Shown here piece by piece: positions 1 to 64,000 of a stretch of DNA of 64,000 bases. The notes under the pieces were generated by a model that worked only from the letters and a program-made list of their open reading frames with translations, was not told the DNA's origin and searched no databases. The stretch is from an uncultured Chitinophagaceae bacterium (GTDB taxonomy: Bacteria > Bacteroidota > Bacteroidia > Chitinophagales > Chitinophagaceae), in the NCBI GenBank assembly GCA_903904335.1, contig CAIVCF010000219.1, forward strand, positions 1 through 64,000. The letters run 5' to 3'. The position numbers were made by a program, and so were the translations under genes. Within the stretch, counting starts at the first letter, position 1, and each line of letters opens with the position of its first letter.

Positions 1-41
1 ATTCTTCGCCAATGCGAGAACGTTAGCTGCAATTAGAATAA

Positions 42-506
42 ATGAGACAACTAATAAACTTTACTCTGCTTTTTTTTATAGGTATCCTTAGCTATGGACA
101 AGATTCAACAATCATTAAAGGGAATGGAGTTATTTCAACTTTAACCAAATCAGATATTGCTGAGATTAATAATGCAAGAAATATTCTAATCAACCAAATT
201 ATCAAAGATGCAAATAATTCAACAACACTTCTAAATAATTTGCTTCAAAAAGACTTACAGGATGCCAGAGAAAATGGACACAATTTTAGCAGAAATGCTT
301 CTATCTATTACCCCAAGAAAATTACTAAATCAAATTTTTTAACTTACTATTTAAATAAATCAATCAATACGCGGTGTACCAATACGATAACAGATACAAC
401 GATCTTGAATTGTATAGAGAGACACCAATATGAATTTTTGGTCATTTTTCCATATATAGATGGCGCAAGTCATGGTGACAATATTGAAAGCATTTTCACT
501 GCATAA
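42..506 (+). CDS. secreted protein of unknown function
   Basis: I do not recognise the family. The 154-residue product opens with a probable signal peptide (Met-Arg, a hydrophobic stretch at about residues 5-17, then a small-residue cleavage region before QDS), so it is probably exported. The rest is hydrophilic and rich in Asn, Ile and Thr, with two cysteines (CTNTITDTTILNC) that could form a disulfide. Codon use is more AT-rich than in the biosynthetic genes downstream. The ATG lies about 15 bases after the sequence AACGTTAGCTGC, which resembles the 3' end of an integron attC site. The gene stands alone, and the next 470 bases lack a comparable reading frame. It could be a cassette or other accessory gene; function unknown. 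Confidence 0.6.
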   Translation: MRQLINFTLLFFIGILSYGQDSTIIKGNGVISTLTKSDIAEINNARNILINQIIKDANNSTTLLNNLLQKDLQDARENGHNFSRNASIYYPKKITKSNFLTYYLNKSINTRCTNTITDTTILNCIERHQYEFLVIFPYIDGASHGDNIESIFTA

Positions 507-556
507 AAATAATAACTACATTAAAACTACATTGGTTTATAAAGTAATAAATAATT

Positions 557-636
557 GATTATCAATAGTATAACTGGTCCCGTAGTTCAATGGATAGAAT
601 AGAAGTTTCCTAAACTTTAGACTATCAATTATATAA
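557..636 (+). repeat. imperfect 17-bp direct repeats flanking a tRNA fragment
   Basis: GATTATCAATAGTATAA (557-573) and GACTATCAATTATATAA (620-636) match at 14 of 17 positions and bracket the tRNA 5' half. They could mark an insertion or deletion scar, or be AT-rich coincidence. Confidence 0.35.
576..620 (+). pseudogene. 5' half of a tRNA-Arg (anticodon CCU), 3' half missing
   Basis: From 576 the sequence gives a 7-base acceptor strand GGTCCCG, U8 A9, a D arm (GTTC/GAAT closing AATGGATA), and an anticodon arm GAAGT-TTCCTAA-ACTTT with anticodon CCU. Homology stops around the variable loop. I find no T arm with a TTCRANY loop and no CGGGACC strand to close the acceptor stem within the next 500 bases. 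It is therefore a tRNA fragment, not a working gene. Possible origins are recombination at an integration site or a deletion. Confidence 0.75.
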
Positions 637-876
637 TGGAGGTAATTCAACAAACACAAAAACTCTTTCTTTTAACATCGGTTTTCAAATTCACCTAGAA
701 AAATGATTTTAATATGGTTTTCAATTTTGAAAATCTTATTGATAATAATCAATTTATTTAAAGTCCCATAAAACGACCTATTTTTTGAGAAACTGGATCA
801 ACCAACACACGTTTACAGAATGTAACCGGTTCTGTAATATCCTCATTCCGTTAAACAAGTATAAAGAAAATACAGG

Positions 877-930
877 TTTATTGATGTTTTCTAAAACTAA
901 AGAGCGTTAGTTTTAGAAAACATCAATAAA
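877..930. repeat. perfect 24-bp inverted repeat with 6-base loop
   Basis: Bases 877-900 are the exact reverse complement of 907-930, separated by AGAGCG. No T-tract follows on either strand, so a Rho-independent terminator is unlikely. The palindrome lies just upstream of the attenuator promoter (-33 at 937). It could be a protein-binding palindrome, the end of a mobile element, or a folded single-strand recombination site. Confidence 0.8.
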
Positions 931-936
931 AATAAA

Positions 937-967
937 TTGGTCTGCATTCAATCAATCCTTACTTTTG
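937..967 (+). promoter_or_regulatory. promoter of the Phe/Tyr leader and pheA operon
   Basis: TTG at 937-939 and TACTTTTG at 960-967 fit the Bacteroidota -33/-7 consensus (TTTG / TANNTTTG) with 20 bases between them. The leader-peptide ATG at 975 is only 7 bases past the -7 box, so the transcript may begin at or just before the start codon. Confidence 0.6.
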
Positions 968-974
968 AAAAGTA

Positions 975-1064
975 ATGAAACAGAACATCGCAAATACATT
1001 CTTTTACTTTTATTTTTATTTCTACTTTAAAAATAGTAGCCGGGTTGTATTTGCAAAAGCATAA
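975..1064 (+). CDS. Phe/Tyr leader peptide controlling the pheA operon
   Basis: This is a 29-codon frame, ATG 975 to TAA 1062-1064. Residues 9-18 are ten aromatic codons in a row, FFYFYFYFYF (six Phe, four Tyr), followed by KNSSRVVFAKA. The first enzyme downstream is prephenate dehydratase, the committed step to phenylalanine, and a terminator hairpin lies between the two. That is the classical arrangement of a ribosome-mediated attenuator. The peptide probably has no function beyond being translated: ribosomes stall on the run when charged tRNA-Phe or tRNA-Tyr is scarce. The aromatic run, the matching pathway and the mutually exclusive hairpins are visible in the sequence. Regulation itself is inferred. 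Confidence 0.85.
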   Translation: MKQNIANTFFYFYFYFYFKNSSRVVFAKA

Positions 1065-1095
1065 GAGATTAACTAAATCAACATACAGTCCCGGC
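1039..1095 (+). promoter_or_regulatory. antiterminator of the Phe/Tyr attenuator
   Basis: GCCGGG at 1039-1044 is complementary to CCCGGC at 1090-1095, and TGTA (1046-1049) can add pairs with TACA (1084-1087). The 5' strand sits just after the aromatic codons and about 18 bases before the leader stop. A ribosome stalled at the Phe/Tyr run leaves it free, while one at the stop codon covers it. The 3' strand is shared with the terminator, so the two structures exclude each other. Confidence 0.75.
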
Positions 1096-1113
1096 AAAAA
1101 GCCGGGATTTTTT
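1090..1113 (+). terminator. attenuator terminator before pheA
   Basis: CCCGGC (1090-1095), AAAAA loop, GCCGGG (1101-1106), then a T-run at 1108-1113. The ATG of pheA follows at 1119. Formation in the leader mRNA should end transcription when Phe and Tyr are plentiful. Confidence 0.85.
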
Positions 1114-1118
1114 ATTTT

Positions 1119-1958
1119 ATGGCAACAACAAAAGTATCTATTCAGGGTTATGAAGGCAGTTTCCATCAGGTTGCTGCAGAGCAATTTTTCGGGAAAGACG
1201 TAACCGTAATCCCTTGTGCAACTTTTAAAGAAGTAATTAAAATCGCTTCCAATAAAAAAGAAAGCAATGGCGGGGTGATGGCCATCGAAAATTCTATTGC
1301 AGGAAGTATTTTACCGAATTATACTTTATTGCAGAAAAGCAGTTTGAGAATTGTGGGCGAAGTATATCTGCCCATCAAACAACATTTGTTGGTGAATCCC
1401 GGCGTAAAGTTGGAAGACATTAAAGAAGTGCATTCGCATCACATGGCCATACAACAATGCATGGAATACTTAGATAAGTATGAGTGGAAGTTGGTGGAAA
1501 CAGATGATACAGCTTTAAGTGCCAAACATATCCATCAGCATAAAAGCAAACATATTGCAGGCATTGCCAGTAAGTTGGCTGCAGAATTGTTTCAATTGAA
1601 TATCATTGTTCCGAATATTCATACACAAAAAAATAATTACACCCGCTTTTTGATCTTGCAAAGATTAGATGAAGCTGTACAGGTAAATGATGCCAACAAA
1701 GCATCCGTCAATTTTGAGACCGATCATTCAAAAGGCAGTCTGGCAAAGGTTTTAACTAAGATAGCGGATGGTGGAATTAATTTAAGCAAGCTGCAAAGTT
1801 TTCCTATTGCCGGTACCAATTTCAAATACAGTTTTCATGCCGATATGGAATTTGAGCATACGGATATATTCAATGCGGTGATAGAAGAGATCAAACCTTT
1901 AACGGCGCAAATAAAGATTTACGGAGTGTATAAAAACGGAAACCCGCTAACCCCCTAA
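1119..1958 (+). CDS. pheA: prephenate dehydratase
   Basis: Converts prephenate to phenylpyruvate, the committed step of phenylalanine synthesis, in the cytoplasm. The 279-residue length fits the monofunctional enzyme. The catalytic domain spans about residues 1-185, with the family motifs GYEGSFHQVAAEQFF (10-24), ENSIAGS (57-63) and the active-site TRF at 175-177. A C-terminal ACT domain follows at about 195-275. In family members the ACT domain usually carries GAL and ESRP motifs that bind Phe; here they read GSL and QSFP, so allosteric control may be altered. The last residues (NPLTP) are encoded by a copy of the CCCC/GGGG repeat. It is the first enzyme gene after the Phe/Tyr leader and attenuator, followed by the aminotransferase. 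Confidence 0.93.
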   Translation: MATTKVSIQGYEGSFHQVAAEQFFGKDVTVIPCATFKEVIKIASNKKESNGGVMAIENSIAGSILPNYTLLQKSSLRIVGEVYLPIKQHLLVNPGVKLEDIKEVHSHHMAIQQCMEYLDKYEWKLVETDDTALSAKHIHQHKSKHIAGIASKLAAELFQLNIIVPNIHTQKNNYTRFLILQRLDEAVQVNDANKASVNFETDHSKGSLAKVLTKIADGGINLSKLQSFPIAGTNFKYSFHADMEFEHTDIFNAVIEEIKPLTAQIKIYGVYKNGNPLTP

Positions 1959-1965
1959 AGGGAAA
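1944..1965 (-). repeat. CCCC/GGGG short palindromic repeat, copy 1
   Basis: CCGCTAACCCCCTAAAGGG, read on the minus strand, belongs to the family CCCCTTCAGGGG-N(4-5)-GGGG also found at 2043, 2551 and 63209. It overlaps the last codons and stop of pheA. Confidence 0.6.
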
Positions 1966-2002
1966 TATCAAAAATCATTTAATAATCCATATCAGATATA
2001 TT

Positions 2003-3229
2003 ATGAGTTCAAATGTTGCAAATAAATCAAATGCTTTTTCAACTCCCCCTTCAGGGGGCTGGGGGGTCTCAAAAAGATTGGAAGGCATTGGTGAATATTA
2101 TTTCTCTCAAAAACTGAGGGAAATAGATGAACTGAATAAACAGGGCAAGAATATTATCAATCTGGGTATCGGCAGTCCCGACCTGCCACCTCATCCCGAT
2201 GTAATTAAAGTATTGCAGGAAGAATCTGCAAAGCCCAATGTTCATGCTTATCAATCCTACAAAGGATCTCCTGTTCTGCGCAAAGCCATGAGTGATTGGT
2301 ATAAACAATGGTATGATGTTGATCTCAATATCGATACGGAAATTTTACCATTGATCGGAAGCAAAGAAGGCATTATGCATATTTGTATGACTTATTTTGA
2401 AGAAGGTGTTGGTGTATTGGTTCCTAATCCGGGTTATCCTACATATTCAAGTGCAGTAAAAATTTCCGGAGCAACACCGGTTTATTATGAGTTGAAAGAA
2501 GAAAATAACTATGAGCCTGATTTTGATGCATTAGAAAAATTAATTACTGAATTTCCCCTTCAGGGGATCAAGGGGTTGTTCGTCAATTATCCGCAAATGC
2601 CAACAGGACAAAACGGCAATAAAATATTATTTGAAAAAATAGTTGCATTTGGTAAGAAACATAACATTTTAATTATTCATGATAATCCATATAGTTTTAT
2701 TTTGAATGAATATCCGATGAGTCTGCTTTCTGTTGAAGGTGCGAAAGATGTAGTGTTGGAATTAAATTCATTAAGCAAATCTTCCAATATGGCAGGTTGG
2801 AGGGTAGGTATGTTATGCGGCGCCAAAGAAAGGATCGATGAAGTATTGCGCTTTAAAAGTAATATGGACAGCGGTATGTTCCTTCCCTTACAGCTCGCTG
2901 CTGCAAAGGCTTTGAGTTTGGATAAATCTTGGTATGATAGTATCAATAAAATTTATAACGAAAGAAGAATTAAAGTTTTTGAATTATTGGATCTGTTGAA
3001 ATGTGTGTATTCAAAAGATCAGGTAGGAATGTTTGTTTGGGCTAAGATTCCTTCAACATACAAAGATGGTTATGCATTGAGTGATGAAGTGCTGTATAAC
3101 AGCAATGTATTCATTACACCGGGCGGAATTTTTGGAAGTGCGGGTGATAGTTATGTTCGTGTTAGTTTGTGCGGAAGTATTGAAAGATTTGAAGATGCAA
3201 TTAAAAGAATAAAAAGAACAAACACATAG
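2003..3229 (+). CDS. PLP-dependent aminotransferase (class I/II)
   Basis: The 408-residue fold-type I aminotransferase probably transaminates phenylpyruvate or 4-hydroxyphenylpyruvate, judging from its place between prephenate dehydratase and prephenate dehydrogenase; the exact substrate is inferred. Visible motifs include LGIGSPDLPPHPDV near the N-terminus, NPGYPTYSSA, NYPQMPTG, HDNPY and SLSKSSNMAGWRVG, which holds the PLP lysine. Two in-frame copies of the CCCC/GGGG repeat lie inside the gene: residues about 14-22 (TPPSGGWGV), giving an odd N-terminal extension before RLEGIGEYYF, and about 184-192 (FPLQGIKGL), in a surface stretch just before the NYPQMPTG motif. The gene may therefore have absorbed two mobile repeats without losing the frame. 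The TAG stop lies in the arm of a long hairpin repeat (3220-3299). Confidence 0.85.
   Translation: MSSNVANKSNAFSTPPSGGWGVSKRLEGIGEYYFSQKLREIDELNKQGKNIINLGIGSPDLPPHPDVIKVLQEESAKPNVHAYQSYKGSPVLRKAMSDWYKQWYDVDLNIDTEILPLIGSKEGIMHICMTYFEEGVGVLVPNPGYPTYSSAVKISGATPVYYELKEENNYEPDFDALEKLITEFPLQGIKGLFVNYPQMPTGQNGNKILFEKIVAFGKKHNILIIHDNPYSFILNEYPMSLLSVEGAKDVVLELNSLSKSSNMAGWRVGMLCGAKERIDEVLRFKSNMDSGMFLPLQLAAAKALSLDKSWYDSINKIYNERRIKVFELLDLLKCVYSKDQVGMFVWAKIPSTYKDGYALSDEVLYNSNVFITPGGIFGSAGDSYVRVSLCGSIERFEDAIKRIKRTNT
2043..2067 (+). repeat. CCCC/GGGG repeat, copy 2, inside coding sequence
   Basis: CTCCCCCTTCAGGGGGCT then GGGGGG. It lies in frame near the 5' end of the aminotransferase gene and encodes about nine residues. 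Confidence 0.75.
2551..2577 (+). repeat. CCCC/GGGG repeat, copy 3, inside coding sequence
   Basis: TTTCCCCTTCAGGGGATC followed by AAGGGGTT. It is in frame at about codons 184-192 of the aminotransferase gene, the second copy in the same gene. Confidence 0.75.
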
Positions 3230-3299
3230 GATCATAGATGAAAAAAGGGCAAATAGGGTTTCTATTTTACCTTTTCCTGAACTATGTTTCTATGTGTTT
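3220..3299. repeat. CATAGGAACATAG hairpin repeat, copy 1
   Basis: AAACACATAGGATCATAG (3220-3237) pairs with CTATGTTTCTATGTGTTT (3282-3299) with two mismatches. An inner pair, AAAAGGGCAAATAG with CTATTTTACCTTTT, extends the hairpin. It fills the gap between the aminotransferase and tyrA and contains the aminotransferase stop codon. Related copies flank the GxxExxY gene at 34.8-35.4 kb. Confidence 0.8.
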
Positions 3300-3319
3300 C
3301 AAAAAAAAATAAAAATTTC

Positions 3320-4168
3320 ATGTTTAATAACGTAACGATAGTCGGAGTGGGTTTGATCAGTGGTTCATTTGCCATTGCATTGAAAGAAAAAGGTTTTGCA
3401 AAGCATATTATTGGCGTGAGCAGAACAGAAGCCAGCGCAAAAAAAGCAATGGAGTTAGGGATCATTGACGAGGCATTGCCTTTGGAAGAAGCTGTTAAGA
3501 AAAGCGATTTTATTTATGTGGCCATTCCTGTTGATGCCACGATTCCTGTGATGAAACAAATAATGGATTTGATCACCGACAAACAAATAGTAGCAGATGC
3601 CGGTTCTACAAAATATGTGTTGTGCGAAGCATTAAAAGATCATCCTATGCGCAAACGATTTGTGGCAACGCATCCTATGTGGGGAACGGAATACAGTGGT
3701 CCGGAAGCTGCCGTAAAAGATGCCTTCATCGGCCGAGCTTGTGTGATCTGTGAAAAAGAGAAAACTGATACTGCTGCCGTTGCAACAGTTGAGAACATTT
3801 ATCGTGAATTAGGAATGAATTTGATCTATATGGATGCGGAAAGTCATGACAGACATGCAGCTTATGTAAGTCATATTTCACATATCACTTCATTTGCCTT
3901 AGCCAATACGGTATTGGAAAAAGAAAAAGAAGAAGATGCCATTTTTGAATTAGCGGGTGGTGGTTTTGAAAGTACGGTTCGTTTGGCAAAAAGCAGTCCG
4001 GCCATGTGGGCGCCTATTTTCATGCAGAACAGAGAAAATGTGCTGGATGTTTTAAATGAGCATATTTCGCAATTAAGAAAATTCAAAGCTTGTTTGGAAA
4101 AAGAGAATTATGAATATTTGAATGAGTTGATGGACAATGCAAATAAGATTAAGCGGATTTTAAAATAA
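3320..4168 (+). CDS. tyrA: prephenate dehydrogenase
   Basis: Oxidatively decarboxylates prephenate to 4-hydroxyphenylpyruvate, the committed step of tyrosine synthesis, with NAD(P). I chose ATG 3320 (282 residues) because the nucleotide-binding strand NVTIVGVGLISGS starts immediately after it. The longer frame from 3284 would lie in the hairpin repeat. Motifs visible: VGVGLISGSFAIAL (Rossmann glycine loop), GSTKY, and HPMWGTEYSGP with the catalytic histidine. A helical C-terminal domain follows. The gene is third in the Phe/Tyr group; 90 bases separate it from the aminotransferase, all occupied by the hairpin repeat, which could influence downstream expression. No ACT domain is attached. Confidence 0.92.
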   Translation: MFNNVTIVGVGLISGSFAIALKEKGFAKHIIGVSRTEASAKKAMELGIIDEALPLEEAVKKSDFIYVAIPVDATIPVMKQIMDLITDKQIVADAGSTKYVLCEALKDHPMRKRFVATHPMWGTEYSGPEAAVKDAFIGRACVICEKEKTDTAAVATVENIYRELGMNLIYMDAESHDRHAAYVSHISHITSFALANTVLEKEKEEDAIFELAGGGFESTVRLAKSSPAMWAPIFMQNRENVLDVLNEHISQLRKFKACLEKENYEYLNELMDNANKIKRILK

Positions 4169-4345
4169 TATCTGAACGATGATTTGGGTGGATTTGTTGG
4201 ATTTTGAGGAATGGATTAATAATCACTCTAAATCCTTGTTCAGACAAAGTTCTGAAAGTGCAAGTGTTCGATGCATCTGAGATGCAATGAAACCCAATAC
4301 AGTCAAGGAAAACAAAACAAATAGCTGTAAAGGATTTTAATAAAT

Positions 4346-4353
4346 TACCTTTG
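4346..4353 (+). promoter_or_regulatory. -7 box for the DEAD-box helicase
   Basis: TACCTTTG matches TANNTTTG and lies 21 bases before ATG 4375, suggesting the helicase has its own promoter within the aromatic gene group. Confidence 0.55.
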
Positions 4354-4374
4354 CGCAAATTTTTAATAAAATAT

Positions 4375-6060
4375 ATGACAACATTTAGTGAGTTAGGATT
4401 GAATGAGAACTTGGTAAAAGCTACAGATGCTTTGGGGTATGTGAACCCAACGGCTATTCAAGAACAAGCAATCCCTGTACTGTTGAACGGTACAAAAGAT
4501 TTAATAGGTTTGGCGCAAACCGGAACAGGTAAAACAGCGGCTTTCGGTTTGCCATTGCTGCAATTGGTGGATGAAAAACAAAAACACCCTCAGGCATTGG
4601 TGGTTTGTCCAACACGCGAATTGTGTATGCAGATCGTGACCGAAATAGAACTGTTCAAAAAGTTCATGCCGGGAATGAATGTAGTGGCTGTGTATGGCGG
4701 TGCATCCATAGGGTTACAGATCCGTGAATTAAAAAAAGGCATTCAGATCGTGGTGGCAACACCGGGACGTTTGATCGATCTGATCGAACGCAAAGCCATT
4801 CATTTGGAAAAGATAAAATATGTGGTGTTGGATGAAGCGGATGAAATGCTGAACATGGGTTTTAAAGATGATATAGAATTCATCCTGGAAAATACACCCG
4901 AACGTGAATCTACTTGGTTATTCAGTGCAACCATGCCACCTGAAATTCGCAGAGTAAGTAAACGTTACATGAAAAGTCCGGTTGAATTAACGGTCGGTAA
5001 AATGAATACCGCCAATAAAGATATCGATCATCAGTATTTTGTGGTGAACGGTCACCAACGTTATGAAGCATTGAAAAGATTGATCGATTTCAATCCGGGT
5101 ATTTATGGTATTATTTTTACCCGTACAAAGATCGATGCACAAAATGTAGCTGAAAAATTAACACGCGATGGTTATGATATCGATGCATTGCATGGTGATC
5201 TTACCCAACAGCAACGCGATAAAGTGATGGGTGAATTCCGCGAAAAAACTTTGCAGTTATTGGTTGCTACAGATGTGGCAGCAAGAGGTATTGATGTAAA
5301 AGAAATAACGCACGTTATTAATTACGAATTACCTGATGAGATGGAAGTGTATACGCATCGCAGTGGCCGTACCGGTCGCGCAGGAAGCACCGGTATTTGC
5401 ATGAGCATAGTAAATAACAAGGATGTTTATAAAATAAAACATATTGAAAGGTTGGTGCAGGCTCCTTTTCATAAATTGGAAATACCAAGTGGTAAAGATG
5501 TTTGCCGTAAACAATTCAATGCAGTGATGGATAAATTGCTGAACACAGATATCAGTCATGGCGATTATGAAACCTACTTGCCGATGTTGCAAGAGAAATT
5601 TGCCAATGTTACCAAAGAAGAAGTATTGACAAGAGTGGCGGCCATGGAATTTGATCGCTTCTTAAAATATTATGAGAATGCAGGTGATCTGAATGTGAGA
5701 GAAGTGCGCAGAGAAAGAAAAGAGATATCATCTCGTGACGGGCATTCATCAGACAGAAGAAGAGACGGAAGAGATAGCGGAAGAGGCGATAGCCGTCCGC
5801 AATACGCAGCAGGGAGTGGAGAGTATGCAAGATTATTTGTAAACCTCGGTACAAAAGATGGTTTTTATAAAGCAAGCTTTTTACAATATATACTAGACCT
5901 GAGCGACCTGAGAAAAGAAGTATTGGGAAGAATTGATATGAAAGAAATGAACAGTTGGGTGGAAGTGGATAAGAAAGTAGCCAATCAAATGGTGAAATCA
6001 ATCGATGGTAAAAATTACCGTGGCAGAAAGATCAGAATGAATGATGCGAATAGCAGGTAG
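4375..6060 (+). CDS. DEAD-box ATP-dependent RNA helicase (DbpA/CsdA-like)
   Basis: An ATP-dependent RNA-unwinding enzyme, probably acting in ribosome assembly or mRNA turnover. Product of 561 residues from ATG 4375; TTG 4351 lies inside the -7 box and is rejected. Helicase motifs are in order: Q-motif region (TTFSELGLNENL to NPTAIQEQAIP), AQTGTGKT (motif I), PTRELC (Ia), TPGR (Ib), DEADEM (II), SAT (III), and HRSGRTGRAG (VI). A basic Arg/Asp-rich linker at about 455-485 leads to a C-terminal DbpA-type RNA-binding domain (LFVNLGTKDGFY to YRGRKIRM). It sits between tyrA and the DAHP synthase but has its own promoter and no evident pathway link. Confidence 0.92.
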   Translation: MTTFSELGLNENLVKATDALGYVNPTAIQEQAIPVLLNGTKDLIGLAQTGTGKTAAFGLPLLQLVDEKQKHPQALVVCPTRELCMQIVTEIELFKKFMPGMNVVAVYGGASIGLQIRELKKGIQIVVATPGRLIDLIERKAIHLEKIKYVVLDEADEMLNMGFKDDIEFILENTPERESTWLFSATMPPEIRRVSKRYMKSPVELTVGKMNTANKDIDHQYFVVNGHQRYEALKRLIDFNPGIYGIIFTRTKIDAQNVAEKLTRDGYDIDALHGDLTQQQRDKVMGEFREKTLQLLVATDVAARGIDVKEITHVINYELPDEMEVYTHRSGRTGRAGSTGICMSIVNNKDVYKIKHIERLVQAPFHKLEIPSGKDVCRKQFNAVMDKLLNTDISHGDYETYLPMLQEKFANVTKEEVLTRVAAMEFDRFLKYYENAGDLNVREVRRERKEISSRDGHSSDRRRDGRDSGRGDSRPQYAAGSGEYARLFVNLGTKDGFYKASFLQYILDLSDLRKEVLGRIDMKEMNSWVEVDKKVANQMVKSIDGKNYRGRKIRMNDANSR

Positions 6061-6079
6061 GCTAAATGCATCATGCAAA

Positions 6080-6120
6080 AAGCTGAAGGCCTGCTGCTTT
6101 AAGCTTTATGCCTTTTGCTT
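6080..6120 (+). repeat. imperfect hairpin between helicase and DAHP synthase
   Basis: AAGCTGAAGGC (6080-6090) pairs with GCCTTTTGCTT (6110-6120), two mismatches. The downstream run is ATAACTAATAATTC, not a T-tract, so terminator function is uncertain. Confidence 0.4.
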
Positions 6121-6148
6121 ATAACTAATAATTCACAACAAATAAAAA

Positions 6149-7234
6149 ATGGAACAGACACTCGAACAGAAGCAAAACATCTTAGATGTGTGGAATAAAC
6201 GTCCACTTATTATCAGCGGCCCTTGCAGCGCAGAAACAGAAGAACAAGTAGTTGCAACCGCAACAGGTTTGGCCGCTACCGGAAAAGTAGATATGCTGCG
6301 TGCAGGTATTTGGAAACCCCGTACACGTCCGGGAAGTTTTGAAGGGGTTGGTACAAAAGGATTGCCTTGGTTACAAAAAGCAAAAGCATTAACAGGCTTG
6401 CCTGTTTGTGTGGAAGTGGCCACCGGTAAACAAGTGGAAGATGCTTTGCATTTTGGTGTGGATGTGTTGTGGATCGGAGCTCGTACCACTGTAAACCCTT
6501 TCAGTGTGCAGGATGTAGCCGATGCATTGCGTGGAGCTGATGTTCCTGTGTTGATTAAGAATCCAATCAATCCTGATCTGGAGTTATGGATCGGTGCATT
6601 GGAACGTGTTGGAAAAGCAGGTATTAAAAATATCGGATTGATCCATCGTGGTTTTAGTTCTTACGGTAATACAGAATATCGTAATGCACCGATGTGGCAT
6701 TTGGCGATTGAAATGAAAAGAAGATATCCTGATATGTTGATGATCAATGATCCTTCGCATATCTGCGGTAACAGACACATGTTGCAGGAAGTTGCACAAG
6801 AAGCCATTGACTTGGATTATGATGGATTGATCATTGAAAGTCATATCGATCCTGATAATGCATGGAGCGATGCCAAACAACAAATCACTCCTGAAAGATT
6901 GGGTGAATTGATCGGCAGCATTCATTGGAGAAAAGAAGATGTTGCTTCAGAAGAGTATCATGCAGCACTGGAAAAATTGCGTCAGCAGATCAATCATCTC
7001 GATGATGAATTGATGCAGATCATCGGACAGCGTATGAAGGTTTCTGAAAAGATCGGTAAGTACAAAAAAGAAAACAGTATTACTATTTTACAAACCAATA
7101 GATGGAATTCAATATTAGAAAGGGCTTTCGCGAAAGGAGATAAGTTGGGATTAAGTAAAGAATTCATCACTAAATATTTTGATGCGGTACACATGGAAAG
7201 TATTAATCATCAGAATAAGATCATGAACAGCTAA
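6149..7234 (+). CDS. bifunctional DAHP synthase / chorismate mutase
   Basis: Joins erythrose 4-phosphate and phosphoenolpyruvate into DAHP, the first shikimate-pathway step. Its C-terminal domain converts chorismate to prephenate. In 361 residues, about 1-262 are a type I-beta (KDO8P synthase-like) DAHP synthase: ISGPCSAE, LRAGIWKPRTRPGSFEG, WIGARTT, IKNP, HRGFSS, NDPSH. Residues about 265-361 are an AroQ-type chorismate mutase (LRQQINHLDDELMQIIGQR, KIGKYKKEN). In related fusions the mutase domain confers feedback inhibition. It is followed after 6 bases by aroB, so aroF/CM-aroB-aroA-aroC is probably one operon. Together with pheA and tyrA it links chorismate to both branches. Confidence 0.93.
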   Translation: MEQTLEQKQNILDVWNKRPLIISGPCSAETEEQVVATATGLAATGKVDMLRAGIWKPRTRPGSFEGVGTKGLPWLQKAKALTGLPVCVEVATGKQVEDALHFGVDVLWIGARTTVNPFSVQDVADALRGADVPVLIKNPINPDLELWIGALERVGKAGIKNIGLIHRGFSSYGNTEYRNAPMWHLAIEMKRRYPDMLMINDPSHICGNRHMLQEVAQEAIDLDYDGLIIESHIDPDNAWSDAKQQITPERLGELIGSIHWRKEDVASEEYHAALEKLRQQINHLDDELMQIIGQRMKVSEKIGKYKKENSITILQTNRWNSILERAFAKGDKLGLSKEFITKYFDAVHMESINHQNKIMNS

Positions 7235-7240
7235 TTTAAA

Positions 7241-8260
7241 ATGGAGCAGCAAACTTTTAAATTCTCAACAGCATCAACCACTATTTACTTTGCAAATGGC
7301 ATCAGTCATCTAAAAGAAATAATAGACGTTAAACATGCTGTATTCATAACCGATGAGAATGTTTTTAAACATCATCAAAAAAGATTCAAAGGTTATAATA
7401 CCATTGTTTTAAAAGCCGGCGAAGAATTTAAAACACAAGCAACAGTTGATTCGGTCATTCAACAACTCATTGCTTTTGAAGCTGACAGGAAAACAATTTT
7501 GGTCGGTGTTGGTGGTGGTGTTATTACAGATATCACCGGTTATGTAGCATCCATTTATATGCGTGGCATTCAATTTGGATTTATTCCAACAACTTTATTG
7601 GCATTGGTTGATGCAAGTATCGGCGGTAAAAATGGAATTGATGTTGGTGTGTATAAAAACATTGTGGGTGTTACACGTCAGCCTTCTTTTATTTTGCACG
7701 ATCTTATTTTTCTGAACACGCTGCCGGAAAGCGAGTGGCAGAACGGATTTGCAGAGATCATTAAACATGCCTGCATTAAAGATGCAGCAATGTTTAAAGA
7801 ATTGGAAAAGCGTGATCTGAAATATTATCACAGCAAGAAAAAAGAATTGTGTTTGCTCATTCAACGCAATGCGAAAATTAAATTGAATGTTGTTCAGCGA
7901 GATGAGTTTGAACAGGCTGACAGAAAGTTGTTGAACTTTGGACATACGCTGGGTCATGCTTTGGAAAATCAATATGAATTATCGCATGGTCAGGCCATTT
8001 CTATCGGAATGACCTATGCTTCAGAAATTTCAAAAAAAGTGTTAGGGTTCAAACAAACCGAATTGGTTGTAAAAGTTTTAGAGCAATACGGTTTGCCAAC
8101 TTATGCCGCATTTAACAAGCAAAAAGTTTTTGATGTGTTGAAGATGGATAAGAAACGAGCCAGAAAAGAAATGAATTATATTTTATTAGAGAAGATCGGG
8201 AAAGGAATTGTGTTGCCCATTCCTTTGGATGATTTAGAAAATCTTATTTCAAATTTATAA
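7241..8260 (+). CDS. aroB: 3-dehydroquinate synthase
   Basis: Second step of the shikimate pathway: cyclises DAHP to 3-dehydroquinate with NAD and a divalent metal. The 339-residue length is usual for the shorter bacterial form. Visible motifs: GGGVITDITGYVAS (NAD binding), PTTLLALVDASIGGKNG, and the metal-ligand regions NGFAEIIKHA and FGHTLGHALE. ATG 7241 is 6 bases after the DAHP synthase stop, which suggests co-transcription; aroA follows after 20 bases. Confidence 0.94.
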   Translation: MEQQTFKFSTASTTIYFANGISHLKEIIDVKHAVFITDENVFKHHQKRFKGYNTIVLKAGEEFKTQATVDSVIQQLIAFEADRKTILVGVGGGVITDITGYVASIYMRGIQFGFIPTTLLALVDASIGGKNGIDVGVYKNIVGVTRQPSFILHDLIFLNTLPESEWQNGFAEIIKHACIKDAAMFKELEKRDLKYYHSKKKELCLLIQRNAKIKLNVVQRDEFEQADRKLLNFGHTLGHALENQYELSHGQAISIGMTYASEISKKVLGFKQTELVVKVLEQYGLPTYAAFNKQKVFDVLKMDKKRARKEMNYILLEKIGKGIVLPIPLDDLENLISNL

Positions 8261-8280
8261 ATCCCATTGGTGAGCAGGGT

Positions 8281-9579
8281 ATGATTGTAACCATACAACC
8301 ATCCATATTATCAGGAACGATTCATGCACCCGCATCTAAGAGTTCCATGCAACGAGCCTGTGCTGCGGCTTTGGTGAGAAAAGGAATTTCTGTTATACAT
8401 AATCCCGGAACATCTAATGATGATAAAGCTGCATTAAGTATCATCAGGGAAATGGGTTGCGAGATAACTATCAATACGAATGAGTTAATTATTGATAGTA
8501 GTAAAGCTTTCATTCATTCAACATCTAACATTCATAATGTAACATCAACAATCAATTGCGGAGAAAGCGGATTAAGTATTCGGATGTTTACGCCCATTGT
8601 TGCATTGAGCAAAAACAAAATAACCATCAATGGTGAAGGAAGTTTATTAAAACGACCGATGGATTTTTTTGATGAGATACTGCCGCAGTTAAATGTTGTA
8701 ATCAATTCCAATCAAGGAAAACTTCCGTTACAAATTAATGGACCATTACAGCCAAAGAATATTGAGATAGATGGTTCATTAAGCTCACAATTCTTAACAG
8801 GATTGTTAATGGCTTATGCTGCTGCTGATGCAAATAATGTTTCCATCAAAGTAAATGATCTCAAAAGCAAACCTTATGTGGACTTGACTTTAAAAGTGAT
8901 GAAAGATTTTGATTTGCATGTTCCTGCAAATAATAATTATGAATCATTCACATTCAACAAACCAATCAACCAACAAACCAATCAACCAATAAACTATACA
9001 GTTGAAGGCGATTGGAGCGGTGCATCTTTTTTATTAGTTGTAGGAGCGATCACTGGAAATATTATTGTAAAAGGATTAGATATTCAATCAACACAGGCAG
9101 ATAAAAAAATAGTAGAAGCATTGCAGGATTGCGGTGCTGTGATTTCTATTCGAGATAATGAAATTGAAATTTCATCTTCCAACAATTTAAAAGCGTTTCA
9201 TTTTAATGCAACGGATTGTCCCGATCTGTTTCCGCCTTTAGTTGCATTGGCATCTTATTGCAATGGAACAACAGTGATTGAAGGGGTAAGCAGATTAGCG
9301 CATAAAGAAAGTAACCGTGCATTGACCTTGCAGCAAGAATTTGTTAAAATGGGTGTGCAGATCGAATTACAAGATGATTTGATGATGATCAAAGGAAGTC
9401 CTGTTAAAGCTGCAAAAGTTCATTCGCGTCACGATCATCGCATTGCAATGGCATGCGCAGTTGCTGCATTAAAAGCCGATGGCGAAATAATTATTGAGGA
9501 AGCCGAAGCAATAAACAAATCATATCCTGATTTTTATGATCATTTGAAAAAGTTAGGAGCATCAGTTACTCAATCCTAA
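8281..9579 (+). CDS. aroA: 3-phosphoshikimate 1-carboxyvinyltransferase (EPSP synthase)
   Basis: Transfers the enolpyruvyl group of PEP to shikimate 3-phosphate. The 432-residue product has the N-terminal PASKSSMQRACAAA substrate loop, GESGLSIRMFTPI (the position of the usual GTxxR motif), SSQFLTGLLMA, WSGASF and the C-terminal DHRIAMA motif. A low-complexity insert (NKPINQQTNQPIN, encoded by an AACCAATC-type microsatellite at 8955-8994) lies just before the TVEGDWSGASF strand, in what should be a surface loop. Otherwise the protein looks intact. It lies 20 bases after aroB and 29 before aroC. Confidence 0.93.
   Translation: MIVTIQPSILSGTIHAPASKSSMQRACAAALVRKGISVIHNPGTSNDDKAALSIIREMGCEITINTNELIIDSSKAFIHSTSNIHNVTSTINCGESGLSIRMFTPIVALSKNKITINGEGSLLKRPMDFFDEILPQLNVVINSNQGKLPLQINGPLQPKNIEIDGSLSSQFLTGLLMAYAAADANNVSIKVNDLKSKPYVDLTLKVMKDFDLHVPANNNYESFTFNKPINQQTNQPINYTVEGDWSGASFLLVVGAITGNIIVKGLDIQSTQADKKIVEALQDCGAVISIRDNEIEISSSNNLKAFHFNATDCPDLFPPLVALASYCNGTTVIEGVSRLAHKESNRALTLQQEFVKMGVQIELQDDLMMIKGSPVKAAKVHSRHDHRIAMACAVAALKADGEIIIEEAEAINKSYPDFYDHLKKLGASVTQS
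8955..8994 (+). repeat. in-frame AACCAATC/AACCAAC microsatellite in aroA
   Basis: Alternating AACCAATC and AACCAAC units encode the Asn/Gln/Pro-rich segment NKPINQQTNQPIN of EPSP synthase. Similar AACCAA-type runs are commonly intergenic, so this may be a tolerated in-frame expansion. Confidence 0.6.
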
Positions 9580-9608
9580 TTCGTATATTGTAAATCGTAA
9601 ATAAAAAA

Positions 9609-10607
9609 ATGAATTCATTCGGACGCATATTTCGTGTACACATTTTCGGCGAATCGCATGGCGAAAGCGTAGGGATCAGTATCGACGGTATCCCTGCGGG
9701 ATTGCCATTAAATGTAGATGATTTTTTAACTGATATTGAAAGAAGAAAAGGCGGCACACAAAAAGGAACGACACCCAGACAAGAATCAGATATTCCAATT
9801 TTCAAGAGTGGATTGTTCAATGGAAAGACCACCGGTGCACCATTGACTATTTTATTTGAAAATAATAATACACGCAGCGGAGATTATGCCAAACAAAGAG
9901 ACGTGCCACGTCCGGGTCATGCAGATTTTGTGGCACATAAAAAATTTGCAGGTAATGAAGATTACAGAGGTGGCGGGCACTTCAGCGGAAGATTGACTGT
10001 AGCTATTGTTGCAGCTGGCGTGATCGCGAAAAAATTATTGAATGAAATAAAAGTTATTGCAACAATCACTGAAATTGGCGGCGAAAAAGATATTGAAGCG
10101 GGTTTACAAAAAGCAATAGATGCAAAAGATTCTGTTGGCGGAATTGTAGAATGTAAAGTTTCAGGTTTGCCAATTGGATTGGGTGAGCCATTTTTTGATA
10201 GTGTTGAAAGTTTAATGAGTCATGCAGTGTTTGCCATTCCTGCTGTTCGGGGAATTGAATTTGGCACCGGTTTTCTTGCCGCAAAAATGTTCGGAGTTGA
10301 ACACAACGATGCTATCGTTGATGCAACAGGAAAAACAAAGACCAATCATGCTGGTGGTGTTGTTGGCGGAATAACCAATGGTAATGATTTGGTGTTCAGG
10401 ATAGCCATCAAGCCTACATCATCCACACCCAAAGAACAGGAAACATTTAATTGGGAAACAAATAAGATCGAAAGCTTTTCCGTAAAGGGAAGACATGATC
10501 TCTGCATTGCGTTACGTGTTCAGGTTGTGTTAGAAGCTGTAACAGCAATAGTTTTAGCCGATCTGCTATTATTGGAACAGCATATTCCCCGAGTAATTAA
10601 AAATTAA
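9609..10607 (+). CDS. aroC: chorismate synthase
   Basis: Eliminates phosphate from EPSP to form chorismate, using reduced FMN. The 332 residues are slightly shorter than many homologues, but the family signatures are all there: FGESHGESVGISIDGIPAG at the N-terminus, RPGHADF, GGGHFSGRLTVAIVAAG, the central GGIVEC, and the C-terminal RHDLCIALRVQVVLEAVTAIVLAD. The gene closes the aroB-aroA-aroC group and supplies the chorismate used by the mutase domain encoded upstream. The next gene begins 12 bases later, possibly in the same transcript. Confidence 0.94.
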   Translation: MNSFGRIFRVHIFGESHGESVGISIDGIPAGLPLNVDDFLTDIERRKGGTQKGTTPRQESDIPIFKSGLFNGKTTGAPLTILFENNNTRSGDYAKQRDVPRPGHADFVAHKKFAGNEDYRGGGHFSGRLTVAIVAAGVIAKKLLNEIKVIATITEIGGEKDIEAGLQKAIDAKDSVGGIVECKVSGLPIGLGEPFFDSVESLMSHAVFAIPAVRGIEFGTGFLAAKMFGVEHNDAIVDATGKTKTNHAGGVVGGITNGNDLVFRIAIKPTSSTPKEQETFNWETNKIESFSVKGRHDLCIALRVQVVLEAVTAIVLADLLLLEQHIPRVIKN

Positions 10608-10619
10608 TATTTAAAAATT

Positions 10620-10922
10620 GTGAGCTTAATTTATCACGTTACTTCTAAACAAGAATGGAATGCTGCAAAACAATACGGATTTTTTGAAGCGCCATCATTA
10701 AAGATCGAAGGATTTATTCATTGCAGTAAGGCTCAGCAGGTGCAAGGTGTTTTAGAAAGATATTATCGGGGAAAAACCGATCTGGTAAAATTGGTAATTG
10801 ATACAACTAAGCTTGTACATGAATTGAAATATGAATTAGCACCATCAGTGAATGAAGAATTCCCGCATGTGTTTGGTACGATTAATTTAGATGCCGTGAT
10901 TGATGTTGTTGAGATAAATTGA
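10620..10922 (+). CDS. DUF952 family protein
   Basis: The 100-residue cytosolic protein matches DUF952: an N-terminal IYHVTSKQEWNAA, then GFIHCSKAQQV, and the C-terminal FPHVFGTINLDAV. The biochemical role of the family is not established to my knowledge; the conserved His and Ser residues suggest a small-molecule binding fold. It starts with GTG at 10620, 12 bases after aroC, so it may be read through from the aro operon without being part of the pathway. An inverted-repeat element (10940-11040) follows. Confidence 0.75.
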   Translation: MSLIYHVTSKQEWNAAKQYGFFEAPSLKIEGFIHCSKAQQVQGVLERYYRGKTDLVKLVIDTTKLVHELKYELAPSVNEEFPHVFGTINLDAVIDVVEIN

Positions 10923-10939
10923 TGAGATAATGTTTACGG

Positions 10940-11040
10940 TACAAGTGTGTGACGCAAGCCTCATCTGCCTTTCAGGCATCTTCTCCAGAAGGAGAAGAGA
11001 AATGGATGTGTCCTGTTTAATGCCATAAAAAACTAAAGCC
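10940..11040 (+). repeat. about 100-bp double-hairpin repeat, copy A (includes GTGCGACGCAA-type core)
   Basis: Begins ACAAGTGTGTGACGCAA, then TGCCTTTCAGGCA (hairpin) and CTTCTCC-AGAA-GGAGAAG (hairpin), ending near ATGCCATAAAA. It is clearly related over its whole length to 26808-26909. It is intergenic. Confidence 0.8.
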
Positions 11041-11055
11041 GACAAAATAAAAATT

Positions 11056-11355
11056 ATGCATTCATTCATTATTAATGCTTCGATACAAATTGTTCCGGTA
11101 GTACAGGACAAACATCCTTACGAATGGGTGGATGAAGCCATTGCCATTATTGAACAATCAGGAATTAAATATGAAGTAGGCGCTTTTGCAACTGTGATGG
11201 AGGGCAAATATGATGAAGTGATGAAAGTGATCAATGATGTGAATGAATATTTGTATTCGAGAGGTTGTAATGAATGGATCAGCCATTTGCAGATACAGAT
11301 CCGCAGTAACGGTGATATGACTGCTGATGAAAAGACCGAGAAGTTTAAAAAATGA
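11056..11355 (+). CDS. thiamine-binding / UPF0045 (YkoF-MTH1187-like) protein
   Basis: This small protein (99 residues) resembles the UPF0045/MTH1187 family: N-terminal INASIQIVPVV, a central helix DEAIAIIEQSGIKYEVGAFATVMEG, and the C-terminal GCNEWISHLQIQIRS. Members have a ferredoxin-like fold, and some YkoF-type proteins bind thiamine precursors. Ligand binding here is inferred from the family only. No other thiamine genes are nearby. The start ATG 11056 lies just after the double-hairpin repeat, and the gene ends 10 bases before the convergent VanX-like gene. Confidence 0.8.
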   Translation: MHSFIINASIQIVPVVQDKHPYEWVDEAIAIIEQSGIKYEVGAFATVMEGKYDEVMKVINDVNEYLYSRGCNEWISHLQIQIRSNGDMTADEKTEKFKK

Positions 11356-11364
11356 ACATGAGAT

Positions 11365-12093
11365 TTATTGGGCTATCTTTTTTAGATCTTCAAAACTGAG
11401 ATTCATGATTTCAAATTTTTCAGGATCCGGCCAACTGTAATGCCACCATTCTGTTTCGAATAACTTGAATCCGTATTGTTGCATTGTTTCTTTCAATAAT
11501 TTCCTGTTGGCAATAATTTTTTCGGGGAAGGCAGTAAAACTGTGATGTGCAGAATCCGTAAAATCATCAAACCCTGTTCCCATATCTAATTCCTGTTTTG
11601 TTTTGGAGTCAATGATTGTAAGATCAACTGCGATGCCTCTGTTATGTCCGCTTCCTTTCGCAGGGTTGGCAACATATCTTTCATCATGCACCAAGTCCCA
11701 GAATTTTTTGGTCACGTCAAAAGGTCTGTACGCATCAAATATTTTTAATCCTAATCCTTTATTTTGGAGGGTCTGCTGTACCTGTTGTAGTGCTTTTTCT
11801 GCGGGCAATCTTAAAAAGGTGAAAGATGTATTTGCCGGATACATTTCACGATGCATAAAATTGTTAACAGACGCATAACGTAGATCAAGAAGTATGTCTT
11901 TAATATGCTCAGTAATGTTTACCATTATCTGGTTGGAATCCAGTACAATTACAGATTGATAAGTTTTTATATTGCTTATTTCGGATAACCCGTATTCATT
12001 TTTTGGCAGGGTATTTGGTTTTGGGGCACAGCTATGTGCAAAAACAAAAAGGGCAAATATTATGGTTATCCGGGCGGTTTGTTTATTTTTCAT
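11365..12093 (-). CDS. D-Ala-D-Ala dipeptidase (VanX/DdpX-like) lipoprotein
   Basis: A zinc dipeptidase of peptidase family M15D, expected to hydrolyse D-alanyl-D-alanine during peptidoglycan turnover. The 242-residue product starts with a lipoprotein signal (hydrophobic run, then FAHSC), so it is probably anchored in the envelope. Zinc-site motifs SGHNRGIAVDLTI (His and Asp ligands) and EWWHYSWPD (Glu base, His ligand) are intact. No van resistance genes accompany it, so a housekeeping role is more likely than glycopeptide resistance. It is transcribed divergently from the DPBB protein at 12139, with 45 bases between the start codons. Confidence 0.87.
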   Translation of the reverse strand: MKNKQTARITIIFALFVFAHSCAPKPNTLPKNEYGLSEISNIKTYQSVIVLDSNQIMVNITEHIKDILLDLRYASVNNFMHREMYPANTSFTFLRLPAEKALQQVQQTLQNKGLGLKIFDAYRPFDVTKKFWDLVHDERYVANPAKGSGHNRGIAVDLTIIDSKTKQELDMGTGFDDFTDSAHHSFTAFPEKIIANRKLLKETMQQYGFKLFETEWWHYSWPDPEKFEIMNLSFEDLKKIAQ

Positions 12094-12138
12094 GATAATT
12101 GCAGGCGGTTACAGGATCAAATTACAAATTATTTTGGT

Positions 12139-12540
12139 ATGAAGCGGATTATCTGTCTTGTCATAGCTTTTTGCATTTGTTTTGCTGCAAATACTCAAAA
12201 TGATACCATTGTATTACCGAAACCAAAAACAATCATTGGTATTGCCAGTTTTTACAGTTCTAATTTAGATGGAACAAAGACATCCACCGGCGAAATTTAC
12301 AGGAACAGTAAAATGACAGCTGCAAGTAACCAATTCAACCTGAATACATGGGTAAAAGTGACGAATTTGCGGAATAACAAAGTAATAAAGGTTAGAATTA
12401 ATGACCGGATGCACATTAAAATGGAACATAAAGGCAGGGTGGTGGATTTGAGCAGAACGGCAGCAAAAGAACTTGGATTTATAGGTCGGGGACTGACCCG
12501 AGTAAAGGTTGAAGAGCTATTAAATGCACATAATGACTGA
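12139..12540 (+). CDS. secreted DPBB (RlpA-like) protein
   Basis: A double-psi beta-barrel protein of the RlpA type, exported to the envelope, where relatives cut or bind denuded peptidoglycan glycans. The 133-residue product has a signal peptide (MKRIICLVIAFCICFAANT) and one DPBB domain (GIASFYSSNLDGTKTSTGE, NTWVKVTNL, KVRINDRMH, VVDLSRTAAKELG). No C-terminal SPOR domain is present, unlike full RlpA. Start 12139 is chosen because the signal peptide begins there; an upstream in-frame start would overlap the divergent gene. The -7 region is close to the start (TTATTTTG, one mismatch). Confidence 0.85.
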   Translation: MKRIICLVIAFCICFAANTQNDTIVLPKPKTIIGIASFYSSNLDGTKTSTGEIYRNSKMTAASNQFNLNTWVKVTNLRNNKVIKVRINDRMHIKMEHKGRVVDLSRTAAKELGFIGRGLTRVKVEELLNAHND

Positions 12541-12601
12541 AAAATGTGGATTACCAAATTATTAAAGAAATCTTAATTTTCATAAAATCAAAATCACCCT
12601 G

Positions 12602-12609
12602 TATTTTTG
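12602..12609 (+). promoter_or_regulatory. -7 box of the OmpA-family gene
   Basis: TATTTTTG matches TANNTTTG, 21 bases before ATG 12631. Confidence 0.5.
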
Positions 12610-12630
12610 CCCAACTCAAAAAACTAACTT

Positions 12631-13968
12631 ATGAAGAAAGTTCTCTTGTTTTTAATAGCTGCGGGATTAGCGGTTACATCTTTTAGTCAGGAATCCATGG
12701 CCCCTAGTTGGAAGAAAAGACCAACATTGGGTATCAATTTTTTTCTTAAAGATTTTATTACACCCGATTTAATCGGTCATAATTCTTTAGGATTATTTCT
12801 CAGAGGACAATATCCCAGTATCAATACAATGAGTCCAGGCTTCGGAATCCAGTATTTACAAGGATTGAGCGAGTATGTTGATTTTTCTGCTAATTTGAAC
12901 AGTTCATTTTTGAAATACACATTTTATGATGGTACTAAAGCAACGAATGATCAGTTTTTATTAGAAACAAGTGCAGCAGTAAATCTTAAGTTATTACCCG
13001 ACAATTATGTTGTTGATCCTTATGTTACAGTTGGCGTGGGTGCTTCCATGTTAGCAGGCACTTATTTTGGAGCTTATGCTCCTGTGGGTGCAGGTTTTCA
13101 ATTTGCATTAGGTCAGGGTGCTTTCCTTAACCTGCAATGGTTATATAATCTTCGTGTTTCAGATAATACTAATTATAATTTCCAATATTCATTAGGCTTT
13201 GCTTCTCCACTTACAGAAAAGAAACAACCTAAATTGGCTCCTTTGCCTCCGCCTCCGCCACCTGTAGTTGAAAAAGATACAGATGGTGATGGTATACCTG
13301 ACAGCAAAGACAAATGCCCAACAGTTCCGGGTGTAGCTAAATATGATGGTTGCCCAGTTCCTGATACAGATGGTGATGGTATTAATGATGAAAATGATAA
13401 ATGCCCTACAGTAAAAGGTTTGGCAAGATATAATGGTTGTCCGATACCGGATACAGATGGTGATGGTATCAATGATGAAGAAGATTCTTGTAAAACAGTT
13501 CCGGGTGTTGCTCGTTATCATGGATGTCCGGTTCCAGATACAGATGGTGATGGTGTAAATGATGAAGAAGATAAATGTCCTTTCGATAAAGGTCCGGCTT
13601 CTAATCACGGTTGCCCTGAATTAAAAGACTATAACTTCCACGCAGAAAATATTCTCTTTGCGAGAAGCAGTGCTGTATTGACTAAAAAAGCAACTGATGA
13701 ATTAGACAGAGGTGCTAAAATTCTTGCAGAACATTCTCATTTGAATATTCTGATTGATGGGTATACTTCTAATACAGGTACTGTTCCAATGAACCTTAAA
13801 TTATCTCAAAAAAGAGCTGATGCAGTTAAAGCTTATTTGGTGAAGAAAGGAATCAGTGCAGACAGATTAACTGCAACAGGTTATGGTGTTGCCAACCCGG
13901 TTGCTGATAACAAAACGCAAAAAGGAAGAGATTTGAATAAAAGAGTTGAGTTTAAAGTAAAACAATAA
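12631..13968 (+). CDS. OmpA-family outer membrane protein with TSP3 repeats
   Basis: An outer-membrane protein linking the membrane to peptidoglycan. 445 residues: signal peptide 1-19, a beta-barrel-like region about 25-195, a proline-rich hinge (PLPPPPPPVVE), four thrombospondin type 3 calcium-binding repeats (DTDGDGI-N/P-D units with paired Cys, about 218-330), and a C-terminal OmpA/MotB domain (about 340-445: NILFARSSAVLTKKA, LSQKRADAV, NKRVEFKV). In the peptidoglycan-binding loop the usual GHTD reads GYTS, so the Asp that binds diaminopimelate in relatives is a Ser here. The gene has its own promoter and ends in a strong bidirectional terminator. Confidence 0.92.
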   Translation: MKKVLLFLIAAGLAVTSFSQESMAPSWKKRPTLGINFFLKDFITPDLIGHNSLGLFLRGQYPSINTMSPGFGIQYLQGLSEYVDFSANLNSSFLKYTFYDGTKATNDQFLLETSAAVNLKLLPDNYVVDPYVTVGVGASMLAGTYFGAYAPVGAGFQFALGQGAFLNLQWLYNLRVSDNTNYNFQYSLGFASPLTEKKQPKLAPLPPPPPPVVEKDTDGDGIPDSKDKCPTVPGVAKYDGCPVPDTDGDGINDENDKCPTVKGLARYNGCPIPDTDGDGINDEEDSCKTVPGVARYHGCPVPDTDGDGVNDEEDKCPFDKGPASNHGCPELKDYNFHAENILFARSSAVLTKKATDELDRGAKILAEHSHLNILIDGYTSNTGTVPMNLKLSQKRADAVKAYLVKKGISADRLTATGYGVANPVADNKTQKGRDLNKRVEFKVKQ

Positions 13969-13980
13969 TCAAATAAGATT

Positions 13981-14029
13981 ATAGCAAATAAAAAATCCCG
14001 CTCATAGAGCGGGATTTTTTATTTGCTAT
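13981..14029. terminator. bidirectional terminator, 23-bp perfect stem
   Basis: ATAGCAAATAAAAAATCCCG continues to CTC, loop ATA, then the exact reverse complement ending ATTTGCTAT. T/A runs on both sides serve both the OmpA gene (+) and the cysteine desulfurase gene (-), which converge here. Confidence 0.9.
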
Positions 14030-14070
14030 AAATTAGAAGAATAAATATTATTTGGTTTAAGGAATGATGG

Positions 14071-15198
14071 TTAAATAATTTCCTTCAGTTTCTCAATCAC
14101 AATATCAATTTCTTCTTTGGTATTATGCTTACAGAAAGAAAAACGAACGGTCACCTGATCAGCATTATTGTTAATACTGCGAATCACATGACTTCCTGTA
14201 TCTGCACCGCTTGTACAGGCACTTCCACCGGATGCACAAATATTGTTGATGTCTAAATTAAATAAGAGCATTTCACTTTTTTCTGACTTCGGGAAGTTTA
14301 CACTTAATACGGTATATAAGCTCTTTCCTAAAGGATCGCCGTTAAAACTGATTTGTTTAAAATGTTGTTTCAATTGTTCCAGCATATATAATTTGATACT
14401 ACGGATATATGCACTGTCCTTCTCAAAATTAATTGTAGCAATTTCCAATGCTTTTGCAAAACCAACAATCCCGTAAACATTTTCTGTTCCTGCACGTAGG
14501 TTACGTTCTTGTGCACCACCATGAATGAAAGGCTTGATCTTTACATTTTCATTTACATACAGAATGCCAATGCCTTTTGGTCCGTGAAATTTATGTCCTG
14601 CTCCTGTTATAAAATGAATCAGTGTATTTCTCAGATCAAACGGGAAATGACCGACAGTTTGAACGGTATCACTATGAAAAATGGCATTATATTTTTCACA
14701 TAAATCACCAACGGCATGAATATCTAAGATATTGCCTATCTCATTATTAGCGTGTAACAAAGTGACCAGACATTTCTCTTTGCTTTCGGATAATCGTTTT
14801 TCAAGATCATCCAAATCTATATGACCATCGCTTAAGAGTTTCACATAACTTAATGATACTTCGCCGCAGTCTTGCAAATATTCAACAGTATGCAATGTTG
14901 CATGATGTTCTATTTGAGAGGTGATAATATGTTTGCATCCCAGATCCCTCACCGCTGCGAGAATGGCAGTATTGCTGCTTTCTGTTCCCCCGCTTGTAAA
15001 AAATATCTCTGCAGGATGTGCACCTAAGATCTTAGCAACAGATTTTCTTGCATTCTCAATCGCCATCCTGCTTTCTCTGCCATAACTGTAAATGGAAGAA
15101 GGGTTACCGAAATGGCTTGTCAAATAAGGCATCATTGCTTCCAGTACAAGCGGATCCAATGCTGTTGTCGCTGCGTTATCTAAATAAATTCTTTTCAC
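14071..15198 (-). CDS. cysteine desulfurase (NifS/IscS-type)
   Basis: A PLP enzyme that removes sulfur from cysteine for Fe-S cluster or tRNA thiolation. 375 residues: N-terminal IYLDNAATTALDP, the HATLHTVE region, the PLP lysine in GAGHKFHGPKGIGILY, NLRAGTENV, and the catalytic Cys loop CASGGSACTSG. The distance and sequence of the loop fit the NifS/IscS group rather than SufS. No isc or suf scaffold genes adjoin, so the sulfur acceptor cannot be told from context. A -7 box (TACTTTTG on the minus strand, 15225-15232) lies 27 bases upstream of the ATG. Confidence 0.92.
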   Translation of the reverse strand: MKRIYLDNAATTALDPLVLEAMMPYLTSHFGNPSSIYSYGRESRMAIENARKSVAKILGAHPAEIFFTSGGTESSNTAILAAVRDLGCKHIITSQIEHHATLHTVEYLQDCGEVSLSYVKLLSDGHIDLDDLEKRLSESKEKCLVTLLHANNEIGNILDIHAVGDLCEKYNAIFHSDTVQTVGHFPFDLRNTLIHFITGAGHKFHGPKGIGILYVNENVKIKPFIHGGAQERNLRAGTENVYGIVGFAKALEIATINFEKDSAYIRSIKLYMLEQLKQHFKQISFNGDPLGKSLYTVLSVNFPKSEKSEMLLFNLDINNICASGGSACTSGADTGSHVIRSINNNADQVTVRFSFCKHNTKEEIDIVIEKLKEII

Positions 15199-15224
15199 TA
15201 TGATTTTATATTCTGTTGCGGGTG

Positions 15225-15232
15225 CAAAAGTA
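15225..15232 (-). promoter_or_regulatory. -7 box of the cysteine desulfurase gene
   Basis: Minus-strand TACTTTTG matches TANNTTTG; it lies against the terminator of the upstream glmM-like gene. Confidence 0.5.
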
Positions 15233-15233
15233 T

Positions 15234-15257
15234 AAAATCCTGCCGAGGCAGGATTTT
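15234..15257 (-). terminator. terminator after the phosphohexomutase gene
   Basis: AAAATCCTGCC-GA-GGCAGGATTTTA forms an 11-bp stem with a two-base loop and flanking A/T runs, 31 bases downstream of the phosphohexomutase stop codon. Confidence 0.8.
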
Positions 15258-15287
15258 ATTTATGAGATTATTTTATTTATGTATATT

Positions 15288-16667
15288 TTATGACAATTCT
15301 GTAATGTCTTCCATAATTCGCTTTGCGATATTATTGGAAGTGGTTTCAAAATTACTTTCAGCATAAATGCGGATGATGGGCTCTGTATTGCTGGTACGCA
15401 AATGAACCCAATCTTTATCAAACTCTATCTTTAAACCATCTTCAGTATTGATAGGATTCTTTTTGTATTTGTCCTTGATAGCTGCGAATATTTTTTTTAC
15501 ATCAACCCCTGCTTTTAATTCAATTTTATTCTTGCTGATAAAATAGTCGGGATAAGTATTACGTAATTGTTTGGCTGATTTTTTTTCTTTGGCTAAATGT
15601 GTTAAAAATAATGCGATACCGATCAATGCATCGCGGCCATAATGAAGATCAGGAACAATAATGCCGCCATTGCCTTCTCCGCCGATGACTGCATGTACGG
15701 CCTTCATTTTATTTACAACATTCACTTCGCCCACCGCACTCTGAAAATATTCGCCACCATGTTTTTCAGTAACATCTCTCAATGCCCGTGTAGAGGACAT
15801 ATTGCTCACCGTATTTCCTTTGCGGTGCTGCAACACATAATCTGCAACTGCAACCAATGTATATTCTTCACCAAATAAACTGCCGTCCTCAGAAACAAAA
15901 CATAAGCGATCCACATCAGGATCAACTGCAATACCCAGATCAGCATTTTGCTTATTTACTTCTGCAGATAATTCTGTAAGATGTTCGGGTAATGGTTCAG
16001 GGTTATGCGCAAACTTTCCGTTCACTTCTTCATTTAGTACAGTAAAATCTTTTACACCCAATGCTTTTAATAATAAAGGAACTGCAATAGCACCTGTACT
16101 GTTAATGGCATCAACGACGATTTTGAATTTGCGTTTTTTGATAACTGCAATATCCACTAAGGGATAATTCACCACTGCATCAATATGTTGCTGCAAGAGT
16201 GTTTCATTGGTTGTATAAGAACCTAATTTATCAACAGGAGCGAAATCATAATTATCAGCAGCAGCAATTTCCAAAATAGTTGCGCCATCATCACCGCTGA
16301 TGAATTCGCCTTTATGGTTCAATAATTTTAATGCATTCCATTCTTTAGGATTATGACTGGCAGTTAGAATGATTCCGCCGGCAGCTTCTTCAAAAATAAC
16401 TGCCATTTCAACGGTAGGAGTAGTGCTCAATCCGAGATCGATCACATTTAATCCTAATGCATTTAAAGTGCTGATCACTAAACGTTGCACCATTTCTCCA
16501 CTGATCCTTCCGTCTCTGCCAAGAATGATTTTTTTGTTGGAGGATTGTTTTGAAAGCCATGTGCCGTAAGCGGCTGTAAAACGAACAATGTCTAAAGGGC
16601 TCAATGTATCCCCCGGTTTACCACCAATTGTTCCTCTGATACCCGAAATACTTTTGATCAATGCCAT
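15288..16667 (-). CDS. glmM: phosphoglucosamine mutase / phosphomannomutase family
   Basis: Alpha-D-phosphohexomutase; glucosamine 6-phosphate to glucosamine 1-phosphate for UDP-GlcNAc synthesis is the most likely role, though a phosphomannomutase activity cannot be excluded. 459 residues from ATG 16667, where MALIKSISGIRGTIGG begins; the longer frame upstream overlaps the promoter. Motifs: phosphoserine loop TASHNPKEWNALK, metal-binding DPDVDRLCF, sugar-binding GEGNGGIIVP, and the C-terminal phosphate-binding RTSNTEPIIRIYAE. A minus-strand -7 box TATGTTTG is at 16696-16703 and a terminator at 15234-15257, so it is a single-gene unit. Confidence 0.88.
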   Translation of the reverse strand: MALIKSISGIRGTIGGKPGDTLSPLDIVRFTAAYGTWLSKQSSNKKIILGRDGRISGEMVQRLVISTLNALGLNVIDLGLSTTPTVEMAVIFEEAAGGIILTASHNPKEWNALKLLNHKGEFISGDDGATILEIAAADNYDFAPVDKLGSYTTNETLLQQHIDAVVNYPLVDIAVIKKRKFKIVVDAINSTGAIAVPLLLKALGVKDFTVLNEEVNGKFAHNPEPLPEHLTELSAEVNKQNADLGIAVDPDVDRLCFVSEDGSLFGEEYTLVAVADYVLQHRKGNTVSNMSSTRALRDVTEKHGGEYFQSAVGEVNVVNKMKAVHAVIGGEGNGGIIVPDLHYGRDALIGIALFLTHLAKEKKSAKQLRNTYPDYFISKNKIELKAGVDVKKIFAAIKDKYKKNPINTEDGLKIEFDKDWVHLRTSNTEPIIRIYAESNFETTSNNIAKRIMEDITELS

Positions 16668-16695
16668 AATTCTTTTTTTTTGTTCGGAGGGTTTG

Positions 16696-16703
16696 CAAAC
16701 ATA
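16696..16703 (-). promoter_or_regulatory. -7 box of the glmM-like gene
   Basis: Minus-strand TATGTTTG, 28 bases before ATG 16667. Confidence 0.5.
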
Positions 16704-16773
16704 CCAAAACAAGTTGAAAAGATAAAAGTTGTTGTATTATCTGCATGTAACAGAATGCTGAAAATAAATCTCA

Positions 16774-16805
16774 TTGTTTCTGTTATTTTATCTGACTTAC
16801 ATTTG
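16774..16805 (+). promoter_or_regulatory. promoter of the SAM methyltransferase
   Basis: TTG at 16774-16776 and TACATTTG at 16798-16805, 21 bases apart. It shows that the in-frame TTG at 16774 is promoter, not a start codon. Confidence 0.6.
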
Positions 16806-16821
16806 CAGCACAAGAAAAAAC

Positions 16822-17568
16822 ATGCCCAACGAAACCTGGTTTAAAGATTGGTTCAGTTCGCCTTATTATCATTTATTGTATCATAACAGAGATGATGATG
16901 AAGCGTTCTCTTTCATCACTACATTAATAGACTATTTACATCCGCAACCGGGCGCAAACATGCTAGATGTTGCCTGTGGTAAAGGCAGACACAGCAAGGC
17001 TTTGGCAGAAATGGGTTTTGATGTAACAGGTATTGATATTTCCTTTACATCTGTTGACGAAGCAAAAGAGTCTGAAAATGAGTCACTGCATTTTTACCAA
17101 CATGATATGCGTTTGCCTTTCTGGATCAATTATTTTGATTACGCTTTTAACTTCTTTACCAGTTTCGGATATTTTAAAACAAGAAGAGAGCATGATAACA
17201 GCATCCGAACCATTGCACAAAGTTTAAAATCAAATGGCGTTTTTGTAATGGATTACCTGAATGTTCATTATGCGGAAAATAATGAGGAAAAAGCAATCAA
17301 CAAAGAGATAGATGGTATTCGCTTTCATATCAGTAAATGGCATGATGAAGAACATTTTTTTAAACAGATACAGATAACCGATGCTTCGAGTAATGCATTG
17401 AAACATTTATATACAGAACGTGTTGCCAAATTTTCTCTGGGCGATTTTACAGAGATGCTTGCTTATCAAAACATGCAGGTGCAGGAAGTATTTGGCGATT
17501 ATCAGTTGGGAAGATACGATGTACAAAAATCTCCGCGAATGATCATCTTGGCAAAAAAGGTTCGGTAG
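16822..17568 (+). CDS. class I SAM-dependent methyltransferase
   Basis: A methyltransferase of unknown substrate, 248 residues from ATG 16822. Motif I is MLDVACGKGRHSKALAEMGF, with the acidic ribose-binding Asp in VTGIDIS after it. QHDMRLPF and FNFFTSFGYF correspond to later motifs of the Methyltransf_25/11 type. A CGKGRHS loop of this form is frequent in Bacteroidota enzymes of unassigned function. The gene is monocistronic with a good promoter, and its last 26 bases overlap the convergent secreted-protein gene. Confidence 0.82.
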   Translation: MPNETWFKDWFSSPYYHLLYHNRDDDEAFSFITTLIDYLHPQPGANMLDVACGKGRHSKALAEMGFDVTGIDISFTSVDEAKESENESLHFYQHDMRLPFWINYFDYAFNFFTSFGYFKTRREHDNSIRTIAQSLKSNGVFVMDYLNVHYAENNEEKAINKEIDGIRFHISKWHDEEHFFKQIQITDASSNALKHLYTERVAKFSLGDFTEMLAYQNMQVQEVFGDYQLGRYDVQKSPRMIILAKKVR

Positions 17569-18001
17569 GATTAATTTTTTGTTGGAGTTGATTCCACAAC
17601 AATTTATTTCCTTCCGGTTTTATTAATTTGAAAGGTTTCTTCGTATTATCATTTTCAGGCAGAGCATGATTCTTTAATTGTTCCAATAATTTTTGTGATA
17701 TAACAGGTGACAAAGAAGAACCATTCAAAGAGTTCATTGCATTAGGTATATTATCATAAAAACTGCTGTCGGGTTTTGCAACGATCATATTATCCGGCTC
17801 CGTTTTATAGAGATCAAATCTTTGTCCGTTATTTCCAAGATTTATACCCTCAAAAGGTTTCATAGGAATGGCATTCGGCATTGGATCGATACTAACTTTA
17901 TTTGGAATGGCTGAAACAGAAGGTTGTTTGAATATAAAATTGGGTTGAGCAGAAACTATAATAATAGAAAAAAATGCGAATGGGAGTAGCAGTTTTTTCA
18001 T
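17543..18001 (-). CDS. secreted protein of unknown function
   Basis: I do not recognise the family. The 152-residue product has a clear signal peptide (MKKLLLPFAFFSIIIVSAQ) and a mature region rich in Pro and Asn with several short repeats of PNA/PMPNAIPMKPF type. It has no cysteine. It may be a small periplasmic or surface protein. The 3' end overlaps the methyltransferase gene by 26 bases. Similar-length secreted proteins of unknown role are common in this family; no functional inference is justified. Confidence 0.65.
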   Translation of the reverse strand: MKKLLLPFAFFSIIIVSAQPNFIFKQPSVSAIPNKVSIDPMPNAIPMKPFEGINLGNNGQRFDLYKTEPDNMIVAKPDSSFYDNIPNAMNSLNGSSLSPVISQKLLEQLKNHALPENDNTKKPFKLIKPEGNKLLWNQLQQKINPTEPFLPR

Positions 18002-18116
18002 AACAATGTTTTTGACATGATTGATATGATGAAATTACATTATTCTATCTAAAAAAAAGAATGGCGTTTAAAAAATTGAAAATTTAACAGTCAGCAAACT
18101 TTATCTTTATTCTCAA

Positions 18117-18737
18117 ATGCAGTCGAATATTATCTTACTGGATATTTTAGAAAAGATATTTCTCTGGATCGATCAGGCAGATACCTGGCTTTTTCTGCAG
18201 ATCAATTCTCAGTGGACCAATGGTTGGTTAGATAATATCATGCCCTGGTGGCGTGACAGCAACACTTGGATTCCATTGTATCTGTTTATGATCTTATTCC
18301 TTACACTCAACTTCAAAAACAAAGCATGGTTATGGATATTGTTTGCAGTGATCAATGTAGTGCTCACTGATCAAACAAGCAGTCATCTCATCAAAAATTT
18401 TATTCAGCGTCCAAGACCTTGTGCGGATGAATTTCTGCAGTTTCATGTGCGTTTATTATTGGATCATTGTTCAGGTGGCTACAGTTTTACTTCATCACAT
18501 GCAAGCAATCATTTCGGGTTTGCATTATTTGTTTTCATCACATTGAAAGATGTGTTGAAACAATGGAAGTGGTTATTTATTTTCTGGGCGGCAACCATCA
18601 GTTACGGTCAAGTCTATGTGGGTGTCCATTATCCGTTGGATGTTCTAAGCGGTGCTTTGTTGGGAACATTCTTCGGTTTTATGATGGGCAGGATCTATAA
18701 TAAATATATTGGTGAATTGAGTTATAAAACGGTTTGA
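18117..18737 (+). CDS. PAP2-family membrane phosphatase
   Basis: An integral-membrane phosphatase of the PAP2 superfamily, probably acting on lipid phosphates such as undecaprenyl diphosphate or lipid A phosphate. 206 residues with about five membrane segments. The three phosphatase motifs are in order: KNFIQRPRPC (K-x6-RP), the S-x-x-x-H type SFTSSHASNH, and the third-motif GQVYVGVHYPLDVLSG with its His nucleophile region. The substrate cannot be told from context. The ATG is preceded at 18101 by TATCTTTA, one base from the -7 consensus. Confidence 0.88.
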   Translation: MQSNIILLDILEKIFLWIDQADTWLFLQINSQWTNGWLDNIMPWWRDSNTWIPLYLFMILFLTLNFKNKAWLWILFAVINVVLTDQTSSHLIKNFIQRPRPCADEFLQFHVRLLLDHCSGGYSFTSSHASNHFGFALFVFITLKDVLKQWKWLFIFWAATISYGQVYVGVHYPLDVLSGALLGTFFGFMMGRIYNKYIGELSYKTV

Positions 18738-18815
18738 TATCAATATCAGGCTCTCTTTATTCTGATACTTTTTTAGGTCTTAGTTCAACTGTGATTGCAA
18801 TTACTTTTACAGCAA

Positions 18816-19604
18816 CTAATTCGTTGTTTCTGATTTGCTTTTCTTCTTTTTGTTTTTCTTGGTTGCTGCTGCAGGAGGTTGCTGCATGATCTGTATATAA
18901 GATTTCTGTTGGTTGTACATGAATTTGTAATAAGTCAAAGAATCACTCAGGCTGTTGTTTTCGTTTCTCAGTGTCCTTACTTCGCTCGTTAATGAGTCAA
19001 CATGCTGATACCAAAATAATTTTTGATTGATCAGGGAATCATATTCTTCCTTTTTAACAACAACCGGTGGTTTGGGAATTTCTATTTTCTTCTTTGCAGT
19101 CACTGTATCGATATCTATCACTTCCACATTGGTAACTTTTACAGTTTTTATCCTGTTTCTATAAGTGATATATCTGGCTTTTGTATTGCGGCCTTTATTG
19201 ATTTTTACAGTATAACCTACTCCTTTACATTCTGCGGGACTAACCAGACTTGCCTGTCCGTTATTATCAGGGTCATCATAACTTCCGCCATTGGAAACCC
19301 CCTTTGCGTTTAATGTAACAGTGAAGGGGCTTACTATATCTGTTCCGCAATAAGTTCTGGCAATCATTTTTCCTTTTATGAAAACAGAATGTGTATTTTG
19401 ATTTTTTATATAGACGGAGAAACCCTGACCGCCGTTCAAACTGTATTGATGGCAGCCAGGTGCGAAATAAACATTCTTTACAACGAGTATCTCTTCATTT
19501 ATTTTACGCCATGGGCTGTTATTCTGTGCGTTAACAGTATAACAAAATAGGACCATTACGAATAAACAAATGAGTGACTTGATCATATTTACAACTTCTT
19601 TCAT
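18816..19604 (-). CDS. secreted protein of unknown function with C-terminal coiled coil
   Basis: The family is not recognised. 262 residues: signal peptide (start ATG either at 19604 or, with a better signal-peptide N-terminus, at 19586: MIKSLICLFVMVLFCYTVNA), a probably beta-rich region about 25-160 with Cys at CHQYS, RTYCG and PAECKG, a proline/lysine stretch (KKKIEIPKPPVVVKK), a predicted coiled coil (DSLTSEVRTLRNENNSLSDSL) and a strongly basic tail (KKNKKKKSK). The layout suggests an exported structural or binding protein. No promoter or partner gene was identified. Confidence 0.7.
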   Translation of the reverse strand: MKEVVNMIKSLICLFVMVLFCYTVNAQNNSPWRKINEEILVVKNVYFAPGCHQYSLNGGQGFSVYIKNQNTHSVFIKGKMIARTYCGTDIVSPFTVTLNAKGVSNGGSYDDPDNNGQASLVSPAECKGVGYTVKINKGRNTKARYITYRNRIKTVKVTNVEVIDIDTVTAKKKIEIPKPPVVVKKEEYDSLINQKLFWYQHVDSLTSEVRTLRNENNSLSDSLTYYKFMYNQQKSYIQIMQQPPAAATKKNKKKKSKSETTN

Positions 19605-19836
19605 TCAACAGTTTTTCATGATTCCCGGTGTGGGTAATAATCATGTATTAAATATTCATAGTCGGTTTTTCAATGGGAACGGGATTAAATAACAGCAGGT
19701 ATTTCGCTGAAAGAAGCGCCAAAGTAATCAATTCAAGTTTTAACTCATAAAAACTATAATTTTATAATGGTATTTTAAGGTATTCTGAATACAATTTTAA
19801 AGGAAACTTGTCAATAACATCAATCAGTAAGAACAA

Positions 19837-21498
19837 ATGATCAAGAAAAATACAGCCATTTTTATTTTTACGGCTTGTGCCATCACCTATTTGCTCGGTA
19901 TGTTCTGTATTCGTTTGATGGATATTGATGCAGCACAATATGCTTCCATCAGTCGCGAAATGCTGGAACGCAAATCTTATCTGCAATTCTTCGATCTGGG
20001 CAATGATTATCTCGATAAACCGCCGATGCTGTTCTGGCTGTCAGGATTAAGCATGAAGATATTTGGCGTACATGATTGGGCATATCGGTTGCCATCTTTC
20101 TTTTTTGCGTGGCTCTCTGTTTACTCCACTTATCGGTTGGCATTATTATTTTACAAAAGAGATATTGCTGTATTAAGCGCATTGGTATTGGCTACTTGTC
20201 AGGCCCTGTTTTTAATCACACATGATGTAAGGACTGATACCATGCTGATGGGCTGGGTGATATTCAGTATCTGGCAATTGGCAGCATGGTATCAACATAA
20301 AAAAGCAATTAATTTTTTATTGGCATTTCTGGGTATTGCAGGTGGTATGATGACGAAAGGACCGATTGCATTAATGGTTCCCGTATTTGCATTGGGTTCG
20401 CATTTTGTGTTACGGAGAGAATGGAGACAATTTTTTCGTTGGGAATATATTGTAGGTATCATCATTATTGCCATAGCATTGATACCGATGAGCATTGGAT
20501 TGTATAAGCAATTCGATCTTCATCCTGGGAAATTAATTAATGGTGATCCTATCAAATCAGGATTACGTTTTTATTACTGGACACAAAGCTTCGGCAGATA
20601 TACCGGTGAAAATCATTTTAAAGAAATGAATGATTTTACTTTTCTGCTACAAAATATGCTTTGGAGTTTTTTGCCGTGGATCATTTTCTTTTTGATCGGA
20701 TTGGTACTGGATATCATTGGTGTAATTCAGGACAGGTTTAAGTTATCAAACAAACAGGAGTGGATCAGTACTGGCGGGTTCATCATCACGTATTGTATCA
20801 TCGGAAGAAGTCAGGCGCAATTACCGCATTATATTTTCATCGTGTTTCCGTTAGCGGCGATCATCACCGCTAAATTTTTATACCGCTTGTTATTTACGCA
20901 TGAATTAAAAACCTTGAAAAAAATATTAACGGGATTTCATGGTTTTATTTTTACGTTGTTATGGATCGCAGTGATCATTTTATTGGTCTATCCGTTTGCA
21001 AGTATCCCTAAATATGTTGGAGGAATTGCAGCATTATGTTTGATCGTACTGTTTATTCTGTTTTATTCTGAAAAAATAAAATTACCGCATGTATTGGCAA
21101 CAGGGTTTTTTACGATCATCGGCATTAATGTATTTTTAAATACTGCATTATATCCAACACTGCTGTCTTTTCAGAAAGGCTCTGCATTTGCGGATTATGT
21201 GAATCAGAATAATATTGATAAGAATAGAATTGTGATGCTGAGTGAGAATGTAGGACATTCCTTTTCCTTTTATTCACAACATATCTATCCAAGAAGATCA
21301 TCTGCTCAAATTCAATCAGGTGATCTCGTGATCGCAAGAAAAGACAGTCTGCCTGTGATGCAGCAAAGATTCAATAACATAAAATTGATCAAGCAGGTCA
21401 ATACTTTTGGTGTAACGGGATTAACCCTGCCTTTCCTCAATCCGGCAACAAGAGAAAAGGAATTAACCCCTTATGTATTGGTTAGAGTGATGAATTAA
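19837..21498 (+). CDS. GT39-type membrane glycosyltransferase (ArnT/PMT-like)
   Basis: An integral-membrane transferase that uses a polyprenyl-phosphate sugar donor, of the PMT_2/ArnT superfamily. 553 residues with about 11-12 hydrophobic segments. The N-terminal acidic loop is typical: DIDAAQYASISREMLERKSY followed by YLDKPPMLFWLSG. An acidic His-containing motif (THDVRTDTMLMG) follows. The C-terminus is a smaller soluble region. The acceptor could be lipid A, a protein or a polysaccharide, and is not decidable here. It lies alone between convergent or divergent neighbours. Confidence 0.85.
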   Translation: MIKKNTAIFIFTACAITYLLGMFCIRLMDIDAAQYASISREMLERKSYLQFFDLGNDYLDKPPMLFWLSGLSMKIFGVHDWAYRLPSFFFAWLSVYSTYRLALLFYKRDIAVLSALVLATCQALFLITHDVRTDTMLMGWVIFSIWQLAAWYQHKKAINFLLAFLGIAGGMMTKGPIALMVPVFALGSHFVLRREWRQFFRWEYIVGIIIIAIALIPMSIGLYKQFDLHPGKLINGDPIKSGLRFYYWTQSFGRYTGENHFKEMNDFTFLLQNMLWSFLPWIIFFLIGLVLDIIGVIQDRFKLSNKQEWISTGGFIITYCIIGRSQAQLPHYIFIVFPLAAIITAKFLYRLLFTHELKTLKKILTGFHGFIFTLLWIAVIILLVYPFASIPKYVGGIAALCLIVLFILFYSEKIKLPHVLATGFFTIIGINVFLNTALYPTLLSFQKGSAFADYVNQNNIDKNRIVMLSENVGHSFSFYSQHIYPRRSSAQIQSGDLVIARKDSLPVMQQRFNNIKLIKQVNTFGVTGLTLPFLNPATREKELTPYVLVRVMN

Positions 21499-21546
21499 TA
21501 GTGATCTTATTCTGTCAACAATCATCTGTCAACCGTCATCTTATAC

Positions 21547-22035
21547 CTACCATTCAAACGCAGCATAATTCTTCGGGTTATCCAATCGAAAACTCTTTTC
21601 ATTCCCATTCACTTTTGCATGAATGATATTGATCTCTTTTTCCTGATAATCGTATAAGATGTTTGTGGTTACTTCTATTTTATTTACTGCAACAACGTCG
21701 GGCACTTCAAAATACACCCAGATACTTTCCTGATTCTGTTCAAAACCTACGTAATGCAGTGCGGTGGCTTTGCCGTCGGCTTTTATTTGCAGTCTGTTTA
21801 CAATATAATTGTTGATCAATTTATCGGCAGCGGATTTATCAGCAGGATGGGTGAGGTCTACTTTGGCAGTAGTATATTTTTTTAAAGTATTTTCAAAATC
21901 ATCAGTAAAAATGCGCACACTAAGTTCCAGGGCTTTATCTTTAGCGTTATGGTTAATGTCGATAATGGAAATATATAAGGGATGAACAGCCGTAAATAAA
22001 GCCATCGTCAACCATTGAAATAAACTATTTACCAT
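21547..22035 (-). CDS. DUF6702 family protein
   Basis: The 162-residue product begins with a hydrophobic segment (SLFQWLTMALFTAVHPLYIS) that may be a signal peptide or anchor; the rest is probably a beta-sandwich: HPLYISIIDINHN, LELSVRIFTDDFENTLKK, GFEQNQESIWVYFEVP, and the terminal FRLDNPKNYAAFEW. These features match DUF6702, a family common in Bacteroidota. It is transcribed away from the HupE/UreJ-like protein at 22091, with 55 bases between the starts. Genes of this pair often adjoin an M1 peptidase, as here. The function of the family is unknown to me. Confidence 0.8.
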   Translation of the reverse strand: MVNSLFQWLTMALFTAVHPLYISIIDINHNAKDKALELSVRIFTDDFENTLKKYTTAKVDLTHPADKSAADKLINNYIVNRLQIKADGKATALHYVGFEQNQESIWVYFEVPDVVAVNKIEVTTNILYDYQEKEINIIHAKVNGNEKSFRLDNPKNYAAFEW

Positions 22036-22090
22036 TGAGCCATGATTTTTTGATGGCTCAAATGTCTGTAATTAATTTGAACCGCAACAT

Positions 22091-22672
22091 ATGGACGCCA
22101 TTAAGATTTATTTTGAGATAGGATTTGCACATATTGTAAACTGGACCGCATTAGACCATATACTTTTTATTGTGGCGCTGAGTTTAAGATATCAGTTTTC
22201 TGATTGGAAAAAATTGTTGGTTTTGATCACAGCTTTTACCATCGGTCATACAACAACATTAACATTGGTTGTTTTCAATGTGCTGCATTTGTCGAAAGCA
22301 TGGATAGAATTTTTGATTCCCGTAACCATTGCCGTAACAGCAGTGAGTAATTTCTTCGTGAAGAAATTTACATTCAAAGCAAAATTCCCTTTGATCTATT
22401 TCTTTGCTTTGATATTCGGATTGATCCACGGTTTGGGTTTCAGCAATGACCTGAAAAGTTTGATAGGGAACGGGGATGGAGTAGTGGTAAAATTATTATC
22501 GGCAAACCTGGGAATTGAAGCAGGACAAATTTGTTTCGTATTTTGTATTTTGATCATCACTGCCATTGCAACAAATATTTTTAAGGTAAACAGAAGAGAA
22601 TATCTTTTATTTGTAAGCAGCGGAATTTTTGCATTGGCAATTGAGATGGCGGCTGAACGAATACCATGGTAG
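22091..22672 (+). CDS. HupE/UreJ family membrane protein
   Basis: A membrane protein with about six hydrophobic segments, 193 residues, resembling the HupE/UreJ group, some members of which are nickel or cobalt transporters. Conserved features are GFAHIVNWTALDHILFIVAL in the first helix pair, AFTIGHTTTLTL, and the later LIHGLGFSNDL. His and Asp within these helices are plausible metal ligands. No hydrogenase or urease gene is in the window, so metal transport is a family-based suggestion only. The M1-type peptidase follows 90 bases downstream. Confidence 0.8.
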   Translation: MDAIKIYFEIGFAHIVNWTALDHILFIVALSLRYQFSDWKKLLVLITAFTIGHTTTLTLVVFNVLHLSKAWIEFLIPVTIAVTAVSNFFVKKFTFKAKFPLIYFFALIFGLIHGLGFSNDLKSLIGNGDGVVVKLLSANLGIEAGQICFVFCILIITAIATNIFKVNRREYLLFVSSGIFALAIEMAAERIPW

Positions 22673-22761
22673 GTGAGAAATCGTGAATCACAAGAAAGCA
22701 CCTGCTAATAAACTAGTAAACCATTAACCAAACAAACTACTTTAACCAAAATAAAACACTG

Positions 22762-25146
22762 ATGAGAAGACTACTTATTTTGTTATTTATTGTTTCTGCT
22801 GTGGCAGTAAAAGCACAGGATATCAGGAACAATCCAACCTCAAATCATGGTAACAAATTTGAACAGTTGGGCACCATTCTTCCTACACCCAATGAATATC
22901 GTACGGCAAGCGGTGCTCCCGGTCCTAAGTACTGGCAGCAACGTGCAGATTATGATATCAAAGCGGAATTGGATGAAAAGAATTTAAAATTAACCGGAAG
23001 TGAAACGATCACTTATTCCAACAACTCACCCGATGTATTGACCTATCTCTGGTTTCAGTTGGATGAGAATGAACACAGCACTGTTAATAATGCAAACTAT
23101 CAGGATGCAAGTACTTTGGGGCGTGTTTCTACAACGATGATCGACAGAATGGATGAACAAAAAGTTGATAACGGTTATGGTGATAAGATCACTAAACTAA
23201 CTGATGCAACAGGAAAAAAATTGGCATACACCATCAACAAAACAATGATGCGTGTTGAATTACCAACAGCATTAAAACCGGGACAAAAATTTGTATTGAA
23301 CATTGACTGGAATTATAAAATCTCTGACCGATTGGTGATGGGTGGCCGTGGCGGTTATGAATATTTTCCTGAAGACGGGAATTATTTATTCACGATGACA
23401 CAATGGTATCCGCGTTTATGCGTGTACAGTGATTTTCAGGGATGGCAAAATCATCAGTTCACCGGTCGTGGTGAATTTGCTTTGACATTCGGAAACTTTA
23501 ATGTGAAGATGACCGTTCCTGCCGATCATGTGGTGATGGCAACGGGGGAAGGACAAAATTATCAACAGGTTTTATCTGCTGCACAATTTGCCCGTTGGCA
23601 GAAAGCACAAACATCATCAGAACCTGTTGAGATCGTAACATTAGATGAAGCAAAGAAGGCTGAAGTTGCAAAAAATCAAGCCAGGAAAACATGGATATTC
23701 AAAGCGGAGAATGTAAGAGATTTTGCATGGGGTTCTTCACGCAAATTCATCTGGGATGCATTGGCAACAAAAGTGGAAGGCAAGAAAGTAATGTGCATGA
23801 GCGCATACGGAAAAGAAGCGTATGGTTTGTACCGCAAGTTCTCTTCAAAGACTGTTGAACATACCATTAAATCATATTCTAAATTCTCTATTCCATTCCC
23901 TTATCCTGTTGCACAAAGTATCGAAGCAAGCAATGGTATGGAATATCCGATGATCTGTTTCAATTTCGGAAGAACAGAGAAAGACGGTACTTACAGCGAA
24001 GGAACAAAGAACGGAATGCTGGGTGTGATCATCCATGAAGTGGGACATAACTTTTTCCCGATGATCGTGAACAGCGATGAAAGACAATGGACATGGATGG
24101 ATGAAGGATTGAACAGTTTTGTTGAATACTTAACGGAAGAATTATACGATAATAAATTCCCTTCTCGTAAAGGTGCAGCATGGACGATCGTTGATTACAT
24201 GAAATTGCCGAAAGATCAATTGGAACCCATCATGACCAACAGCGAGAACATTGTAAACTTTGGTCCTAATGCATACACCAAACCGGCAACAGGATTAAAT
24301 ATTTTACGTGAAACGATTATGGGAAGAGAATTATTTGATTATGCATTCAGAGAATATGCACGTCGTTGGGCATTCAAACATCCAACACCAGCTGATCTGT
24401 TCAGAACAATGGAAGATGCCAGTGCAGAAGACCTCGATTGGTTTTGGAGAGGATGGTTCTACGGAATAGATCCTGTTGATATTGCCATTGATACCGTTAA
24501 ACATGCTGTATTCGATCCTGAAGCAACAGCTTCAGCACCAACAGGCGGCAGAGGCGGTAATGGTTTTGGTAACGGTCCTCGCGGTTTAGACAAACCTGCC
24601 ATTCCAACATTCGATGATATTTCTAAAATAAGAAACAGAGAAGACAAGAAAATTGTTTTCTTGACAGATGCCGATACTTCGCTGCATGATTTTTTCTGGA
24701 AATATGATCGCGGGATCATTCCTTACGACAGCAGCATAAAAGTTACGCCACCTGCATTCGGAGGTGCACCCGAACCTTTATCTGCAGATGAAAAAGCAAA
24801 ATATAAAGACGTGCATCTGTACGAAATAACATTCAGCAATAAAGGCGGTTTGGTCATGCCGATCATTGTACAATTCACTTTTGAAGACGGTACATCTGAA
24901 ATTGAAAGGATACCTGCACAGATATGGAGAAAGAACGAAAATAAAGTGACTAAGGTTTTCTTGACACATAAGAAAGCAACAAGCATTTTGTTAGATCCTT
25001 TAAAAGAAACGGCAGATATCAATACAAGCAATAACAGTTGGCCTAAAGTGGATGAGCCATCCAAATTCCAATTGTTCAAAGCAGGAAATTTCAACAGAAG
25101 AAATCCCGGCAGCGCAGCCAATCCGATGCAGAAATTGAATAATTGA
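22762..25146 (+). CDS. M1-family zinc metallopeptidase, exported
   Basis: A gluzincin aminopeptidase-like enzyme of 794 residues, with a signal peptide (MRRLLILLFIVSAVAVKA), so likely periplasmic or surface. The N-terminal M1 beta domain begins near YDIKAELDEKNLKLTGSETI. The substrate-recognition stretch is SNGMEYPMICF, followed by the zinc motif HEVGHNFFPMIVNSDERQWTWMDEG (His-Glu-x-x-His with the second Glu, split here as HEVGH and WMDEG). A Gly/Pro-rich linker (TGGRGGNGFGNG) and a C-terminal domain of unknown role follow. The final 90 coding bases and terminator are duplicated in degraded form at 25446-25590. Confidence 0.9.
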   Translation: MRRLLILLFIVSAVAVKAQDIRNNPTSNHGNKFEQLGTILPTPNEYRTASGAPGPKYWQQRADYDIKAELDEKNLKLTGSETITYSNNSPDVLTYLWFQLDENEHSTVNNANYQDASTLGRVSTTMIDRMDEQKVDNGYGDKITKLTDATGKKLAYTINKTMMRVELPTALKPGQKFVLNIDWNYKISDRLVMGGRGGYEYFPEDGNYLFTMTQWYPRLCVYSDFQGWQNHQFTGRGEFALTFGNFNVKMTVPADHVVMATGEGQNYQQVLSAAQFARWQKAQTSSEPVEIVTLDEAKKAEVAKNQARKTWIFKAENVRDFAWGSSRKFIWDALATKVEGKKVMCMSAYGKEAYGLYRKFSSKTVEHTIKSYSKFSIPFPYPVAQSIEASNGMEYPMICFNFGRTEKDGTYSEGTKNGMLGVIIHEVGHNFFPMIVNSDERQWTWMDEGLNSFVEYLTEELYDNKFPSRKGAAWTIVDYMKLPKDQLEPIMTNSENIVNFGPNAYTKPATGLNILRETIMGRELFDYAFREYARRWAFKHPTPADLFRTMEDASAEDLDWFWRGWFYGIDPVDIAIDTVKHAVFDPEATASAPTGGRGGNGFGNGPRGLDKPAIPTFDDISKIRNREDKKIVFLTDADTSLHDFFWKYDRGIIPYDSSIKVTPPAFGGAPEPLSADEKAKYKDVHLYEITFSNKGGLVMPIIVQFTFEDGTSEIERIPAQIWRKNENKVTKVFLTHKKATSILLDPLKETADINTSNNSWPKVDEPSKFQLFKAGNFNRRNPGSAANPMQKLNN

Positions 25147-25153
25147 TTTCTAT

Positions 25154-25200
25154 AAAAAAAAAGAGTCAGCCATCTAACAGATGCCTGACTCTTTTTTTTT
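25154..25200 (+). terminator. terminator of the M1 peptidase gene
   Basis: AAAGAGTCAGCCATCT loops over AAC to AGATGCCTGACTCTTT, then more T. A decayed second copy of the same structure sits at 25551-25590. Confidence 0.85.
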
Positions 25201-25445
25201 GCTTACCTGTGAAGGTCTTTTGAAATGTTTATTATTGGTGCTTGATCTTAAAAATGAATCAAGCAAATATTTGTGAACAAGTAATCTATGGCCATGTCTG
25301 AAGGGACGCCATTTGACTTGCTTTAGTGCGCTTTAAATAGGGAGTATATAAGGAGTATGTAAGGAGTATCCGGGGAGTAAGATATACGGAGCGCATAAGA
25401 AGAATCTAAGTGTCTTGAACTGTAGAAATTTTAATAGGAAAATGC
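25201..25445. other. non-coding gap between gene tail and its duplicate
   Basis: No coding sequence was recognised. It contains the tandem GGAGTATNTAA units at 25341-25380 and nothing else I can name. Confidence 0.6.
25341..25380 (+). repeat. short tandem repeat GGAGTATNTAA
   Basis: GGAGTATATAA, GGAGTATGTAA, GGAGTATCCGG and GGAGTAAG: three to four copies of a roughly 11-bp unit in the gap after the M1 peptidase. No function is evident. Confidence 0.7.
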
Positions 25446-25590
25446 GCCATCTAAATTCCAATTCTTCAAAGCAGGGAATTTCAACAGAAGAAATCCGGAC
25501 AGCGCAGCCAACCCGATGCTGAAATTGAGTAATTAATTTCTATGTAAAATAAAAAGAGTCAGTCATTGCAAAATGGCTAGCTCTTTTTTA
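25446..25590 (+). pseudogene. duplicated 3' tail of the M1 peptidase gene plus terminator
   Basis: This 145-base segment aligns with 25056-25200 without gaps. It still reads in frame as a homologue of the peptidase C-terminus (PSKFQFFKAGNFNRRNPDSA, then ANPMLKLSN and stop) but has no start and no upstream coding part. The terminator hairpin is copied too, though mutated. It is most likely the remnant of a second, tandem paralogue whose body was deleted. Nothing suggests that it is expressed. Confidence 0.8.
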
Positions 25591-25600
25591 TGGAACTGGT

Positions 25601-26695
25601 TTACTTTTCCGTTTCTTTCATAAAATCCTTTAAATAATTACCCCATATTTTAGGTAATGAATGTGTACCATGTCCTCTCGTTTCTGAAGTGATCGGTAAT
25701 AAAATATATTTACCTTTTCGTACTTTTAGAATTGCAGTATCCAATACTTTTAATTCAGGAGGATTGATCTGATCATCTGCTGAATTGATCGCTAATAAAG
25801 GTGCTTTTATTGTTGAAAGATAAGGTGCAGGATTATATGCACGGGAAGCATCGAATTGATAGATCATATCATTTGCATCTTTCCCCTTCATGGCATTACT
25901 CAAGTATTTTTCCAAATATTGTTCTGCTGACTTTTTTGTAGGTGCTTCTTTTTGCCATTGCAAAGGTGCACTCGACATGATCATTAAAATATCCAAAGCA
26001 TGTTGTAAACCCAATACGGGTTGTTGAATATAATTGCCCTTATTCCATGCAGGATCTTCTTCAATGGCATCTATGATCATTTTACGAAGTATCCTGTTTC
26101 TGCCGGCTATTTCAATAGGCAGACTGGCCAAAGGCATTAATGCATCCATAAAATCAGGATAGCGATATCCAAAAACCCAGGTATGCATGGCTCCCATGGA
26201 TGTTCCCATAATTAACCGGGCATGTTGCACATTTAATTTTTGGGTCAGCAACAAATAATCAGCATCCACCATATCATCATAGGTGTAAGCGGGAAACTGC
26301 ATTCTCATTCCATCACTGGGCTTACTTGATTTTCCATGCCCTATGGCATCAGGTAAAATAATAAAATATTGATTGGCATCTAATATTTGACCGGCTTTGA
26401 ATAATTGTCCTGCAAAATTTTCCGTCAGCAAACTTTCACCGCTGCCACCGGTTCCATGCATGATCAAAACAGCATTGTCAACATGGCCTTGTTTATTTAG
26501 ATGCGGCTTACCTACATAATAATAATGAAGCCTGATTGAATCCAAAGACGAACCATCCGAGAATGTAAAATGCTTGATCACAAAAAAATCATCCTGATAG
26601 GGTACAACTTTTTGTGAGTAAGAAAGTTTGATGGAGAGAAAATAAAAATTGAAAAAAAGAAGAATGATCAAAAAAAAGTTTCGGCGTAAGTGCAT
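25601..26695 (-). CDS. alpha/beta-fold hydrolase, exported (MetX-like)
   Basis: A 364-residue alpha/beta hydrolase with an N-terminal signal sequence (RRNFFLIILLFFNFYFLSI). Oxyanion-loop HGTGGSGES, the nucleophile elbow GTSMGAMHTW (Ser), the conserved DAIGHGKSS, the acid-loop NSADDQINPP and the C-terminal His in RGHGTHSLP are all visible. The layout resembles homoserine acetyltransferase (MetX)-like hydrolases, but the export signal and lack of methionine-biosynthesis neighbours argue for an esterase or acylase of unknown substrate. The gene ends 10 bases after the duplicated terminator. Confidence 0.8.
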   Translation of the reverse strand: MHLRRNFFLIILLFFNFYFLSIKLSYSQKVVPYQDDFFVIKHFTFSDGSSLDSIRLHYYYVGKPHLNKQGHVDNAVLIMHGTGGSGESLLTENFAGQLFKAGQILDANQYFIILPDAIGHGKSSKPSDGMRMQFPAYTYDDMVDADYLLLTQKLNVQHARLIMGTSMGAMHTWVFGYRYPDFMDALMPLASLPIEIAGRNRILRKMIIDAIEEDPAWNKGNYIQQPVLGLQHALDILMIMSSAPLQWQKEAPTKKSAEQYLEKYLSNAMKGKDANDMIYQFDASRAYNPAPYLSTIKAPLLAINSADDQINPPELKVLDTAILKVRKGKYILLPITSETRGHGTHSLPKIWGNYLKDFMKETEK

Positions 26696-26807
26696 ACAAT
26701 ACTTTTATGGTAGATAAATTACAATTCCGGTGTATTTAAAATTAACAACTAAAAAATCGTATTCAAATTAAATTTCAAACTTTTTTGCCACCATAAAAAC
26801 TGTAACC

Positions 26808-26909
26808 ACAAGTGAGTGACACAATCCTCATCTGCCTTTCAGGCATCTTCTCCTGTATGAGAAGAGAAATGGATGTGGTCTGTTTTATGCCATGAAACTA
26901 TAAAGTCTG
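26808..26909 (+). repeat. double-hairpin repeat, copy B
   Basis: Matches 10940-11040 over its length: ACAAGTGAGTGACACAA, TGCCTTTCAGGCA hairpin, CTTCTCC-TGTAT-GAGAAG hairpin, ATGGATGTG, ATGCCAT. It is intergenic, between two minus-strand genes. Confidence 0.8.
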
Positions 26910-26919
26910 CAAACAAAAA

Positions 26920-27600
26920 TCAATTATGCGTACTTCCATCAATTATTTTAATGGATTTCTTTTTTGCATTCTTCTTATCGAAATCTTCCACTGCTTTTGG
27001 CTTGGCTACAACTGGTTTTTGATTGGTTGTATCTTTTGCAGCAGCAGTTGAAGTAACAGGTTTATCAATATCAGGTAAAGGTTTGTACAAAGAGTCGAAC
27101 AAATAAGTTTGAGTGGTTACTAAAGACATGCTGCCGGGTCTGTAATATTTCCACACACCATGTTTCTGGCTGTAGGCTTCAAGCTTGATTATCTTTTGGT
27201 GTGTTTTAGTGGGATTGTCCAGATCGGGCACATCGAGCGTATCATATTTTTTAAACGGATCAACGGCACGCCAGCTTTCTTCATGTTCCAATTCATTCTG
27301 ATAAAAATATTGCTGCACACCGTCTTTATTGTTCCATCTGTAATTTTCAACGGATAAAAGATCGCCCATCAAACTGTATTTGCGCCATTTGCCTTCGCGT
27401 AAATTATTTTTAAAAACGCCTTCTTCTTCATAACCGGGTTCACCACGCAATTCTTCCACACGGATGATCCATTTGCCCTGTTTGTTATTACTGTAGTCTG
27501 TACAATTGATGGTATCGCGGTTGGAAGTAAGCCGATACGTTTTGCATTGCGATTGAATATCGGATGCAATGAATAAAAAAATAAAAAAAAGCCAGCGCAT
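26920..27600 (-). CDS. exported protein with MORN/YwqK-like repeats
   Basis: 226 residues with a signal peptide (MRWLFFIFLFIASDIQSQ). The middle contains repeats of the type seen in MORN/YwqK proteins: KQGKWIIRVEE, EEEGVFKNNLREGKWRKYS, DGVQQYFYQNELEHEESW and KHGVWKYYRPGS. A Lys-rich tail follows (KAVEDFDKKNAKKKSIK). Such repeats often occur in surface or effector-associated proteins, but the function is unknown. The 3' side is flanked by the double-hairpin repeat at 26808-26909. Confidence 0.7.
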   Translation of the reverse strand: MRWLFFIFLFIASDIQSQCKTYRLTSNRDTINCTDYSNNKQGKWIIRVEELRGEPGYEEEGVFKNNLREGKWRKYSLMGDLLSVENYRWNNKDGVQQYFYQNELEHEESWRAVDPFKKYDTLDVPDLDNPTKTHQKIIKLEAYSQKHGVWKYYRPGSMSLVTTQTYLFDSLYKPLPDIDKPVTSTAAAKDTTNQKPVVAKPKAVEDFDKKNAKKKSIKIIDGSTHN

Positions 27601-27722
27601 AATTTAAAAAATAGTTACACGAATTTCATCAATTACACGAATAATGCAATAGTATTCTTTAAGGTTGATAAAGTTTTAACGCTGTTGATTGACTTTTAGA
27701 AGTGAACTCTTCCCAATTGCAA

Positions 27723-27820
27723 TGTCATGGTGAAGCACTCAAACCATGAATTCAGTAAACGCTATTCTACTTCACCATTCGAATAGCCTCTCTGTCGACA
27801 AGCAGGCTAAGCGTGACATA
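27723..27820. repeat. 98-bp tandem repeat, copy 1 (TGTCATG...CATGA type)
   Basis: Starts TGTCATGGTGAAGCACTC; it resembles the dispersed TGTCATGCTGAGC-type repeat also seen at 29417 and 47737. It differs from copy 2 at about ten positions by eye. Confidence 0.8.
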
Positions 27821-27838
27821 TTGTTAATTTAAGTTGTT

Positions 27839-27936
27839 TGTCATGGTGAGGCACTCGAACCATGAATTCAGTAAACGCTATTCTACTTCAGCCTTTGAAT
27901 ACCCTCTCTGTCGACAGGCAGGCTCAGGGTGTCATA
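27839..27936. repeat. 98-bp tandem repeat, copy 2
   Basis: Direct repeat of 27723-27820, 18 bases after it. Both contain GAATTCAGTAAACGCTATTC and a CTCTCTGTCGAC block. No coding potential. Confidence 0.8.
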
Positions 27937-27980
27937 CATAATTTAATACGTTTGGTAGTTTAATAAGATAAAATAATGTG

Positions 27981-28010
27981 TTTGTTTTACACATTCGATC
28001 AGTAGTTTTG
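27981..28010 (+). promoter_or_regulatory. promoter of the GH13 amylase
   Basis: TTTG at 27981-27984 and TAGTTTTG at 28003-28010 with 18 bases between; ATG 28029 is 18 bases further on. Confidence 0.65.
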
Positions 28011-28028
28011 CATTCTAAACCGATTGTT

Positions 28029-29399
28029 ATGCGTTCTATAAAAAACTTACTGCCATTTTTGGTATTCGTTATTCTCATCAGCTCTTGTAAAAGCAAACCT
28101 GTAGAACTTGTTACACAAGATACTGCTACGATAGATGGTCATCCGGCCTGGATCATGCAGGGAAATATTTATGAAGTGAATGTTCGCCAATATACACCTG
28201 AAGGTACTTTCAAGGCATTTGAAAAACATTTGGACCGATTAAAAGAGATGGGTGTGCAAACATTGTGGTTCATGCCGATCAACCCGATCAGCAAAGTGGA
28301 TCGTAAAGGAAGTTTGGGAAGTTATTATGCCGTAAGTTCTTATACTGCTGTTAACCCTGAATTCGGAACAATGGATGATTGGAAAGCATTGGTGAAAGAA
28401 GCACACGAAAAAGGATTTAAAGTAATTATTGACTGGGTGCCTAATCATACCGGTGCAGATCATTATTGGTTGGAAAAACATCCTGCTTTTTATGTGATCG
28501 ACAGTGCCACAGGGAAAGCAAAAATGGCTGCTGATTGGGCTGATACGAGAAAATTGAATTATGCCAATCCGGAATTAAGAGATACGATGATCGCTCAATT
28601 AAAATTCTGGATCAAAGAATCTGATCTCGACGGCTTTCGTTGTGATGTGGCAAGTGATGTGCCCGATGATTTCTGGAAAAGATGTATCAGCGAATTAAGA
28701 AAAGAAAAAAATATTTTCATGTTGGCAGAGGGAGATAAACCTTCTTTAAATGCAGATGGTTTTGATGCAACTTATGGATGGAATGAATTTGCAATGCTGA
28801 AAAGAATTGCAAAAGGCACACGTTCAGCTTCTGCATTGGATAGTTCACTAAGCAGAATTGATACAAGTTTTCCAAAGAATACACTGCGAATGTTATTCAC
28901 CAGTAACCATGATGAGAACACATGGAACAAAGCGGATTATGAAACAATGCCCGGTGAAAGCCATGCACCATTTGCTGTGTTGACTCAAACCATGAAACAT
29001 GCTGTGCCATTGATCTACAGCGGACAGGAAGAACCTTTCTTAAGAGCTATTAAATTCTTTGATAAGGATACTATCACATTTGGTAAATATGCAAGAGCTG
29101 ATTTTTATAAAAAATTATTGGCTGTAAGAAAATCAAATGAAGCATTATCTTCCAATGCAGATTTTGTTCGTGCCAACACCAATGCAGATGATAAAGTATA
29201 TGCATATTTCCGTCAGATGAATAATAAAAAAGTATTGGTGATCTTGAACTTTTCCAATACAGCTGTAAAAGTACAGTCGCATATACCGTTGATCATAGGC
29301 AATGCAACAGAATTATTCAGCGGTAAATCAGAAGACCTGAAACGTGGATCTGAATTTGATCTGAAGCCATGGGGTTATCTGGTATATGAGTATAATTAG
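28029..29399 (+). CDS. alpha-amylase-family glycoside hydrolase (GH13) lipoprotein
   Basis: A 456-residue GH13 enzyme acting on alpha-glucans, exported and probably lipid-anchored: MRSIKNLLPFLVFVILISSC ends in a lipobox. I chose ATG 28029 because the signal peptide starts there; the upstream extension overlaps the promoter. GH13 signatures in order: DWVPNHTG, GFRCDVASDVP with the catalytic nucleophile Asp, AEGDKPS with the acid/base Glu, and TSNHDEN with the third carboxylate. A short C-terminal beta domain ends the protein. A promoter precedes it; an inverted repeat and terminator follow. Confidence 0.88.
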   Translation: MRSIKNLLPFLVFVILISSCKSKPVELVTQDTATIDGHPAWIMQGNIYEVNVRQYTPEGTFKAFEKHLDRLKEMGVQTLWFMPINPISKVDRKGSLGSYYAVSSYTAVNPEFGTMDDWKALVKEAHEKGFKVIIDWVPNHTGADHYWLEKHPAFYVIDSATGKAKMAADWADTRKLNYANPELRDTMIAQLKFWIKESDLDGFRCDVASDVPDDFWKRCISELRKEKNIFMLAEGDKPSLNADGFDATYGWNEFAMLKRIAKGTRSASALDSSLSRIDTSFPKNTLRMLFTSNHDENTWNKADYETMPGESHAPFAVLTQTMKHAVPLIYSGQEEPFLRAIKFFDKDTITFGKYARADFYKKLLAVRKSNEALSSNADFVRANTNADDKVYAYFRQMNNKKVLVILNFSNTAVKVQSHIPLIIGNATELFSGKSEDLKRGSEFDLKPWGYLVYEYN

Positions 29400-29416
29400 T
29401 GCATGAATACAGATAC

Positions 29417-29478
29417 TGCCTTCGAGAACCTCAGGCTGACAGCTTTCTGTCATGTTGAGGTTTTCGAGACATTGACAG
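29417..29478. repeat. inverted TGTCATG-type repeat
   Basis: CTGCCTTCGAGAACCTCAGG and, inverted, TGTTGAGGTTTTCGAGACAT form a long imperfect hairpin. It is related to the TGTCATGCTGAGC-type repeats at 27723 and 47737. Confidence 0.6.
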
Positions 29479-29527
29479 AATGCGGATAATAAAGATTCAG
29501 CATTTTTAAAGTCAAATAAATTAATAC

Positions 29528-29561
29528 AATTGCCGGTTGAATTTCGCCGGCAATTTTTTTT
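29528..29561 (+). terminator. terminator between GH13 and pyrF
   Basis: AATTGCCGG pairs with CCGGCAATT, followed by a T-run to 29561. Confidence 0.75.
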
Positions 29562-29590
29562 GAATAAGATAAACCAATTAGTTTCGCATT

Positions 29591-30394
29591 ATGAACAAAC
29601 TGCAGCTCATTCGGCATATCAAAGAAAAAGGAAGTTTTCTATGTGTTGGTTTGGATACAGATATTTCAAAGATCCCTAAACATCTGCAATCGCACCCCGA
29701 TGCGATCTTTGAATTCAATAAAGCCATCATTGATGCAACAAAAGATCATTGCGTGAGCTATAAAATAAATACGGCATTTTATGAAGCAGAAGGGTTAAAA
29801 GGTTGGGAAGCGATGGAAAAGACTTTGCATTATATTCCTTCCACCCATTTTAAAATCGCAGATGCCAAACGCGGTGATATCGGCAACACATCTGCTCAAT
29901 ACGCGAAAACATTTTTTGAAACATTGCCTTTTGATGCAGTAACTGTTGCCCCATATATGGGAGAGGACAGTGTGCGACCTTTTCTGGAATATGAAGATAA
30001 GTTTGCGATCGTATTGGGATTAACTTCCAATAAAGGTGCGAATGATTTTGAATTGAAAAAAATAGATGAAGATTATTTGTATGAAAAAGTGTTGAGCACT
30101 GTTGCATCATGGGGAACACCCGATAATTTAATGTTTGTTGTAGGTGCTACACAGGCAACTGAATTGTTGAATGTAAGGAATATCATCCCGGACCATTTTT
30201 TATTAGTTCCCGGTGTCGGGTTCCAGGGCGGAAGCCTGGAAGAAGTTTCCAAATACGGCATGAATAAAGATTGTGGGTTATTGGTGAATGTGAGTCGCGC
30301 CATTATTTATGCAAGTGAACATGAGAATTTTACAGCCGAAGCAAAAGAGATCGCTTTACAATATCAGGTAGAGATGCGTGAATATTTAAAATAA
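29591..30394 (+). CDS. pyrF: orotidine 5'-phosphate decarboxylase
   Basis: Converts OMP to UMP in pyrimidine synthesis. The 267 residues fit the type 2 (longer) bacterial form. Motifs: [13 protein letters not shown] at the N-terminus, the catalytic-lysine motif [25 protein letters not shown], and the phosphate-binding PGVGFQGGS. The -7 region just upstream (TAGTTTCG) is one base off consensus. The next gene starts 6 bases after the stop, so the two may be co-transcribed despite unrelated functions. Confidence 0.93.
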
Positions 30395-30400
30395 GCATGT

Positions 30401-31321
30401 ATGGACAGAAGGAAATTCTTACAAAATTCATCCTTGGTAACGGCTGCACTCAGTATCAGCCCGTTCGAATTTACAAAAAAGAAATCATCCTCCTTTCATG
30501 TGGGCTTTTTATCAGACACACATGTAAAGCCAACTGCAATTGCAGAAGAAGGCATGCGTAAAGCGTTTCGTCATGTGAACCAATCAGAACCTAGAGTAGA
30601 TTTTATCATCAATGGCGGTGATTCCATCATGGATGCATTGAATGCATCAAAAGAAAAAGTGCAGAAGCAATGGGATGTTTGGCATAAAGTGATGAGTGAA
30701 GAAAATAAATTAACGGTTCATCACTGCATCGGTAACCATGATGCCTGGGGATGGCAGATGACCGACGCTGCCGTAAAGGCCGATCCTTTGTATGATAAGA
30801 ATTGGGTATTACAAGAACATAAAATGAGTAATCGCTTTTACAGCTTCGATCATAAAAACTGGAAATTCATTGTGTTGGACAGTGCGCATGAAAATAACGG
30901 TGGTTATATTGCCAGGATCGATGAAGAACAATATACCTGGTTAGAGAATGAATTAAAAACAACCGATGTTTCAAAACACATTTGCATCGTGTCCCACATA
31001 CCCATCGTTTCATTTTGTTCAGCCATGTTTGCTGATAAGAATGAGACCAATGGAGATTGGAGAATATCAAGAGCCTTGCTGCACGTGGATTCCAGAAGGT
31101 TGATCGATCTCTTTAAAAATCATACAAATATTGTTTGCTGTTTGAGCGGACATATTCATTTACAGGATTCGGTCGAATATTTCGGTATCCAATATTATTG
31201 CAATGGCGCGGTAAGCGGTGATTGGTGGAATGGCCCGTTTAAAGGATTTGCACCTGCTTATGCATTATTCGAATTCTTTGACGACGGAAATGTAAAAAGG
31301 CAAATGATCAATTATGCGTAA
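30401..31321 (+). CDS. calcineurin-like metallophosphoesterase, probably exported by Tat
   Basis: A 306-residue phosphoesterase with a twin-arginine-like N-terminus (MDRRKFLQNSSLVTAALSIS), suggesting export by Tat. Metallophosphatase motifs: GFLSDTHVK, INGGDSIMD, GNHDAWG, VSHIPIVSF, and SGHIHLQD. The substrate is unknown; homologous exported proteins include cyclic-nucleotide and nucleotide phosphodiesterases. The ATG is 6 bases after pyrF, so it likely shares that transcript. The S1/P1 nuclease follows, giving a small exported phosphoesterase/nuclease cluster that could serve phosphate or nucleotide salvage. Confidence 0.85.
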   Translation: MDRRKFLQNSSLVTAALSISPFEFTKKKSSSFHVGFLSDTHVKPTAIAEEGMRKAFRHVNQSEPRVDFIINGGDSIMDALNASKEKVQKQWDVWHKVMSEENKLTVHHCIGNHDAWGWQMTDAAVKADPLYDKNWVLQEHKMSNRFYSFDHKNWKFIVLDSAHENNGGYIARIDEEQYTWLENELKTTDVSKHICIVSHIPIVSFCSAMFADKNETNGDWRISRALLHVDSRRLIDLFKNHTNIVCCLSGHIHLQDSVEYFGIQYYCNGAVSGDWWNGPFKGFAPAYALFEFFDDGNVKRQMINYA

Positions 31322-31409
31322 TGTTATTCTTATTTAATATTTGCTTTCTGTTATCCAAACCCCAAAACCTTTAATTACTTTGCAACATATTTATAAAACC
31401 CCCGTTACC

Positions 31410-32204
31410 ATGATCAAAAAAATCAAGCAACTTATTTTATGCAGTGCATTTATTTATATTCCTTATGCATCAATGGCATGGGGCATGTTAGGTCACCGCA
31501 TTGTTGGTGAGATCGCAGACAGTTATCTTTCGCCAAAAGCAAGATTGGCTATTAAAGATATCCTGGGTGATGAATCTATGGCGATGGCAAGTAACTGGGC
31601 AGATTTTATAAAATCAGAACCATCTTATAATTATCTCAGCAGTTGGCATTATATCAATTTCAAAGACGGCTTATCTGAAGCTGATATGAAAGCATATCTG
31701 GCTGTAGATACTTTGACAGATGCATACACAAAAATTAATTTCTTGACTGCGCAGTTGAAAGATAAAAAATTAGAGAAAGAAAAGAAAGTAATGTACCTGC
31801 GTTTGCTGATCCATATTGTAGGCGATGTGCATCAACCCATGCATGTAAGCAGAGAAGAAGATCAGGGAGGGAATAAAATTTATGTGTTATGGTTCAATCA
31901 GAAATCAAATCTGCACAGCGTTTGGGACGGTGCAATCATTGATGACCAAAAACTCAGTTACACTGAATATACAAAAGCGATCAATCACACAACAGCAGCA
32001 CAAAGAGCAGAACTGCAGGCACAGCCGGTGTCTCATTGGATGTACGACAGCTATACCATCGCTCAAAAATTATACGGTGAAATAACTCAGCCCGATCAGA
32101 AATTGAGCTACCGTTATATCTATGATCATATTCAAATTGCAAATGATCAATTATTGAAAGGCGGTGTGCATTTGGCAGGGTTACTGAATCAGATCTTCGG
32201 TTAA
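31410..32204 (+). CDS. exported S1/P1-type zinc nuclease
   Basis: A zinc-dependent nuclease/3'-nucleotidase, 264 residues, exported. The signal peptide ends at SMA, so the mature protein starts with Trp in WGMLGHRIVGEIA. In this family the N-terminal Trp is a zinc ligand and must be exposed by signal cleavage, a strong sign that ATG 31410 is right. Other ligand motifs: NWADFIKS, SSWHYINF, LIHIVGDVHQPMHVS, GGNKIYVLW and NLHSVWDG. The stop shares four bases with the convergent symporter gene. Confidence 0.9.
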   Translation: MIKKIKQLILCSAFIYIPYASMAWGMLGHRIVGEIADSYLSPKARLAIKDILGDESMAMASNWADFIKSEPSYNYLSSWHYINFKDGLSEADMKAYLAVDTLTDAYTKINFLTAQLKDKKLEKEKKVMYLRLLIHIVGDVHQPMHVSREEDQGGNKIYVLWFNQKSNLHSVWDGAIIDDQKLSYTEYTKAINHTTAAQRAELQAQPVSHWMYDSYTIAQKLYGEITQPDQKLSYRYIYDHIQIANDQLLKGGVHLAGLLNQIFG

Positions 32205-33475
32205 GAGGGTTCTATAAATTCTTTCTCACTTTTTGCAATAACAATTGTTGCAACGCCATTACCAATGATATTGGTGATAGCCCTTGCTTCGCTCATGAAT
32301 TTATCAACTCCTAATAAAAAAGCCAATCCTTCCAACGGTATTTTATGAACCGCCGCCAACGTTGATGCCAATACAATGAATCCGCTGCCTGTTACTCCGG
32401 CTGCACCTTTGGATGTGAGCATCAATATCAATAATATCATCAATAATTCACCGGTGCTTAATTGCACATTATAGAGTTGTGCTAAAAAAATAACAGACAT
32501 CGATAAATAAATAGAAGTGCCGTCGAGATTGAATGAATAACCGGTGGGTATCACCAAACCCACAACAGACTTGGTGCATCCCATCTTTTCCAGTTTACGC
32601 ATGATGGATGGCAATGCAGCTTCAGATGATGAGGTTCCCAATACGATCAATAATTCTTCTTTTATTTCAACGAGATATTTCCAAATGCTCAGTTTGTAAT
32701 ATTTCATGATACTGCCGAGCACAAGAAATACAAAAAGGAACATCGTCAAATAAACACAGCCCATCAGTTTGGCTAACGGCACTAAAGTTTTCAATCCGAA
32801 TTTCCCGATGGTAAAAGCCATGCCTCCAAAAGCGCCGAGTGGTGCCAAATACATCACATATTTCAAAGCAGTAAAAACATAGTGTGATAGTTTGCCGAGA
32901 AAATGAATAACGGTTAACCGGTGTTTTGAATAATTTAAAATGATGCCGATGATGATGGAAGCAACCAATATCTGTAAAGTAAGATTTGATTGAAAGAATT
33001 TCAGCCAATCAAACCCTGTACTCGCTTGTTTGGTAAACTTTGATGCGTCTTGAAGTATTAGGCCTGTTTTATCAATTTTTCCGGGTTGAATAATAAGTGC
33101 AACAATGATACCGATACCCAAAGCTAATGTGGTCACCACTTCAAAATAGAGCAATGATTTGATGCCGATCCTTCCTACTTTTTTCAGGTTACCGATACTG
33201 CTGATGCCGAGAACAATGGTTAAGAAAATAATGGGATTGATGAATAGCTTGATAACATCAACAAAAGTTTTACCAACGATCTCCATTTTTACTGCTGTTG
33301 CAGGATAATAATATCCCAACCAAACACCGATGCAGATGGCGATGAGTACATAAAAAGTAAGATTGGTAAAAACTGTTTTTGCTAAAGAAGCGGGTTGTGC
33401 AGTTTTCAAGTGCTTTGGTTTTTGAGATGGTTGAAATAAAAATACAACAAATGCATGACGGATGAAAGCATCCAA
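32201..33475 (-). CDS. dicarboxylate/amino acid:cation symporter (SDF/DAACS family)
   Basis: A sodium or proton symporter of the GltP/DctA group, 424 residues if the TTG at 33475 is used. The N-terminus to about residue 22 is atypical, so TTG 33409 (just before KTAQPASLAKTV) is a possible alternative. There are eight or so transmembrane segments plus re-entrant loops: SSEAALPS, the PTGYSFNLDGTSIY motif, and the MLTSKGAAGVTGSGF helix. Substrates could be C4-dicarboxylates, glutamate or aspartate. Its stop codon interlocks with that of the S1/P1 nuclease. Confidence 0.88.
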   Translation of the reverse strand: MDAFIRHAFVVFLFQPSQKPKHLKTAQPASLAKTVFTNLTFYVLIAICIGVWLGYYYPATAVKMEIVGKTFVDVIKLFINPIIFLTIVLGISSIGNLKKVGRIGIKSLLYFEVVTTLALGIGIIVALIIQPGKIDKTGLILQDASKFTKQASTGFDWLKFFQSNLTLQILVASIIIGIILNYSKHRLTVIHFLGKLSHYVFTALKYVMYLAPLGAFGGMAFTIGKFGLKTLVPLAKLMGCVYLTMFLFVFLVLGSIMKYYKLSIWKYLVEIKEELLIVLGTSSSEAALPSIMRKLEKMGCTKSVVGLVIPTGYSFNLDGTSIYLSMSVIFLAQLYNVQLSTGELLMILLILMLTSKGAAGVTGSGFIVLASTLAAVHKIPLEGLAFLLGVDKFMSEARAITNIIGNGVATIVIAKSEKEFIEPS

Positions 33476-33508
33476 GTAAATTTGTCCTGCTCAATGTTGT
33501 TCAGAAAT

Positions 33509-33549
33509 TACAAGAGTGCCCCAAAGGGGTTCCTTGGGAACGACGCAAC
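33509..33549 (+). repeat. GTGCGACGCAA repeat split by a CCCCAAAGGGG insert
   Basis: The sequence TACAAGAGTG (33509-33518) is followed by 22 bases starting CCCCAAAGGGG and ending TTGGGAA, then CGACGCAAC (33541-33549). Joining the outer parts restores the dispersed repeat core, so a short palindromic repeat has apparently inserted in another. Confidence 0.65.
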
Positions 33550-33608
33550 GATGCTGAATAAAGAATTGATGATGGAAACAAAATCAAAAATATCAAATCA
33601 CAAATAAA

Positions 33609-34793
33609 ATGGCTGTAAAAACAGATTTATTTCAATCACCGGATTATTATTTATTGGATGAATTGTTGACTGATGAACATAAAATGATCCGTGAGGCAGT
33701 AAGAAATTATGTAAAAAAAGAAATTTCGCCCATCATTGAAGATTATGCGCAGCGTGCAGAATTTCCGGTACAGATCGTTAAACAGTTGGGCGAGTTGGGA
33801 TGTTTTGGCCCAACTGTTCCTGAAGAATATGGCGGCGGCGGATTGGATTATATCAGTTATGGTTTGATGATGCAGGAATTGGAACGAGGCGATAGCGGTG
33901 TTCGCTCAACAGCAAGCGTGCAGGGCAGTTTGGTGATGTATCCCATTTATGCATATGGTAACGAAGCACAACGAAAAAAATATTTACCCAAATTAGCAAG
34001 CGGTGAATGGTTGGGATGTTTCGGATTAACGGAACCAAATCACGGCAGCGATCCATCAAGCATGTTGACGAATATTAAACCTGCAGGCGATCATGTTATT
34101 TTAAATGGTGCGAAGATGTGGATCAGTAATGCTCCGTTTGCTCAAGTGGCTGTTGTTTGGGCAAAGAATGAAGAAGGAATTGTTACGGGATTGATTGTTG
34201 AAAGAGGCATGGAAGGATTTACCACTCCAACCACACATGGTAAATGGAGTTTGCGTGCCAGTGCAACTGGTGAATTGGTCTTTGACAATGTAAAAGTTCC
34301 GAAAGAAAATATTTTACCGAATGTAAAAGGATTGAAAGGTCCGCTTGGTTGTTTAACCAAAGCACGTTACGGCATTGCATGGGGAGCACTCGGTGCAGCA
34401 ATGGATTGTTATGATACTGCATTGCGTTATGCGAAAGAAAGAATTCAGTTTGACAGACCTATCGCCGGATTTCAATTGCAACAAAAGAAATTAGCAGAAA
34501 TGATCACTGAAATTACCAAAGCGCAATTATTGGTCTGGCGTTTGGGTGTGTTGCTGAATGAAGGAAAAGCAACACCACAACAGGTAAGCATGGCCAAAAG
34601 GAACAGTTGTGAGATCGCTACAAACATTGCGCGTGATGCACGCCAGATGTTAGGTGGCATGGGCATTACAGGCGAATACAGTATCATGCGTCACATGATG
34701 AATCTGGAAAGTGTGATCACTTATGAAGGCACACATGACATTCATTTATTGATCACCGGAATGGATGTTACAGGATTAAATGCGTTTAAGTAG
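33609..34793 (+). CDS. gcdH: glutaryl-CoA dehydrogenase (acyl-CoA dehydrogenase family)
   Basis: An FAD enzyme that oxidises and decarboxylates glutaryl-CoA to crotonyl-CoA in Lys/Trp breakdown. 394 residues. The assignment rests on several stretches that resemble known GCDH enzymes: FGLTEPNHGSDPSSM, SLVMYPIYAYGNEAQRKKY, and the catalytic-Glu region YEGTHDIHLLI. Alternatives (short-chain acyl-CoA dehydrogenases) are less likely. The gene starts at ATG 33609, after the split repeat, and stands alone. With HMG-CoA lyase at 60.4 kb it suggests amino acid catabolism in this organism. Confidence 0.88.
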   Translation: MAVKTDLFQSPDYYLLDELLTDEHKMIREAVRNYVKKEISPIIEDYAQRAEFPVQIVKQLGELGCFGPTVPEEYGGGGLDYISYGLMMQELERGDSGVRSTASVQGSLVMYPIYAYGNEAQRKKYLPKLASGEWLGCFGLTEPNHGSDPSSMLTNIKPAGDHVILNGAKMWISNAPFAQVAVVWAKNEEGIVTGLIVERGMEGFTTPTTHGKWSLRASATGELVFDNVKVPKENILPNVKGLKGPLGCLTKARYGIAWGALGAAMDCYDTALRYAKERIQFDRPIAGFQLQQKKLAEMITEITKAQLLVWRLGVLLNEGKATPQQVSMAKRNSCEIATNIARDARQMLGGMGITGEYSIMRHMMNLESVITYEGTHDIHLLITGMDVTGLNAFK

Positions 34794-34798
34794 TCGTT

Positions 34799-34820
34799 CT
34801 TAACACATAGGAACATAGTT
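34799..34820. repeat. CATAGGAACATAG repeat, copy 2 (left arm only)
   Basis: TTAACACATAGGAACATAGT at 34800-34819 matches the arm of the hairpin repeats at 3220 and 35309, but the partner arm is absent before the GxxExxY gene. Confidence 0.75.
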
Positions 34821-34847
34821 GAAGAAGGGACACATGGTATTTTCTAA

Positions 34848-34884
34848 AAATGAAATAAACATTATATTTATGTTGAATTCATTT
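34848..34884 (+). promoter_or_regulatory. imperfect hairpin before the GxxExxY start codon
   Basis: AAATGAA and AACAT (34848-34862) can pair with ATGTT and TTCATTT (34870-34884) around an internal loop. The stem ends two bases before ATG 34886, so it could occlude initiation. Confidence 0.35.
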
Positions 34885-34885
34885 T

Positions 34886-35299
34886 ATGAGAATAACCAAA
34901 AAATATATTGATTCTATTACTTATGAAATAATTGGTGCAGCTATTGAGGTTCATAAAGAGTTGGGTCCGGGCTTATTGGAAAGTGTGTATGAAAAATGCT
35001 TTGTAAAAGAAATGGTATTGCGCGGATTTAATGTTAAAAATCAGGTAATTGTTCCGATTCAATTCAAGGGGCTTGTGATAGATGCAGATCTGCGGCTAGA
35101 TGTATTAGTGGAGAATTTGGTTGTGGTTGAGTTAAAGGCAGTAGAGAAATTGAGCGGTTTATTTGAAGCACAGGTATTGAGCTATATGAAACTTTTAGGG
35201 ATACCTAAAGGGGTTATTATAAATTTTTGCAGCACGAATATATTTAAAGAGGGACAAAAAACTTTTGTAAATGAACTGTACGCAAATTTGCCGGATTAA
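34886..35299 (+). CDS. GxxExxY protein, predicted PDDEXK-type nuclease
   Basis: The 137-residue protein belongs to the GxxExxY family (PD-(D/E)xK-like fold, PDDEXK_3). The name-giving motif is GLLESVYEKC, preceded by IGAAIEVHKELGPG. A nuclease core is visible: Asp in DADLRLDVLV, then VVVELKAVEKL (E-x-K), and the C-terminal YMKLLGIPKGVIINF. The catalytic residues look intact. No function has been established for the family that I know of. The gene lies between one arm and one full copy of the CATAGGAACATAG palindrome, as if carried by, or inserted into, that repeat. No restriction or toxin-antitoxin partner is adjacent. Confidence 0.85.
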   Translation: MRITKKYIDSITYEIIGAAIEVHKELGPGLLESVYEKCFVKEMVLRGFNVKNQVIVPIQFKGLVIDADLRLDVLVENLVVVELKAVEKLSGLFEAQVLSYMKLLGIPKGVIINFCSTNIFKEGQKTFVNELYANLPD

Positions 35300-35308
35300 T
35301 TTTTTACT

Positions 35309-35390
35309 ACATAGGAACATAGCCTTTTGAGAACACATAGAATAACAATATGAGACTATGTGAACTACTTTAACTATGTTCCTATGTGTT
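35309..35390. repeat. CATAGGAACATAG hairpin repeat, copy 3
   Basis: ACATAGGAACATAG (35309-35322) pairs with CTATGTTCCTATGT (35374-35387), and CACATAG with CTATGTG inside. It lies just downstream of the GxxExxY gene. Confidence 0.85.
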
Positions 35391-35422
35391 AAAATATCTT
35401 CTAGGTGTTTAAACAAAAGAAT

Positions 35423-35920
35423 ATGAAATTGTTTTTAATAGGAATGATGGGAAGTGGTAAGAGTTATTGGTGCAAAGAGCTGGCTAAAAAATTAAAATGC
35501 GGCGGGTATGATCTTGATTTCTTGATTGAATCGAGCGAAGAGAAAACCATTGCCGAAATTTTTGCTGATGAGGGTGAAGAATATTTCAGGAAAGCAGAAG
35601 CCAAAGTTTTGCGTTGGTTCGGCGAAAAGAAATTATTTGTATTGGCTACAGGTGGCGGTACGTCTTGCTTTCATGAGAATATGCAATGGATGAATAAGAA
35701 TGGTGTAACCATTTGGATCGATGAAAATATTGATGTGTTGGCTGAAAGATTGAAACCTGAAAAAGACCATCGCCCATTAATTAAAGACTTAAGTGATGAT
35801 GAATTGAAAGATTTTCTTTCCAAAAAATTGGAAGAAAGAAAACAGTTTTATTCGCAATCAGCTATTCATTTGCAGGGAAAGGATATTAATTTGAAGAATA
35901 TTTTAAAGTTGATCAGTTGA
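35423..35920 (+). CDS. aroK: shikimate kinase
   Basis: Phosphorylates shikimate at the 3-OH, supplying the substrate of AroA. 165 residues from ATG 35423, where MKLFLIGMMGSGKS begins; the GTG six codons upstream is less likely. Motifs: P-loop GMMGSGKSYW, shikimate-binding YDLDFLIE and EYFRKAEAKVL, the ATGGGTS turn, and the lid arginine in KDHRPLI. This aroK gene is 25 kb from the aroB-aroA-aroC cluster, so the pathway genes are split. It lies 30 bases after the hairpin repeat, with no clear promoter. Confidence 0.92.
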   Translation: MKLFLIGMMGSGKSYWCKELAKKLKCGGYDLDFLIESSEEKTIAEIFADEGEEYFRKAEAKVLRWFGEKKLFVLATGGGTSCFHENMQWMNKNGVTIWIDENIDVLAERLKPEKDHRPLIKDLSDDELKDFLSKKLEERKQFYSQSAIHLQGKDINLKNILKLIS

Positions 35921-35960
35921 GTGAGCTGAAATGTGAATAGTGAAATGTGAAACGACTTTT

Positions 35961-35996
35961 TAAACTTCTTAAACATTTTAAACCGCTTAAACTTTT
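35961..35996 (+). repeat. 9-bp tandem repeat TAAACNNNN, four copies
   Basis: TAAAC recurs four times at 9-bp spacing (TAAACTTCT, TAAACATTT, TAAACCGCT, TAAACTTTT), ending three bases before ATG 35999 of the DUF423 gene. It could be a binding array or an intergenic repeat. Confidence 0.65.
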
Positions 35997-35998
35997 AT

Positions 35999-36382
35999 AT
36001 GCATAAAGGATATTTACGAACCGCAGCTTTTATCGGCGCACTGAGTGTGGCACTCGGCGCATTCGGCGCGCATGGGTTAAAGAAGATCATTGATGAACAT
36101 TCACTAAATATTTTTGAAACGGCTGTCCGTTATCAGTTCTACCATGTATTTGCGTTAGCATTAAATGCCGTTTTATACAAAGACTTTAAGAACAAGCTCA
36201 TTGAATGGGCCGGATTTTTATTTATACTCGGCATATTATTTTTCAGTGGCTCCTTATACCTTCTTACTTACAAAACAGCTATGAATCTGGAAGGATTGAA
36301 TTGGGTTGGTCCTGTTACACCCATTGGCGGTGCTTTTTTCATTGCAGGATGGATCTGTTTGTTGTTGGGAGTGAAGAAGTAA
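35999..36382 (+). CDS. DUF423 family membrane protein
   Basis: A small integral-membrane protein, 127 residues, with four hydrophobic segments. The DUF423 signature is at the N-terminus: AAFIGALSVALGAFGAHGLKK; the last part (WVGPVTPIGGAFFIAGWICLLLG) is also typical. The function of the family is not known. The ATG at 35999 follows directly on the TAAACNNNN array. Confidence 0.85.
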   Translation: MHKGYLRTAAFIGALSVALGAFGAHGLKKIIDEHSLNIFETAVRYQFYHVFALALNAVLYKDFKNKLIEWAGFLFILGILFFSGSLYLLTYKTAMNLEGLNWVGPVTPIGGAFFIAGWICLLLGVKK

Positions 36383-36420
36383 AATTTTATTGAACTGGCT
36401 GCAAAGCTTTGTGGGACTTT

Positions 36421-36442
36421 GGTTGCGTCGCACACTTGTGCA
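36421..36442 (-). repeat. GTGCGACGCAA repeat
   Basis: Plus-strand GGTTGCGTCGCACACTTGTG, the reverse complement of the core seen at 59049. An extended match (CTTTGG before the core) is shared with the copy at 63951. Confidence 0.8.
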
Positions 36443-36479
36443 ATTAGAGTTCTATTTAACAAGTCCCGAAAAGTTAAGA

Positions 36480-36689
36480 TCACCCAAGAAACCAAAAAAT
36501 GTGAGTGCAATCAGAACAAACAAAACATGTTGCAGAACGATCTGTCCAATCGAGTTTAAAGAATGTTGCAACAGCAGTATTTAATTGTGCTTTTCTCGTC
36601 CAGAACAAGTTATTGGAACAAATCGGACAAATAAGTATATGTCCTTTCACTTCTACAGTTACGGGTTCTTTTTTCTCAAAAAGATTCAT
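36480..36689 (-). CDS. small zinc-ribbon-like protein
   Basis: A 69-residue protein with two CxxC knuckles, CPIC (residues 21-24) and CSDC (about 58-61), so it likely binds one zinc. The sequence between them (FWTRKAQLNTAVATFFKLDW) matches small Bacteroidota proteins often annotated as DNA-binding zinc ribbons; I know no tested function. The N-terminal Lys/Glu segment is short. The gene lies opposite the repeats that fill the DUF423-ftsK gap and is the only credible gene there. Confidence 0.7.
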   Translation of the reverse strand: MNLFEKKEPVTVEVKGHILICPICSNNLFWTRKAQLNTAVATFFKLDWTDRSATCFVCSDCTHIFWFLG

Positions 36690-36777
36690 AAAAGATGGTT
36701 TTATTATAATAATAATAAAGCTAAATATAAATTACTTGAAAAAATAATTTATTGCCCTGTCGCCATAGTTATCCACC

Positions 36778-36797
36778 GTACAAGAGTGCGACGCAAG
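36778..36797 (+). repeat. GTGCGACGCAA repeat
   Basis: GTACAAGAGTGCGACGCAAG, intergenic, upstream of ftsK. Confidence 0.8.
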
Positions 36798-36856
36798 AAA
36801 AGCTGAGAAGAAATCCACATGCGTGGTTAAATACAAAACTCATTCTTCAGTTAGCT

Positions 36857-36864
36857 TATATTTG
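36857..36864 (+). promoter_or_regulatory. -7 box immediately upstream of ftsK
   Basis: TATATTTG ends five bases before ATG 36870, so the ftsK transcript may be leaderless. Confidence 0.55.
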
Positions 36865-36869
36865 TTTCT

Positions 36870-39404
36870 ATGGCGAACAGCTTACGAAAGAAAACGCCGC
36901 CGCCGCCCGATCCGGAACAATTAACGGCTGATAAAGAGGTGGAGGTTACGGTTACCGAAGTTGTAAAAGATGAACGTACCACCAAGATTGCAGGTGCGGT
37001 AAGCTTGCTATTTTCCATCTTTCTCTTTGTTGCATTTACTTCTTATTTGTTTACCTGGCAGGAAGATCAGGATAAAGTGCATCAGTTCGGCATCAAGATA
37101 TTTGCAACTGATGATGTAAAAGTGAATAATCTGCTCGGTGTACTCGGTGCATATATTGCACATAATTTTATTTATAAAGGTTTTGGTATTGCTTCTTATT
37201 TATTTTGCAGTTTCTTTTTTGTACTCGGCGTTAATTTATTGGTGGAGAAAAAAGTGTTCTCATTAGTGCGTAATCTTCGTTATGTGATTATTGGTTTGCT
37301 TGTGATCAGTATGACCGCTGCATTTGCAACGAAGGGGACTGAATTCAGTTGGGGTGGAGGTGTGGGAGAATTATTGAATAGTTGGTCGATAAAATGGATC
37401 GGTAATTTTGGAACGGGAGCATTATTAGTGTTGAGTATTTTGAGTTATGTGATATGGCGATTTAATCCAACCTTCAAATGGCCCGAAAGAAAACCTAAAA
37501 CGATCGTTGAAGAACCCGAAGTTTTTGAAAAAGGAGAAGATGAACTTCCTGTTCGCGGTGAATGGGATTTGAATGAGCAAGAAACCCCAATAACGATCAA
37601 TGAAAGAGAAGAAGTACTGAATCAAAATAAGTTAAAGAATGATGGTAATGACGGAACATTGGTAATGCCCGCTGTTATTGAATCTCCGGTTGATCCGATG
37701 AATGAGTTTGATGTAAGTGAGAAAGAAGAAAAACAGATGGCTGATGACAGGATTGAGATGATAGTTGAAGAACCAAAGCCTGTTGAAAAAAAGAATCAGG
37801 GAAAATTAATGATCGATGATTCTGTTGATATGGAATTGGAAATAAAGAAAGTAGTGGAAGAAGAAGTAAAACCATCTGCAGTTAATAAAGTTACAACTGA
37901 TAGATATGATGCAACTTTAGATCTGCGTGATTATAAATATCCAACACTTGATTTATTAGAAAATTACGGCAATGAAAAAATCGTTCATGATCCATCAGAG
38001 TTGGAAACACACAAAAATCAGATCATTGCTACTTTAAAGAATTATGATATTGCTATTCAGAGAATAGCTGCAACCATTGGTCCAACAGTTACTTTGTATG
38101 AGATAGTTCCTGCACCGGGTGTTCGTATCAGTCGTATAAAAAATCTGGAAGACGATATAGCGCTGAGCCTTGCTGCGCTTGGCATTCGTATCATTGCACC
38201 TATTCCGGGAAAAGGTACTATTGGTATTGAAGTTCCTAATATTCGTAAGACGGTAGTAGGAATGAAAACATTATTGGCGAGTGATAAATTTCAAAATAAT
38301 CATTTCTCATTACCTATTGCCATCGGAAAAAAAATCGATAATGAAAATTTCATTGTTGATCTGGCTTCGATGCCGCATTTATTAATGGCTGGTGCAACAG
38401 GACAAGGAAAATCAGTTGGTATCAATGCGGTGTTGATTTCATTGTTGTATAAAAAACATCCATCGCAATTAAAATTTGTTTTGGTTGATCCCAAGAAAGT
38501 GGAGTTGAGTTTGTATCGTGTGATCGAAAAACATTTCTTAGCAAAATTACCCGGTGAAGAAGAATCCATCATCACAGATACCAAGAAAGTCATTTACACA
38601 TTGAATGCATTGTGTATTGAAATGGATAACCGTTATGATCTTTTGAAAGAGGCAGGTTGTCGTAATATTAAAGAATACAATGAGAAGTTTACATCAAGAA
38701 AATTAAATCCTGAAAAAGGTCATCAATATTTACCATTCATTGTTTTAGTGGTGGATGAATTTGCTGATTTAATTATGACTGCAGGTAAGGAAGTGGAAAT
38801 GCCCATTGCCCGTTTGGCACAATTGGCTCGTGCTGTTGGAATACACTTAATTATTGCAACACAACGTCCTTCAGTAAATATTATTACAGGAACCATCAAA
38901 GCAAATTTCCCTGCAAGGGTTGCATTTAAAGTATCTTCTAAAATTGACAGCAGAACCATTCTTGATGCAGGTGGTGCAGAACAATTGATCGGTAAAGGCG
39001 ATATGCTGATCAGTTATAACGGAGAAATTGTTCGTTTGCAATGTGCTTTTGTGGATACGCCTGAAGTGGACAGGGTTTGTGAATTCATTGCTGCTCAACG
39101 CGGGTATCCTCATGCATTTTTATTGCCTGAATATGTGGATGAAAAAGAAATGGAGGGAAAAGAATTTGATGCGAATGACCGAGATGCATTATTTGAAGAT
39201 GCAGCCAGATTGATCGTTCAAAATCAAATAGGAAGTACTTCATTGATTCAAAGAAGGATGAAGCTGGGATACAATCGTGCCGGCCGTTTGATGGATCAAT
39301 TGGAGGCTGCGGGTATTGTTGGGCCTAATCTTGGCAGCAAGGCAAGAGAAGTGCGTTTTAAAACAGAAATGGAGTTGGATGAATTTCTGCAAACGATGGG
39401 TTAA
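36870..39404 (+). CDS. ftsK: FtsK/SpoIIIE DNA translocase
   Basis: A septum-associated DNA pump that clears chromosome termini at division. 844 residues: about four membrane segments in the first 200, an acidic, low-complexity linker (about 205-345), the alpha/beta motor with Walker A MAGATGQGKSVGIN and Walker B VVDEFADLI, and a C-terminal winged-helix gamma domain (SLIQRRMKLGYNRAGRLMDQLEAAGIVGP) that reads KOPS-type DNA motifs. The linker is shorter than in E. coli. It starts right after a -7 box; the LolA-like gene follows. Confidence 0.95.
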   Translation: MANSLRKKTPPPPDPEQLTADKEVEVTVTEVVKDERTTKIAGAVSLLFSIFLFVAFTSYLFTWQEDQDKVHQFGIKIFATDDVKVNNLLGVLGAYIAHNFIYKGFGIASYLFCSFFFVLGVNLLVEKKVFSLVRNLRYVIIGLLVISMTAAFATKGTEFSWGGGVGELLNSWSIKWIGNFGTGALLVLSILSYVIWRFNPTFKWPERKPKTIVEEPEVFEKGEDELPVRGEWDLNEQETPITINEREEVLNQNKLKNDGNDGTLVMPAVIESPVDPMNEFDVSEKEEKQMADDRIEMIVEEPKPVEKKNQGKLMIDDSVDMELEIKKVVEEEVKPSAVNKVTTDRYDATLDLRDYKYPTLDLLENYGNEKIVHDPSELETHKNQIIATLKNYDIAIQRIAATIGPTVTLYEIVPAPGVRISRIKNLEDDIALSLAALGIRIIAPIPGKGTIGIEVPNIRKTVVGMKTLLASDKFQNNHFSLPIAIGKKIDNENFIVDLASMPHLLMAGATGQGKSVGINAVLISLLYKKHPSQLKFVLVDPKKVELSLYRVIEKHFLAKLPGEEESIITDTKKVIYTLNALCIEMDNRYDLLKEAGCRNIKEYNEKFTSRKLNPEKGHQYLPFIVLVVDEFADLIMTAGKEVEMPIARLAQLARAVGIHLIIATQRPSVNIITGTIKANFPARVAFKVSSKIDSRTILDAGGAEQLIGKGDMLISYNGEIVRLQCAFVDTPEVDRVCEFIAAQRGYPHAFLLPEYVDEKEMEGKEFDANDRDALFEDAARLIVQNQIGSTSLIQRRMKLGYNRAGRLMDQLEAAGIVGPNLGSKAREVRFKTEMELDEFLQTMG

Positions 39405-39461
39405 TTTTAATTGAATCATTAAACTTTTATCGAATCCTTATCCTTAGAATAACTGAAAGCA

Positions 39462-39469
39462 TATATTTG
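39462..39469 (+). promoter_or_regulatory. -7 box of the LolA-like gene
   Basis: TATATTTG, 16 bases before ATG 39486. Confidence 0.5.
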
Positions 39470-39485
39470 CGCTAACAATTTTGAT

Positions 39486-40118
39486 ATGAAAAAGATCTAC
39501 ATTCTTTTGCTTGCTGCTCTGAGTATAACGGAATTTTCATTTGCCGGAGATAACGATCCTAACGCAAAAAAGGTATTGGATGCAGTAAGTGAAAAGTTTA
39601 AAACTTTCAAAGGAATTACGGCCACTTTTTCGCTCAAGTCAATAACGAGTAAAGGAAAAGACAATGGTACACAATCAGGTAATATTTCCATCAAAGGGCA
39701 AAAATATTTACTGAAACAAGGCAAGACGGAGATCATTTCAGACGGCACTAAGATTTATAATTACGATGGAAATAAAACCATCACTATTTCAACTGTTGAA
39801 GAAGGTGGGCAAACATTGAGTCCGCAGAATTTATTATCCAATTTTTATGATAAAGACTTTTCTTATAAACTGATTTCATCAAGTGGCTCTTTTCATGAAA
39901 TAGAATTGATACCGAACGACAAAAAGAAAAATTTTCAGAAAGTGAATGTGTTCATCGATAAAAATAAAGTGATGATCACAAAAGCAATCATCCTCGATAA
40001 GAGTAATAACAAAATTCAGTTCAGTTTAACCAATCTTAATACGAATGCCAATCTGCCCGATAATATTTTTATTTATAACAGAAGCAAATACCCTAAAGAC
40101 GCCGAAGTGCTGGATTAA
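39486..40118 (+). CDS. LolA-like outer membrane lipoprotein carrier
   Basis: A periplasmic chaperone-like protein expected to carry lipoproteins to the outer membrane. 210 residues: signal peptide (KKIYILLLAALSITEFSFA), then a LolA/LolB-fold beta half-barrel beginning KKVLDAVSEKFKTFKGITATFSLKS and ending with the conserved NTNANLPDNIFIY. It is next to ftsK, as in many genomes of this phylum and others, but has its own -7 box. A terminator follows at 40143. Confidence 0.85.
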   Translation: MKKIYILLLAALSITEFSFAGDNDPNAKKVLDAVSEKFKTFKGITATFSLKSITSKGKDNGTQSGNISIKGQKYLLKQGKTEIISDGTKIYNYDGNKTITISTVEEGGQTLSPQNLLSNFYDKDFSYKLISSSGSFHEIELIPNDKKKNFQKVNVFIDKNKVMITKAIILDKSNNKIQFSLTNLNTNANLPDNIFIYNRSKYPKDAEVLD

Positions 40119-40142
40119 TCCACCTATCAGCATAAATCATTA

Positions 40143-40176
40143 GCCATTCATCAAAACTGAATGGCCTTTTTATTTT
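40143..40176 (+). terminator. terminator of the LolA-like gene
   Basis: GCCATTCA-TCAAAAC-TGAATGGC followed by CTTTTTATTTT. Confidence 0.8.
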
Positions 40177-40204
40177 CTGAAAATTAAAGTGATAATTTTA
40201 TTGC

Positions 40205-41335
40205 ATGAAAAAGCTATTCTTATTCCTGATTCTTTCAGCAATCCTGATTGTTTCTGATGGACAATATTCTGTTCGGCTCGTAGTAACAGATATAGCCACT
40301 AAACAAAATGATGATATTTATGTGGCAGGCAATTTTAATAATTGGAATCCGAAAGATGAGAATTATAAGTTGAAACCTTTGGGAGGTTCAAGAAAAGGTG
40401 TAGTTCTGAAAGATATTCCCGCAGGTAATTATGCATTCAAATTCACACGCGGAAGTTTTGAAAGGGTTGAATGCACAGCCGATGGAAGAGATATCAGCGA
40501 TAGGGTCCTTGATGTTACCGCAGATGCTTCCGTTGATTTTGTGATAGCAGGATGGAGAGATGATTATCCGGAAAGACCTAAACGTTATTCAGCAAGTCCG
40601 CAGGTAAAAATTATTGACACTGCTTTTAATATCCCGCAACTCAATCGTAAGCGGAGGATATGGATCTATCTTCCTAAAACCTATGCATCTTCTTCAAAAA
40701 CATATCCTGTCTTGTATATGCATGATGGACAAAATCTGTTCAATGAACAAACAGCATTTTCGGGGGAATGGGGAGTTGATGAATGCTTGGATACTTTACA
40801 ACAAATAACAGGAAAAGAATGTATTGTTGTTGGGATAGATCACGGAGGAGATAAACGAATAACAGAATATAATCCTTACGATAATGATAAATTCGGAAAA
40901 GGCGAAGGCAAGCAGTATGTCGATTTTTTGGTGAATACTTTAAAACCTTTCATCGACAGCAAATACAGAACGAAAAAAGGCCCAGAATATACTTTTACGG
41001 CAGGCAGCAGCATGGGGGCTTTGATCAGTTTATATGCTGTGATCCAATACCCGAAAGTGTTTGGCGGAGCCGGCATTTTTTCACCTGCATTTTGGTTAGC
41101 ACCGCAATTATATACCGATGCAGAAAAATTTGAAACTAACAATAATCCTAAATTGTTTTTTTATGCCGGTGGCAATGAAAGCGCTACTATGATAAATGAT
41201 ATGAATAAAATGGCGGACATTTTTTTTAAGAAATCAAATTATCAGTTACGAAGATTAACTGACCCTGTTGGTCAGCATAAAGAAAAATACTGGCGGCAGG
41301 AGTTTCCTGTATTCTATGTTTGGTTGATGAATTAG
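40205..41335 (+). CDS. exported esterase with N-terminal glycogen-binding-type domain
   Basis: 376 residues: signal peptide, then a beta-sandwich that resembles the AMPK/CBM48-type E-set (YVAGNFNNWNPKDENYKL, GNYAFKFTRGSFERVEC), then an esterase D-like alpha/beta hydrolase domain (about 135-376). The hydrolase has PVLYMHDGQNLF, VVGIDHGG, the nucleophile elbow AGSSMGALIS, a C-terminal Asp-containing loop (FYAGGNESATM) and the His of VGQHKEKYW. Similar proteins are annotated as carbohydrate esterases or siderophore esterases (IroE/Fes type). The substrate is unknown. The stop overlaps the rnz stop by 4 bases. Confidence 0.83.
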   Translation: MKKLFLFLILSAILIVSDGQYSVRLVVTDIATKQNDDIYVAGNFNNWNPKDENYKLKPLGGSRKGVVLKDIPAGNYAFKFTRGSFERVECTADGRDISDRVLDVTADASVDFVIAGWRDDYPERPKRYSASPQVKIIDTAFNIPQLNRKRRIWIYLPKTYASSSKTYPVLYMHDGQNLFNEQTAFSGEWGVDECLDTLQQITGKECIVVGIDHGGDKRITEYNPYDNDKFGKGEGKQYVDFLVNTLKPFIDSKYRTKKGPEYTFTAGSSMGALISLYAVIQYPKVFGGAGIFSPAFWLAPQLYTDAEKFETNNNPKLFFYAGGNESATMINDMNKMADIFFKKSNYQLRRLTDPVGQHKEKYWRQEFPVFYVWLMN

Positions 41336-42234
41336 ATTTTAAATGTAACGCCTTCAACAGCTAATTCGGTATTTTCAAATACTTCTTTTGCTTCGTTTAA
41401 GAATTGATCCAGCACTTCGTATTTGCTGCTGAAGTGTCCGATCAATAATTTTTCAGTGTTGGCTTTGATAGCGATATGGGCAGCTTGTTCGGTTGTACTG
41501 TGAAAGCGTGCAGCAGCGCGGTCATCAAGATCTTTCAGATAAGTAGTTTCATGATAGATCACTGTAACATCTTTCACTTTCTCAGCAAGCAATTCATCAT
41601 AAACCGTATCTGCGCAATAGGCATAACTGCGTGGTGGGTTATTGGGGATAGTAATCCACTCGTTTTTTATTATGTTACCTTCTTTTGTTTCATAATCATC
41701 CCCATTTTTCAAATGGCTGTAATACACAGCCGGAATGTTGAACTGTAAAACTTTTTCTTTATCGATTTTTCGTAAATGTTTTTTTTCGCGAATGATAAAT
41801 CCCCAACATTCGATCCGATGTTGTGTTGTAAAGCATTCGACAGAAAATCTTTTTCCTTCTACTACAAGTCCTTCTTTGATTAAAGGATGAAAATGTAAGG
41901 CAAAGGGAAGTTTTGTATCAGCTACTTTAAATTGCAGATCAAGAATTTCTTTTAATGCAGCAGGACCATACAAATGAAGATCATTCTCTCTTCCCAACAA
42001 ACCCATGCTGGTAATTAATCCGATCAGACCAAAATAATGATCGCCATGCAGATGAGAAATAAAAATATGATTGATCTTGCTTCTGCGGATCTTGTACTTC
42101 GCCATTTGCATTTGAGTGCCTTCTCCGCAATCGATCAAAAATAATTGTTCATGTAAAGTAACAACCTGAGCAGTGGGATGCCTTTCGTAAGCAGGAAGAG
42201 CCGAATTATTTCCCAGAATGGTTACACCGAACAT
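41332..42234 (-). CDS. rnz: ribonuclease Z
   Basis: A zinc phosphodiesterase of the metallo-beta-lactamase fold that removes 3' trailers from tRNA precursors. 300 residues. The zinc signature HLHGDHYFGL is present, with LIDCGEGTQMQM before it, AYCADTVYDE later, and the final HFSSKY motif. The exosite stretch (YGPAALKEIL) fits RNase Z. The STAS protein gene lies just upstream and in the same direction, so the two probably share a transcript. Confidence 0.92.
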   Translation of the reverse strand: MFGVTILGNNSALPAYERHPTAQVVTLHEQLFLIDCGEGTQMQMAKYKIRRSKINHIFISHLHGDHYFGLIGLITSMGLLGRENDLHLYGPAALKEILDLQFKVADTKLPFALHFHPLIKEGLVVEGKRFSVECFTTQHRIECWGFIIREKKHLRKIDKEKVLQFNIPAVYYSHLKNGDDYETKEGNIIKNEWITIPNNPPRSYAYCADTVYDELLAEKVKDVTVIYHETTYLKDLDDRAAARFHSTTEQAAHIAIKANTEKLLIGHFSSKYEVLDQFLNEAKEVFENTELAVEGVTFKI

Positions 42235-42290
42235 TGATTCACTTTTATTGATCTTACAAAATATGCAAATTTATTTTTAGATGGTTATTC

Positions 42291-42683
42291 TTATGCCTGA
42301 AAGGCAATATCCTCGTCATCTAATAATTCTCTTTCGATTTCTTCCATTTGCACAATATCCCAGGCTTCACTTTCTGATGGAGTGATATTCAGGTATTCCA
42401 TCAATTCCAATTTTTCAAAAATTTCCTCCAACGCTGGTTTTAGTTCACATATTACAAAAGAAGCATGCTGTTCATAAAAATCATGTTGTAATTGCGCAAT
42501 CGATTGAGCTGCGCCTTCGTCAATTGCAGTCACCGCCTGTAAATTGAGAACTACATTCTTTACCTCATTTCGTAAATATTTAGTGCATGTGGCAGCGAGT
42601 TCCGCAGCCATATTGTCATAAATATGAGGTTCCTGCGGCAACAAGACCGTAAATTTTTCCTTGGTATCAATTTTGACTTGCAT
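42291..42683 (-). CDS. STAS-domain protein
   Basis: A 130-residue STAS-fold protein resembling anti-sigma factor antagonists. Strand LRNEVKNVVLNLQAVTAIDEGAAQSIAQLQ corresponds to the conserved D-S-S-G segment, but the pattern here reads IDEGA, so the serine that is phosphorylated in SpoIIAA-like proteins is missing. A regulatory role by partner phosphorylation is therefore uncertain. It lies 56 bases upstream of rnz, same strand. A C-terminal acidic tail (EEIERELLDDEDIAFQA) follows the fold. Confidence 0.75.
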   Translation of the reverse strand: MQVKIDTKEKFTVLLPQEPHIYDNMAAELAATCTKYLRNEVKNVVLNLQAVTAIDEGAAQSIAQLQHDFYEQHASFVICELKPALEEIFEKLELMEYLNITPSESEAWDIVQMEEIERELLDDEDIAFQA

Positions 42684-42772
42684 AGTTTTCTATTTCGTTA
42701 ACACCATGTGTATAAAAGCATGGCAACTTAGGTCAAAAATATTCGTTATAATTGTATAAATCCAAATTAGAT

Positions 42773-45322
42773 ATGGATAATAATTTTTCAGCTCAGGTTA
42801 AGGAGATCATCTCTTTCAGTCGTGAAGAAGCTTTACGGTTGGGAAATGATTTTATCGGCACAGAACATTTGTTGTTGGGATTGATACGAGATGGTGAAAA
42901 TATCGCCATCAAAGTATTGAAACAACTCAATGTGGATTTGTATGAATTACGCAAAGAAGTGGAGCTTGCGGTCAAGGATAAAACAGGCAAAAACATTGCA
43001 AATATTAACAGCCTGCCGCTCACCAAACAGGCAGAAAAAGTAATACGTGTAACCGTTTTGGAAGCCAAAGCTTTAAAAAGCCCGTTGGTTGAAACAGAGC
43101 ATTTATTGTTAAGCATTTTAAAGAATAAAGAAAATATTGCTACTAAGATTTTAAATCAGTTTGATGTGGACTATGATATTTTCAGAAATGAATTGGGTAT
43201 GGTGAGCACCAATATTCCACCGCCACCAAAAAGCGAATTCTCGGATGAGAATGAAGATGATTTTGAAGATGAAAAGCAAAGGGCCGGTTTTCAGCAACAA
43301 CGTCCTGGTAAAGCAGCTACAAATGCAAAAAGTAAAACTCCTGTTTTAGATAATTTCGGAAGAGATATCACTAAAATGGCAGAAGCAGGGACATTGGACC
43401 CTATTGTTGGACGTGAACAGGAAATAGAAAGGGTTTCGCAAATATTATCCCGCAGAAAAAAGAACAACCCTATTTTAATTGGTGAGCCCGGTGTTGGTAA
43501 AACAGCTATCGTTGAAGGATTGGCATTGCGAATCGTACAAAGAAAAGTAAGCCGTGTATTGTTTGATAAGAGAGTGATATCACTTGATCTCGCTGCCTTG
43601 GTAGCTGGAACAAAATATCGCGGTCAGTTTGAAGAAAGAATGAAAGCCATCATGAATGAATTAGAAAAGAACAGAGATGTTATTTTGTTCATTGATGAGA
43701 TCCATACCATCGTTGGTGCAGGTGGAGCCAGCGGCTCATTAGATGCAAGTAATATTTTCAAACCGGCTTTGGCAAGGGGAGAATTGCAGTGCATTGGCGC
43801 ATCCACATTAGACGAGTATCGTCAATACATAGAAAAAGATGGTGCATTGGATCGTCGTTTTCAAAAAGTATTGATAGAACCCCCAAGCGTGGAAGACACC
43901 ATTACCATCTTAAATAATATCAAGAGTAAGTATGAAGATTTTCATAACGTGATCTATGATCAGGAAGCGATTGATGCCTGTGTTAAATTAAGTGATCGTT
44001 ATATGACCGATCGTTTATTACCTGACAAAGCCATTGATGTTTTGGATGAAGTAGGAGCAAGGGTACATTTAAAAAATATCAATGTTCCTGAAGATATTGT
44101 TGAGTTGGAGAAGAAGATTGAAGATGTAAAGAACGAAAAAAATAAAGTAGTGAAAAGTCAGCGCTTTGAAGAAGCAGCTTCATTGCGTGATACTGAAAAG
44201 CGTTTGGGTGAAGAATTGGAGAAAGCAAAAAATTTGTGGGAAGAAGAAAGTAAGAACAAACGTTATCCCATCAGTGAAGAAAATATCGCTGAAGTAGTGA
44301 GTATGATGACAGGCATTCCTGTAAAACGCATGGTACAGGCCGAAACAGAGAAGCTGCGTAAGATGGGAACGGATATGTCTGAAATGGTGATTGGTCAAAC
44401 CGAAGCGATACAAAAAGTAGTGAAAGCTATTCAGCGTAACCGTGTTGGTCTGAAAGATCCCAAAAAACCGATCGGCACATTTATTTTCTTAGGTCCTACA
44501 GGTGTTGGTAAAACGGAGTTGGCAAGGTCGTTAGCGAGGTACATGTTCGATAGTGAGGATGCATTGATTCGCATCGACATGAGTGAATACATGGAAAAAT
44601 TTACAGTAAGTCGTTTGATTGGTGCACCTCCCGGATATGTGGGTTATGAAGAAGGTGGTCAGTTAACTGAAAAAGTTCGCCGCAAACCTTACTCTGTTAT
44701 TTTATTGGATGAGATTGAAAAAGCGCATCCGGATATTTATAATATTTTATTACAAGTATTGGATGATGGTCAGTTAACAGATGGTTTGGGAAGAAAGATT
44801 GATTTCAAGAATTCACTTATTATCATGACATCCAATATCGGTGTTCGTCAGTTAAAAGAATTCGGTGATGGTGTTGGATTTGCAACTGCATCACGTGTTC
44901 AGAATCAGGAAGAGAATAATAAAGCTGTGATCGAAAAAGCACTGAAACGCACATTCTCGCCTGAGTTCTTAAACCGTATCGATGATGTTGTTATTTTCAA
45001 TGCATTGACGAAAGAGAATATTCACAGTATCATTGACATTTTGATGAAGGGTGTAATGAAACGCTTGGTGAATTTGGGTTTCAGTTTGGAATTAACTGAT
45101 GAAGCCAAAGATTTTATTGCAGATAAAGGATATGATGTGCAATATGGCGCAAGACCATTGCATAGAGCTATTCAAAAATATCTGGAAGATCCGTTGGCAG
45201 AAGAAATTCTGAGTATGAATGTAAAAAATGGAGATACATTACTTGCTTCTTTAGATAAAGAGAACAGCAAAATTGTGTTTGAACTGAAGAAAAAAGAAGA
45301 AGCGGAAAACGCGAGTGTATAA
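42773..45322 (+). CDS. clpC: ATP-dependent Clp protease ATP-binding subunit ClpC
   Basis: AAA+ unfoldase that feeds proteins to ClpP. 849 residues from ATG 42773 (the TTG at 42752 is not credible). Two N-terminal Clp-N repeats (FSREEALRLGNDFIGTEHLL and the LVETEHLLLSIL repeat), AAA-1 with Walker A GEPGVGKT and sensor region, a UVR-type coiled coil (RFEEAASLRDTEKRL), AAA-2 with GPTGVGKT, and the C-terminal ClpB-D2-like domain. A VGFATAS loop after AAA-2 corresponds to the ClpP-contact (I/V)GF motif, so ClpC rather than ClpB. A terminator at 45338 ends the gene. Confidence 0.94.
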   Translation: MDNNFSAQVKEIISFSREEALRLGNDFIGTEHLLLGLIRDGENIAIKVLKQLNVDLYELRKEVELAVKDKTGKNIANINSLPLTKQAEKVIRVTVLEAKALKSPLVETEHLLLSILKNKENIATKILNQFDVDYDIFRNELGMVSTNIPPPPKSEFSDENEDDFEDEKQRAGFQQQRPGKAATNAKSKTPVLDNFGRDITKMAEAGTLDPIVGREQEIERVSQILSRRKKNNPILIGEPGVGKTAIVEGLALRIVQRKVSRVLFDKRVISLDLAALVAGTKYRGQFEERMKAIMNELEKNRDVILFIDEIHTIVGAGGASGSLDASNIFKPALARGELQCIGASTLDEYRQYIEKDGALDRRFQKVLIEPPSVEDTITILNNIKSKYEDFHNVIYDQEAIDACVKLSDRYMTDRLLPDKAIDVLDEVGARVHLKNINVPEDIVELEKKIEDVKNEKNKVVKSQRFEEAASLRDTEKRLGEELEKAKNLWEEESKNKRYPISEENIAEVVSMMTGIPVKRMVQAETEKLRKMGTDMSEMVIGQTEAIQKVVKAIQRNRVGLKDPKKPIGTFIFLGPTGVGKTELARSLARYMFDSEDALIRIDMSEYMEKFTVSRLIGAPPGYVGYEEGGQLTEKVRRKPYSVILLDEIEKAHPDIYNILLQVLDDGQLTDGLGRKIDFKNSLIIMTSNIGVRQLKEFGDGVGFATASRVQNQEENNKAVIEKALKRTFSPEFLNRIDDVVIFNALTKENIHSIIDILMKGVMKRLVNLGFSLELTDEAKDFIADKGYDVQYGARPLHRAIQKYLEDPLAEEILSMNVKNGDTLLASLDKENSKIVFELKKKEEAENASV

Positions 45323-45337
45323 GGATGTTTCTATATC

Positions 45338-45366
45338 AAATCCCGCTGTAAGGCGGGATTTTTATT
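45338..45366. terminator. bidirectional terminator between clpC and ubiX
   Basis: AAATCCCGC-TGTAAG-GCGGGATTT with flanking T/A runs on both strands; both neighbours converge here. Confidence 0.85.
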
Positions 45367-45925
45367 TTGTACCCCAACGAAATGTAGATAAATCAAATCC
45401 CGCCAGATCCAAGATCCTGTCAACCACAGTCGCAGCAATATCTTCCACCTTTTTTGGCTGCGAATAAAATGATGGAGTTGCAGGACAAATAATTCCACCG
45501 GCAATTGTTACTGTTTCCATGTTTTTAATATGAATTAAATTATAGGGTGTTTCCCTTACCATTAAAATCAATTTTCTTCTTTCTTTCAATACAACATCAG
45601 CAGCTCTTGTAACAAGATCGTCGCTAACACCATTGGCAATCCTTCCTAATGTACCCATACTGCAGGGCGCAACGATCATCACATTATACTTTGCAGAGCC
45701 CGATGCAAAAGGCGCAGAAAAATCATGCTTCTCAAAATACTTTACCGGATACTTGTTATGATCATCATTTCCCAATTCTGTTTGCCATACTTCTTTTGCA
45801 TTATTGCTCATCACTACACTTAATTCCTGCCATTGATCTTTCAGTTGCACCAATTTATCCAATAATACTTTTGCATAAACAGCGCCGCTGGCACCCGTGA
45901 TGGCAACAATGATTTTATTCGGCAT
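45362..45925 (-). CDS. ubiX: flavin prenyltransferase UbiX
   Basis: Makes prenylated FMN for the UbiD decarboxylases. 187 residues with the family features IVAITGASGAVYAKVLLDK, SVVMSNNAKEVW, DVVLKERRKLILMVRETPYN and the final IICPATPSFY region. The decarboxylase partner UbiD is not in the window. It converges on clpC over a shared terminator; the thioredoxin-like gene starts divergently upstream. Confidence 0.92.
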   Translation of the reverse strand: MPNKIIVAITGASGAVYAKVLLDKLVQLKDQWQELSVVMSNNAKEVWQTELGNDDHNKYPVKYFEKHDFSAPFASGSAKYNVMIVAPCSMGTLGRIANGVSDDLVTRAADVVLKERRKLILMVRETPYNLIHIKNMETVTIAGGIICPATPSFYSQPKKVEDIAATVVDRILDLAGFDLSTFRWGTK

Positions 45926-45932
45926 TTACAGT

Positions 45933-45940
45933 TATTTTTG
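45933..45940 (+). promoter_or_regulatory. -7 box of the thioredoxin-like gene
   Basis: TATTTTTG, 18 bases before ATG 45959. Confidence 0.5.
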
Positions 45941-45958
45941 TTTTATAACAAATGTAAC

Positions 45959-46483
45959 ATGCAAAAGGTTAAACTATTTCTTCTTTTATTGTTAACTGTT
46001 TCGGTTCTTACTTCTTTTAATCCGGATAAAAAGAAGAAAGACCTCTGGCAAAGCTGGGCTGAGATACAAACTTTAATGAAACAACAGCCCAAACCCATTA
46101 TTATTGATATGTACGCTGATTGGTGCGAATACTGCAAACAAATGGACAGAACCACTTATCAGAATGATTCTGTGTACGAATACATGAAAGAACATTTTTA
46201 CCGATTTAAATTTAATGCAGAATCAAAAGAAGTATTAGAATGGAACAACCAAAAATTCAACCACGATAAAAAAAATAATCTCCACGAATTTTTTGAATAT
46301 GTTGCCAAAGGCAATCTCATTTTGCCTACTACTGTTATCATCACTACGGATAATCAACCTTATACTGTTGGAGGAATGCTGTATGTAAAAGATATCGAAC
46401 CAATGCTTAAATATTACGGTAACGAATACCCCAACAATTCTTTTGAATCATTTTCTAAGCAGTATAAATCAATTTGGAAATAA
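45959..46483 (+). CDS. exported thioredoxin-fold protein
   Basis: A secreted thioredoxin-like oxidoreductase, 174 residues from ATG 45959 (the upstream TTG is within the -7 box). The signal peptide LFLLLLLTVSVLTSF precedes the DUF255/thioredoxin_7-type core: PIIIDMYADWCEYCKQM with the redox CxxC (CEYC), and later the cis-Pro region GNLILPTTVIIT. It could reduce or isomerise cysteines, or support cytochrome maturation, but no specific partner is seen. Downstream sequence carries a repeat core. Confidence 0.83.
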   Translation: MQKVKLFLLLLLTVSVLTSFNPDKKKKDLWQSWAEIQTLMKQQPKPIIIDMYADWCEYCKQMDRTTYQNDSVYEYMKEHFYRFKFNAESKEVLEWNNQKFNHDKKNNLHEFFEYVAKGNLILPTTVIITTDNQPYTVGGMLYVKDIEPMLKYYGNEYPNNSFESFSKQYKSIWK

Positions 46484-46514
46484 TATAGCCATCTTTAGTG
46501 TTATATGGCAGCCA

Positions 46515-46532
46515 AGTTGCGTCGCACACTTT
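46515..46532 (-). repeat. GTGCGACGCAA repeat (truncated)
   Basis: Plus-strand GTTGCGTCGCACACTTTT; the usual ACTTGTGC end is altered to ACTTTTAC. Confidence 0.65.
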
Positions 46533-46618
46533 TACTGAAAACGAGTTTGCATCATTCGGTAAGACATTTTTGTCATTTTCCAAATGATTATTCGCATATT
46601 TCTTTATTTATAAGCAAA

Positions 46619-46626
46619 TAACTTTG
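46619..46626 (+). promoter_or_regulatory. -7 box of the proline dehydrogenase gene
   Basis: TAACTTTG, 50 bases before ATG 46677. Confidence 0.5.
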
Positions 46627-46676
46627 CGACCTGAAAAATTGAATAGAATAATTATTGGTTTTAAATAGTATAGAAT

Positions 46677-47588
46677 ATGTTCAATAAATTAATAGCGGCT
46701 CTTTTACCGTATATGCCGCAAAGTTTTGTTTGGGTCTTTTCAAAAAGATATGTTGCCGGTCTTGCCATTGATGAAGCTATAAAAGGTTGTAAAGAACTAA
46801 ACTCTGAAGGAATCCTGGTTACACTTGATGTATTGGGTGAATTCATTAAAACATTGGAAGAAGCCGAAGTAAACAAAAAAGAATACTTGGAAATAATTGA
46901 AAAAGCGCAGCAAAATAACATTCAGGGAAATTATTCTTTAAAGCCATCGATGTTTGGTTTGTTGTTAGATAAAGAGATTTGTTATGCCCACATCAGAGAA
47001 ATCGTTCAGAAAGCTGCATCTTATAATAACTTCATCCGAGTTGACATGGAAGATTCTCCCTGTACCGATTTGGAAATTGAATTATTCAGGAAGTTGAAAA
47101 AAGAATTTCCTAAGAATGTTGGACTTGTTTTTCAGGCGTATTTAAAAAGAACTAAAAGTGATATTGAAAACTTGCTTGATTTGAATTCTCCTGAAATTCC
47201 GGTTAATTACAGGCTTTGTAAGGGAATTTACACAGAACCTGCAGCAATAGCTTTTAAAGAATATGAAGAGATCAATCTACATTTTCTAGACGATCTCGAA
47301 TACATGTTTCAAAATAAAATTTATGTTGGTATTGCTACGCATGATAAACCATTGGTAGAAGGAGCATATACACTGATCGAAAAATACAGTGTACCAAAAA
47401 GTATGTATGAGTTTCAGATGTTGTATGGCGTAACTCCTGAACTCAGAAAATCAATTGTTGATAAAGGCCACACCATGCGTGTGTATGTTCCTTATGGAAA
47501 ACAATGGTTTGCTTATTGTACGCGGCGCTTAAAAGAAAATCCGAAAATGGCGGGTATGATCATTAAAGCGCTTTTCAGTAGAGGATAA
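46677..47588 (+). CDS. proline dehydrogenase
   Basis: FAD-dependent oxidation of proline to pyrroline-5-carboxylate. 303 residues: the monofunctional form, with no P5C dehydrogenase domain. Typical stretches: SEGILVTLDVLGEF, NFIRVDMEDSP, LVFQAYLKRT, RLCKGIYTEP, VGIATHD, EFQMLYGV and the substrate-binding YCTRRLKENP. It is monocistronic and ends in a terminator shared with the convergent DPP-IV-like gene. Confidence 0.92.
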   Translation: MFNKLIAALLPYMPQSFVWVFSKRYVAGLAIDEAIKGCKELNSEGILVTLDVLGEFIKTLEEAEVNKKEYLEIIEKAQQNNIQGNYSLKPSMFGLLLDKEICYAHIREIVQKAASYNNFIRVDMEDSPCTDLEIELFRKLKKEFPKNVGLVFQAYLKRTKSDIENLLDLNSPEIPVNYRLCKGIYTEPAAIAFKEYEEINLHFLDDLEYMFQNKIYVGIATHDKPLVEGAYTLIEKYSVPKSMYEFQMLYGVTPELRKSIVDKGHTMRVYVPYGKQWFAYCTRRLKENPKMAGMIIKALFSRG

Positions 47589-47610
47589 AAAAGTTGAGTA
47601 AAGATTTGTT

Positions 47611-47625
47611 GTACAAGTGTGCGAT
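47611..47625 (+). repeat. GTGCGACGCAA repeat (truncated)
   Basis: GTACAAGTGTGCGAT; the core breaks off after GCGA, followed by a small hairpin GATTCTTTCACTGAAAGAATC. Confidence 0.6.
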
Positions 47626-47690
47626 TCTTTCACTGAAAGAATCAGGGGAACAATAGCCAAATTAAAATACAATAGTCGGTAATAAAATAA

Positions 47691-47725
47691 AAATCCCGCT
47701 GCAATTCAATTACAGCGGGATTTTT
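47691..47725. terminator. bidirectional terminator, proline dehydrogenase / DPP-IV-like gene
   Basis: AAATCCCGCTG pairs with CAGCGGGATTT across an 11-base loop; T/A runs on both sides. Confidence 0.85.
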
Positions 47726-47736
47726 AGAAGTACGAT

Positions 47737-47814
47737 GTCATGCTGAGCTTCTCGAAGCATGAATCATAAAACGGACATTTCATTAGACACTTTTCAAGTG
47801 CCTCAAGGTGACAA
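47737..47814. repeat. TGTCATGCTGAGC-type dispersed repeat
   Basis: GTCATGCTGAGCTTCTCGAA, then GCATGA, with a related inverted part CTCAAGGTGACA near 47803. Same family as the 98-bp repeats at 27723/27839 and the hairpin at 29417. Confidence 0.65.
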
Positions 47815-47825
47815 AATCTTCTCGT

Positions 47826-49982
47826 TTACAAATTATTCAAAATAAAATTCGTCATTTTAGTGTACAAATGATAGCTGGTATTTCCACCGCGAATGCCGTG
47901 ATTTTTATTCGGATAATACCCACTTTCAAATTCGATATTGTTATTGATCATCTTATCGATCATCATCACTGAATTTTGAAAATGTACATTATCATCTGCC
48001 GTTCCATGAATGATCAAAAACTTGCCTTTTATTTTATCAGTAAAATTCAAAGGCGAATTATCATCATAACCTTTTGCATTTTCCTGCGGAGTACGCATAT
48101 AACGTTCGGTATAAATATTATCATAAAAACGCCAGCTGGTAACGGGAGCTACTGCAATGGCTGCTTTAAAAACATCAGCACCTTTTGTAATGGCCAGACT
48201 GCTCATGAAACCACCAAAACTCCAGCCCCAATGGCCAATGCGCTTTGCATCGATGTAAGGCAGCATACCTAAATATTTTGCCGCATCAATCTGATCTTCG
48301 ATTTCAAATTTGCCTAACTGCAAATAAGTTTTCTTTTTAAATTCTTCACCCCGAAATCCTGTTCCGGTATTATCAACACTAACAATGATGTAACCTTTTT
48401 GTGCCAACATTTGCTGCCATTGATTGACAACGCCCCAACGATCGGCAACTTGTTGCGAACCCGGACCGCCGTAATTACAAAACAAAACAGGATATTTTTT
48501 ACTAGCATCAAAGTTTGTTGGTTTCAGTATCCAACCATTCAATGTTTCTCCTTTACTTGTAGGAATTTTTATAAACTCGGCATTCGCAAAACCGTATTCA
48601 GCAATGGTTTTAGAAAGTTTACTATTGTCTTTTAATGTGCGAATTAATTTTCCGTTGATGTCATACACACTGATGTTGTTGGGTTTGGTGATGGTTGAAA
48701 AATCATCTGTATAAAAAGTAAAATCATCATTGAAATGAATACTGTGTGATCCAATTCTTTCATCCATCAACTTAAAATTATTTCCATCCAGATCAACACT
48801 GCAAAAATCTTTTGTTAGCGGTGAATGATATGCTGCAATAAAATAAACCTTATTATTTTTTTCATCAACGCCTTCTGTGTTTACAATATCGAAATTTCCT
48901 TTGGTCAACAATTTTTCTTCTTTGCCATTCAATGATTCAAGATAAATATGCTGATAGCCATCTTTCTCGCTGGTGATTAAAAAATGCTTGCCATCCTTCA
49001 GGAAATTTATATTCACCACATCTACATAATATTTATTTTTTTCTTCGTAGAAAATGGATGTTTTTCCGGTTGAGGCATCCGCACTTAAAAAGCGCATATC
49101 GTTTTGTAAACGGTTTAGCCATGTAATGGCGAGCTTGCTGTTATCTTTTGTCCATACGATTCTTGGAATATAGATGTCAACTTCTTTGCCGATATCTGCT
49201 TTAACATTTGCAGCAGATTTTGTATCATAGATATGAATTTCAATAACTGAATTCGCTTCACCTGCTTTGGGATATTTATAACTGTATTGCTTTGGATACA
49301 AACTGTCATACACTGCAAAAGCATAAGTGGGCACTTTGCTTTCATCGAAACGGTAATAAGCAATATGATCACTTTTCGGGCTCCATTGAAATGCTCTTGT
49401 AAAACCAAACTCTTCTTCATACACCCAGTCGCAATTGCCGTTGATGATAAAATTCCATTTACCATCTTTGGTTATTTGTGTTGTTTTGTTGGTTGATAAA
49501 TTTGTATAATACAGATTATTCTCTTTTACAAATGCGATCTTGCTTCCATCGGGAGAATAAGTGGCATGCATAATTTTATCTGCATCCACTTTTGTTGTTT
49601 TTTTTGTTGCAATATCATACGCATACACGATGGCTTTGGAAGAACGGCGATAAATAAATTCTCTGTTCAAAAAGATCAATAATTTTGATTCATCATCACT
49701 CCATTCAAAATCTTTCAATTCCAATGCATTGCCTTTCTCATCTTTGATATCGCCTTTACTGATCAGTGTTCCGGCAGTTTCGCCTGTTGCAAAACTTTTC
49801 TTGATCAGGTTGCCGTTGTTATCCAATTCAGTGTAATAACGGCCATCTTTCAAACTATTAAAGCCGGGAACATTCTCGGATCTGAATGTTCCTTTTTTAT
49901 AAATATCATCCAAAGTAATTTGTTTTATTTGTGCAGCAGCAAATAAGGGAATGCACAGTACAAGTAAAAATATTTTTCTCAT
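47826..49982 (-). CDS. S9-family dipeptidyl peptidase (DPP-IV-like), exported
   Basis: A prolyl oligopeptidase-family serine peptidase, 718 residues, with a signal peptide (MRKIFLLVLCIPLFAAAQ). The N-terminal half is a beta-propeller-type DPPIV_N domain. The hydrolase domain shows the nucleophile motif GWSFGGFMSS, the Asp loop HGTADDNVHF, and the His in NKNHGIRGG. The Glu-Glu motif for binding the peptide amino group (VYEEEFGFTRA) is also present, supporting dipeptidyl peptidase activity rather than endopeptidase. It converges with proline dehydrogenase, an apt pair for releasing and using proline from peptides, though that link is inference. Confidence 0.92.
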   Translation of the reverse strand: MRKIFLLVLCIPLFAAAQIKQITLDDIYKKGTFRSENVPGFNSLKDGRYYTELDNNGNLIKKSFATGETAGTLISKGDIKDEKGNALELKDFEWSDDESKLLIFLNREFIYRRSSKAIVYAYDIATKKTTKVDADKIMHATYSPDGSKIAFVKENNLYYTNLSTNKTTQITKDGKWNFIINGNCDWVYEEEFGFTRAFQWSPKSDHIAYYRFDESKVPTYAFAVYDSLYPKQYSYKYPKAGEANSVIEIHIYDTKSAANVKADIGKEVDIYIPRIVWTKDNSKLAITWLNRLQNDMRFLSADASTGKTSIFYEEKNKYYVDVVNINFLKDGKHFLITSEKDGYQHIYLESLNGKEEKLLTKGNFDIVNTEGVDEKNNKVYFIAAYHSPLTKDFCSVDLDGNNFKLMDERIGSHSIHFNDDFTFYTDDFSTITKPNNISVYDINGKLIRTLKDNSKLSKTIAEYGFANAEFIKIPTSKGETLNGWILKPTNFDASKKYPVLFCNYGGPGSQQVADRWGVVNQWQQMLAQKGYIIVSVDNTGTGFRGEEFKKKTYLQLGKFEIEDQIDAAKYLGMLPYIDAKRIGHWGWSFGGFMSSLAITKGADVFKAAIAVAPVTSWRFYDNIYTERYMRTPQENAKGYDDNSPLNFTDKIKGKFLIIHGTADDNVHFQNSVMMIDKMINNNIEFESGYYPNKNHGIRGGNTSYHLYTKMTNFILNNL

Positions 49983-50072
49983 TGCGTGTTTTTTAGAACG
50001 TAAATGTAAGAGATTGATAGAAAGAGCAGAAATGATTTATGCTACCGGCATATGTATTTAAATTATTCTTCT

Positions 50073-50092
50073 GTTGCGTCGCACACTTGTGC
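50073..50092 (-). repeat. GTGCGACGCAA repeat
   Basis: Plus-strand GTTGCGTCGCACACTTGTGC, intergenic. Confidence 0.8.
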
Positions 50093-50149
50093 GTTCGAAA
50101 CTTTTATCAATAGTATTTATGCTTGAGCCTTTGCGTGAAATAAAAATCC

Positions 50150-50172
50150 CTCACAACTTGCAAGGGATTTAT
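50150..50172 (-). terminator. terminator of the phosphorylase-like gene
   Basis: On the minus strand AAATCCCT-TGCAAGTTGTG-AGGGATTTTTATT; stem of about 8 bp with an 11-base loop, then T-rich, downstream of the gene at 50191. Confidence 0.7.
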
Positions 50173-50190
50173 AAAAAATGTTTGTTGAAA

Positions 50191-51843
50191 CTATTTATAC
50201 ATGATGTTGTAATACTCAGCAGCCATGCGGTTACTTTCAAACTGGAAACGAACATCTCTCATACCGTTCTTCATGATCTGTCTCCATGTTTCGTAATTGT
50301 CATAGTATAACGGAACGATCTGTTGTTCTAATATTTCATAGATCTTATTCAGATCATATTCATCCTGATCATGTACACTCATGTTTGCATAATCAGCTTT
50401 TGGAACAACGAAACCATTGTTTCCGTTATTTACAAATTCGGGTATCCATCCATCATCTGTAGAAAAATTAACGGAACCATTCATGGCAGCCGTCATGCCG
50501 CTTGTTCCGCTTGCTTCACGTGGCACACGTGGATTATTTAACCAAACATCGGCAGCTTGTTTTAAACGTTTGCTCAGTGACAATTCATATCCAACCAATA
50601 CAGCTACGTTCTTATAATTCTTACTTAAATGAACGAGATTATTGAATTGACTGATAGCAGGATAATCAACGGGGTAGGGCTTTCCGGCCCAAATGATCTG
50701 AACAGGGTGTTTTGAATCATTGATCAATCTTTCAAAACGTGCAAGGTCTTGCGTTAAAAAGTCTGCACGTTTATATCCCGCAAAACGCCTTGCCCAAACA
50801 ATGGTCAATACATTCGGATCGAATATTTTTCCGGTTTGATCAGCAACAATTTCAAATGAGCGTTTCTTTAAATACACTTTTCTGTCATCATAGGCAAGGT
50901 CATTACCCTCTTCCATGAATTTGTATAATTGCTTATCTGCCCAGTATCTCCAGTTTTGTGCGTTGGTGATGGAGGTGATCTCACAAATGCCTTCGTATTT
51001 CTTCCACATCTCTCTGCTCACCACACCATGCAAGGCACTTACACCATTTGCTTTTCTTGCAAAACGCAATGCGGCAAGGGAGTGGTTGAACTGATCATCT
51101 GTAGTCCCTGTAATTTTTCTTACTTCATCAATACTCAATCCGCAGAAATAACTCATTTTATGACATAGATAAATATCATGTTTTTCATTACCTGCTTCTT
51201 CCGGTGTATGTGTAGTGAATACTAAATGTTCCTTTACTTTCTCAACACTCTTGAATTTATTGAGCAAATAAAAGGCAGAAGAAATGCCATGTGCTTCGTT
51301 CAAATGATATACATCAGGATTGAAACCAATTTCATCCATCAGTTTTGCACCACCAACTCCCAACAAAATAAACTGTGCCACTTTGGTTGCAACGTTCGCA
51401 TCATATAAACGATGACAAATGGTTTGTGAAACATAATCGTTTTCAGGAAGATCTGTTGTCAATAAAAATAACGGTGCACTTTTAAATGTTTCAGGATTCA
51501 GATACATCGCTTTCACCCAAACCGGATGATCATGAATTAATATCTGAAACTTGATTCCTGTATCTTCTAAAAAAGAATAATTTTTTTCCATCCAGGCAGG
51601 TTGCAGACTCTGATCCTGATTTCGAGTTTGGTCATAATAACCGTATTTCCATAATATGCCGATACCTACGAGATTCTGTCTTAATTCATACGCACTGCGT
51701 AAATGTGAGCCCGATAAAAACCCTAAGCCACCGCTATAAATTTTTAAGGGTTGATGGATAGCAAACTCCATAGAGAAATAAGATACTTTCTTGGAATACT
51801 GGTCGTCGATAGGATAAGGAACCTGATAACTTCTGAAATTCAT
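50191..51843 (-). CDS. GT35 glucan phosphorylase-like protein with Thr at the PLP-lysine site
   Basis: A 550-residue member of the short alpha-glucan phosphorylase group (GT35), expected to act on glycogen or maltodextrin. Visible: YFSMEFAIHQPLKIYSGGLG, the N-terminal-type VYHLNEAHG, FTTHTPEEAGNEKHD, and the phosphate-site VWARRFAGYKRAD. The PLP motif is E-A-S-G-T-S-G-M-K-x-x-[LM]-N in the family signature; here it reads EASGTSGMTAAMNG, with Thr (ACG) in place of the lysine that forms the PLP Schiff base. Conventional phosphorolysis would then be impaired unless another lysine serves. The protein could bind glucan, or act as a different transferase. It lies 5 kb from a GT5-like gene that also lacks its key motif. 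Confidence 0.82.
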   Translation of the reverse strand: MNFRSYQVPYPIDDQYSKKVSYFSMEFAIHQPLKIYSGGLGFLSGSHLRSAYELRQNLVGIGILWKYGYYDQTRNQDQSLQPAWMEKNYSFLEDTGIKFQILIHDHPVWVKAMYLNPETFKSAPLFLLTTDLPENDYVSQTICHRLYDANVATKVAQFILLGVGGAKLMDEIGFNPDVYHLNEAHGISSAFYLLNKFKSVEKVKEHLVFTTHTPEEAGNEKHDIYLCHKMSYFCGLSIDEVRKITGTTDDQFNHSLAALRFARKANGVSALHGVVSREMWKKYEGICEITSITNAQNWRYWADKQLYKFMEEGNDLAYDDRKVYLKKRSFEIVADQTGKIFDPNVLTIVWARRFAGYKRADFLTQDLARFERLINDSKHPVQIIWAGKPYPVDYPAISQFNNLVHLSKNYKNVAVLVGYELSLSKRLKQAADVWLNNPRVPREASGTSGMTAAMNGSVNFSTDDGWIPEFVNNGNNGFVVPKADYANMSVHDQDEYDLNKIYEILEQQIVPLYYDNYETWRQIMKNGMRDVRFQFESNRMAAEYYNIMYK

Positions 51844-52032
51844 AAACTATTGTTTCGTTCTTAAAATTTTGGAGCTGCAATATAAAGGCTTTTCTGCAAA
51901 ATGTATTTTATACACATTAAATTGTGCTAAAAGGAGAAATGACAAAAATCAGTTTTTGATCAATATCCTGTTTTATGTTAGTCATATATAAACCGCAAAC
52001 GATTGTTCTCGGTTCTTTATGCTGTAAATAAA

Positions 52033-52979
52033 TTATTTTTTTCTCGAAGTTTTAGTTTCTTTTCTTTTGGTAAAAGTATCATCAAAGAAACATTCCATAC
52101 CTCTGCGGTTGCCGCAACTCCCTTTTTCTTTGATGGTGATATCGTTTCCATCAAAAGTAAAATCGATGACACAAGGGTCACCGCCTTCTGCATAAACAGC
52201 AGTGGTGGGTGTTTTCATTTTCAGTACTCCTTTTAATTCGCCGGTGCAACTTCCATCTTCTTTTTCAAAATGAATGAAGAACATATAACTGTTGGCATCT
52301 TTGCGGTCACGCAGTGAAATAAAATTTTTCTTATCACGTATATAATTTCCGCTCAGTTTATTTTTATGCGGTAAAGTGTCGATCGGATTGATGATCACAC
52401 TATTTTTCTTTTCGTCTTCATTGCTGTCGTTGATCACCACCATAAAATTACCATTGTTAGCATATACCCATCCAACACGTGTGAATTGTAATTGTTTATC
52501 TGCATTCAGTTTTTCACGGCTAATGAGGAATGTGGGTTCTTTATTGATGGAAAGAAAATGATTGTATCCATCATCATATACATTGCTTAGTAGTTGTTTT
52601 GCAGAGAGAAAATTATTTTTTTTGTCTAATACAAATGTTGCAAGAATTGTTTTGTTGTGATGCGTGAAAGTGGCAAGCAAATAGATCTCTTTTTTTTTTC
52701 AATTCTTCCTACAGGTTGGATAGTGGTTGCTTTTTGAATGATCTGCATTTTGGTCATGACACTGTCCGGAATAAACTGCGTGAAAACTTTATACCCGATG
52801 ATCGTACTGTCAGCGATTTTTGCAACGGTGGTATCTGCAGCCGAAAACTGTGATTCAATAATAGTAAATGCTCCAATAAAATCTTTTATTTTTACGGGTT
52901 CGTTGCCGGAGAGGTCGGGCTTTTTATGTTTACAACCGATCGTGATAATAACAAGCAATAATAGTAACCAATTTTTCAT
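52033..52979 (-). pseudogene. lipoprotein gene interrupted by a frameshift at an A10 tract
   Basis: Two minus-strand frames join at a run of ten T on the plus strand (52690-52699). The upstream frame from ATG 52979 has a lipobox (MKNWLLLLLVIITIGC) and runs on past the A10 tract to an out-of-frame stop. The downstream frame (LATFTHHNKTILATFVLDKK onward, to 52033) continues without a start of its own. One more A (A11) would give a continuous lipoprotein of about 315 residues. Either the gene is broken (mutation or sequencing error), or the tract allows slippage and the full product is made from a fraction of transcripts. I recognise no family; the C-terminal part has a GSCGNRRGMECFF motif. Confidence 0.7.
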
Positions 52980-53072
52980 TTTCAGATTTAATTGATTAAA
53001 AGTAATATTTCTGCCGTTAGTTTTATAGCTTGTGAGCAGGATAACAAAAATAAATGTATTCAGTGTTAAAAC

Positions 53073-54959
53073 ATGAGTCAACAAGGTTACGATAACAATA
53101 ATTCCTTAAGTGAGGTGCACGAATCTGTTGACACCACTCAACCGAGAACCGGCTGGAGAAGGGCTTTGGCTTATATCGGGCCTGCTTATTTGGTAAGTGT
53201 TGGTTATATGGATCCGGGCAATTGGGCAACTGATCTACAGGGTGGGGCTCAATTCGGCTATCAACTGATATGGGTTTTATTGATGAGTAATTTAATTGCG
53301 CTGTTGCTGCAAAGTTTAAGTGCCAGGTTAGGCATTGTCCGAAGAAGAGATTTGGCACAGGCAAACAGAGAAGTTTATCCTCCACTCGTAAATTTTTGTT
53401 TATATGTGTTGGCGGAAATAGCCATTGCTGCCTGTGATTTGGCAGAAGTGTTGGGAATGGCATTGGGCATCCATCTCTTAACGGGATTGCCGATCATTTG
53501 GGGTGTTGCTATCACAGTATTAGATACATTATTATTATTATGGTTACAGAATTATGGTATCAGAAAATTAGAAGCATTCATCATTGCATTGGTTGTTGTG
53601 ATCGGAGGATCTTTTTTAATTGAAATATTTTTAGCGAAACCACATTTGGGCGAAGTCGCAAAAGGACTAATGCCGGGATTTTTAAGTGATAATGCTTTAT
53701 ATATCGCCGTGGGAATTATCGGGGCAACCGTAATGCCGCATAATTTATACCTGCATTCTGCATTGGTGCAAACAAGAAAAATAAAACCCGATCAGCAGGG
53801 AATAAAACTTGCCATTAAATATAATTTGATTGACAGTTCCATTGCATTAAATGCAGCATTCTTTGTAAATGCAGCCATATTGATACTTGCTGCTACAGTT
53901 TTCTTCACCACAGGAAATACCCATGTTGCAAGAATTGAAGATGCACATCAATTATTACAACCTTTATTGGGATCAAAATTAGCACCTATCTTATTTGCCA
54001 TCGCATTGATCGCAGCAGGACAAAGCTCAACAATAACTGGAACGTTAGCCGGACAAATCGTAATGGAAGGATATTTGAAATTGCGTATCAATCCATGGTT
54101 GAGAAGATTGTTGACAAGAGTAATTGCTATCATTCCAACAATAATTGTCATTACAATTTATGGTGATGATAAGATCGATGCATTATTGGTATTAAGTCAG
54201 GTGATATTAAGTGTTCAATTGGGTTTTGCAGTTATTCCGCTGATTCATTTTGTAAGTGATAAAACAACAATGGGCGAATTTGCGATCAAAGGGTTTACTA
54301 AAACAATTTCCTGGATAGTTGCCATTGTATTATTGTATCTCAATTCAAAAATGGTGATGGAACAATGCAATTTGTTATTTCATCAGCCCGGTGAGATATT
54401 TTGGAAAATCATCGTCATCATTGCAGGCGTTGCTTTTATATGGTTATTTCTCACGATGACTTTTTTGCCCATGCTTCAAAAGCAACACAGGCAAAATAAT
54501 ATTCGTTTGCACAGCGAAGTGCCATCATTACATAATCTCACGATTAATCACACGCAAAAGATTGCTATTGCTTTAGATTTCAGTTTGAATGATGAGAAAC
54601 TGATCGCACATGCTATTAATCAAGGGCATAAAAGTGCGACTTATGTTTTATTGCATATTGTAGAAAGTGTTTCTGCAAAATTTTTAGGTGAAGAAAGTGA
54701 TGATGACGAAACCAGAAAAGATAAACAGCGCCTTGAAAACTTTGCAGAACAATTGCATGTATTGGGTTATTCAGTGGAAATTCATATCGGGTATAGAAAC
54801 CGTATTAAAGAGATCGTAAGAATTGTTCGTGAGTCGAATGCTGAAATGTTAGTGATGGGAGCACACCGTCATACAGGATTGAAAGACTATTTATTCGGTG
54901 AAACCATTGAAGCAGTTAGGCATGAACTGCCTATACCTGTGTTGATCGTGAATGTGTAA
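53073..54959 (+). CDS. mntH: Nramp metal transporter fused to a universal stress protein domain
   Basis: A proton-coupled Mn/Fe transporter of the Nramp family, about residues 20-450, fused to a cytosolic UspA domain (about 485-628). 628 residues. Nramp motifs DPGNWATD in the first helix and MPHNLYLH in the sixth bind metal. The Usp part has IAIALDFSLNDEKLIAHA, HIVESVSA and the ATP-binding-type GAHRHTGLKDYLFGETIEAV. Such fusions occur in Bacteroidota. The Usp domain may tune transport by nucleotide binding. Divergent from the frameshifted lipoprotein gene, with 93 bases between starts. Confidence 0.9.
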   Translation: MSQQGYDNNNSLSEVHESVDTTQPRTGWRRALAYIGPAYLVSVGYMDPGNWATDLQGGAQFGYQLIWVLLMSNLIALLLQSLSARLGIVRRRDLAQANREVYPPLVNFCLYVLAEIAIAACDLAEVLGMALGIHLLTGLPIIWGVAITVLDTLLLLWLQNYGIRKLEAFIIALVVVIGGSFLIEIFLAKPHLGEVAKGLMPGFLSDNALYIAVGIIGATVMPHNLYLHSALVQTRKIKPDQQGIKLAIKYNLIDSSIALNAAFFVNAAILILAATVFFTTGNTHVARIEDAHQLLQPLLGSKLAPILFAIALIAAGQSSTITGTLAGQIVMEGYLKLRINPWLRRLLTRVIAIIPTIIVITIYGDDKIDALLVLSQVILSVQLGFAVIPLIHFVSDKTTMGEFAIKGFTKTISWIVAIVLLYLNSKMVMEQCNLLFHQPGEIFWKIIVIIAGVAFIWLFLTMTFLPMLQKQHRQNNIRLHSEVPSLHNLTINHTQKIAIALDFSLNDEKLIAHAINQGHKSATYVLLHIVESVSAKFLGEESDDDETRKDKQRLENFAEQLHVLGYSVEIHIGYRNRIKEIVRIVRESNAEMLVMGAHRHTGLKDYLFGETIEAVRHELPIPVLIVNV

Positions 54960-54971
54960 CAGATCATTAAA

Positions 54972-55466
54972 CTATCCCAATCTTTTTATCTTTTCAAGAA
55001 TACCTGTTGTAGAAAACCCTTTAACAATAGTATTGATGATTACTTTGCCGCCATTTGCTACCACCTCTTTGGAACCAACAATTTGTTCAATTGTATAATC
55101 ACCGCCTTTTACTAAAACATCGGGAAGAATGGAAGAAATTAATTGCAGAGGTGTATCTTCTTCAAATACGATCACGGCATCAACGATCATCAGACTTGCT
55201 AAAATCAATGCTCGACTTTTTTCATTGTTGACAGGGCGTTCATTGCCTTTTAATCTTTTTGTACTTGCATCACTGTTCACCCCCACAATCAAATAGTCTG
55301 CTTCTTTCGCGGCTTGTGACAAAGAAAAAATATGGCCTTCATGCAAAATATCAAAACAGCCATTTGTAAAGGAAATGGTTTTTCCATTTACTTTACATCC
55401 TGCAATGGTTGCTAAGAGTTTGGGTAACTCAAATATTTTTTTTTCTATTGCATCAATATTCCTCAT
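54972..55466 (-). CDS. rfaE2: D-glycero-beta-D-manno-heptose 1-phosphate adenylyltransferase (RfaE2-like)
   Basis: The stand-alone adenylyltransferase domain of HldE: activates heptose 1-phosphate with ATP for lipopolysaccharide core synthesis. 164 residues; nucleotidyltransferase motif FTNGCFDILHEGHIFSL (HxGH) and later VGVNSD and LVKGGDYT. A related glycerol-3-phosphate cytidylyltransferase assignment is less likely. No kinase domain is in the window. It is followed on the same strand (upstream in transcription) by the LPG_synthase-TM-like gene, 42 bases away. Confidence 0.88.
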   Translation of the reverse strand: MRNIDAIEKKIFELPKLLATIAGCKVNGKTISFTNGCFDILHEGHIFSLSQAAKEADYLIVGVNSDASTKRLKGNERPVNNEKSRALILASLMIVDAVIVFEEDTPLQLISSILPDVLVKGGDYTIEQIVGSKEVVANGGKVIINTIVKGFSTTGILEKIKRLG

Positions 55467-55508
55467 AAAATAATTTGTAAAAAAAACTAATAGGTGCTTA
55501 TCGACAAC

Positions 55509-56525
55509 TCATGGCTCGAGGCTCTCAACTTTCTTTTTATTATACCATGGTAAAAGAGCCAAACAAACAGAACCAATCACTACCACTATTAAAAATTGTG
55601 CAAACCATTGCAAAGTACCGTTGGCATAACCAATTTCAAAAGGGATATCACTTTTCTCCAAAACTTTGGCAATAAAATAAGCATAGGCCCCAATGCCACC
55701 GGGGGTAATGATCATACCAATACTTGCAAATGCCAATACTGTTATGGCATCGGCAAAACTGGCATTTGCTGTACCTATAGTAGCGTGCAAGCCTACCCAT
55801 GTACCTGCAATATACATGCTCCAGATAGCAATGGTATAAAAAATGAATGTCCATTTTTGTTTTAGATTTCGGATGCTTGTTACGCCTTCCCAAATACCAC
55901 GAAGAATTTTTTTGATAATAATAACTATTGATAAATGCGCAAACTGCCTGAACCATATTTTTAATACAATGAAAATTAGTAATAGTATTCCTGCTACTAT
56001 CAAAACCTTGGTAGAAGAAAAATGTCCGCTTTTATTTTTTAAAAGCTGATCGAATATCTGAGCTGCATATTCGCCAACAATTCCGAATTGCGTGATGAAT
56101 GCAATAAAGAAAACAATGCCGAGAGAAATAACATCAAAAGCGCGTTCGGCAACGATAGTACCGACTAATTTCTCCGCAGGAACCTTTTCATATTTTGCTA
56201 GAATGGTGCATTTCAAAACTTCACCTAAACGTGGAACCGCAAGGTTTGCCAGATAGCCGATCATCACAGCAAAAAAAGTATTGACAAAAGATGGGTTATA
56301 GCCCATTGGTCTCATGAGTATCTTCCACCGTAAGCTCCTGAAAATATGACTTAAAGAAAGTATCACGAAAACCGGTAGGATCAGCCAATAGTTGGCATTT
56401 GCCAAAGATTGAACAAACTCTTTCCATTTAGTGTCGGGTATCTGATGCAGGCTCCACCAAACAAGGAATACACCCAGTCCTAAAAAGAAAACATATTTTA
56501 AAAGCGAGGAAAGATTTTTTTTCAT
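55509..56525 (-). CDS. LPG-synthase-TM/UPF0104 family membrane protein
   Basis: About 338 residues, with eight or so hydrophobic segments, from ATG 56525 (KKNLSSLLKYVFFLGLG); the in-frame ATG at 56546 would add MQKNRCC. Characteristic segments are NTFFAVMIGYLANLAVPRLGEVLKC and IITPGGIGAYAYFIAKVLEK, which define the lysylphosphatidylglycerol synthetase membrane-domain family (also called AglD or UPF0104). Some members flip lipid-linked sugars or modify phospholipids; no aminoacyl-transferase domain is fused here. The small gap before rfaE2 suggests co-transcription. Confidence 0.85.
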   Translation of the reverse strand: MKKNLSSLLKYVFFLGLGVFLVWWSLHQIPDTKWKEFVQSLANANYWLILPVFVILSLSHIFRSLRWKILMRPMGYNPSFVNTFFAVMIGYLANLAVPRLGEVLKCTILAKYEKVPAEKLVGTIVAERAFDVISLGIVFFIAFITQFGIVGEYAAQIFDQLLKNKSGHFSSTKVLIVAGILLLIFIVLKIWFRQFAHLSIVIIIKKILRGIWEGVTSIRNLKQKWTFIFYTIAIWSMYIAGTWVGLHATIGTANASFADAITVLAFASIGMIITPGGIGAYAYFIAKVLEKSDIPFEIGYANGTLQWFAQFLIVVVIGSVCLALLPWYNKKKVESLEP

Positions 56526-56697
56526 GCAGCATCTATTCTTTTGCAATTTACAGAACGCATCGTTAACAGCAGTTTAATTCGTAAACAAACATCTGTTCCT
56601 TTTATAATTCGACCTTTTTTACTATCATTCAAACTGTTAAAATGGTTTTATTAGTATCCCTTTTTGTGTATATAGAGGGAGCAAGAGCAGTTAACCG

Positions 56698-56727
56698 TTG
56701 ATATTCGACGTATTTTATTTAACTTTG
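56698..56727 (+). promoter_or_regulatory. promoter of the GT5-like gene
   Basis: TTG at 56698-56700 and TAACTTTG at 56720-56727 with 19 bases between them; ATG 56764 is 36 bases further on. Confidence 0.6.
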
Positions 56728-56763
56728 CCGACTTGTTTTACTGCCCACTAAATTGGCAAACTA

Positions 56764-57576
56764 ATGTCTAAAAAGCGAATTTTATTTATCGCCACTGAAA
56801 TGTCACCTTACTTGGAGCTGACCGAGTTTGCAGAGATTGTAAACAAATTAGCCATCAAAAGTAATGACAGTGGTTTGGAAGTGCGCTGCATCATGCCGCG
56901 TTTTGGAGTGATCAATGAACGTCGCCACAGATTGCATGAAGTAGTGCGTTTATCAGGCATCAATGTGTCTGTTGATAATGATGATTATCCTTTGCAAATC
57001 AAGGTAGCTTCATTGCCTAATGCAAGATTGCAGGTTTATTTTTTAGAGAATGAAGACTTCTTTAAACGCAAACAGATTTTTCATGATGAACAGGAAAAAT
57101 GGTTTGATGATAACGGGCTAAGAACGATTTTCTTCTGTAAAGGTGCACTGGAAACTGTAAAAAAATTCGGATGGCCTCCCGATATTATTCATTGCAGCGG
57201 ATGGATGACAGGATTGATCCCTGCCTTTATCAAAACCGCATATAAAAAGGAAGCTGTATTCAGTAACAGTAAAGTTATTTATACGATTGGTGAAAATACT
57301 TTCAAAGAGAAAATGGGGGCTGACTTTTTAAAGAAAGCTTTGATTAATGCGAACATGAAAGAGAAAGATCTTGAACCTTTCAAGGATAACAATAATACCG
57401 GACTTTTCAGAGGCGGTGCAACTTATGCAGATGCCATCACTTTTGGTGCTGAAAAAACAGAAAAGAAATTAATGGAAGAATTTTCAAAGGTGAAGGGTAA
57501 GAAAGTTGTTCCTTTCAAAGGATGGGATACTGATATGAGTGAATATATCGAGTTGTACAATGAATTGTCTAAATAA
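56764..57576 (+). CDS. GT5-only glycogen/starch synthase-like protein
   Basis: The 270-residue protein corresponds only to the N-terminal (GT5) half of glycogen synthase: MSKKRILFIATEMSPY, then VRCIMPRFGVINERRHRL, VASLPNARLQVYFLENEDFF. In active GT5 enzymes the first loop carries KTGGL, the ADP-glucose site; here the place reads ELTEF. The C-terminal GT-B half is missing. From memory, short proteins like this with the same altered loop are widespread in Bacteroidota, so it is probably a stable, catalytically inactive regulator or scaffold rather than a broken gene. The promoter is good and the frame is intact. Confidence 0.8.
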   Translation: MSKKRILFIATEMSPYLELTEFAEIVNKLAIKSNDSGLEVRCIMPRFGVINERRHRLHEVVRLSGINVSVDNDDYPLQIKVASLPNARLQVYFLENEDFFKRKQIFHDEQEKWFDDNGLRTIFFCKGALETVKKFGWPPDIIHCSGWMTGLIPAFIKTAYKKEAVFSNSKVIYTIGENTFKEKMGADFLKKALINANMKEKDLEPFKDNNNTGLFRGGATYADAITFGAEKTEKKLMEEFSKVKGKKVVPFKGWDTDMSEYIELYNELSK

Positions 57577-57655
57577 GTAATTGTCTATTCGATTGATAGA
57601 TAAATTCATTAATAAAATGATGATATTAATGTACAGGTCTCTGTATCTGCTCACT

Positions 57656-57663
57656 TATATTTG
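57656..57663 (+). promoter_or_regulatory. -7 box of metK
   Basis: TATATTTG, 50 bases before ATG 57714. The remaining leader is about 44 bases, too short for a known SAM riboswitch. Confidence 0.55.
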
Positions 57664-57713
57664 CACCCGTAAAATGTTAATCTTTACAAACAATAAACAA
57701 TAATTCAAATTTT

Positions 57714-58967
57714 ATGTCTTATTTATTTACTTCTGAGAGTGTATCTGAAGGACATCCGGATAAAGTGGCCGATCAGATATCTGATGCATTGATCGATAAT
57801 TTTTTAGCATTTGATCCTCAATCAAAAGTGGCTTGTGAAACGTTGGTAACAACAGGACAAGTTGTTTTGGCTGGTGAAGTAAAATCTAAAGCTTATTTAG
57901 ATGTTCAGGAAATTGCACGCGGTGTGATTCGTAAGATCGGTTATACCAAGAGCGAATATATGTTTGAAGCAAACAGTTGCGGAATCTTTTCTGCCATTCA
58001 CGAACAATCTTCAGATATTAATCAAGGTGTTGATAAAAAGAAAAAAGAAGAACAGGGTGCAGGCGATCAGGGTATGATGTTTGGTTATGCCAGTAACGAA
58101 ACAGATGATTATATGCCATTAGCTTTGGATCTGGCTCATAAAATTTTAATTGAATTGGCTGCTTTACGCAGAGAAAATAAAGCCATCAAATATTTGCGTC
58201 CTGATGCAAAGAGTCAGGTTACTTTGGAATATGATGATAACAACAAACCTGTTCGTATTGATGCGATCGTTGTTTCAACGCAACATGATGATTTTGATAC
58301 TGAAGCGAAAATGCAGGCAAAGATCAAGCAAGACATTATCACAATTTTAATTCCTCGTGTAAAAGCCAAGTATAAAAAATATGCTAAGCTTTTCAACGAT
58401 AAAATCAAATATCATATCAACCCAACCGGTAAGTTCGTAATCGGCGGACCGCATGGTGATACAGGTTTAACCGGTCGTAAGATCATCGTTGATACGTATG
58501 GTGGAAAAGGTGCACATGGTGGTGGAGCTTTTAGTGGAAAAGATCCAAGCAAAGTAGATAGAAGCGCAGCTTATGCAACTCGTCATATCGCTAAAAACCT
58601 TGTTGCAGCAGGTGTTGCAGACGAAGTATTGGTGCAGGTTTCTTACGCCATCGGTGTTGCTCAGCCAACATCCATTAATGTAAATACTTACGGTACTGCA
58701 AAAGTTGGATTGAGTGATGGTGCAATCAGTAAGATCGTTGAAAGCGTTTGGGATATGCGCCCTTATTTCATCGAACAACGTTTAAAATTGCGTAACCCTA
58801 TTTATAGCGAAACTGCTGCTTATGGTCACATGGGCCGCAAGAACGAAGTGGTTACCAAAGAATTCAAATCTCCTGATGGAAAAGTAAAAACTGTAAAAGT
58901 TGAGTTATTTACCTGGGAAAAATTGGATTATGTTGGTAAAGTGAAGAAAGCTTTTGGATTGAAATAA
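57714..58967 (+). CDS. metK: S-adenosylmethionine synthetase
   Basis: Makes SAM from methionine and ATP. 417 residues with the family motifs [13 protein letters not shown] (start region), the central [20 protein letters not shown] and [20 protein letters not shown] (metal and phosphate loop). Sequence and length are normal. It has its own promoter and a terminator at 58988, and no methionine-cycle neighbour, but the exported MTA/SAH nucleosidase gene lies 4 kb downstream. Confidence 0.97.
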
Positions 58968-58987
58968 ATTCATTCAAAATAATAAAG

Positions 58988-59018
58988 ACCTCTGTCAAAT
59001 TTTTTGGCAGAGGTTTTT
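58988..59018 (+). terminator. terminator of metK
   Basis: ACCTCTGTC-AAATTTTTT-GGCAGAGGT followed by TTTTTATT. Confidence 0.85.
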
Positions 59019-59048
59019 TATTGTCATTTGTTGAATAGTGAACAGAAA

Positions 59049-59068
59049 GTACAAGTGTGCGACGCAAC
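59049..59068 (+). repeat. GTGCGACGCAA repeat
   Basis: GTACAAGTGTGCGACGCAAC, intergenic between metK terminator and the Nudix gene. Confidence 0.85.
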
Positions 59069-59113
59069 TAAGGGCAATAGCAATTCTACTGCCTGTAACA
59101 AAAAATCAATCCT

Positions 59114-59121
59114 TACTTTTG
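59114..59121 (+). promoter_or_regulatory. -7 box immediately before the Nudix gene
   Basis: TACTTTTG ends five bases before ATG 59127, suggesting a leaderless mRNA. The 17-base stretch ATCAATCCTTACTTTTG is identical to that ahead of the Phe/Tyr leader (951-967). Confidence 0.6.
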
Positions 59122-59126
59122 GGTTT

Positions 59127-59696
59127 ATGGAACAAGAAGAAAATGTAAATCCCTGGAAGATCGTTGATGAAACAAAGCGATATGAAAATTCATGGATATC
59201 ATTGACGCATTACAATGTGATCAATCCATCCGGCGGAGAAGGTGTTTACGGTAAAGTACATTTTAAAAATACAGCGATAGGTATTGTGCCCGTTGACAGT
59301 GAAATGAATACCTATTTGGTTGGACAATTTCGTTTTACAATTAATGAATACAGTTGGGAAATTCCGGAAGGCGGTTGCCCGAAGAATGAAAATCCTTTGT
59401 TGGGTGCGAAACGTGAATTGCTGGAAGAGACCGGATTAAAAGCAAACAGATGGCAGGTATTGGGAACTTCTTATTTATCCAATTCGGTGAGCGATGAGAA
59501 CAGTGTTTTTTATTTGGCGTCAGAATTAACGCAGCATGAAGCAGAGCCTGAAGAAACAGAGCAATTAAAAATAAAAAAAGTTCCGTTGCAAACCGCATTT
59601 GATATGATTGATGAAGGTGAGATAACAGATTCTTTATCGATATTGGCTTTAAGAAAAGTGCAGGTGTTATTATTGCAGGGGAAATTGAAATTTTAA
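59127..59696 (+). CDS. Nudix hydrolase (ADP-ribose pyrophosphatase-like)
   Basis: Hydrolyses a nucleoside diphosphate derivative, most likely ADP-ribose or NADH/sugar nucleotide. 189 residues from ATG 59127. The Nudix box is complete: GGCPKNENPLLGAKRELLEE then TGL, matching G-x5-E-x7-REUxEExGU. The N-terminal WISLTHYNVINPSGGEGVYG and the preceding QFRFTINEYSWEIPEGG resemble ADP-ribose pyrophosphatases. It heads a run with rlmB (3-base gap), HMG-CoA lyase (7) and, with its own -7 box, GSCFA. An in-frame extension upstream runs through the repeat and is not coding. Confidence 0.88.
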   Translation: MEQEENVNPWKIVDETKRYENSWISLTHYNVINPSGGEGVYGKVHFKNTAIGIVPVDSEMNTYLVGQFRFTINEYSWEIPEGGCPKNENPLLGAKRELLEETGLKANRWQVLGTSYLSNSVSDENSVFYLASELTQHEAEPEETEQLKIKKVPLQTAFDMIDEGEITDSLSILALRKVQVLLLQGKLKF

Positions 59697-59699
59697 ACA

Positions 59700-60440
59700 A
59701 TGGCAACTAAACAGAGTTCATTAATAATCGGGCGCCAGCCTTTGATAGAAGCTATTCAATCCGGCAGAGCGGTTGATAAAATATTATTGCAGAAGAATGC
59801 AAATGGGGATGTGGTAAGTGCTATCCGTTCTTTATCAAAAGAACATAATATTCCGTTGCAATTGGTTCCGATAGAGAAGTTAAATTATCTCACTAAAGCC
59901 AATCATCAGGGAGTGATCGCATTTGCTGCTTTGGTGCAATACATGGATTTGCAGCAAGTAATTGATTTTGTTGTATCGAAAGGAGAGACGCCATTATTTT
60001 TAATGCTCGATGGAATCACCGATGTAAGAAATATCGGCGGCATTGCCAGAAGTGCTTTTTGCTGCGGTGCACAGGCCATCATCATTCCGGATAAAGGCGT
60101 TGGTGCATTGAATGAAGAGGCGATGAAAAGCAGTGCAGGCGCATTGGAGCACATTAATATTTGTCGAGTGAACAGTTTGATTAAAGCCGTTGATACTTTG
60201 CATTTGAACGGCATACAAGTGTTCACGAGTGAAATGCGTGCGGATAAAAAATTATTTGAACTGGATTTTAAAGAACCCTGTTGTGTGATCATGGGTGATG
60301 AAGGAAAAGGTGTTCAACCTCATCTGGCAAAAGCAGCTGATTATTTTTTCTCCATACCGATGGCGGCAAAATTTGATTCATTTAATGTATCCGTTGCAAC
60401 AGGAATTATTTTGTATGAAGCAATGAAACAAAGAATGTAA
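59700..60440 (+). CDS. rlmB: 23S rRNA (guanosine-2'-O)-methyltransferase RlmB (SpoU/TrmH family)
   Basis: Methylates a 23S rRNA guanosine ribose. 246 residues: N-terminal substrate-binding domain (IIGRQPLIEAIQSGRAVDKILL), then the SpoU fold with DGITDVRNIGGIARSAFCCG, VIMGDEGKG and SFNVSVATGI, the knotted SAM site. Another TrmH-type rRNA target is possible, but RlmB is the common assignment. The gene starts 3 bases after the Nudix stop and ends 7 before HMG-CoA lyase, so these are surely co-transcribed. Confidence 0.9.
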   Translation: MATKQSSLIIGRQPLIEAIQSGRAVDKILLQKNANGDVVSAIRSLSKEHNIPLQLVPIEKLNYLTKANHQGVIAFAALVQYMDLQQVIDFVVSKGETPLFLMLDGITDVRNIGGIARSAFCCGAQAIIIPDKGVGALNEEAMKSSAGALEHINICRVNSLIKAVDTLHLNGIQVFTSEMRADKKLFELDFKEPCCVIMGDEGKGVQPHLAKAADYFFSIPMAAKFDSFNVSVATGIILYEAMKQRM

Positions 60441-60447
60441 ATGGTCA

Positions 60448-61311
60448 ATGATCAATCAAAAACAAATATCACTCATTGAATGCCCAAGAGATGCCATGCA
60501 GGGTTGGAAACATTTTATTCCAACCGAACAAAAAATAAAATACATCAACGCATTATTAAAAGTGGGATTTGATACACTTGATTTTGGAAGCTTTGTTTCA
60601 CCAAAAGTCGTTCCGCAAATGGCAGATACAAAGCAGGTGATTGACGGATTGCAGATGATAGATGACAGTACAAAACTTTTGGCAATTGTTGCCAATACAA
60701 GAGGCGCTGAAGAAGCCGTAGTGTTTGATGAAATAACGTACTTAGGTTTTCCATTTTCTATTTCACCAACATTTCAAATCAGAAATACGAATAGCACGAT
60801 CGAAGAAAGTTTAATTCGTGTGGTAGAGATTCAGGAATTGTGTATTAAGAACAATAAAGAATTAGTAATTTATTTGAGTATGGGGTTTGGCAATCCTTAC
60901 GGTGATGCGTACGATGATGAAATATTATTGCAATGGGCCGATGAGATGGTTAAACGTAATATCAATATTATTTCTTTGGCTGATACGGTTGGTGTTGCAA
61001 CACCTGAACAAATCAGTTTTGCATTGACTGCTTTGATTCCGAAATATCCAAATACATTATTTGGTGTTCATTTACATTCAACTGCGACCAATTGGATAGA
61101 GAAGCTGCAATCCGCTTTGGATGCAGGGTGTACAAGATTCGACGGTGCATTGAAAGGAATAGGCGGTTGCCCTTTTGCACAGGATGATTTGGTAGGAAAT
61201 ATGGATTCAGAATTAATGATCACCTATCTGGCAGAAAAGAATTTATTAAAAGGGATTGATACCATTGCTTTGCAGGAAAGTTTATTGATAGCATCAGAAA
61301 TATTTAAGTGA
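60448..61311 (+). CDS. hydroxymethylglutaryl-CoA lyase
   Basis: Cleaves HMG-CoA to acetyl-CoA and acetoacetate at the end of leucine catabolism. 287 residues: HMGL-like TIM barrel with ECPRDAMQGW at the N-terminus (usual form PRDGLQ), SLADTVGVATPEQIS, VHLHSTATN, and the Cys-containing GIGGCPFAQDDLVGN loop near the C-terminus. The DAMQ variant leaves the catalytic Arg and Asp intact. It overlaps in function with glutaryl-CoA dehydrogenase at 33.6 kb (amino acid breakdown), but sits 7 bases after rlmB, so the operon is functionally mixed. Confidence 0.9.
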   Translation: MINQKQISLIECPRDAMQGWKHFIPTEQKIKYINALLKVGFDTLDFGSFVSPKVVPQMADTKQVIDGLQMIDDSTKLLAIVANTRGAEEAVVFDEITYLGFPFSISPTFQIRNTNSTIEESLIRVVEIQELCIKNNKELVIYLSMGFGNPYGDAYDDEILLQWADEMVKRNINIISLADTVGVATPEQISFALTALIPKYPNTLFGVHLHSTATNWIEKLQSALDAGCTRFDGALKGIGGCPFAQDDLVGNMDSELMITYLAEKNLLKGIDTIALQESLLIASEIFK

Positions 61312-61347
61312 TCCGGCAAATCACATAATACTCACTAAATCGTTTAT

Positions 61348-61355
61348 TAGCTTTG
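61348..61355 (+). promoter_or_regulatory. -7 box immediately before the GSCFA gene
   Basis: TAGCTTTG ends three bases before ATG 61359; a leaderless transcript is likely. Confidence 0.55.
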
Positions 61356-61358
61356 GAT

Positions 61359-62363
61359 ATGAAATTTCATTATGAGTTTGATATAAAAAAAATACAACAG
61401 CCCATTAATCATCAGCATAAATTATTGTTGATCGGTTCCTGCTTTACTGAGAATATAGGAGAGAAGTTGCTGAAACATCAGTTCAATGTGTTGCAAAATC
61501 CAAATGGTATCTTATTTAACCCGGTAAGTGTTTCAGAAGCCATCATCAATATCATCGACCAAAAAAAATATACTGCAGAAGATTTGTTTCAACACAACGA
61601 GACATGGCATAGTTGGCAGCATCATAGCCGCTATTCCGGAATTACAGCTGAAGATGCTTTACATAAAATAAATACATCAACCGAAGAAGCGCATGATTAT
61701 TTAAAGAAGGCTGATTATTTATTGATCACATTGGGTTCGGCATGGGTGTACACTTTAACTGAGAAAGCAGCAAACACAACTATTGGTACTGTTGCTGCGA
61801 ATAACCACAAAGCGCCTGCAGACTGGTTTTTACGAAAACTGATGCGTGTGGATCAGGTGATGGTTGTATTAGGAACAATGTTGGATAAACTTGGTGCATT
61901 CAATCCGAATATCAAAGTAATTTTTACAATCAGCCCTGTTCGCCACTTACGTGAAGGTGTGATCGACAATAACAGAAGCAAAGCTGTATTAATTCAAGCA
62001 GTGCATGAATTAAATGACCGATTGGGAAAATTATATTATTTCCCTGCTTATGAATTGGTGATCGATGATCTGCGTGATTATCGGTTTTATGCAGAAGATC
62101 TTGTACATCCTAATTATGCAGCGACAGAATATGTTTGGAATAAATTCATTGATGCTTGTATGAATGAAGAAACAAAAATATTGATGAAACAGATCGCTGA
62201 AATTAATCTCGCGTTTCAACACAAACCTTTTAATCCAAATACAGAACAACATAAAAAATTCCTGCACTCTTATTTTGAAAAGACAAAAGCATTGCAGGAA
62301 CAATATCCTTATCTCAATTTATCAAAGGAGTTGGAATATTTTATTTCAGCAACAACAAAATAG
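61359..62363 (+). CDS. GSCFA-family protein
   Basis: 334 residues from ATG 61359. The GSCFA motif IGSCFTENIGEKLLK is near the N-terminus; NPNGILFNPVS, ITLGSAWVYTL, TISPVRHLREG and LVHPNYAATEYVW follow. The first (G-S-C) and last (DLVHPN) correspond to the Ser and Asp-His of SGNH-like esterases, so it may deacylate or transfer acyl groups on polysaccharide. The substrate is unknown. The last 23 bases overlap the convergent nucleosidase gene. Confidence 0.85.
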   Translation: MKFHYEFDIKKIQQPINHQHKLLLIGSCFTENIGEKLLKHQFNVLQNPNGILFNPVSVSEAIINIIDQKKYTAEDLFQHNETWHSWQHHSRYSGITAEDALHKINTSTEEAHDYLKKADYLLITLGSAWVYTLTEKAANTTIGTVAANNHKAPADWFLRKLMRVDQVMVVLGTMLDKLGAFNPNIKVIFTISPVRHLREGVIDNNRSKAVLIQAVHELNDRLGKLYYFPAYELVIDDLRDYRFYAEDLVHPNYAATEYVWNKFIDACMNEETKILMKQIAEINLAFQHKPFNPNTEQHKKFLHSYFEKTKALQEQYPYLNLSKELEYFISATTK

Positions 62364-63189
62364 TCAACACCAAAGCAGCTGAATTTTCTGCAGCCATCTT
62401 TCCATATTTCACGAAATCCAAGGTAGCACTATCATTCGCAGAATCTGATAATGAACGAATGATCAGAAATGGAACTTTCTGTTGATAGCAAACCTGCGCC
62501 ACCGCGGCACCTTCCATTTCGGTGGCGTCAGCAGTGAATTCTTCTCTCAGTGCTTTATTTTTCTTCGAATCGGCTAAAAAAACATCGCCAGTAACTATTG
62601 TTCCGAAAAATATTTGCGGAATATGTATATCAATATTTTTCAGCATTGTCTTTTGTGCAGCTTCTTTTGCTGTTACAATCAAAATTGAATCGCAGGGAAA
62701 ATAAACAGGGTTTCGATTAAAATTATAAGGATTTAAAGTGCCCCATTTTTCCAAACCGTTTGTGCTTAATCTTCCGTAATCGTGATAGGCGATTTTGTTT
62801 GCCACAACAATATCACCGGGGCTTAAAGCCGGGTTCATCGCACCGGCAATTCCACTGAATAAAATAGCTTTGGGATGAAAATGTTCTAAGAGGAGTGAAG
62901 TAGTGATAGCGGCATTCACTTTGCCGATGCCCGCTCTTGTTAACACAATTTGTTTCCCGTTCAATATTCCTTCATAAAAATGTATTCCTTCAATGACTGA
63001 TTCTTTTTTATTCGCGATCTTATTCCTCAACAATTCCACTTCAGTTTCAAATGCACCAATAATGGCAATGAGATTATTTGCTTTGACAGGGAAATAATTA
63101 TTCTCTTTCTCTGTTTTTGTCAATAAACCCTGTGCATTGGAAAATTGAAACACAAATAATGCAATACCTATAAAAATTATTCTTTTCAT
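62341..63189 (-). CDS. mtnN: exported MTA/SAH nucleosidase
   Basis: 5'-Methylthioadenosine/S-adenosylhomocysteine nucleosidase fold, 282 residues with a clear signal peptide (MKRIIFIGIALFVFQFSNA), unlike the usual cytosolic enzyme. Motifs: IGAFETEVELLRN, TRAGIGKVNAAI, SGIAGAMNPALSPGDIVVA, TEMEGAAVAQVC (substrate Glu) and RSLSDSANDS (catalytic Asp). If active in the periplasm it would salvage or destroy extracellular MTA, SAH or other nucleosides. The gene overlaps GSCFA by 23 bases. A CCCC/GGGG repeat separates it from miaE. Confidence 0.87.
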   Translation of the reverse strand: MKRIIFIGIALFVFQFSNAQGLLTKTEKENNYFPVKANNLIAIIGAFETEVELLRNKIANKKESVIEGIHFYEGILNGKQIVLTRAGIGKVNAAITTSLLLEHFHPKAILFSGIAGAMNPALSPGDIVVANKIAYHDYGRLSTNGLEKWGTLNPYNFNRNPVYFPCDSILIVTAKEAAQKTMLKNIDIHIPQIFFGTIVTGDVFLADSKKNKALREEFTADATEMEGAAVAQVCYQQKVPFLIIRSLSDSANDSATLDFVKYGKMAAENSAALVLTILLLLK

Positions 63190-63208
63190 TTTTTTATTGT
63201 GGTTTTAG

Positions 63209-63236
63209 TTTCCCCTTCAGGGGATGGAAGGGGCGG
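63209..63236 (+). repeat. CCCC/GGGG repeat, copy 4
   Basis: TTTCCCCTTCAGGGGATG, then GAAGGGGCGG; intergenic, one base before the miaE stop. Confidence 0.75.
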
Positions 63237-63845
63237 TTAATGAATCCTGTCGCCTCTCAATTCCATTTCTTTCATTACTTCTGTTTCGTATGCCAGCCAT
63301 TCCTGCCAGCGTTTGCGCACTTTATTTGTATCGATATATGTTTCGGCAAGATCGATGAATAAAGTATAATGCCCTGCTTCACTTTCCATAAAACGACGAT
63401 AAAAATTACGCATGTATTCATCATTCAAACCTTCACTCAATCGCTTGAAACGCTCACAACTTCTTGCTTCTATCAATGCCATCGTTAGTAATTGATCTAA
63501 AAATCGTTCTTCAGTTCTGCCCCCTTTTCGTTGAAATTCCAATAATTTATTTACATATACATCTTTGCGTTGAATGCCCAATTTAAAATTTCTTTTTTGC
63601 AGTTCATTTAATACTAATCTAAAATGTCCCCACTCTTCGGTAACAATAGGCGCTAATTCCTGCACCAATTTTTCTTTGTCTGAATAACGTTGAATGTATG
63701 AAATACATGTCAATGCTGCTTTTTGTTCGCAGTACGCATGATCTGTTAAGATGGCTTCTAAACTAATGCCGGCCAGATCAACCCAACGAGGATCTGTGGG
63801 TAATTGCAAGCCAAGAATATTTTTGGTGTACTGTGATAATTCCAT
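63237..63845 (-). CDS. miaE: tRNA-(ms2io6A)-hydroxylase MiaE
   Basis: A di-iron monooxygenase that hydroxylates 2-methylthio-isopentenyl-adenosine at tRNA position 37. 202 residues from ATG 63845, where MELSQYTKNILGLQLPTD starts. Diiron ligand helices are visible: DHAYCEQKAALTC, EEWGHFRLVL, ALIEARSCERFK, and ESEAGHYTLFIDLA. An in-frame extension upstream runs through a repeat and is not coding. Same strand as the nucleosidase. Confidence 0.9.
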   Translation of the reverse strand: MELSQYTKNILGLQLPTDPRWVDLAGISLEAILTDHAYCEQKAALTCISYIQRYSDKEKLVQELAPIVTEEWGHFRLVLNELQKRNFKLGIQRKDVYVNKLLEFQRKGGRTEERFLDQLLTMALIEARSCERFKRLSEGLNDEYMRNFYRRFMESEAGHYTLFIDLAETYIDTNKVRKRWQEWLAYETEVMKEMELRGDRIH

Positions 63846-63926
63846 TTTTATTGAATCAACTTTTGTTTTCAATGCAAATAAACAAAATGAATGGCACACT
63901 GATGAAAAGATGAATGATGAAAAGAA

Positions 63927-63982
63927 AGTACAAGTACTCCGCTGCATAAAGCTATGGAGCACAAGAGTGCGACGCAACCAAA
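63927..63982 (+). repeat. extended GTGCGACGCAA repeat
   Basis: AGTACAAGTACTCCGCTGCA, then ATGGAGCACAAGAG, TGCGACGCAACCAAAG. The end shares CTTTGG plus core with the copy at 36421. It lies at the window edge. Confidence 0.8.
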
Positions 63983-64000
63983 GCCTCATTTATATTCTTC

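Follow-up and report, generated by a model that had tools for sequence, protein, structure and literature searches.

The closest described counterpart of the element reported here is the enterobacterial pheA leader (pheL, Rfam family RF01859), in which a peptide rich in cognate codons is combined with 1:2, 2:3 and 3:4 helices and a terminator before pheA. The run in E. coli pheL consists of Phe codons only. Trp and His leader attenuators (RF00513, RF00514) belong to the same mechanism class and serve other amino acids and operons, and candidates in Bacteroidetes/Chlorobi were reportedly mentioned by Vitreschak et al. in 2004 (FEMS Microbiol Lett). According to a study from 2010, such attenuators were known only from Proteobacteria and Actinobacteria, to which the study itself added Firmicutes (PMC2965389), and a paper from 2013 named gamma-proteobacteria as a possible origin of these motifs (PMC3766115). 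The nearest case within the same phylum comes from the F. psychrophilum transcriptome (2021), the main text of which describes structured 5′ elements, not in Rfam, before pheA and hisG in Flavobacteriaceae and strong indications of attenuation by leader peptides before amino-acid operons of F. psychrophilum (PMC9723704). Phylum, gene and proposed mechanism are thus shared with the leader analyzed here; its sequence, its helices and its spread beyond Flavobacteriaceae, all given below, do not appear in that main text. The original prediction for this locus had inferred, from no described case being known to it, that a Phe/Tyr attenuator in Chitinophagaceae would be new, and because a pheA element and clues for attenuation had already been reported in that text, its novelty is smaller than hoped.

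We analyzed a 64,000-nt stretch of DNA (the window) from an uncultured Chitinophagaceae bacterium; the coordinates of the leader and of the operon given below refer to its + strand. The pheA gene, encoding prephenate dehydratase (PF00800, E = 1.7e-56), occupies positions 1119–1958 and is followed by genes for a class I/II aminotransferase (PF00155, 2003–3229) and prephenate dehydrogenase (tyrA; PF02153, PF20463; 3284–4168), beyond which lie genes for a DEAD-box helicase, a DAHP synthase-chorismate mutase fusion and 3-dehydroquinate synthase (aroB). Directly ahead of pheA, the first gene, we found a short ORF of 29 codons (975–1064, MKQNIANTFFYFYFYFYFKNSSRVVFAKA) carrying codons for the product amino acids and no Shine-Dalgarno sequence. 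As originally predicted, its translation contains ten consecutive Phe/Tyr residues (FFYFYFYFYF), encoded at 999–1028. A (TWY)8 pattern search on both strands of the 3.1-Mb genome returned runs of at least eight aromatic codons at one place only, that of the leader run; all genome-wide statements made here derive from such pattern searches and from family searches. The mixture of Phe and Tyr codons had been proposed to fit the pheA-aminotransferase-tyrA group, and the identities of the downstream genes agree with this. Both residues are present in 109 of 109 leader runs collected (556 Phe and 379 Tyr codons in total), which supports joint sensing of Phe and Tyr. Very probably, to judge from its sequence, the element regulates the pheA-aminotransferase-tyrA transcript by ribosome-mediated transcription attenuation, with the charging of tRNA-Phe and tRNA-Tyr as the sensed signal. 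Farther upstream, the segment 577–622 resembles the 5′ half of a tRNA gene (GTCCCGTAGTTCAATGGATAGAATAGAAGTTTCCTAAAC...) and may be a truncated copy of one; ARAGORN reports no tRNA genes in the window.

An intrinsic terminator lies between the leader ORF and pheA, and its identification in the original prediction proved correct. The stem is made of 9 pairs (1087–1095/1101–1109) and is followed by a U tract (1108–1118) that adjoins the pheA ATG at 1119, so that region 4 comprises the 3′ arm 1101–1109 and the U tract to 1118 (1101–1118). Region 2 (1039–1053) pairs with region 3 (1079–1095), of which the part 1087–1095 is at the same time the 5′ arm of the terminator, and the resulting antiterminator, with an energy of about -18 to -20 kcal/mol, excludes the terminator. 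The pairing of the region 2 core GCCGGG (1039–1044) with CCCGGC (1090–1095), on which the original prediction relied, is present and forms part of this longer helix. When region 2 was subjected to dinucleotide shuffling, only 1 of 2000 shuffles gave an equally strong 2:3 pairing in the window, and the whole 145-nt leader was more stable than 200/200 shuffles (z = -4.96). Folding, together with shuffle and partner-swap tests, revealed also a third helix that had been missed: region 1 (GCAAATACA, 990–998), located near the control codons, forms 9 bp with 1046–1054 in the 3′ half of region 2, which gives the full 1:2 / 2:3 / 3:4 anatomy. Taken alone, helix 1:2 is modest in the window, where it is weaker than the other helices and 68 of 2000 shuffles were as good.

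Among the families matched in the interval 900–1200, Phe_leader (RF01859) ranked first by bit score, with the whole model covered (E = 0.023), and its 25.8 bits lie far below the gathering score of 55. The leader thus works, as far as its sequence can tell, like the RF01859 family and is not a member of it by Rfam's rule. With pheL it shares the cognate-rich peptide, the three helices and the terminator before pheA, and it differs in that it is found in another phylum, mixes Phe with Tyr, lacks a Shine-Dalgarno sequence and has a predicted 5′ UTR of 2–3 nt. Matches to other Rfam families in E-value mode, apart from those to two leader families, look like chance. At the gathering score no Rfam family, T-box or other cis-regulatory RNA included, was matched in the window or in the pheA loci of 18 relatives. 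This result bears on the explanation that the terminator is under non-ribosome control, by a tRNA- or metabolite-binding RNA or by an RNA-binding protein, and that the short ORF is incidental. Such control would be compatible with a terminator and antiterminator considered by themselves, as these occur also in riboswitch or T-box style switches. We regard it as very unlikely, given that no known family is recognized, that the conserved structure other than the terminator pairs within the ORF, and that the ATG-run-stop frame, the Phe/Tyr content and the spacing from the run to region 2 are kept across very different sequences.

To follow the helices of the proposed attenuator in relatives, we used a family alignment of 76 members built from sequence only. 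Double-sided changes numbered 15 in helix 2:3 (shuffle maximum 10) and 36 in helix 3:4 (shuffle maximum 18). Shared ancestry inflates such counts, so that shuffle-based confidence is overstated, and more weight belongs to the compensatory pairs that can be seen and to the diversity of the sequences than to the p-values. In the outer part of 2:3, GTTG/CAAC and GTTA/TAAC covary (Fisher p = 4.8e-4). For 67 dissimilar representatives, the mean energy of the own 2:3 pairing was -19.0 kcal/mol vs. -14.0 kcal/mol with species-swapped partners (p = 5e-12), and that of the own 1:2 pairing was -11.7 vs. -9.0 kcal/mol (p = 1e-8). The exclusive antiterminator, which overlaps the 5′ arm of the terminator, is therefore under selection, and both exclusive pairings are retained in genomes of Alistipes, of Hymenobacter and of the Flavobacteriaceae-like group despite quite different sequences.

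Within the same family (Chitinophagaceae), every one of the 28 genomes with usable upstream DNA has the leader before pheA. Loci from named records (Hydrotalea, Niastella, Filimonas, Lacibacter, Flavihumibacter, Terrimonas, Sediminibacterium, Chitinophaga, Hymenobacter, Alistipes and others; 80 in total) carried it in 78 of the 79 with usable upstream DNA, L082 being the sole exception. In other families of the class Bacteroidia it was present at 33/45 loci, complete in families f19, f20, f23, f25, f29 and f31, partial in f28 and absent in f24, f30, f2 and f3; a Flavo-1 RNA at one of the f25 loci marks this family as Flavobacteriaceae-like. Leader and terminator together precede pheA in genomes of Chitinophagaceae, Hymenobacter, Alistipes and the Flavobacteriaceae-like group. 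Alignment of the region upstream of pheA, proposed along with the original prediction, showed a leader that is kept with compensatory changes and lacking in a few relatives. Among the loci sampled from other classes of the phylum, 5/34 have the leader (L120, L123, L180, L197, L198). The PheA proteins encoded at four of these are close to the Bacteroidia type, which suggests possible horizontal transfer of pheA together with its switch. The pheA of L180 is of a fused, distant type, yet is preceded by an aromatic leader, and L196 has a Bacteroidia-close pheA but no leader. Sampling was weighted towards close relatives rather than random, and the fractions given here are to be read in this light.

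The same data speak to the possibility that the aromatic run is AT-rich low complexity and the hairpins arose by chance or form a constitutive terminator of an upstream gene. The run is indeed T-rich, and 8-codon aromatic runs occur elsewhere in some relatives (for example L232 and L233). Yet of eight such runs sampled from other genomes of the family by the unbiased pattern search, six immediately precede pheA and are accompanied by a terminator, and this, along with the uniqueness of the run in its own genome, the class-wide conservation with compensatory changes and the conserved frame, leaves this explanation with hardly any credibility. The parts of the sequence, their gene context, conservation, covariation and fixed spacing are established by the analysis.

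Spacing is of particular interest with respect to the ribosome. Region 2 starts 7–12 nt past the run in 101/109 leaders, and ribosome footprints put the front of a stalled ribosome at about this distance, so that the arrangement fits the leading edge of a ribosome stalled on the run. We performed constrained folding in which the RNA was masked by a ribosome at defined positions, and both exclusive states could be obtained. With RNA up to 1095, a ribosome placed anywhere on the run resulted in the antiterminator, and with a ribosome at the stop codon only the 6-bp core of 2:3 was left; for the full leader the terminator won in nearly all cases. RNA to 1095 without any ribosome mask had the antiterminator as its minimum-energy fold, so the off state needs kinetics or prior formation of 1:2. 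The original prediction that a ribosome stalled on the run leaves 1039–1049 free is consistent with these folds. Its second part, that a ribosome at the stop masks this segment, holds only partly in this genome: by the standard footprint such a ribosome covers about 1047–1074, that is, the 3′ half of region 2 but not 1039–1044. In many relatives the stop codon is inside region 2 and masking is complete.

From these features we infer translation of the leader, the site of transcription start, premature termination and the response to Phe and Tyr, as follows. RNA polymerase would start a few bases upstream of the leader ATG, trailed by a ribosome that enters the leader peptide. When Phe or Tyr is short, the ribosome would stall within 999–1028; a stall at early codons would cover region 1, and a stall anywhere on the run would free region 2. 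Free region 2 could then pair with region 3 while the latter is being transcribed, no terminator would form and pheA would be transcribed. When both Phe and Tyr are plentiful, the ribosome would pass through region 2 to the stop codon and leave. Region 2 would then be masked, or held by region 1, as helix 1:2 could form after ribosome departure, and with region 2 unavailable the 3:4 terminator would fold and end transcription in the U tract just before pheA.

As the U tract adjoins the pheA ATG in the window, the leader might instead act mainly on pheA translation, either by helix 3:4 blocking initiation in read-through RNA or by re-initiation of the leader ribosome. In relatives, the distance between terminator and pheA varies from a few to >100 nt and the U tract is nevertheless retained, which favours termination; a mainly translational role is accordingly very unlikely. 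That a Phe/Tyr transcription attenuator of the classical kind, with an ordinary mechanism, really exists here is a well-supported prediction. What sets it apart, on the same basis, is its mixed specificity, its wide and hardly described distribution and its predicted near-leaderless start.

The last of these points comes from a promoter element missed by the original prediction. A box search identified TACTTTTG at 960–967, which matches the Bacteroidota sigma-A -7 element TAnnTTTG, and a -33-like TTG is located 20 nt upstream of it (937–939), at a position common among leaders with a box: TTG was found 17–23 nt (mostly 18–20) upstream of the -7 box in 56/75 box-bearing leaders. Of 108 leaders, 75 had TAnnTTTG in the 30 nt that precede their ATG, with 3.1 expected from shuffles and 2 observed in a control window, and in 67 of the 108 it was 4–10 nt ahead of the ATG (mode 7). 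In the window, TACTTTTG is the sole + strand -7 box between positions 1 and 4300, and only 2/52 long ORFs have a box equally close to their start. In F. johnsoniae the distance between box and transcription start is 4–5 nt (PMC6847099), and with this spacing leader mRNAs would begin 0–6 nt before the ATG; in the window the predicted start falls at 972–973, which would leave a 5′ UTR of about 2–3 nt and a near-leaderless transcript. Only a minority of 5′ UTRs in the phylum are short (PMC7366714, PMC9723704, PMC6847099), those of up to ~10 nt making up about 4–13% of mapped Bacteroidota mRNAs (PMC7366714, PMC6847099). A second -7 box (TACCTTTG, 4346–4353) precedes the gene for the DEAD-box helicase, and tyrA may therefore be the last gene of the attenuated operon. 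Directly upstream of the leader promoter, at 878–927, there is a long AT-rich palindrome (TTGATGTTTTCTAAAACTAA-AGAGCG-TTAGTTTTAGAAAACATCAA), with a U run found on neither strand. Its core, ACTAANGNNCGTTAGT, occurs once in each of three genomes of the genus, always ahead of pheA, and in L007 the arms are different with the inverted repeat retained; the palindrome is possibly an operator.

Leaders of similar design were detected at other amino-acid operons. In the same genome, a His leader (MKQTTHIHHHHLPIG, HIHHHH; L146 on G000:C123) with a terminator is located upstream of hisG, and similar His leaders were found in 12 other genomes, with the same box arrangement and a slightly longer gap. A Trp leader (MKQNLLNNNWWWHTNSDRGM, WWW; L162, also on G000:C123) with a terminator precedes trpE and has similar counterparts in relatives; neither L146 nor L162 matched Rfam at the gathering score. 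Ile/Val-rich leaders with terminators upstream of ilvD (L226 and L227; MSLNKFNKPTIINAIIIVVIVIIVPALHGGEIFM and MNNKQLSVILSIIISVVNIY), of the type seen before this gene in G002 and G037, are probably branched-chain attenuators. A search for such a leader before ilvD in the own genome found none, as the operon with ilvD begins with another gene there.

We lean towards the view, based on these leaders, that Bacteroidota have their own widespread ribosome-mediated attenuators (Phe/Tyr, His, Trp and probably branched-chain), which are near-leaderless, with the ATG ~0–6 nt from the transcription start, and lack a Shine-Dalgarno sequence. Rfam does not contain the Phe/Tyr element, and the leader peptides are probably missing from the annotation of many genomes. 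With the ATG so near to the transcription start, the ribosome that acts as sensor would have to bind right at the 5′ end of the RNA as it emerges; a near-leaderless start such as the one predicted here is unusual and offers a clear test of ribosome loading. Classical attenuation requires a ribosome closely behind RNA polymerase. If true, the proposed mechanism would imply close transcription-translation coupling at these operons in Bacteroidota, a phylum that lacks Shine-Dalgarno sequences and in which coupling is hardly studied in the literature we found. The retention of such a switch across much of Bacteroidia would constitute indirect evidence for transcription-translation coupling in a major phylum.
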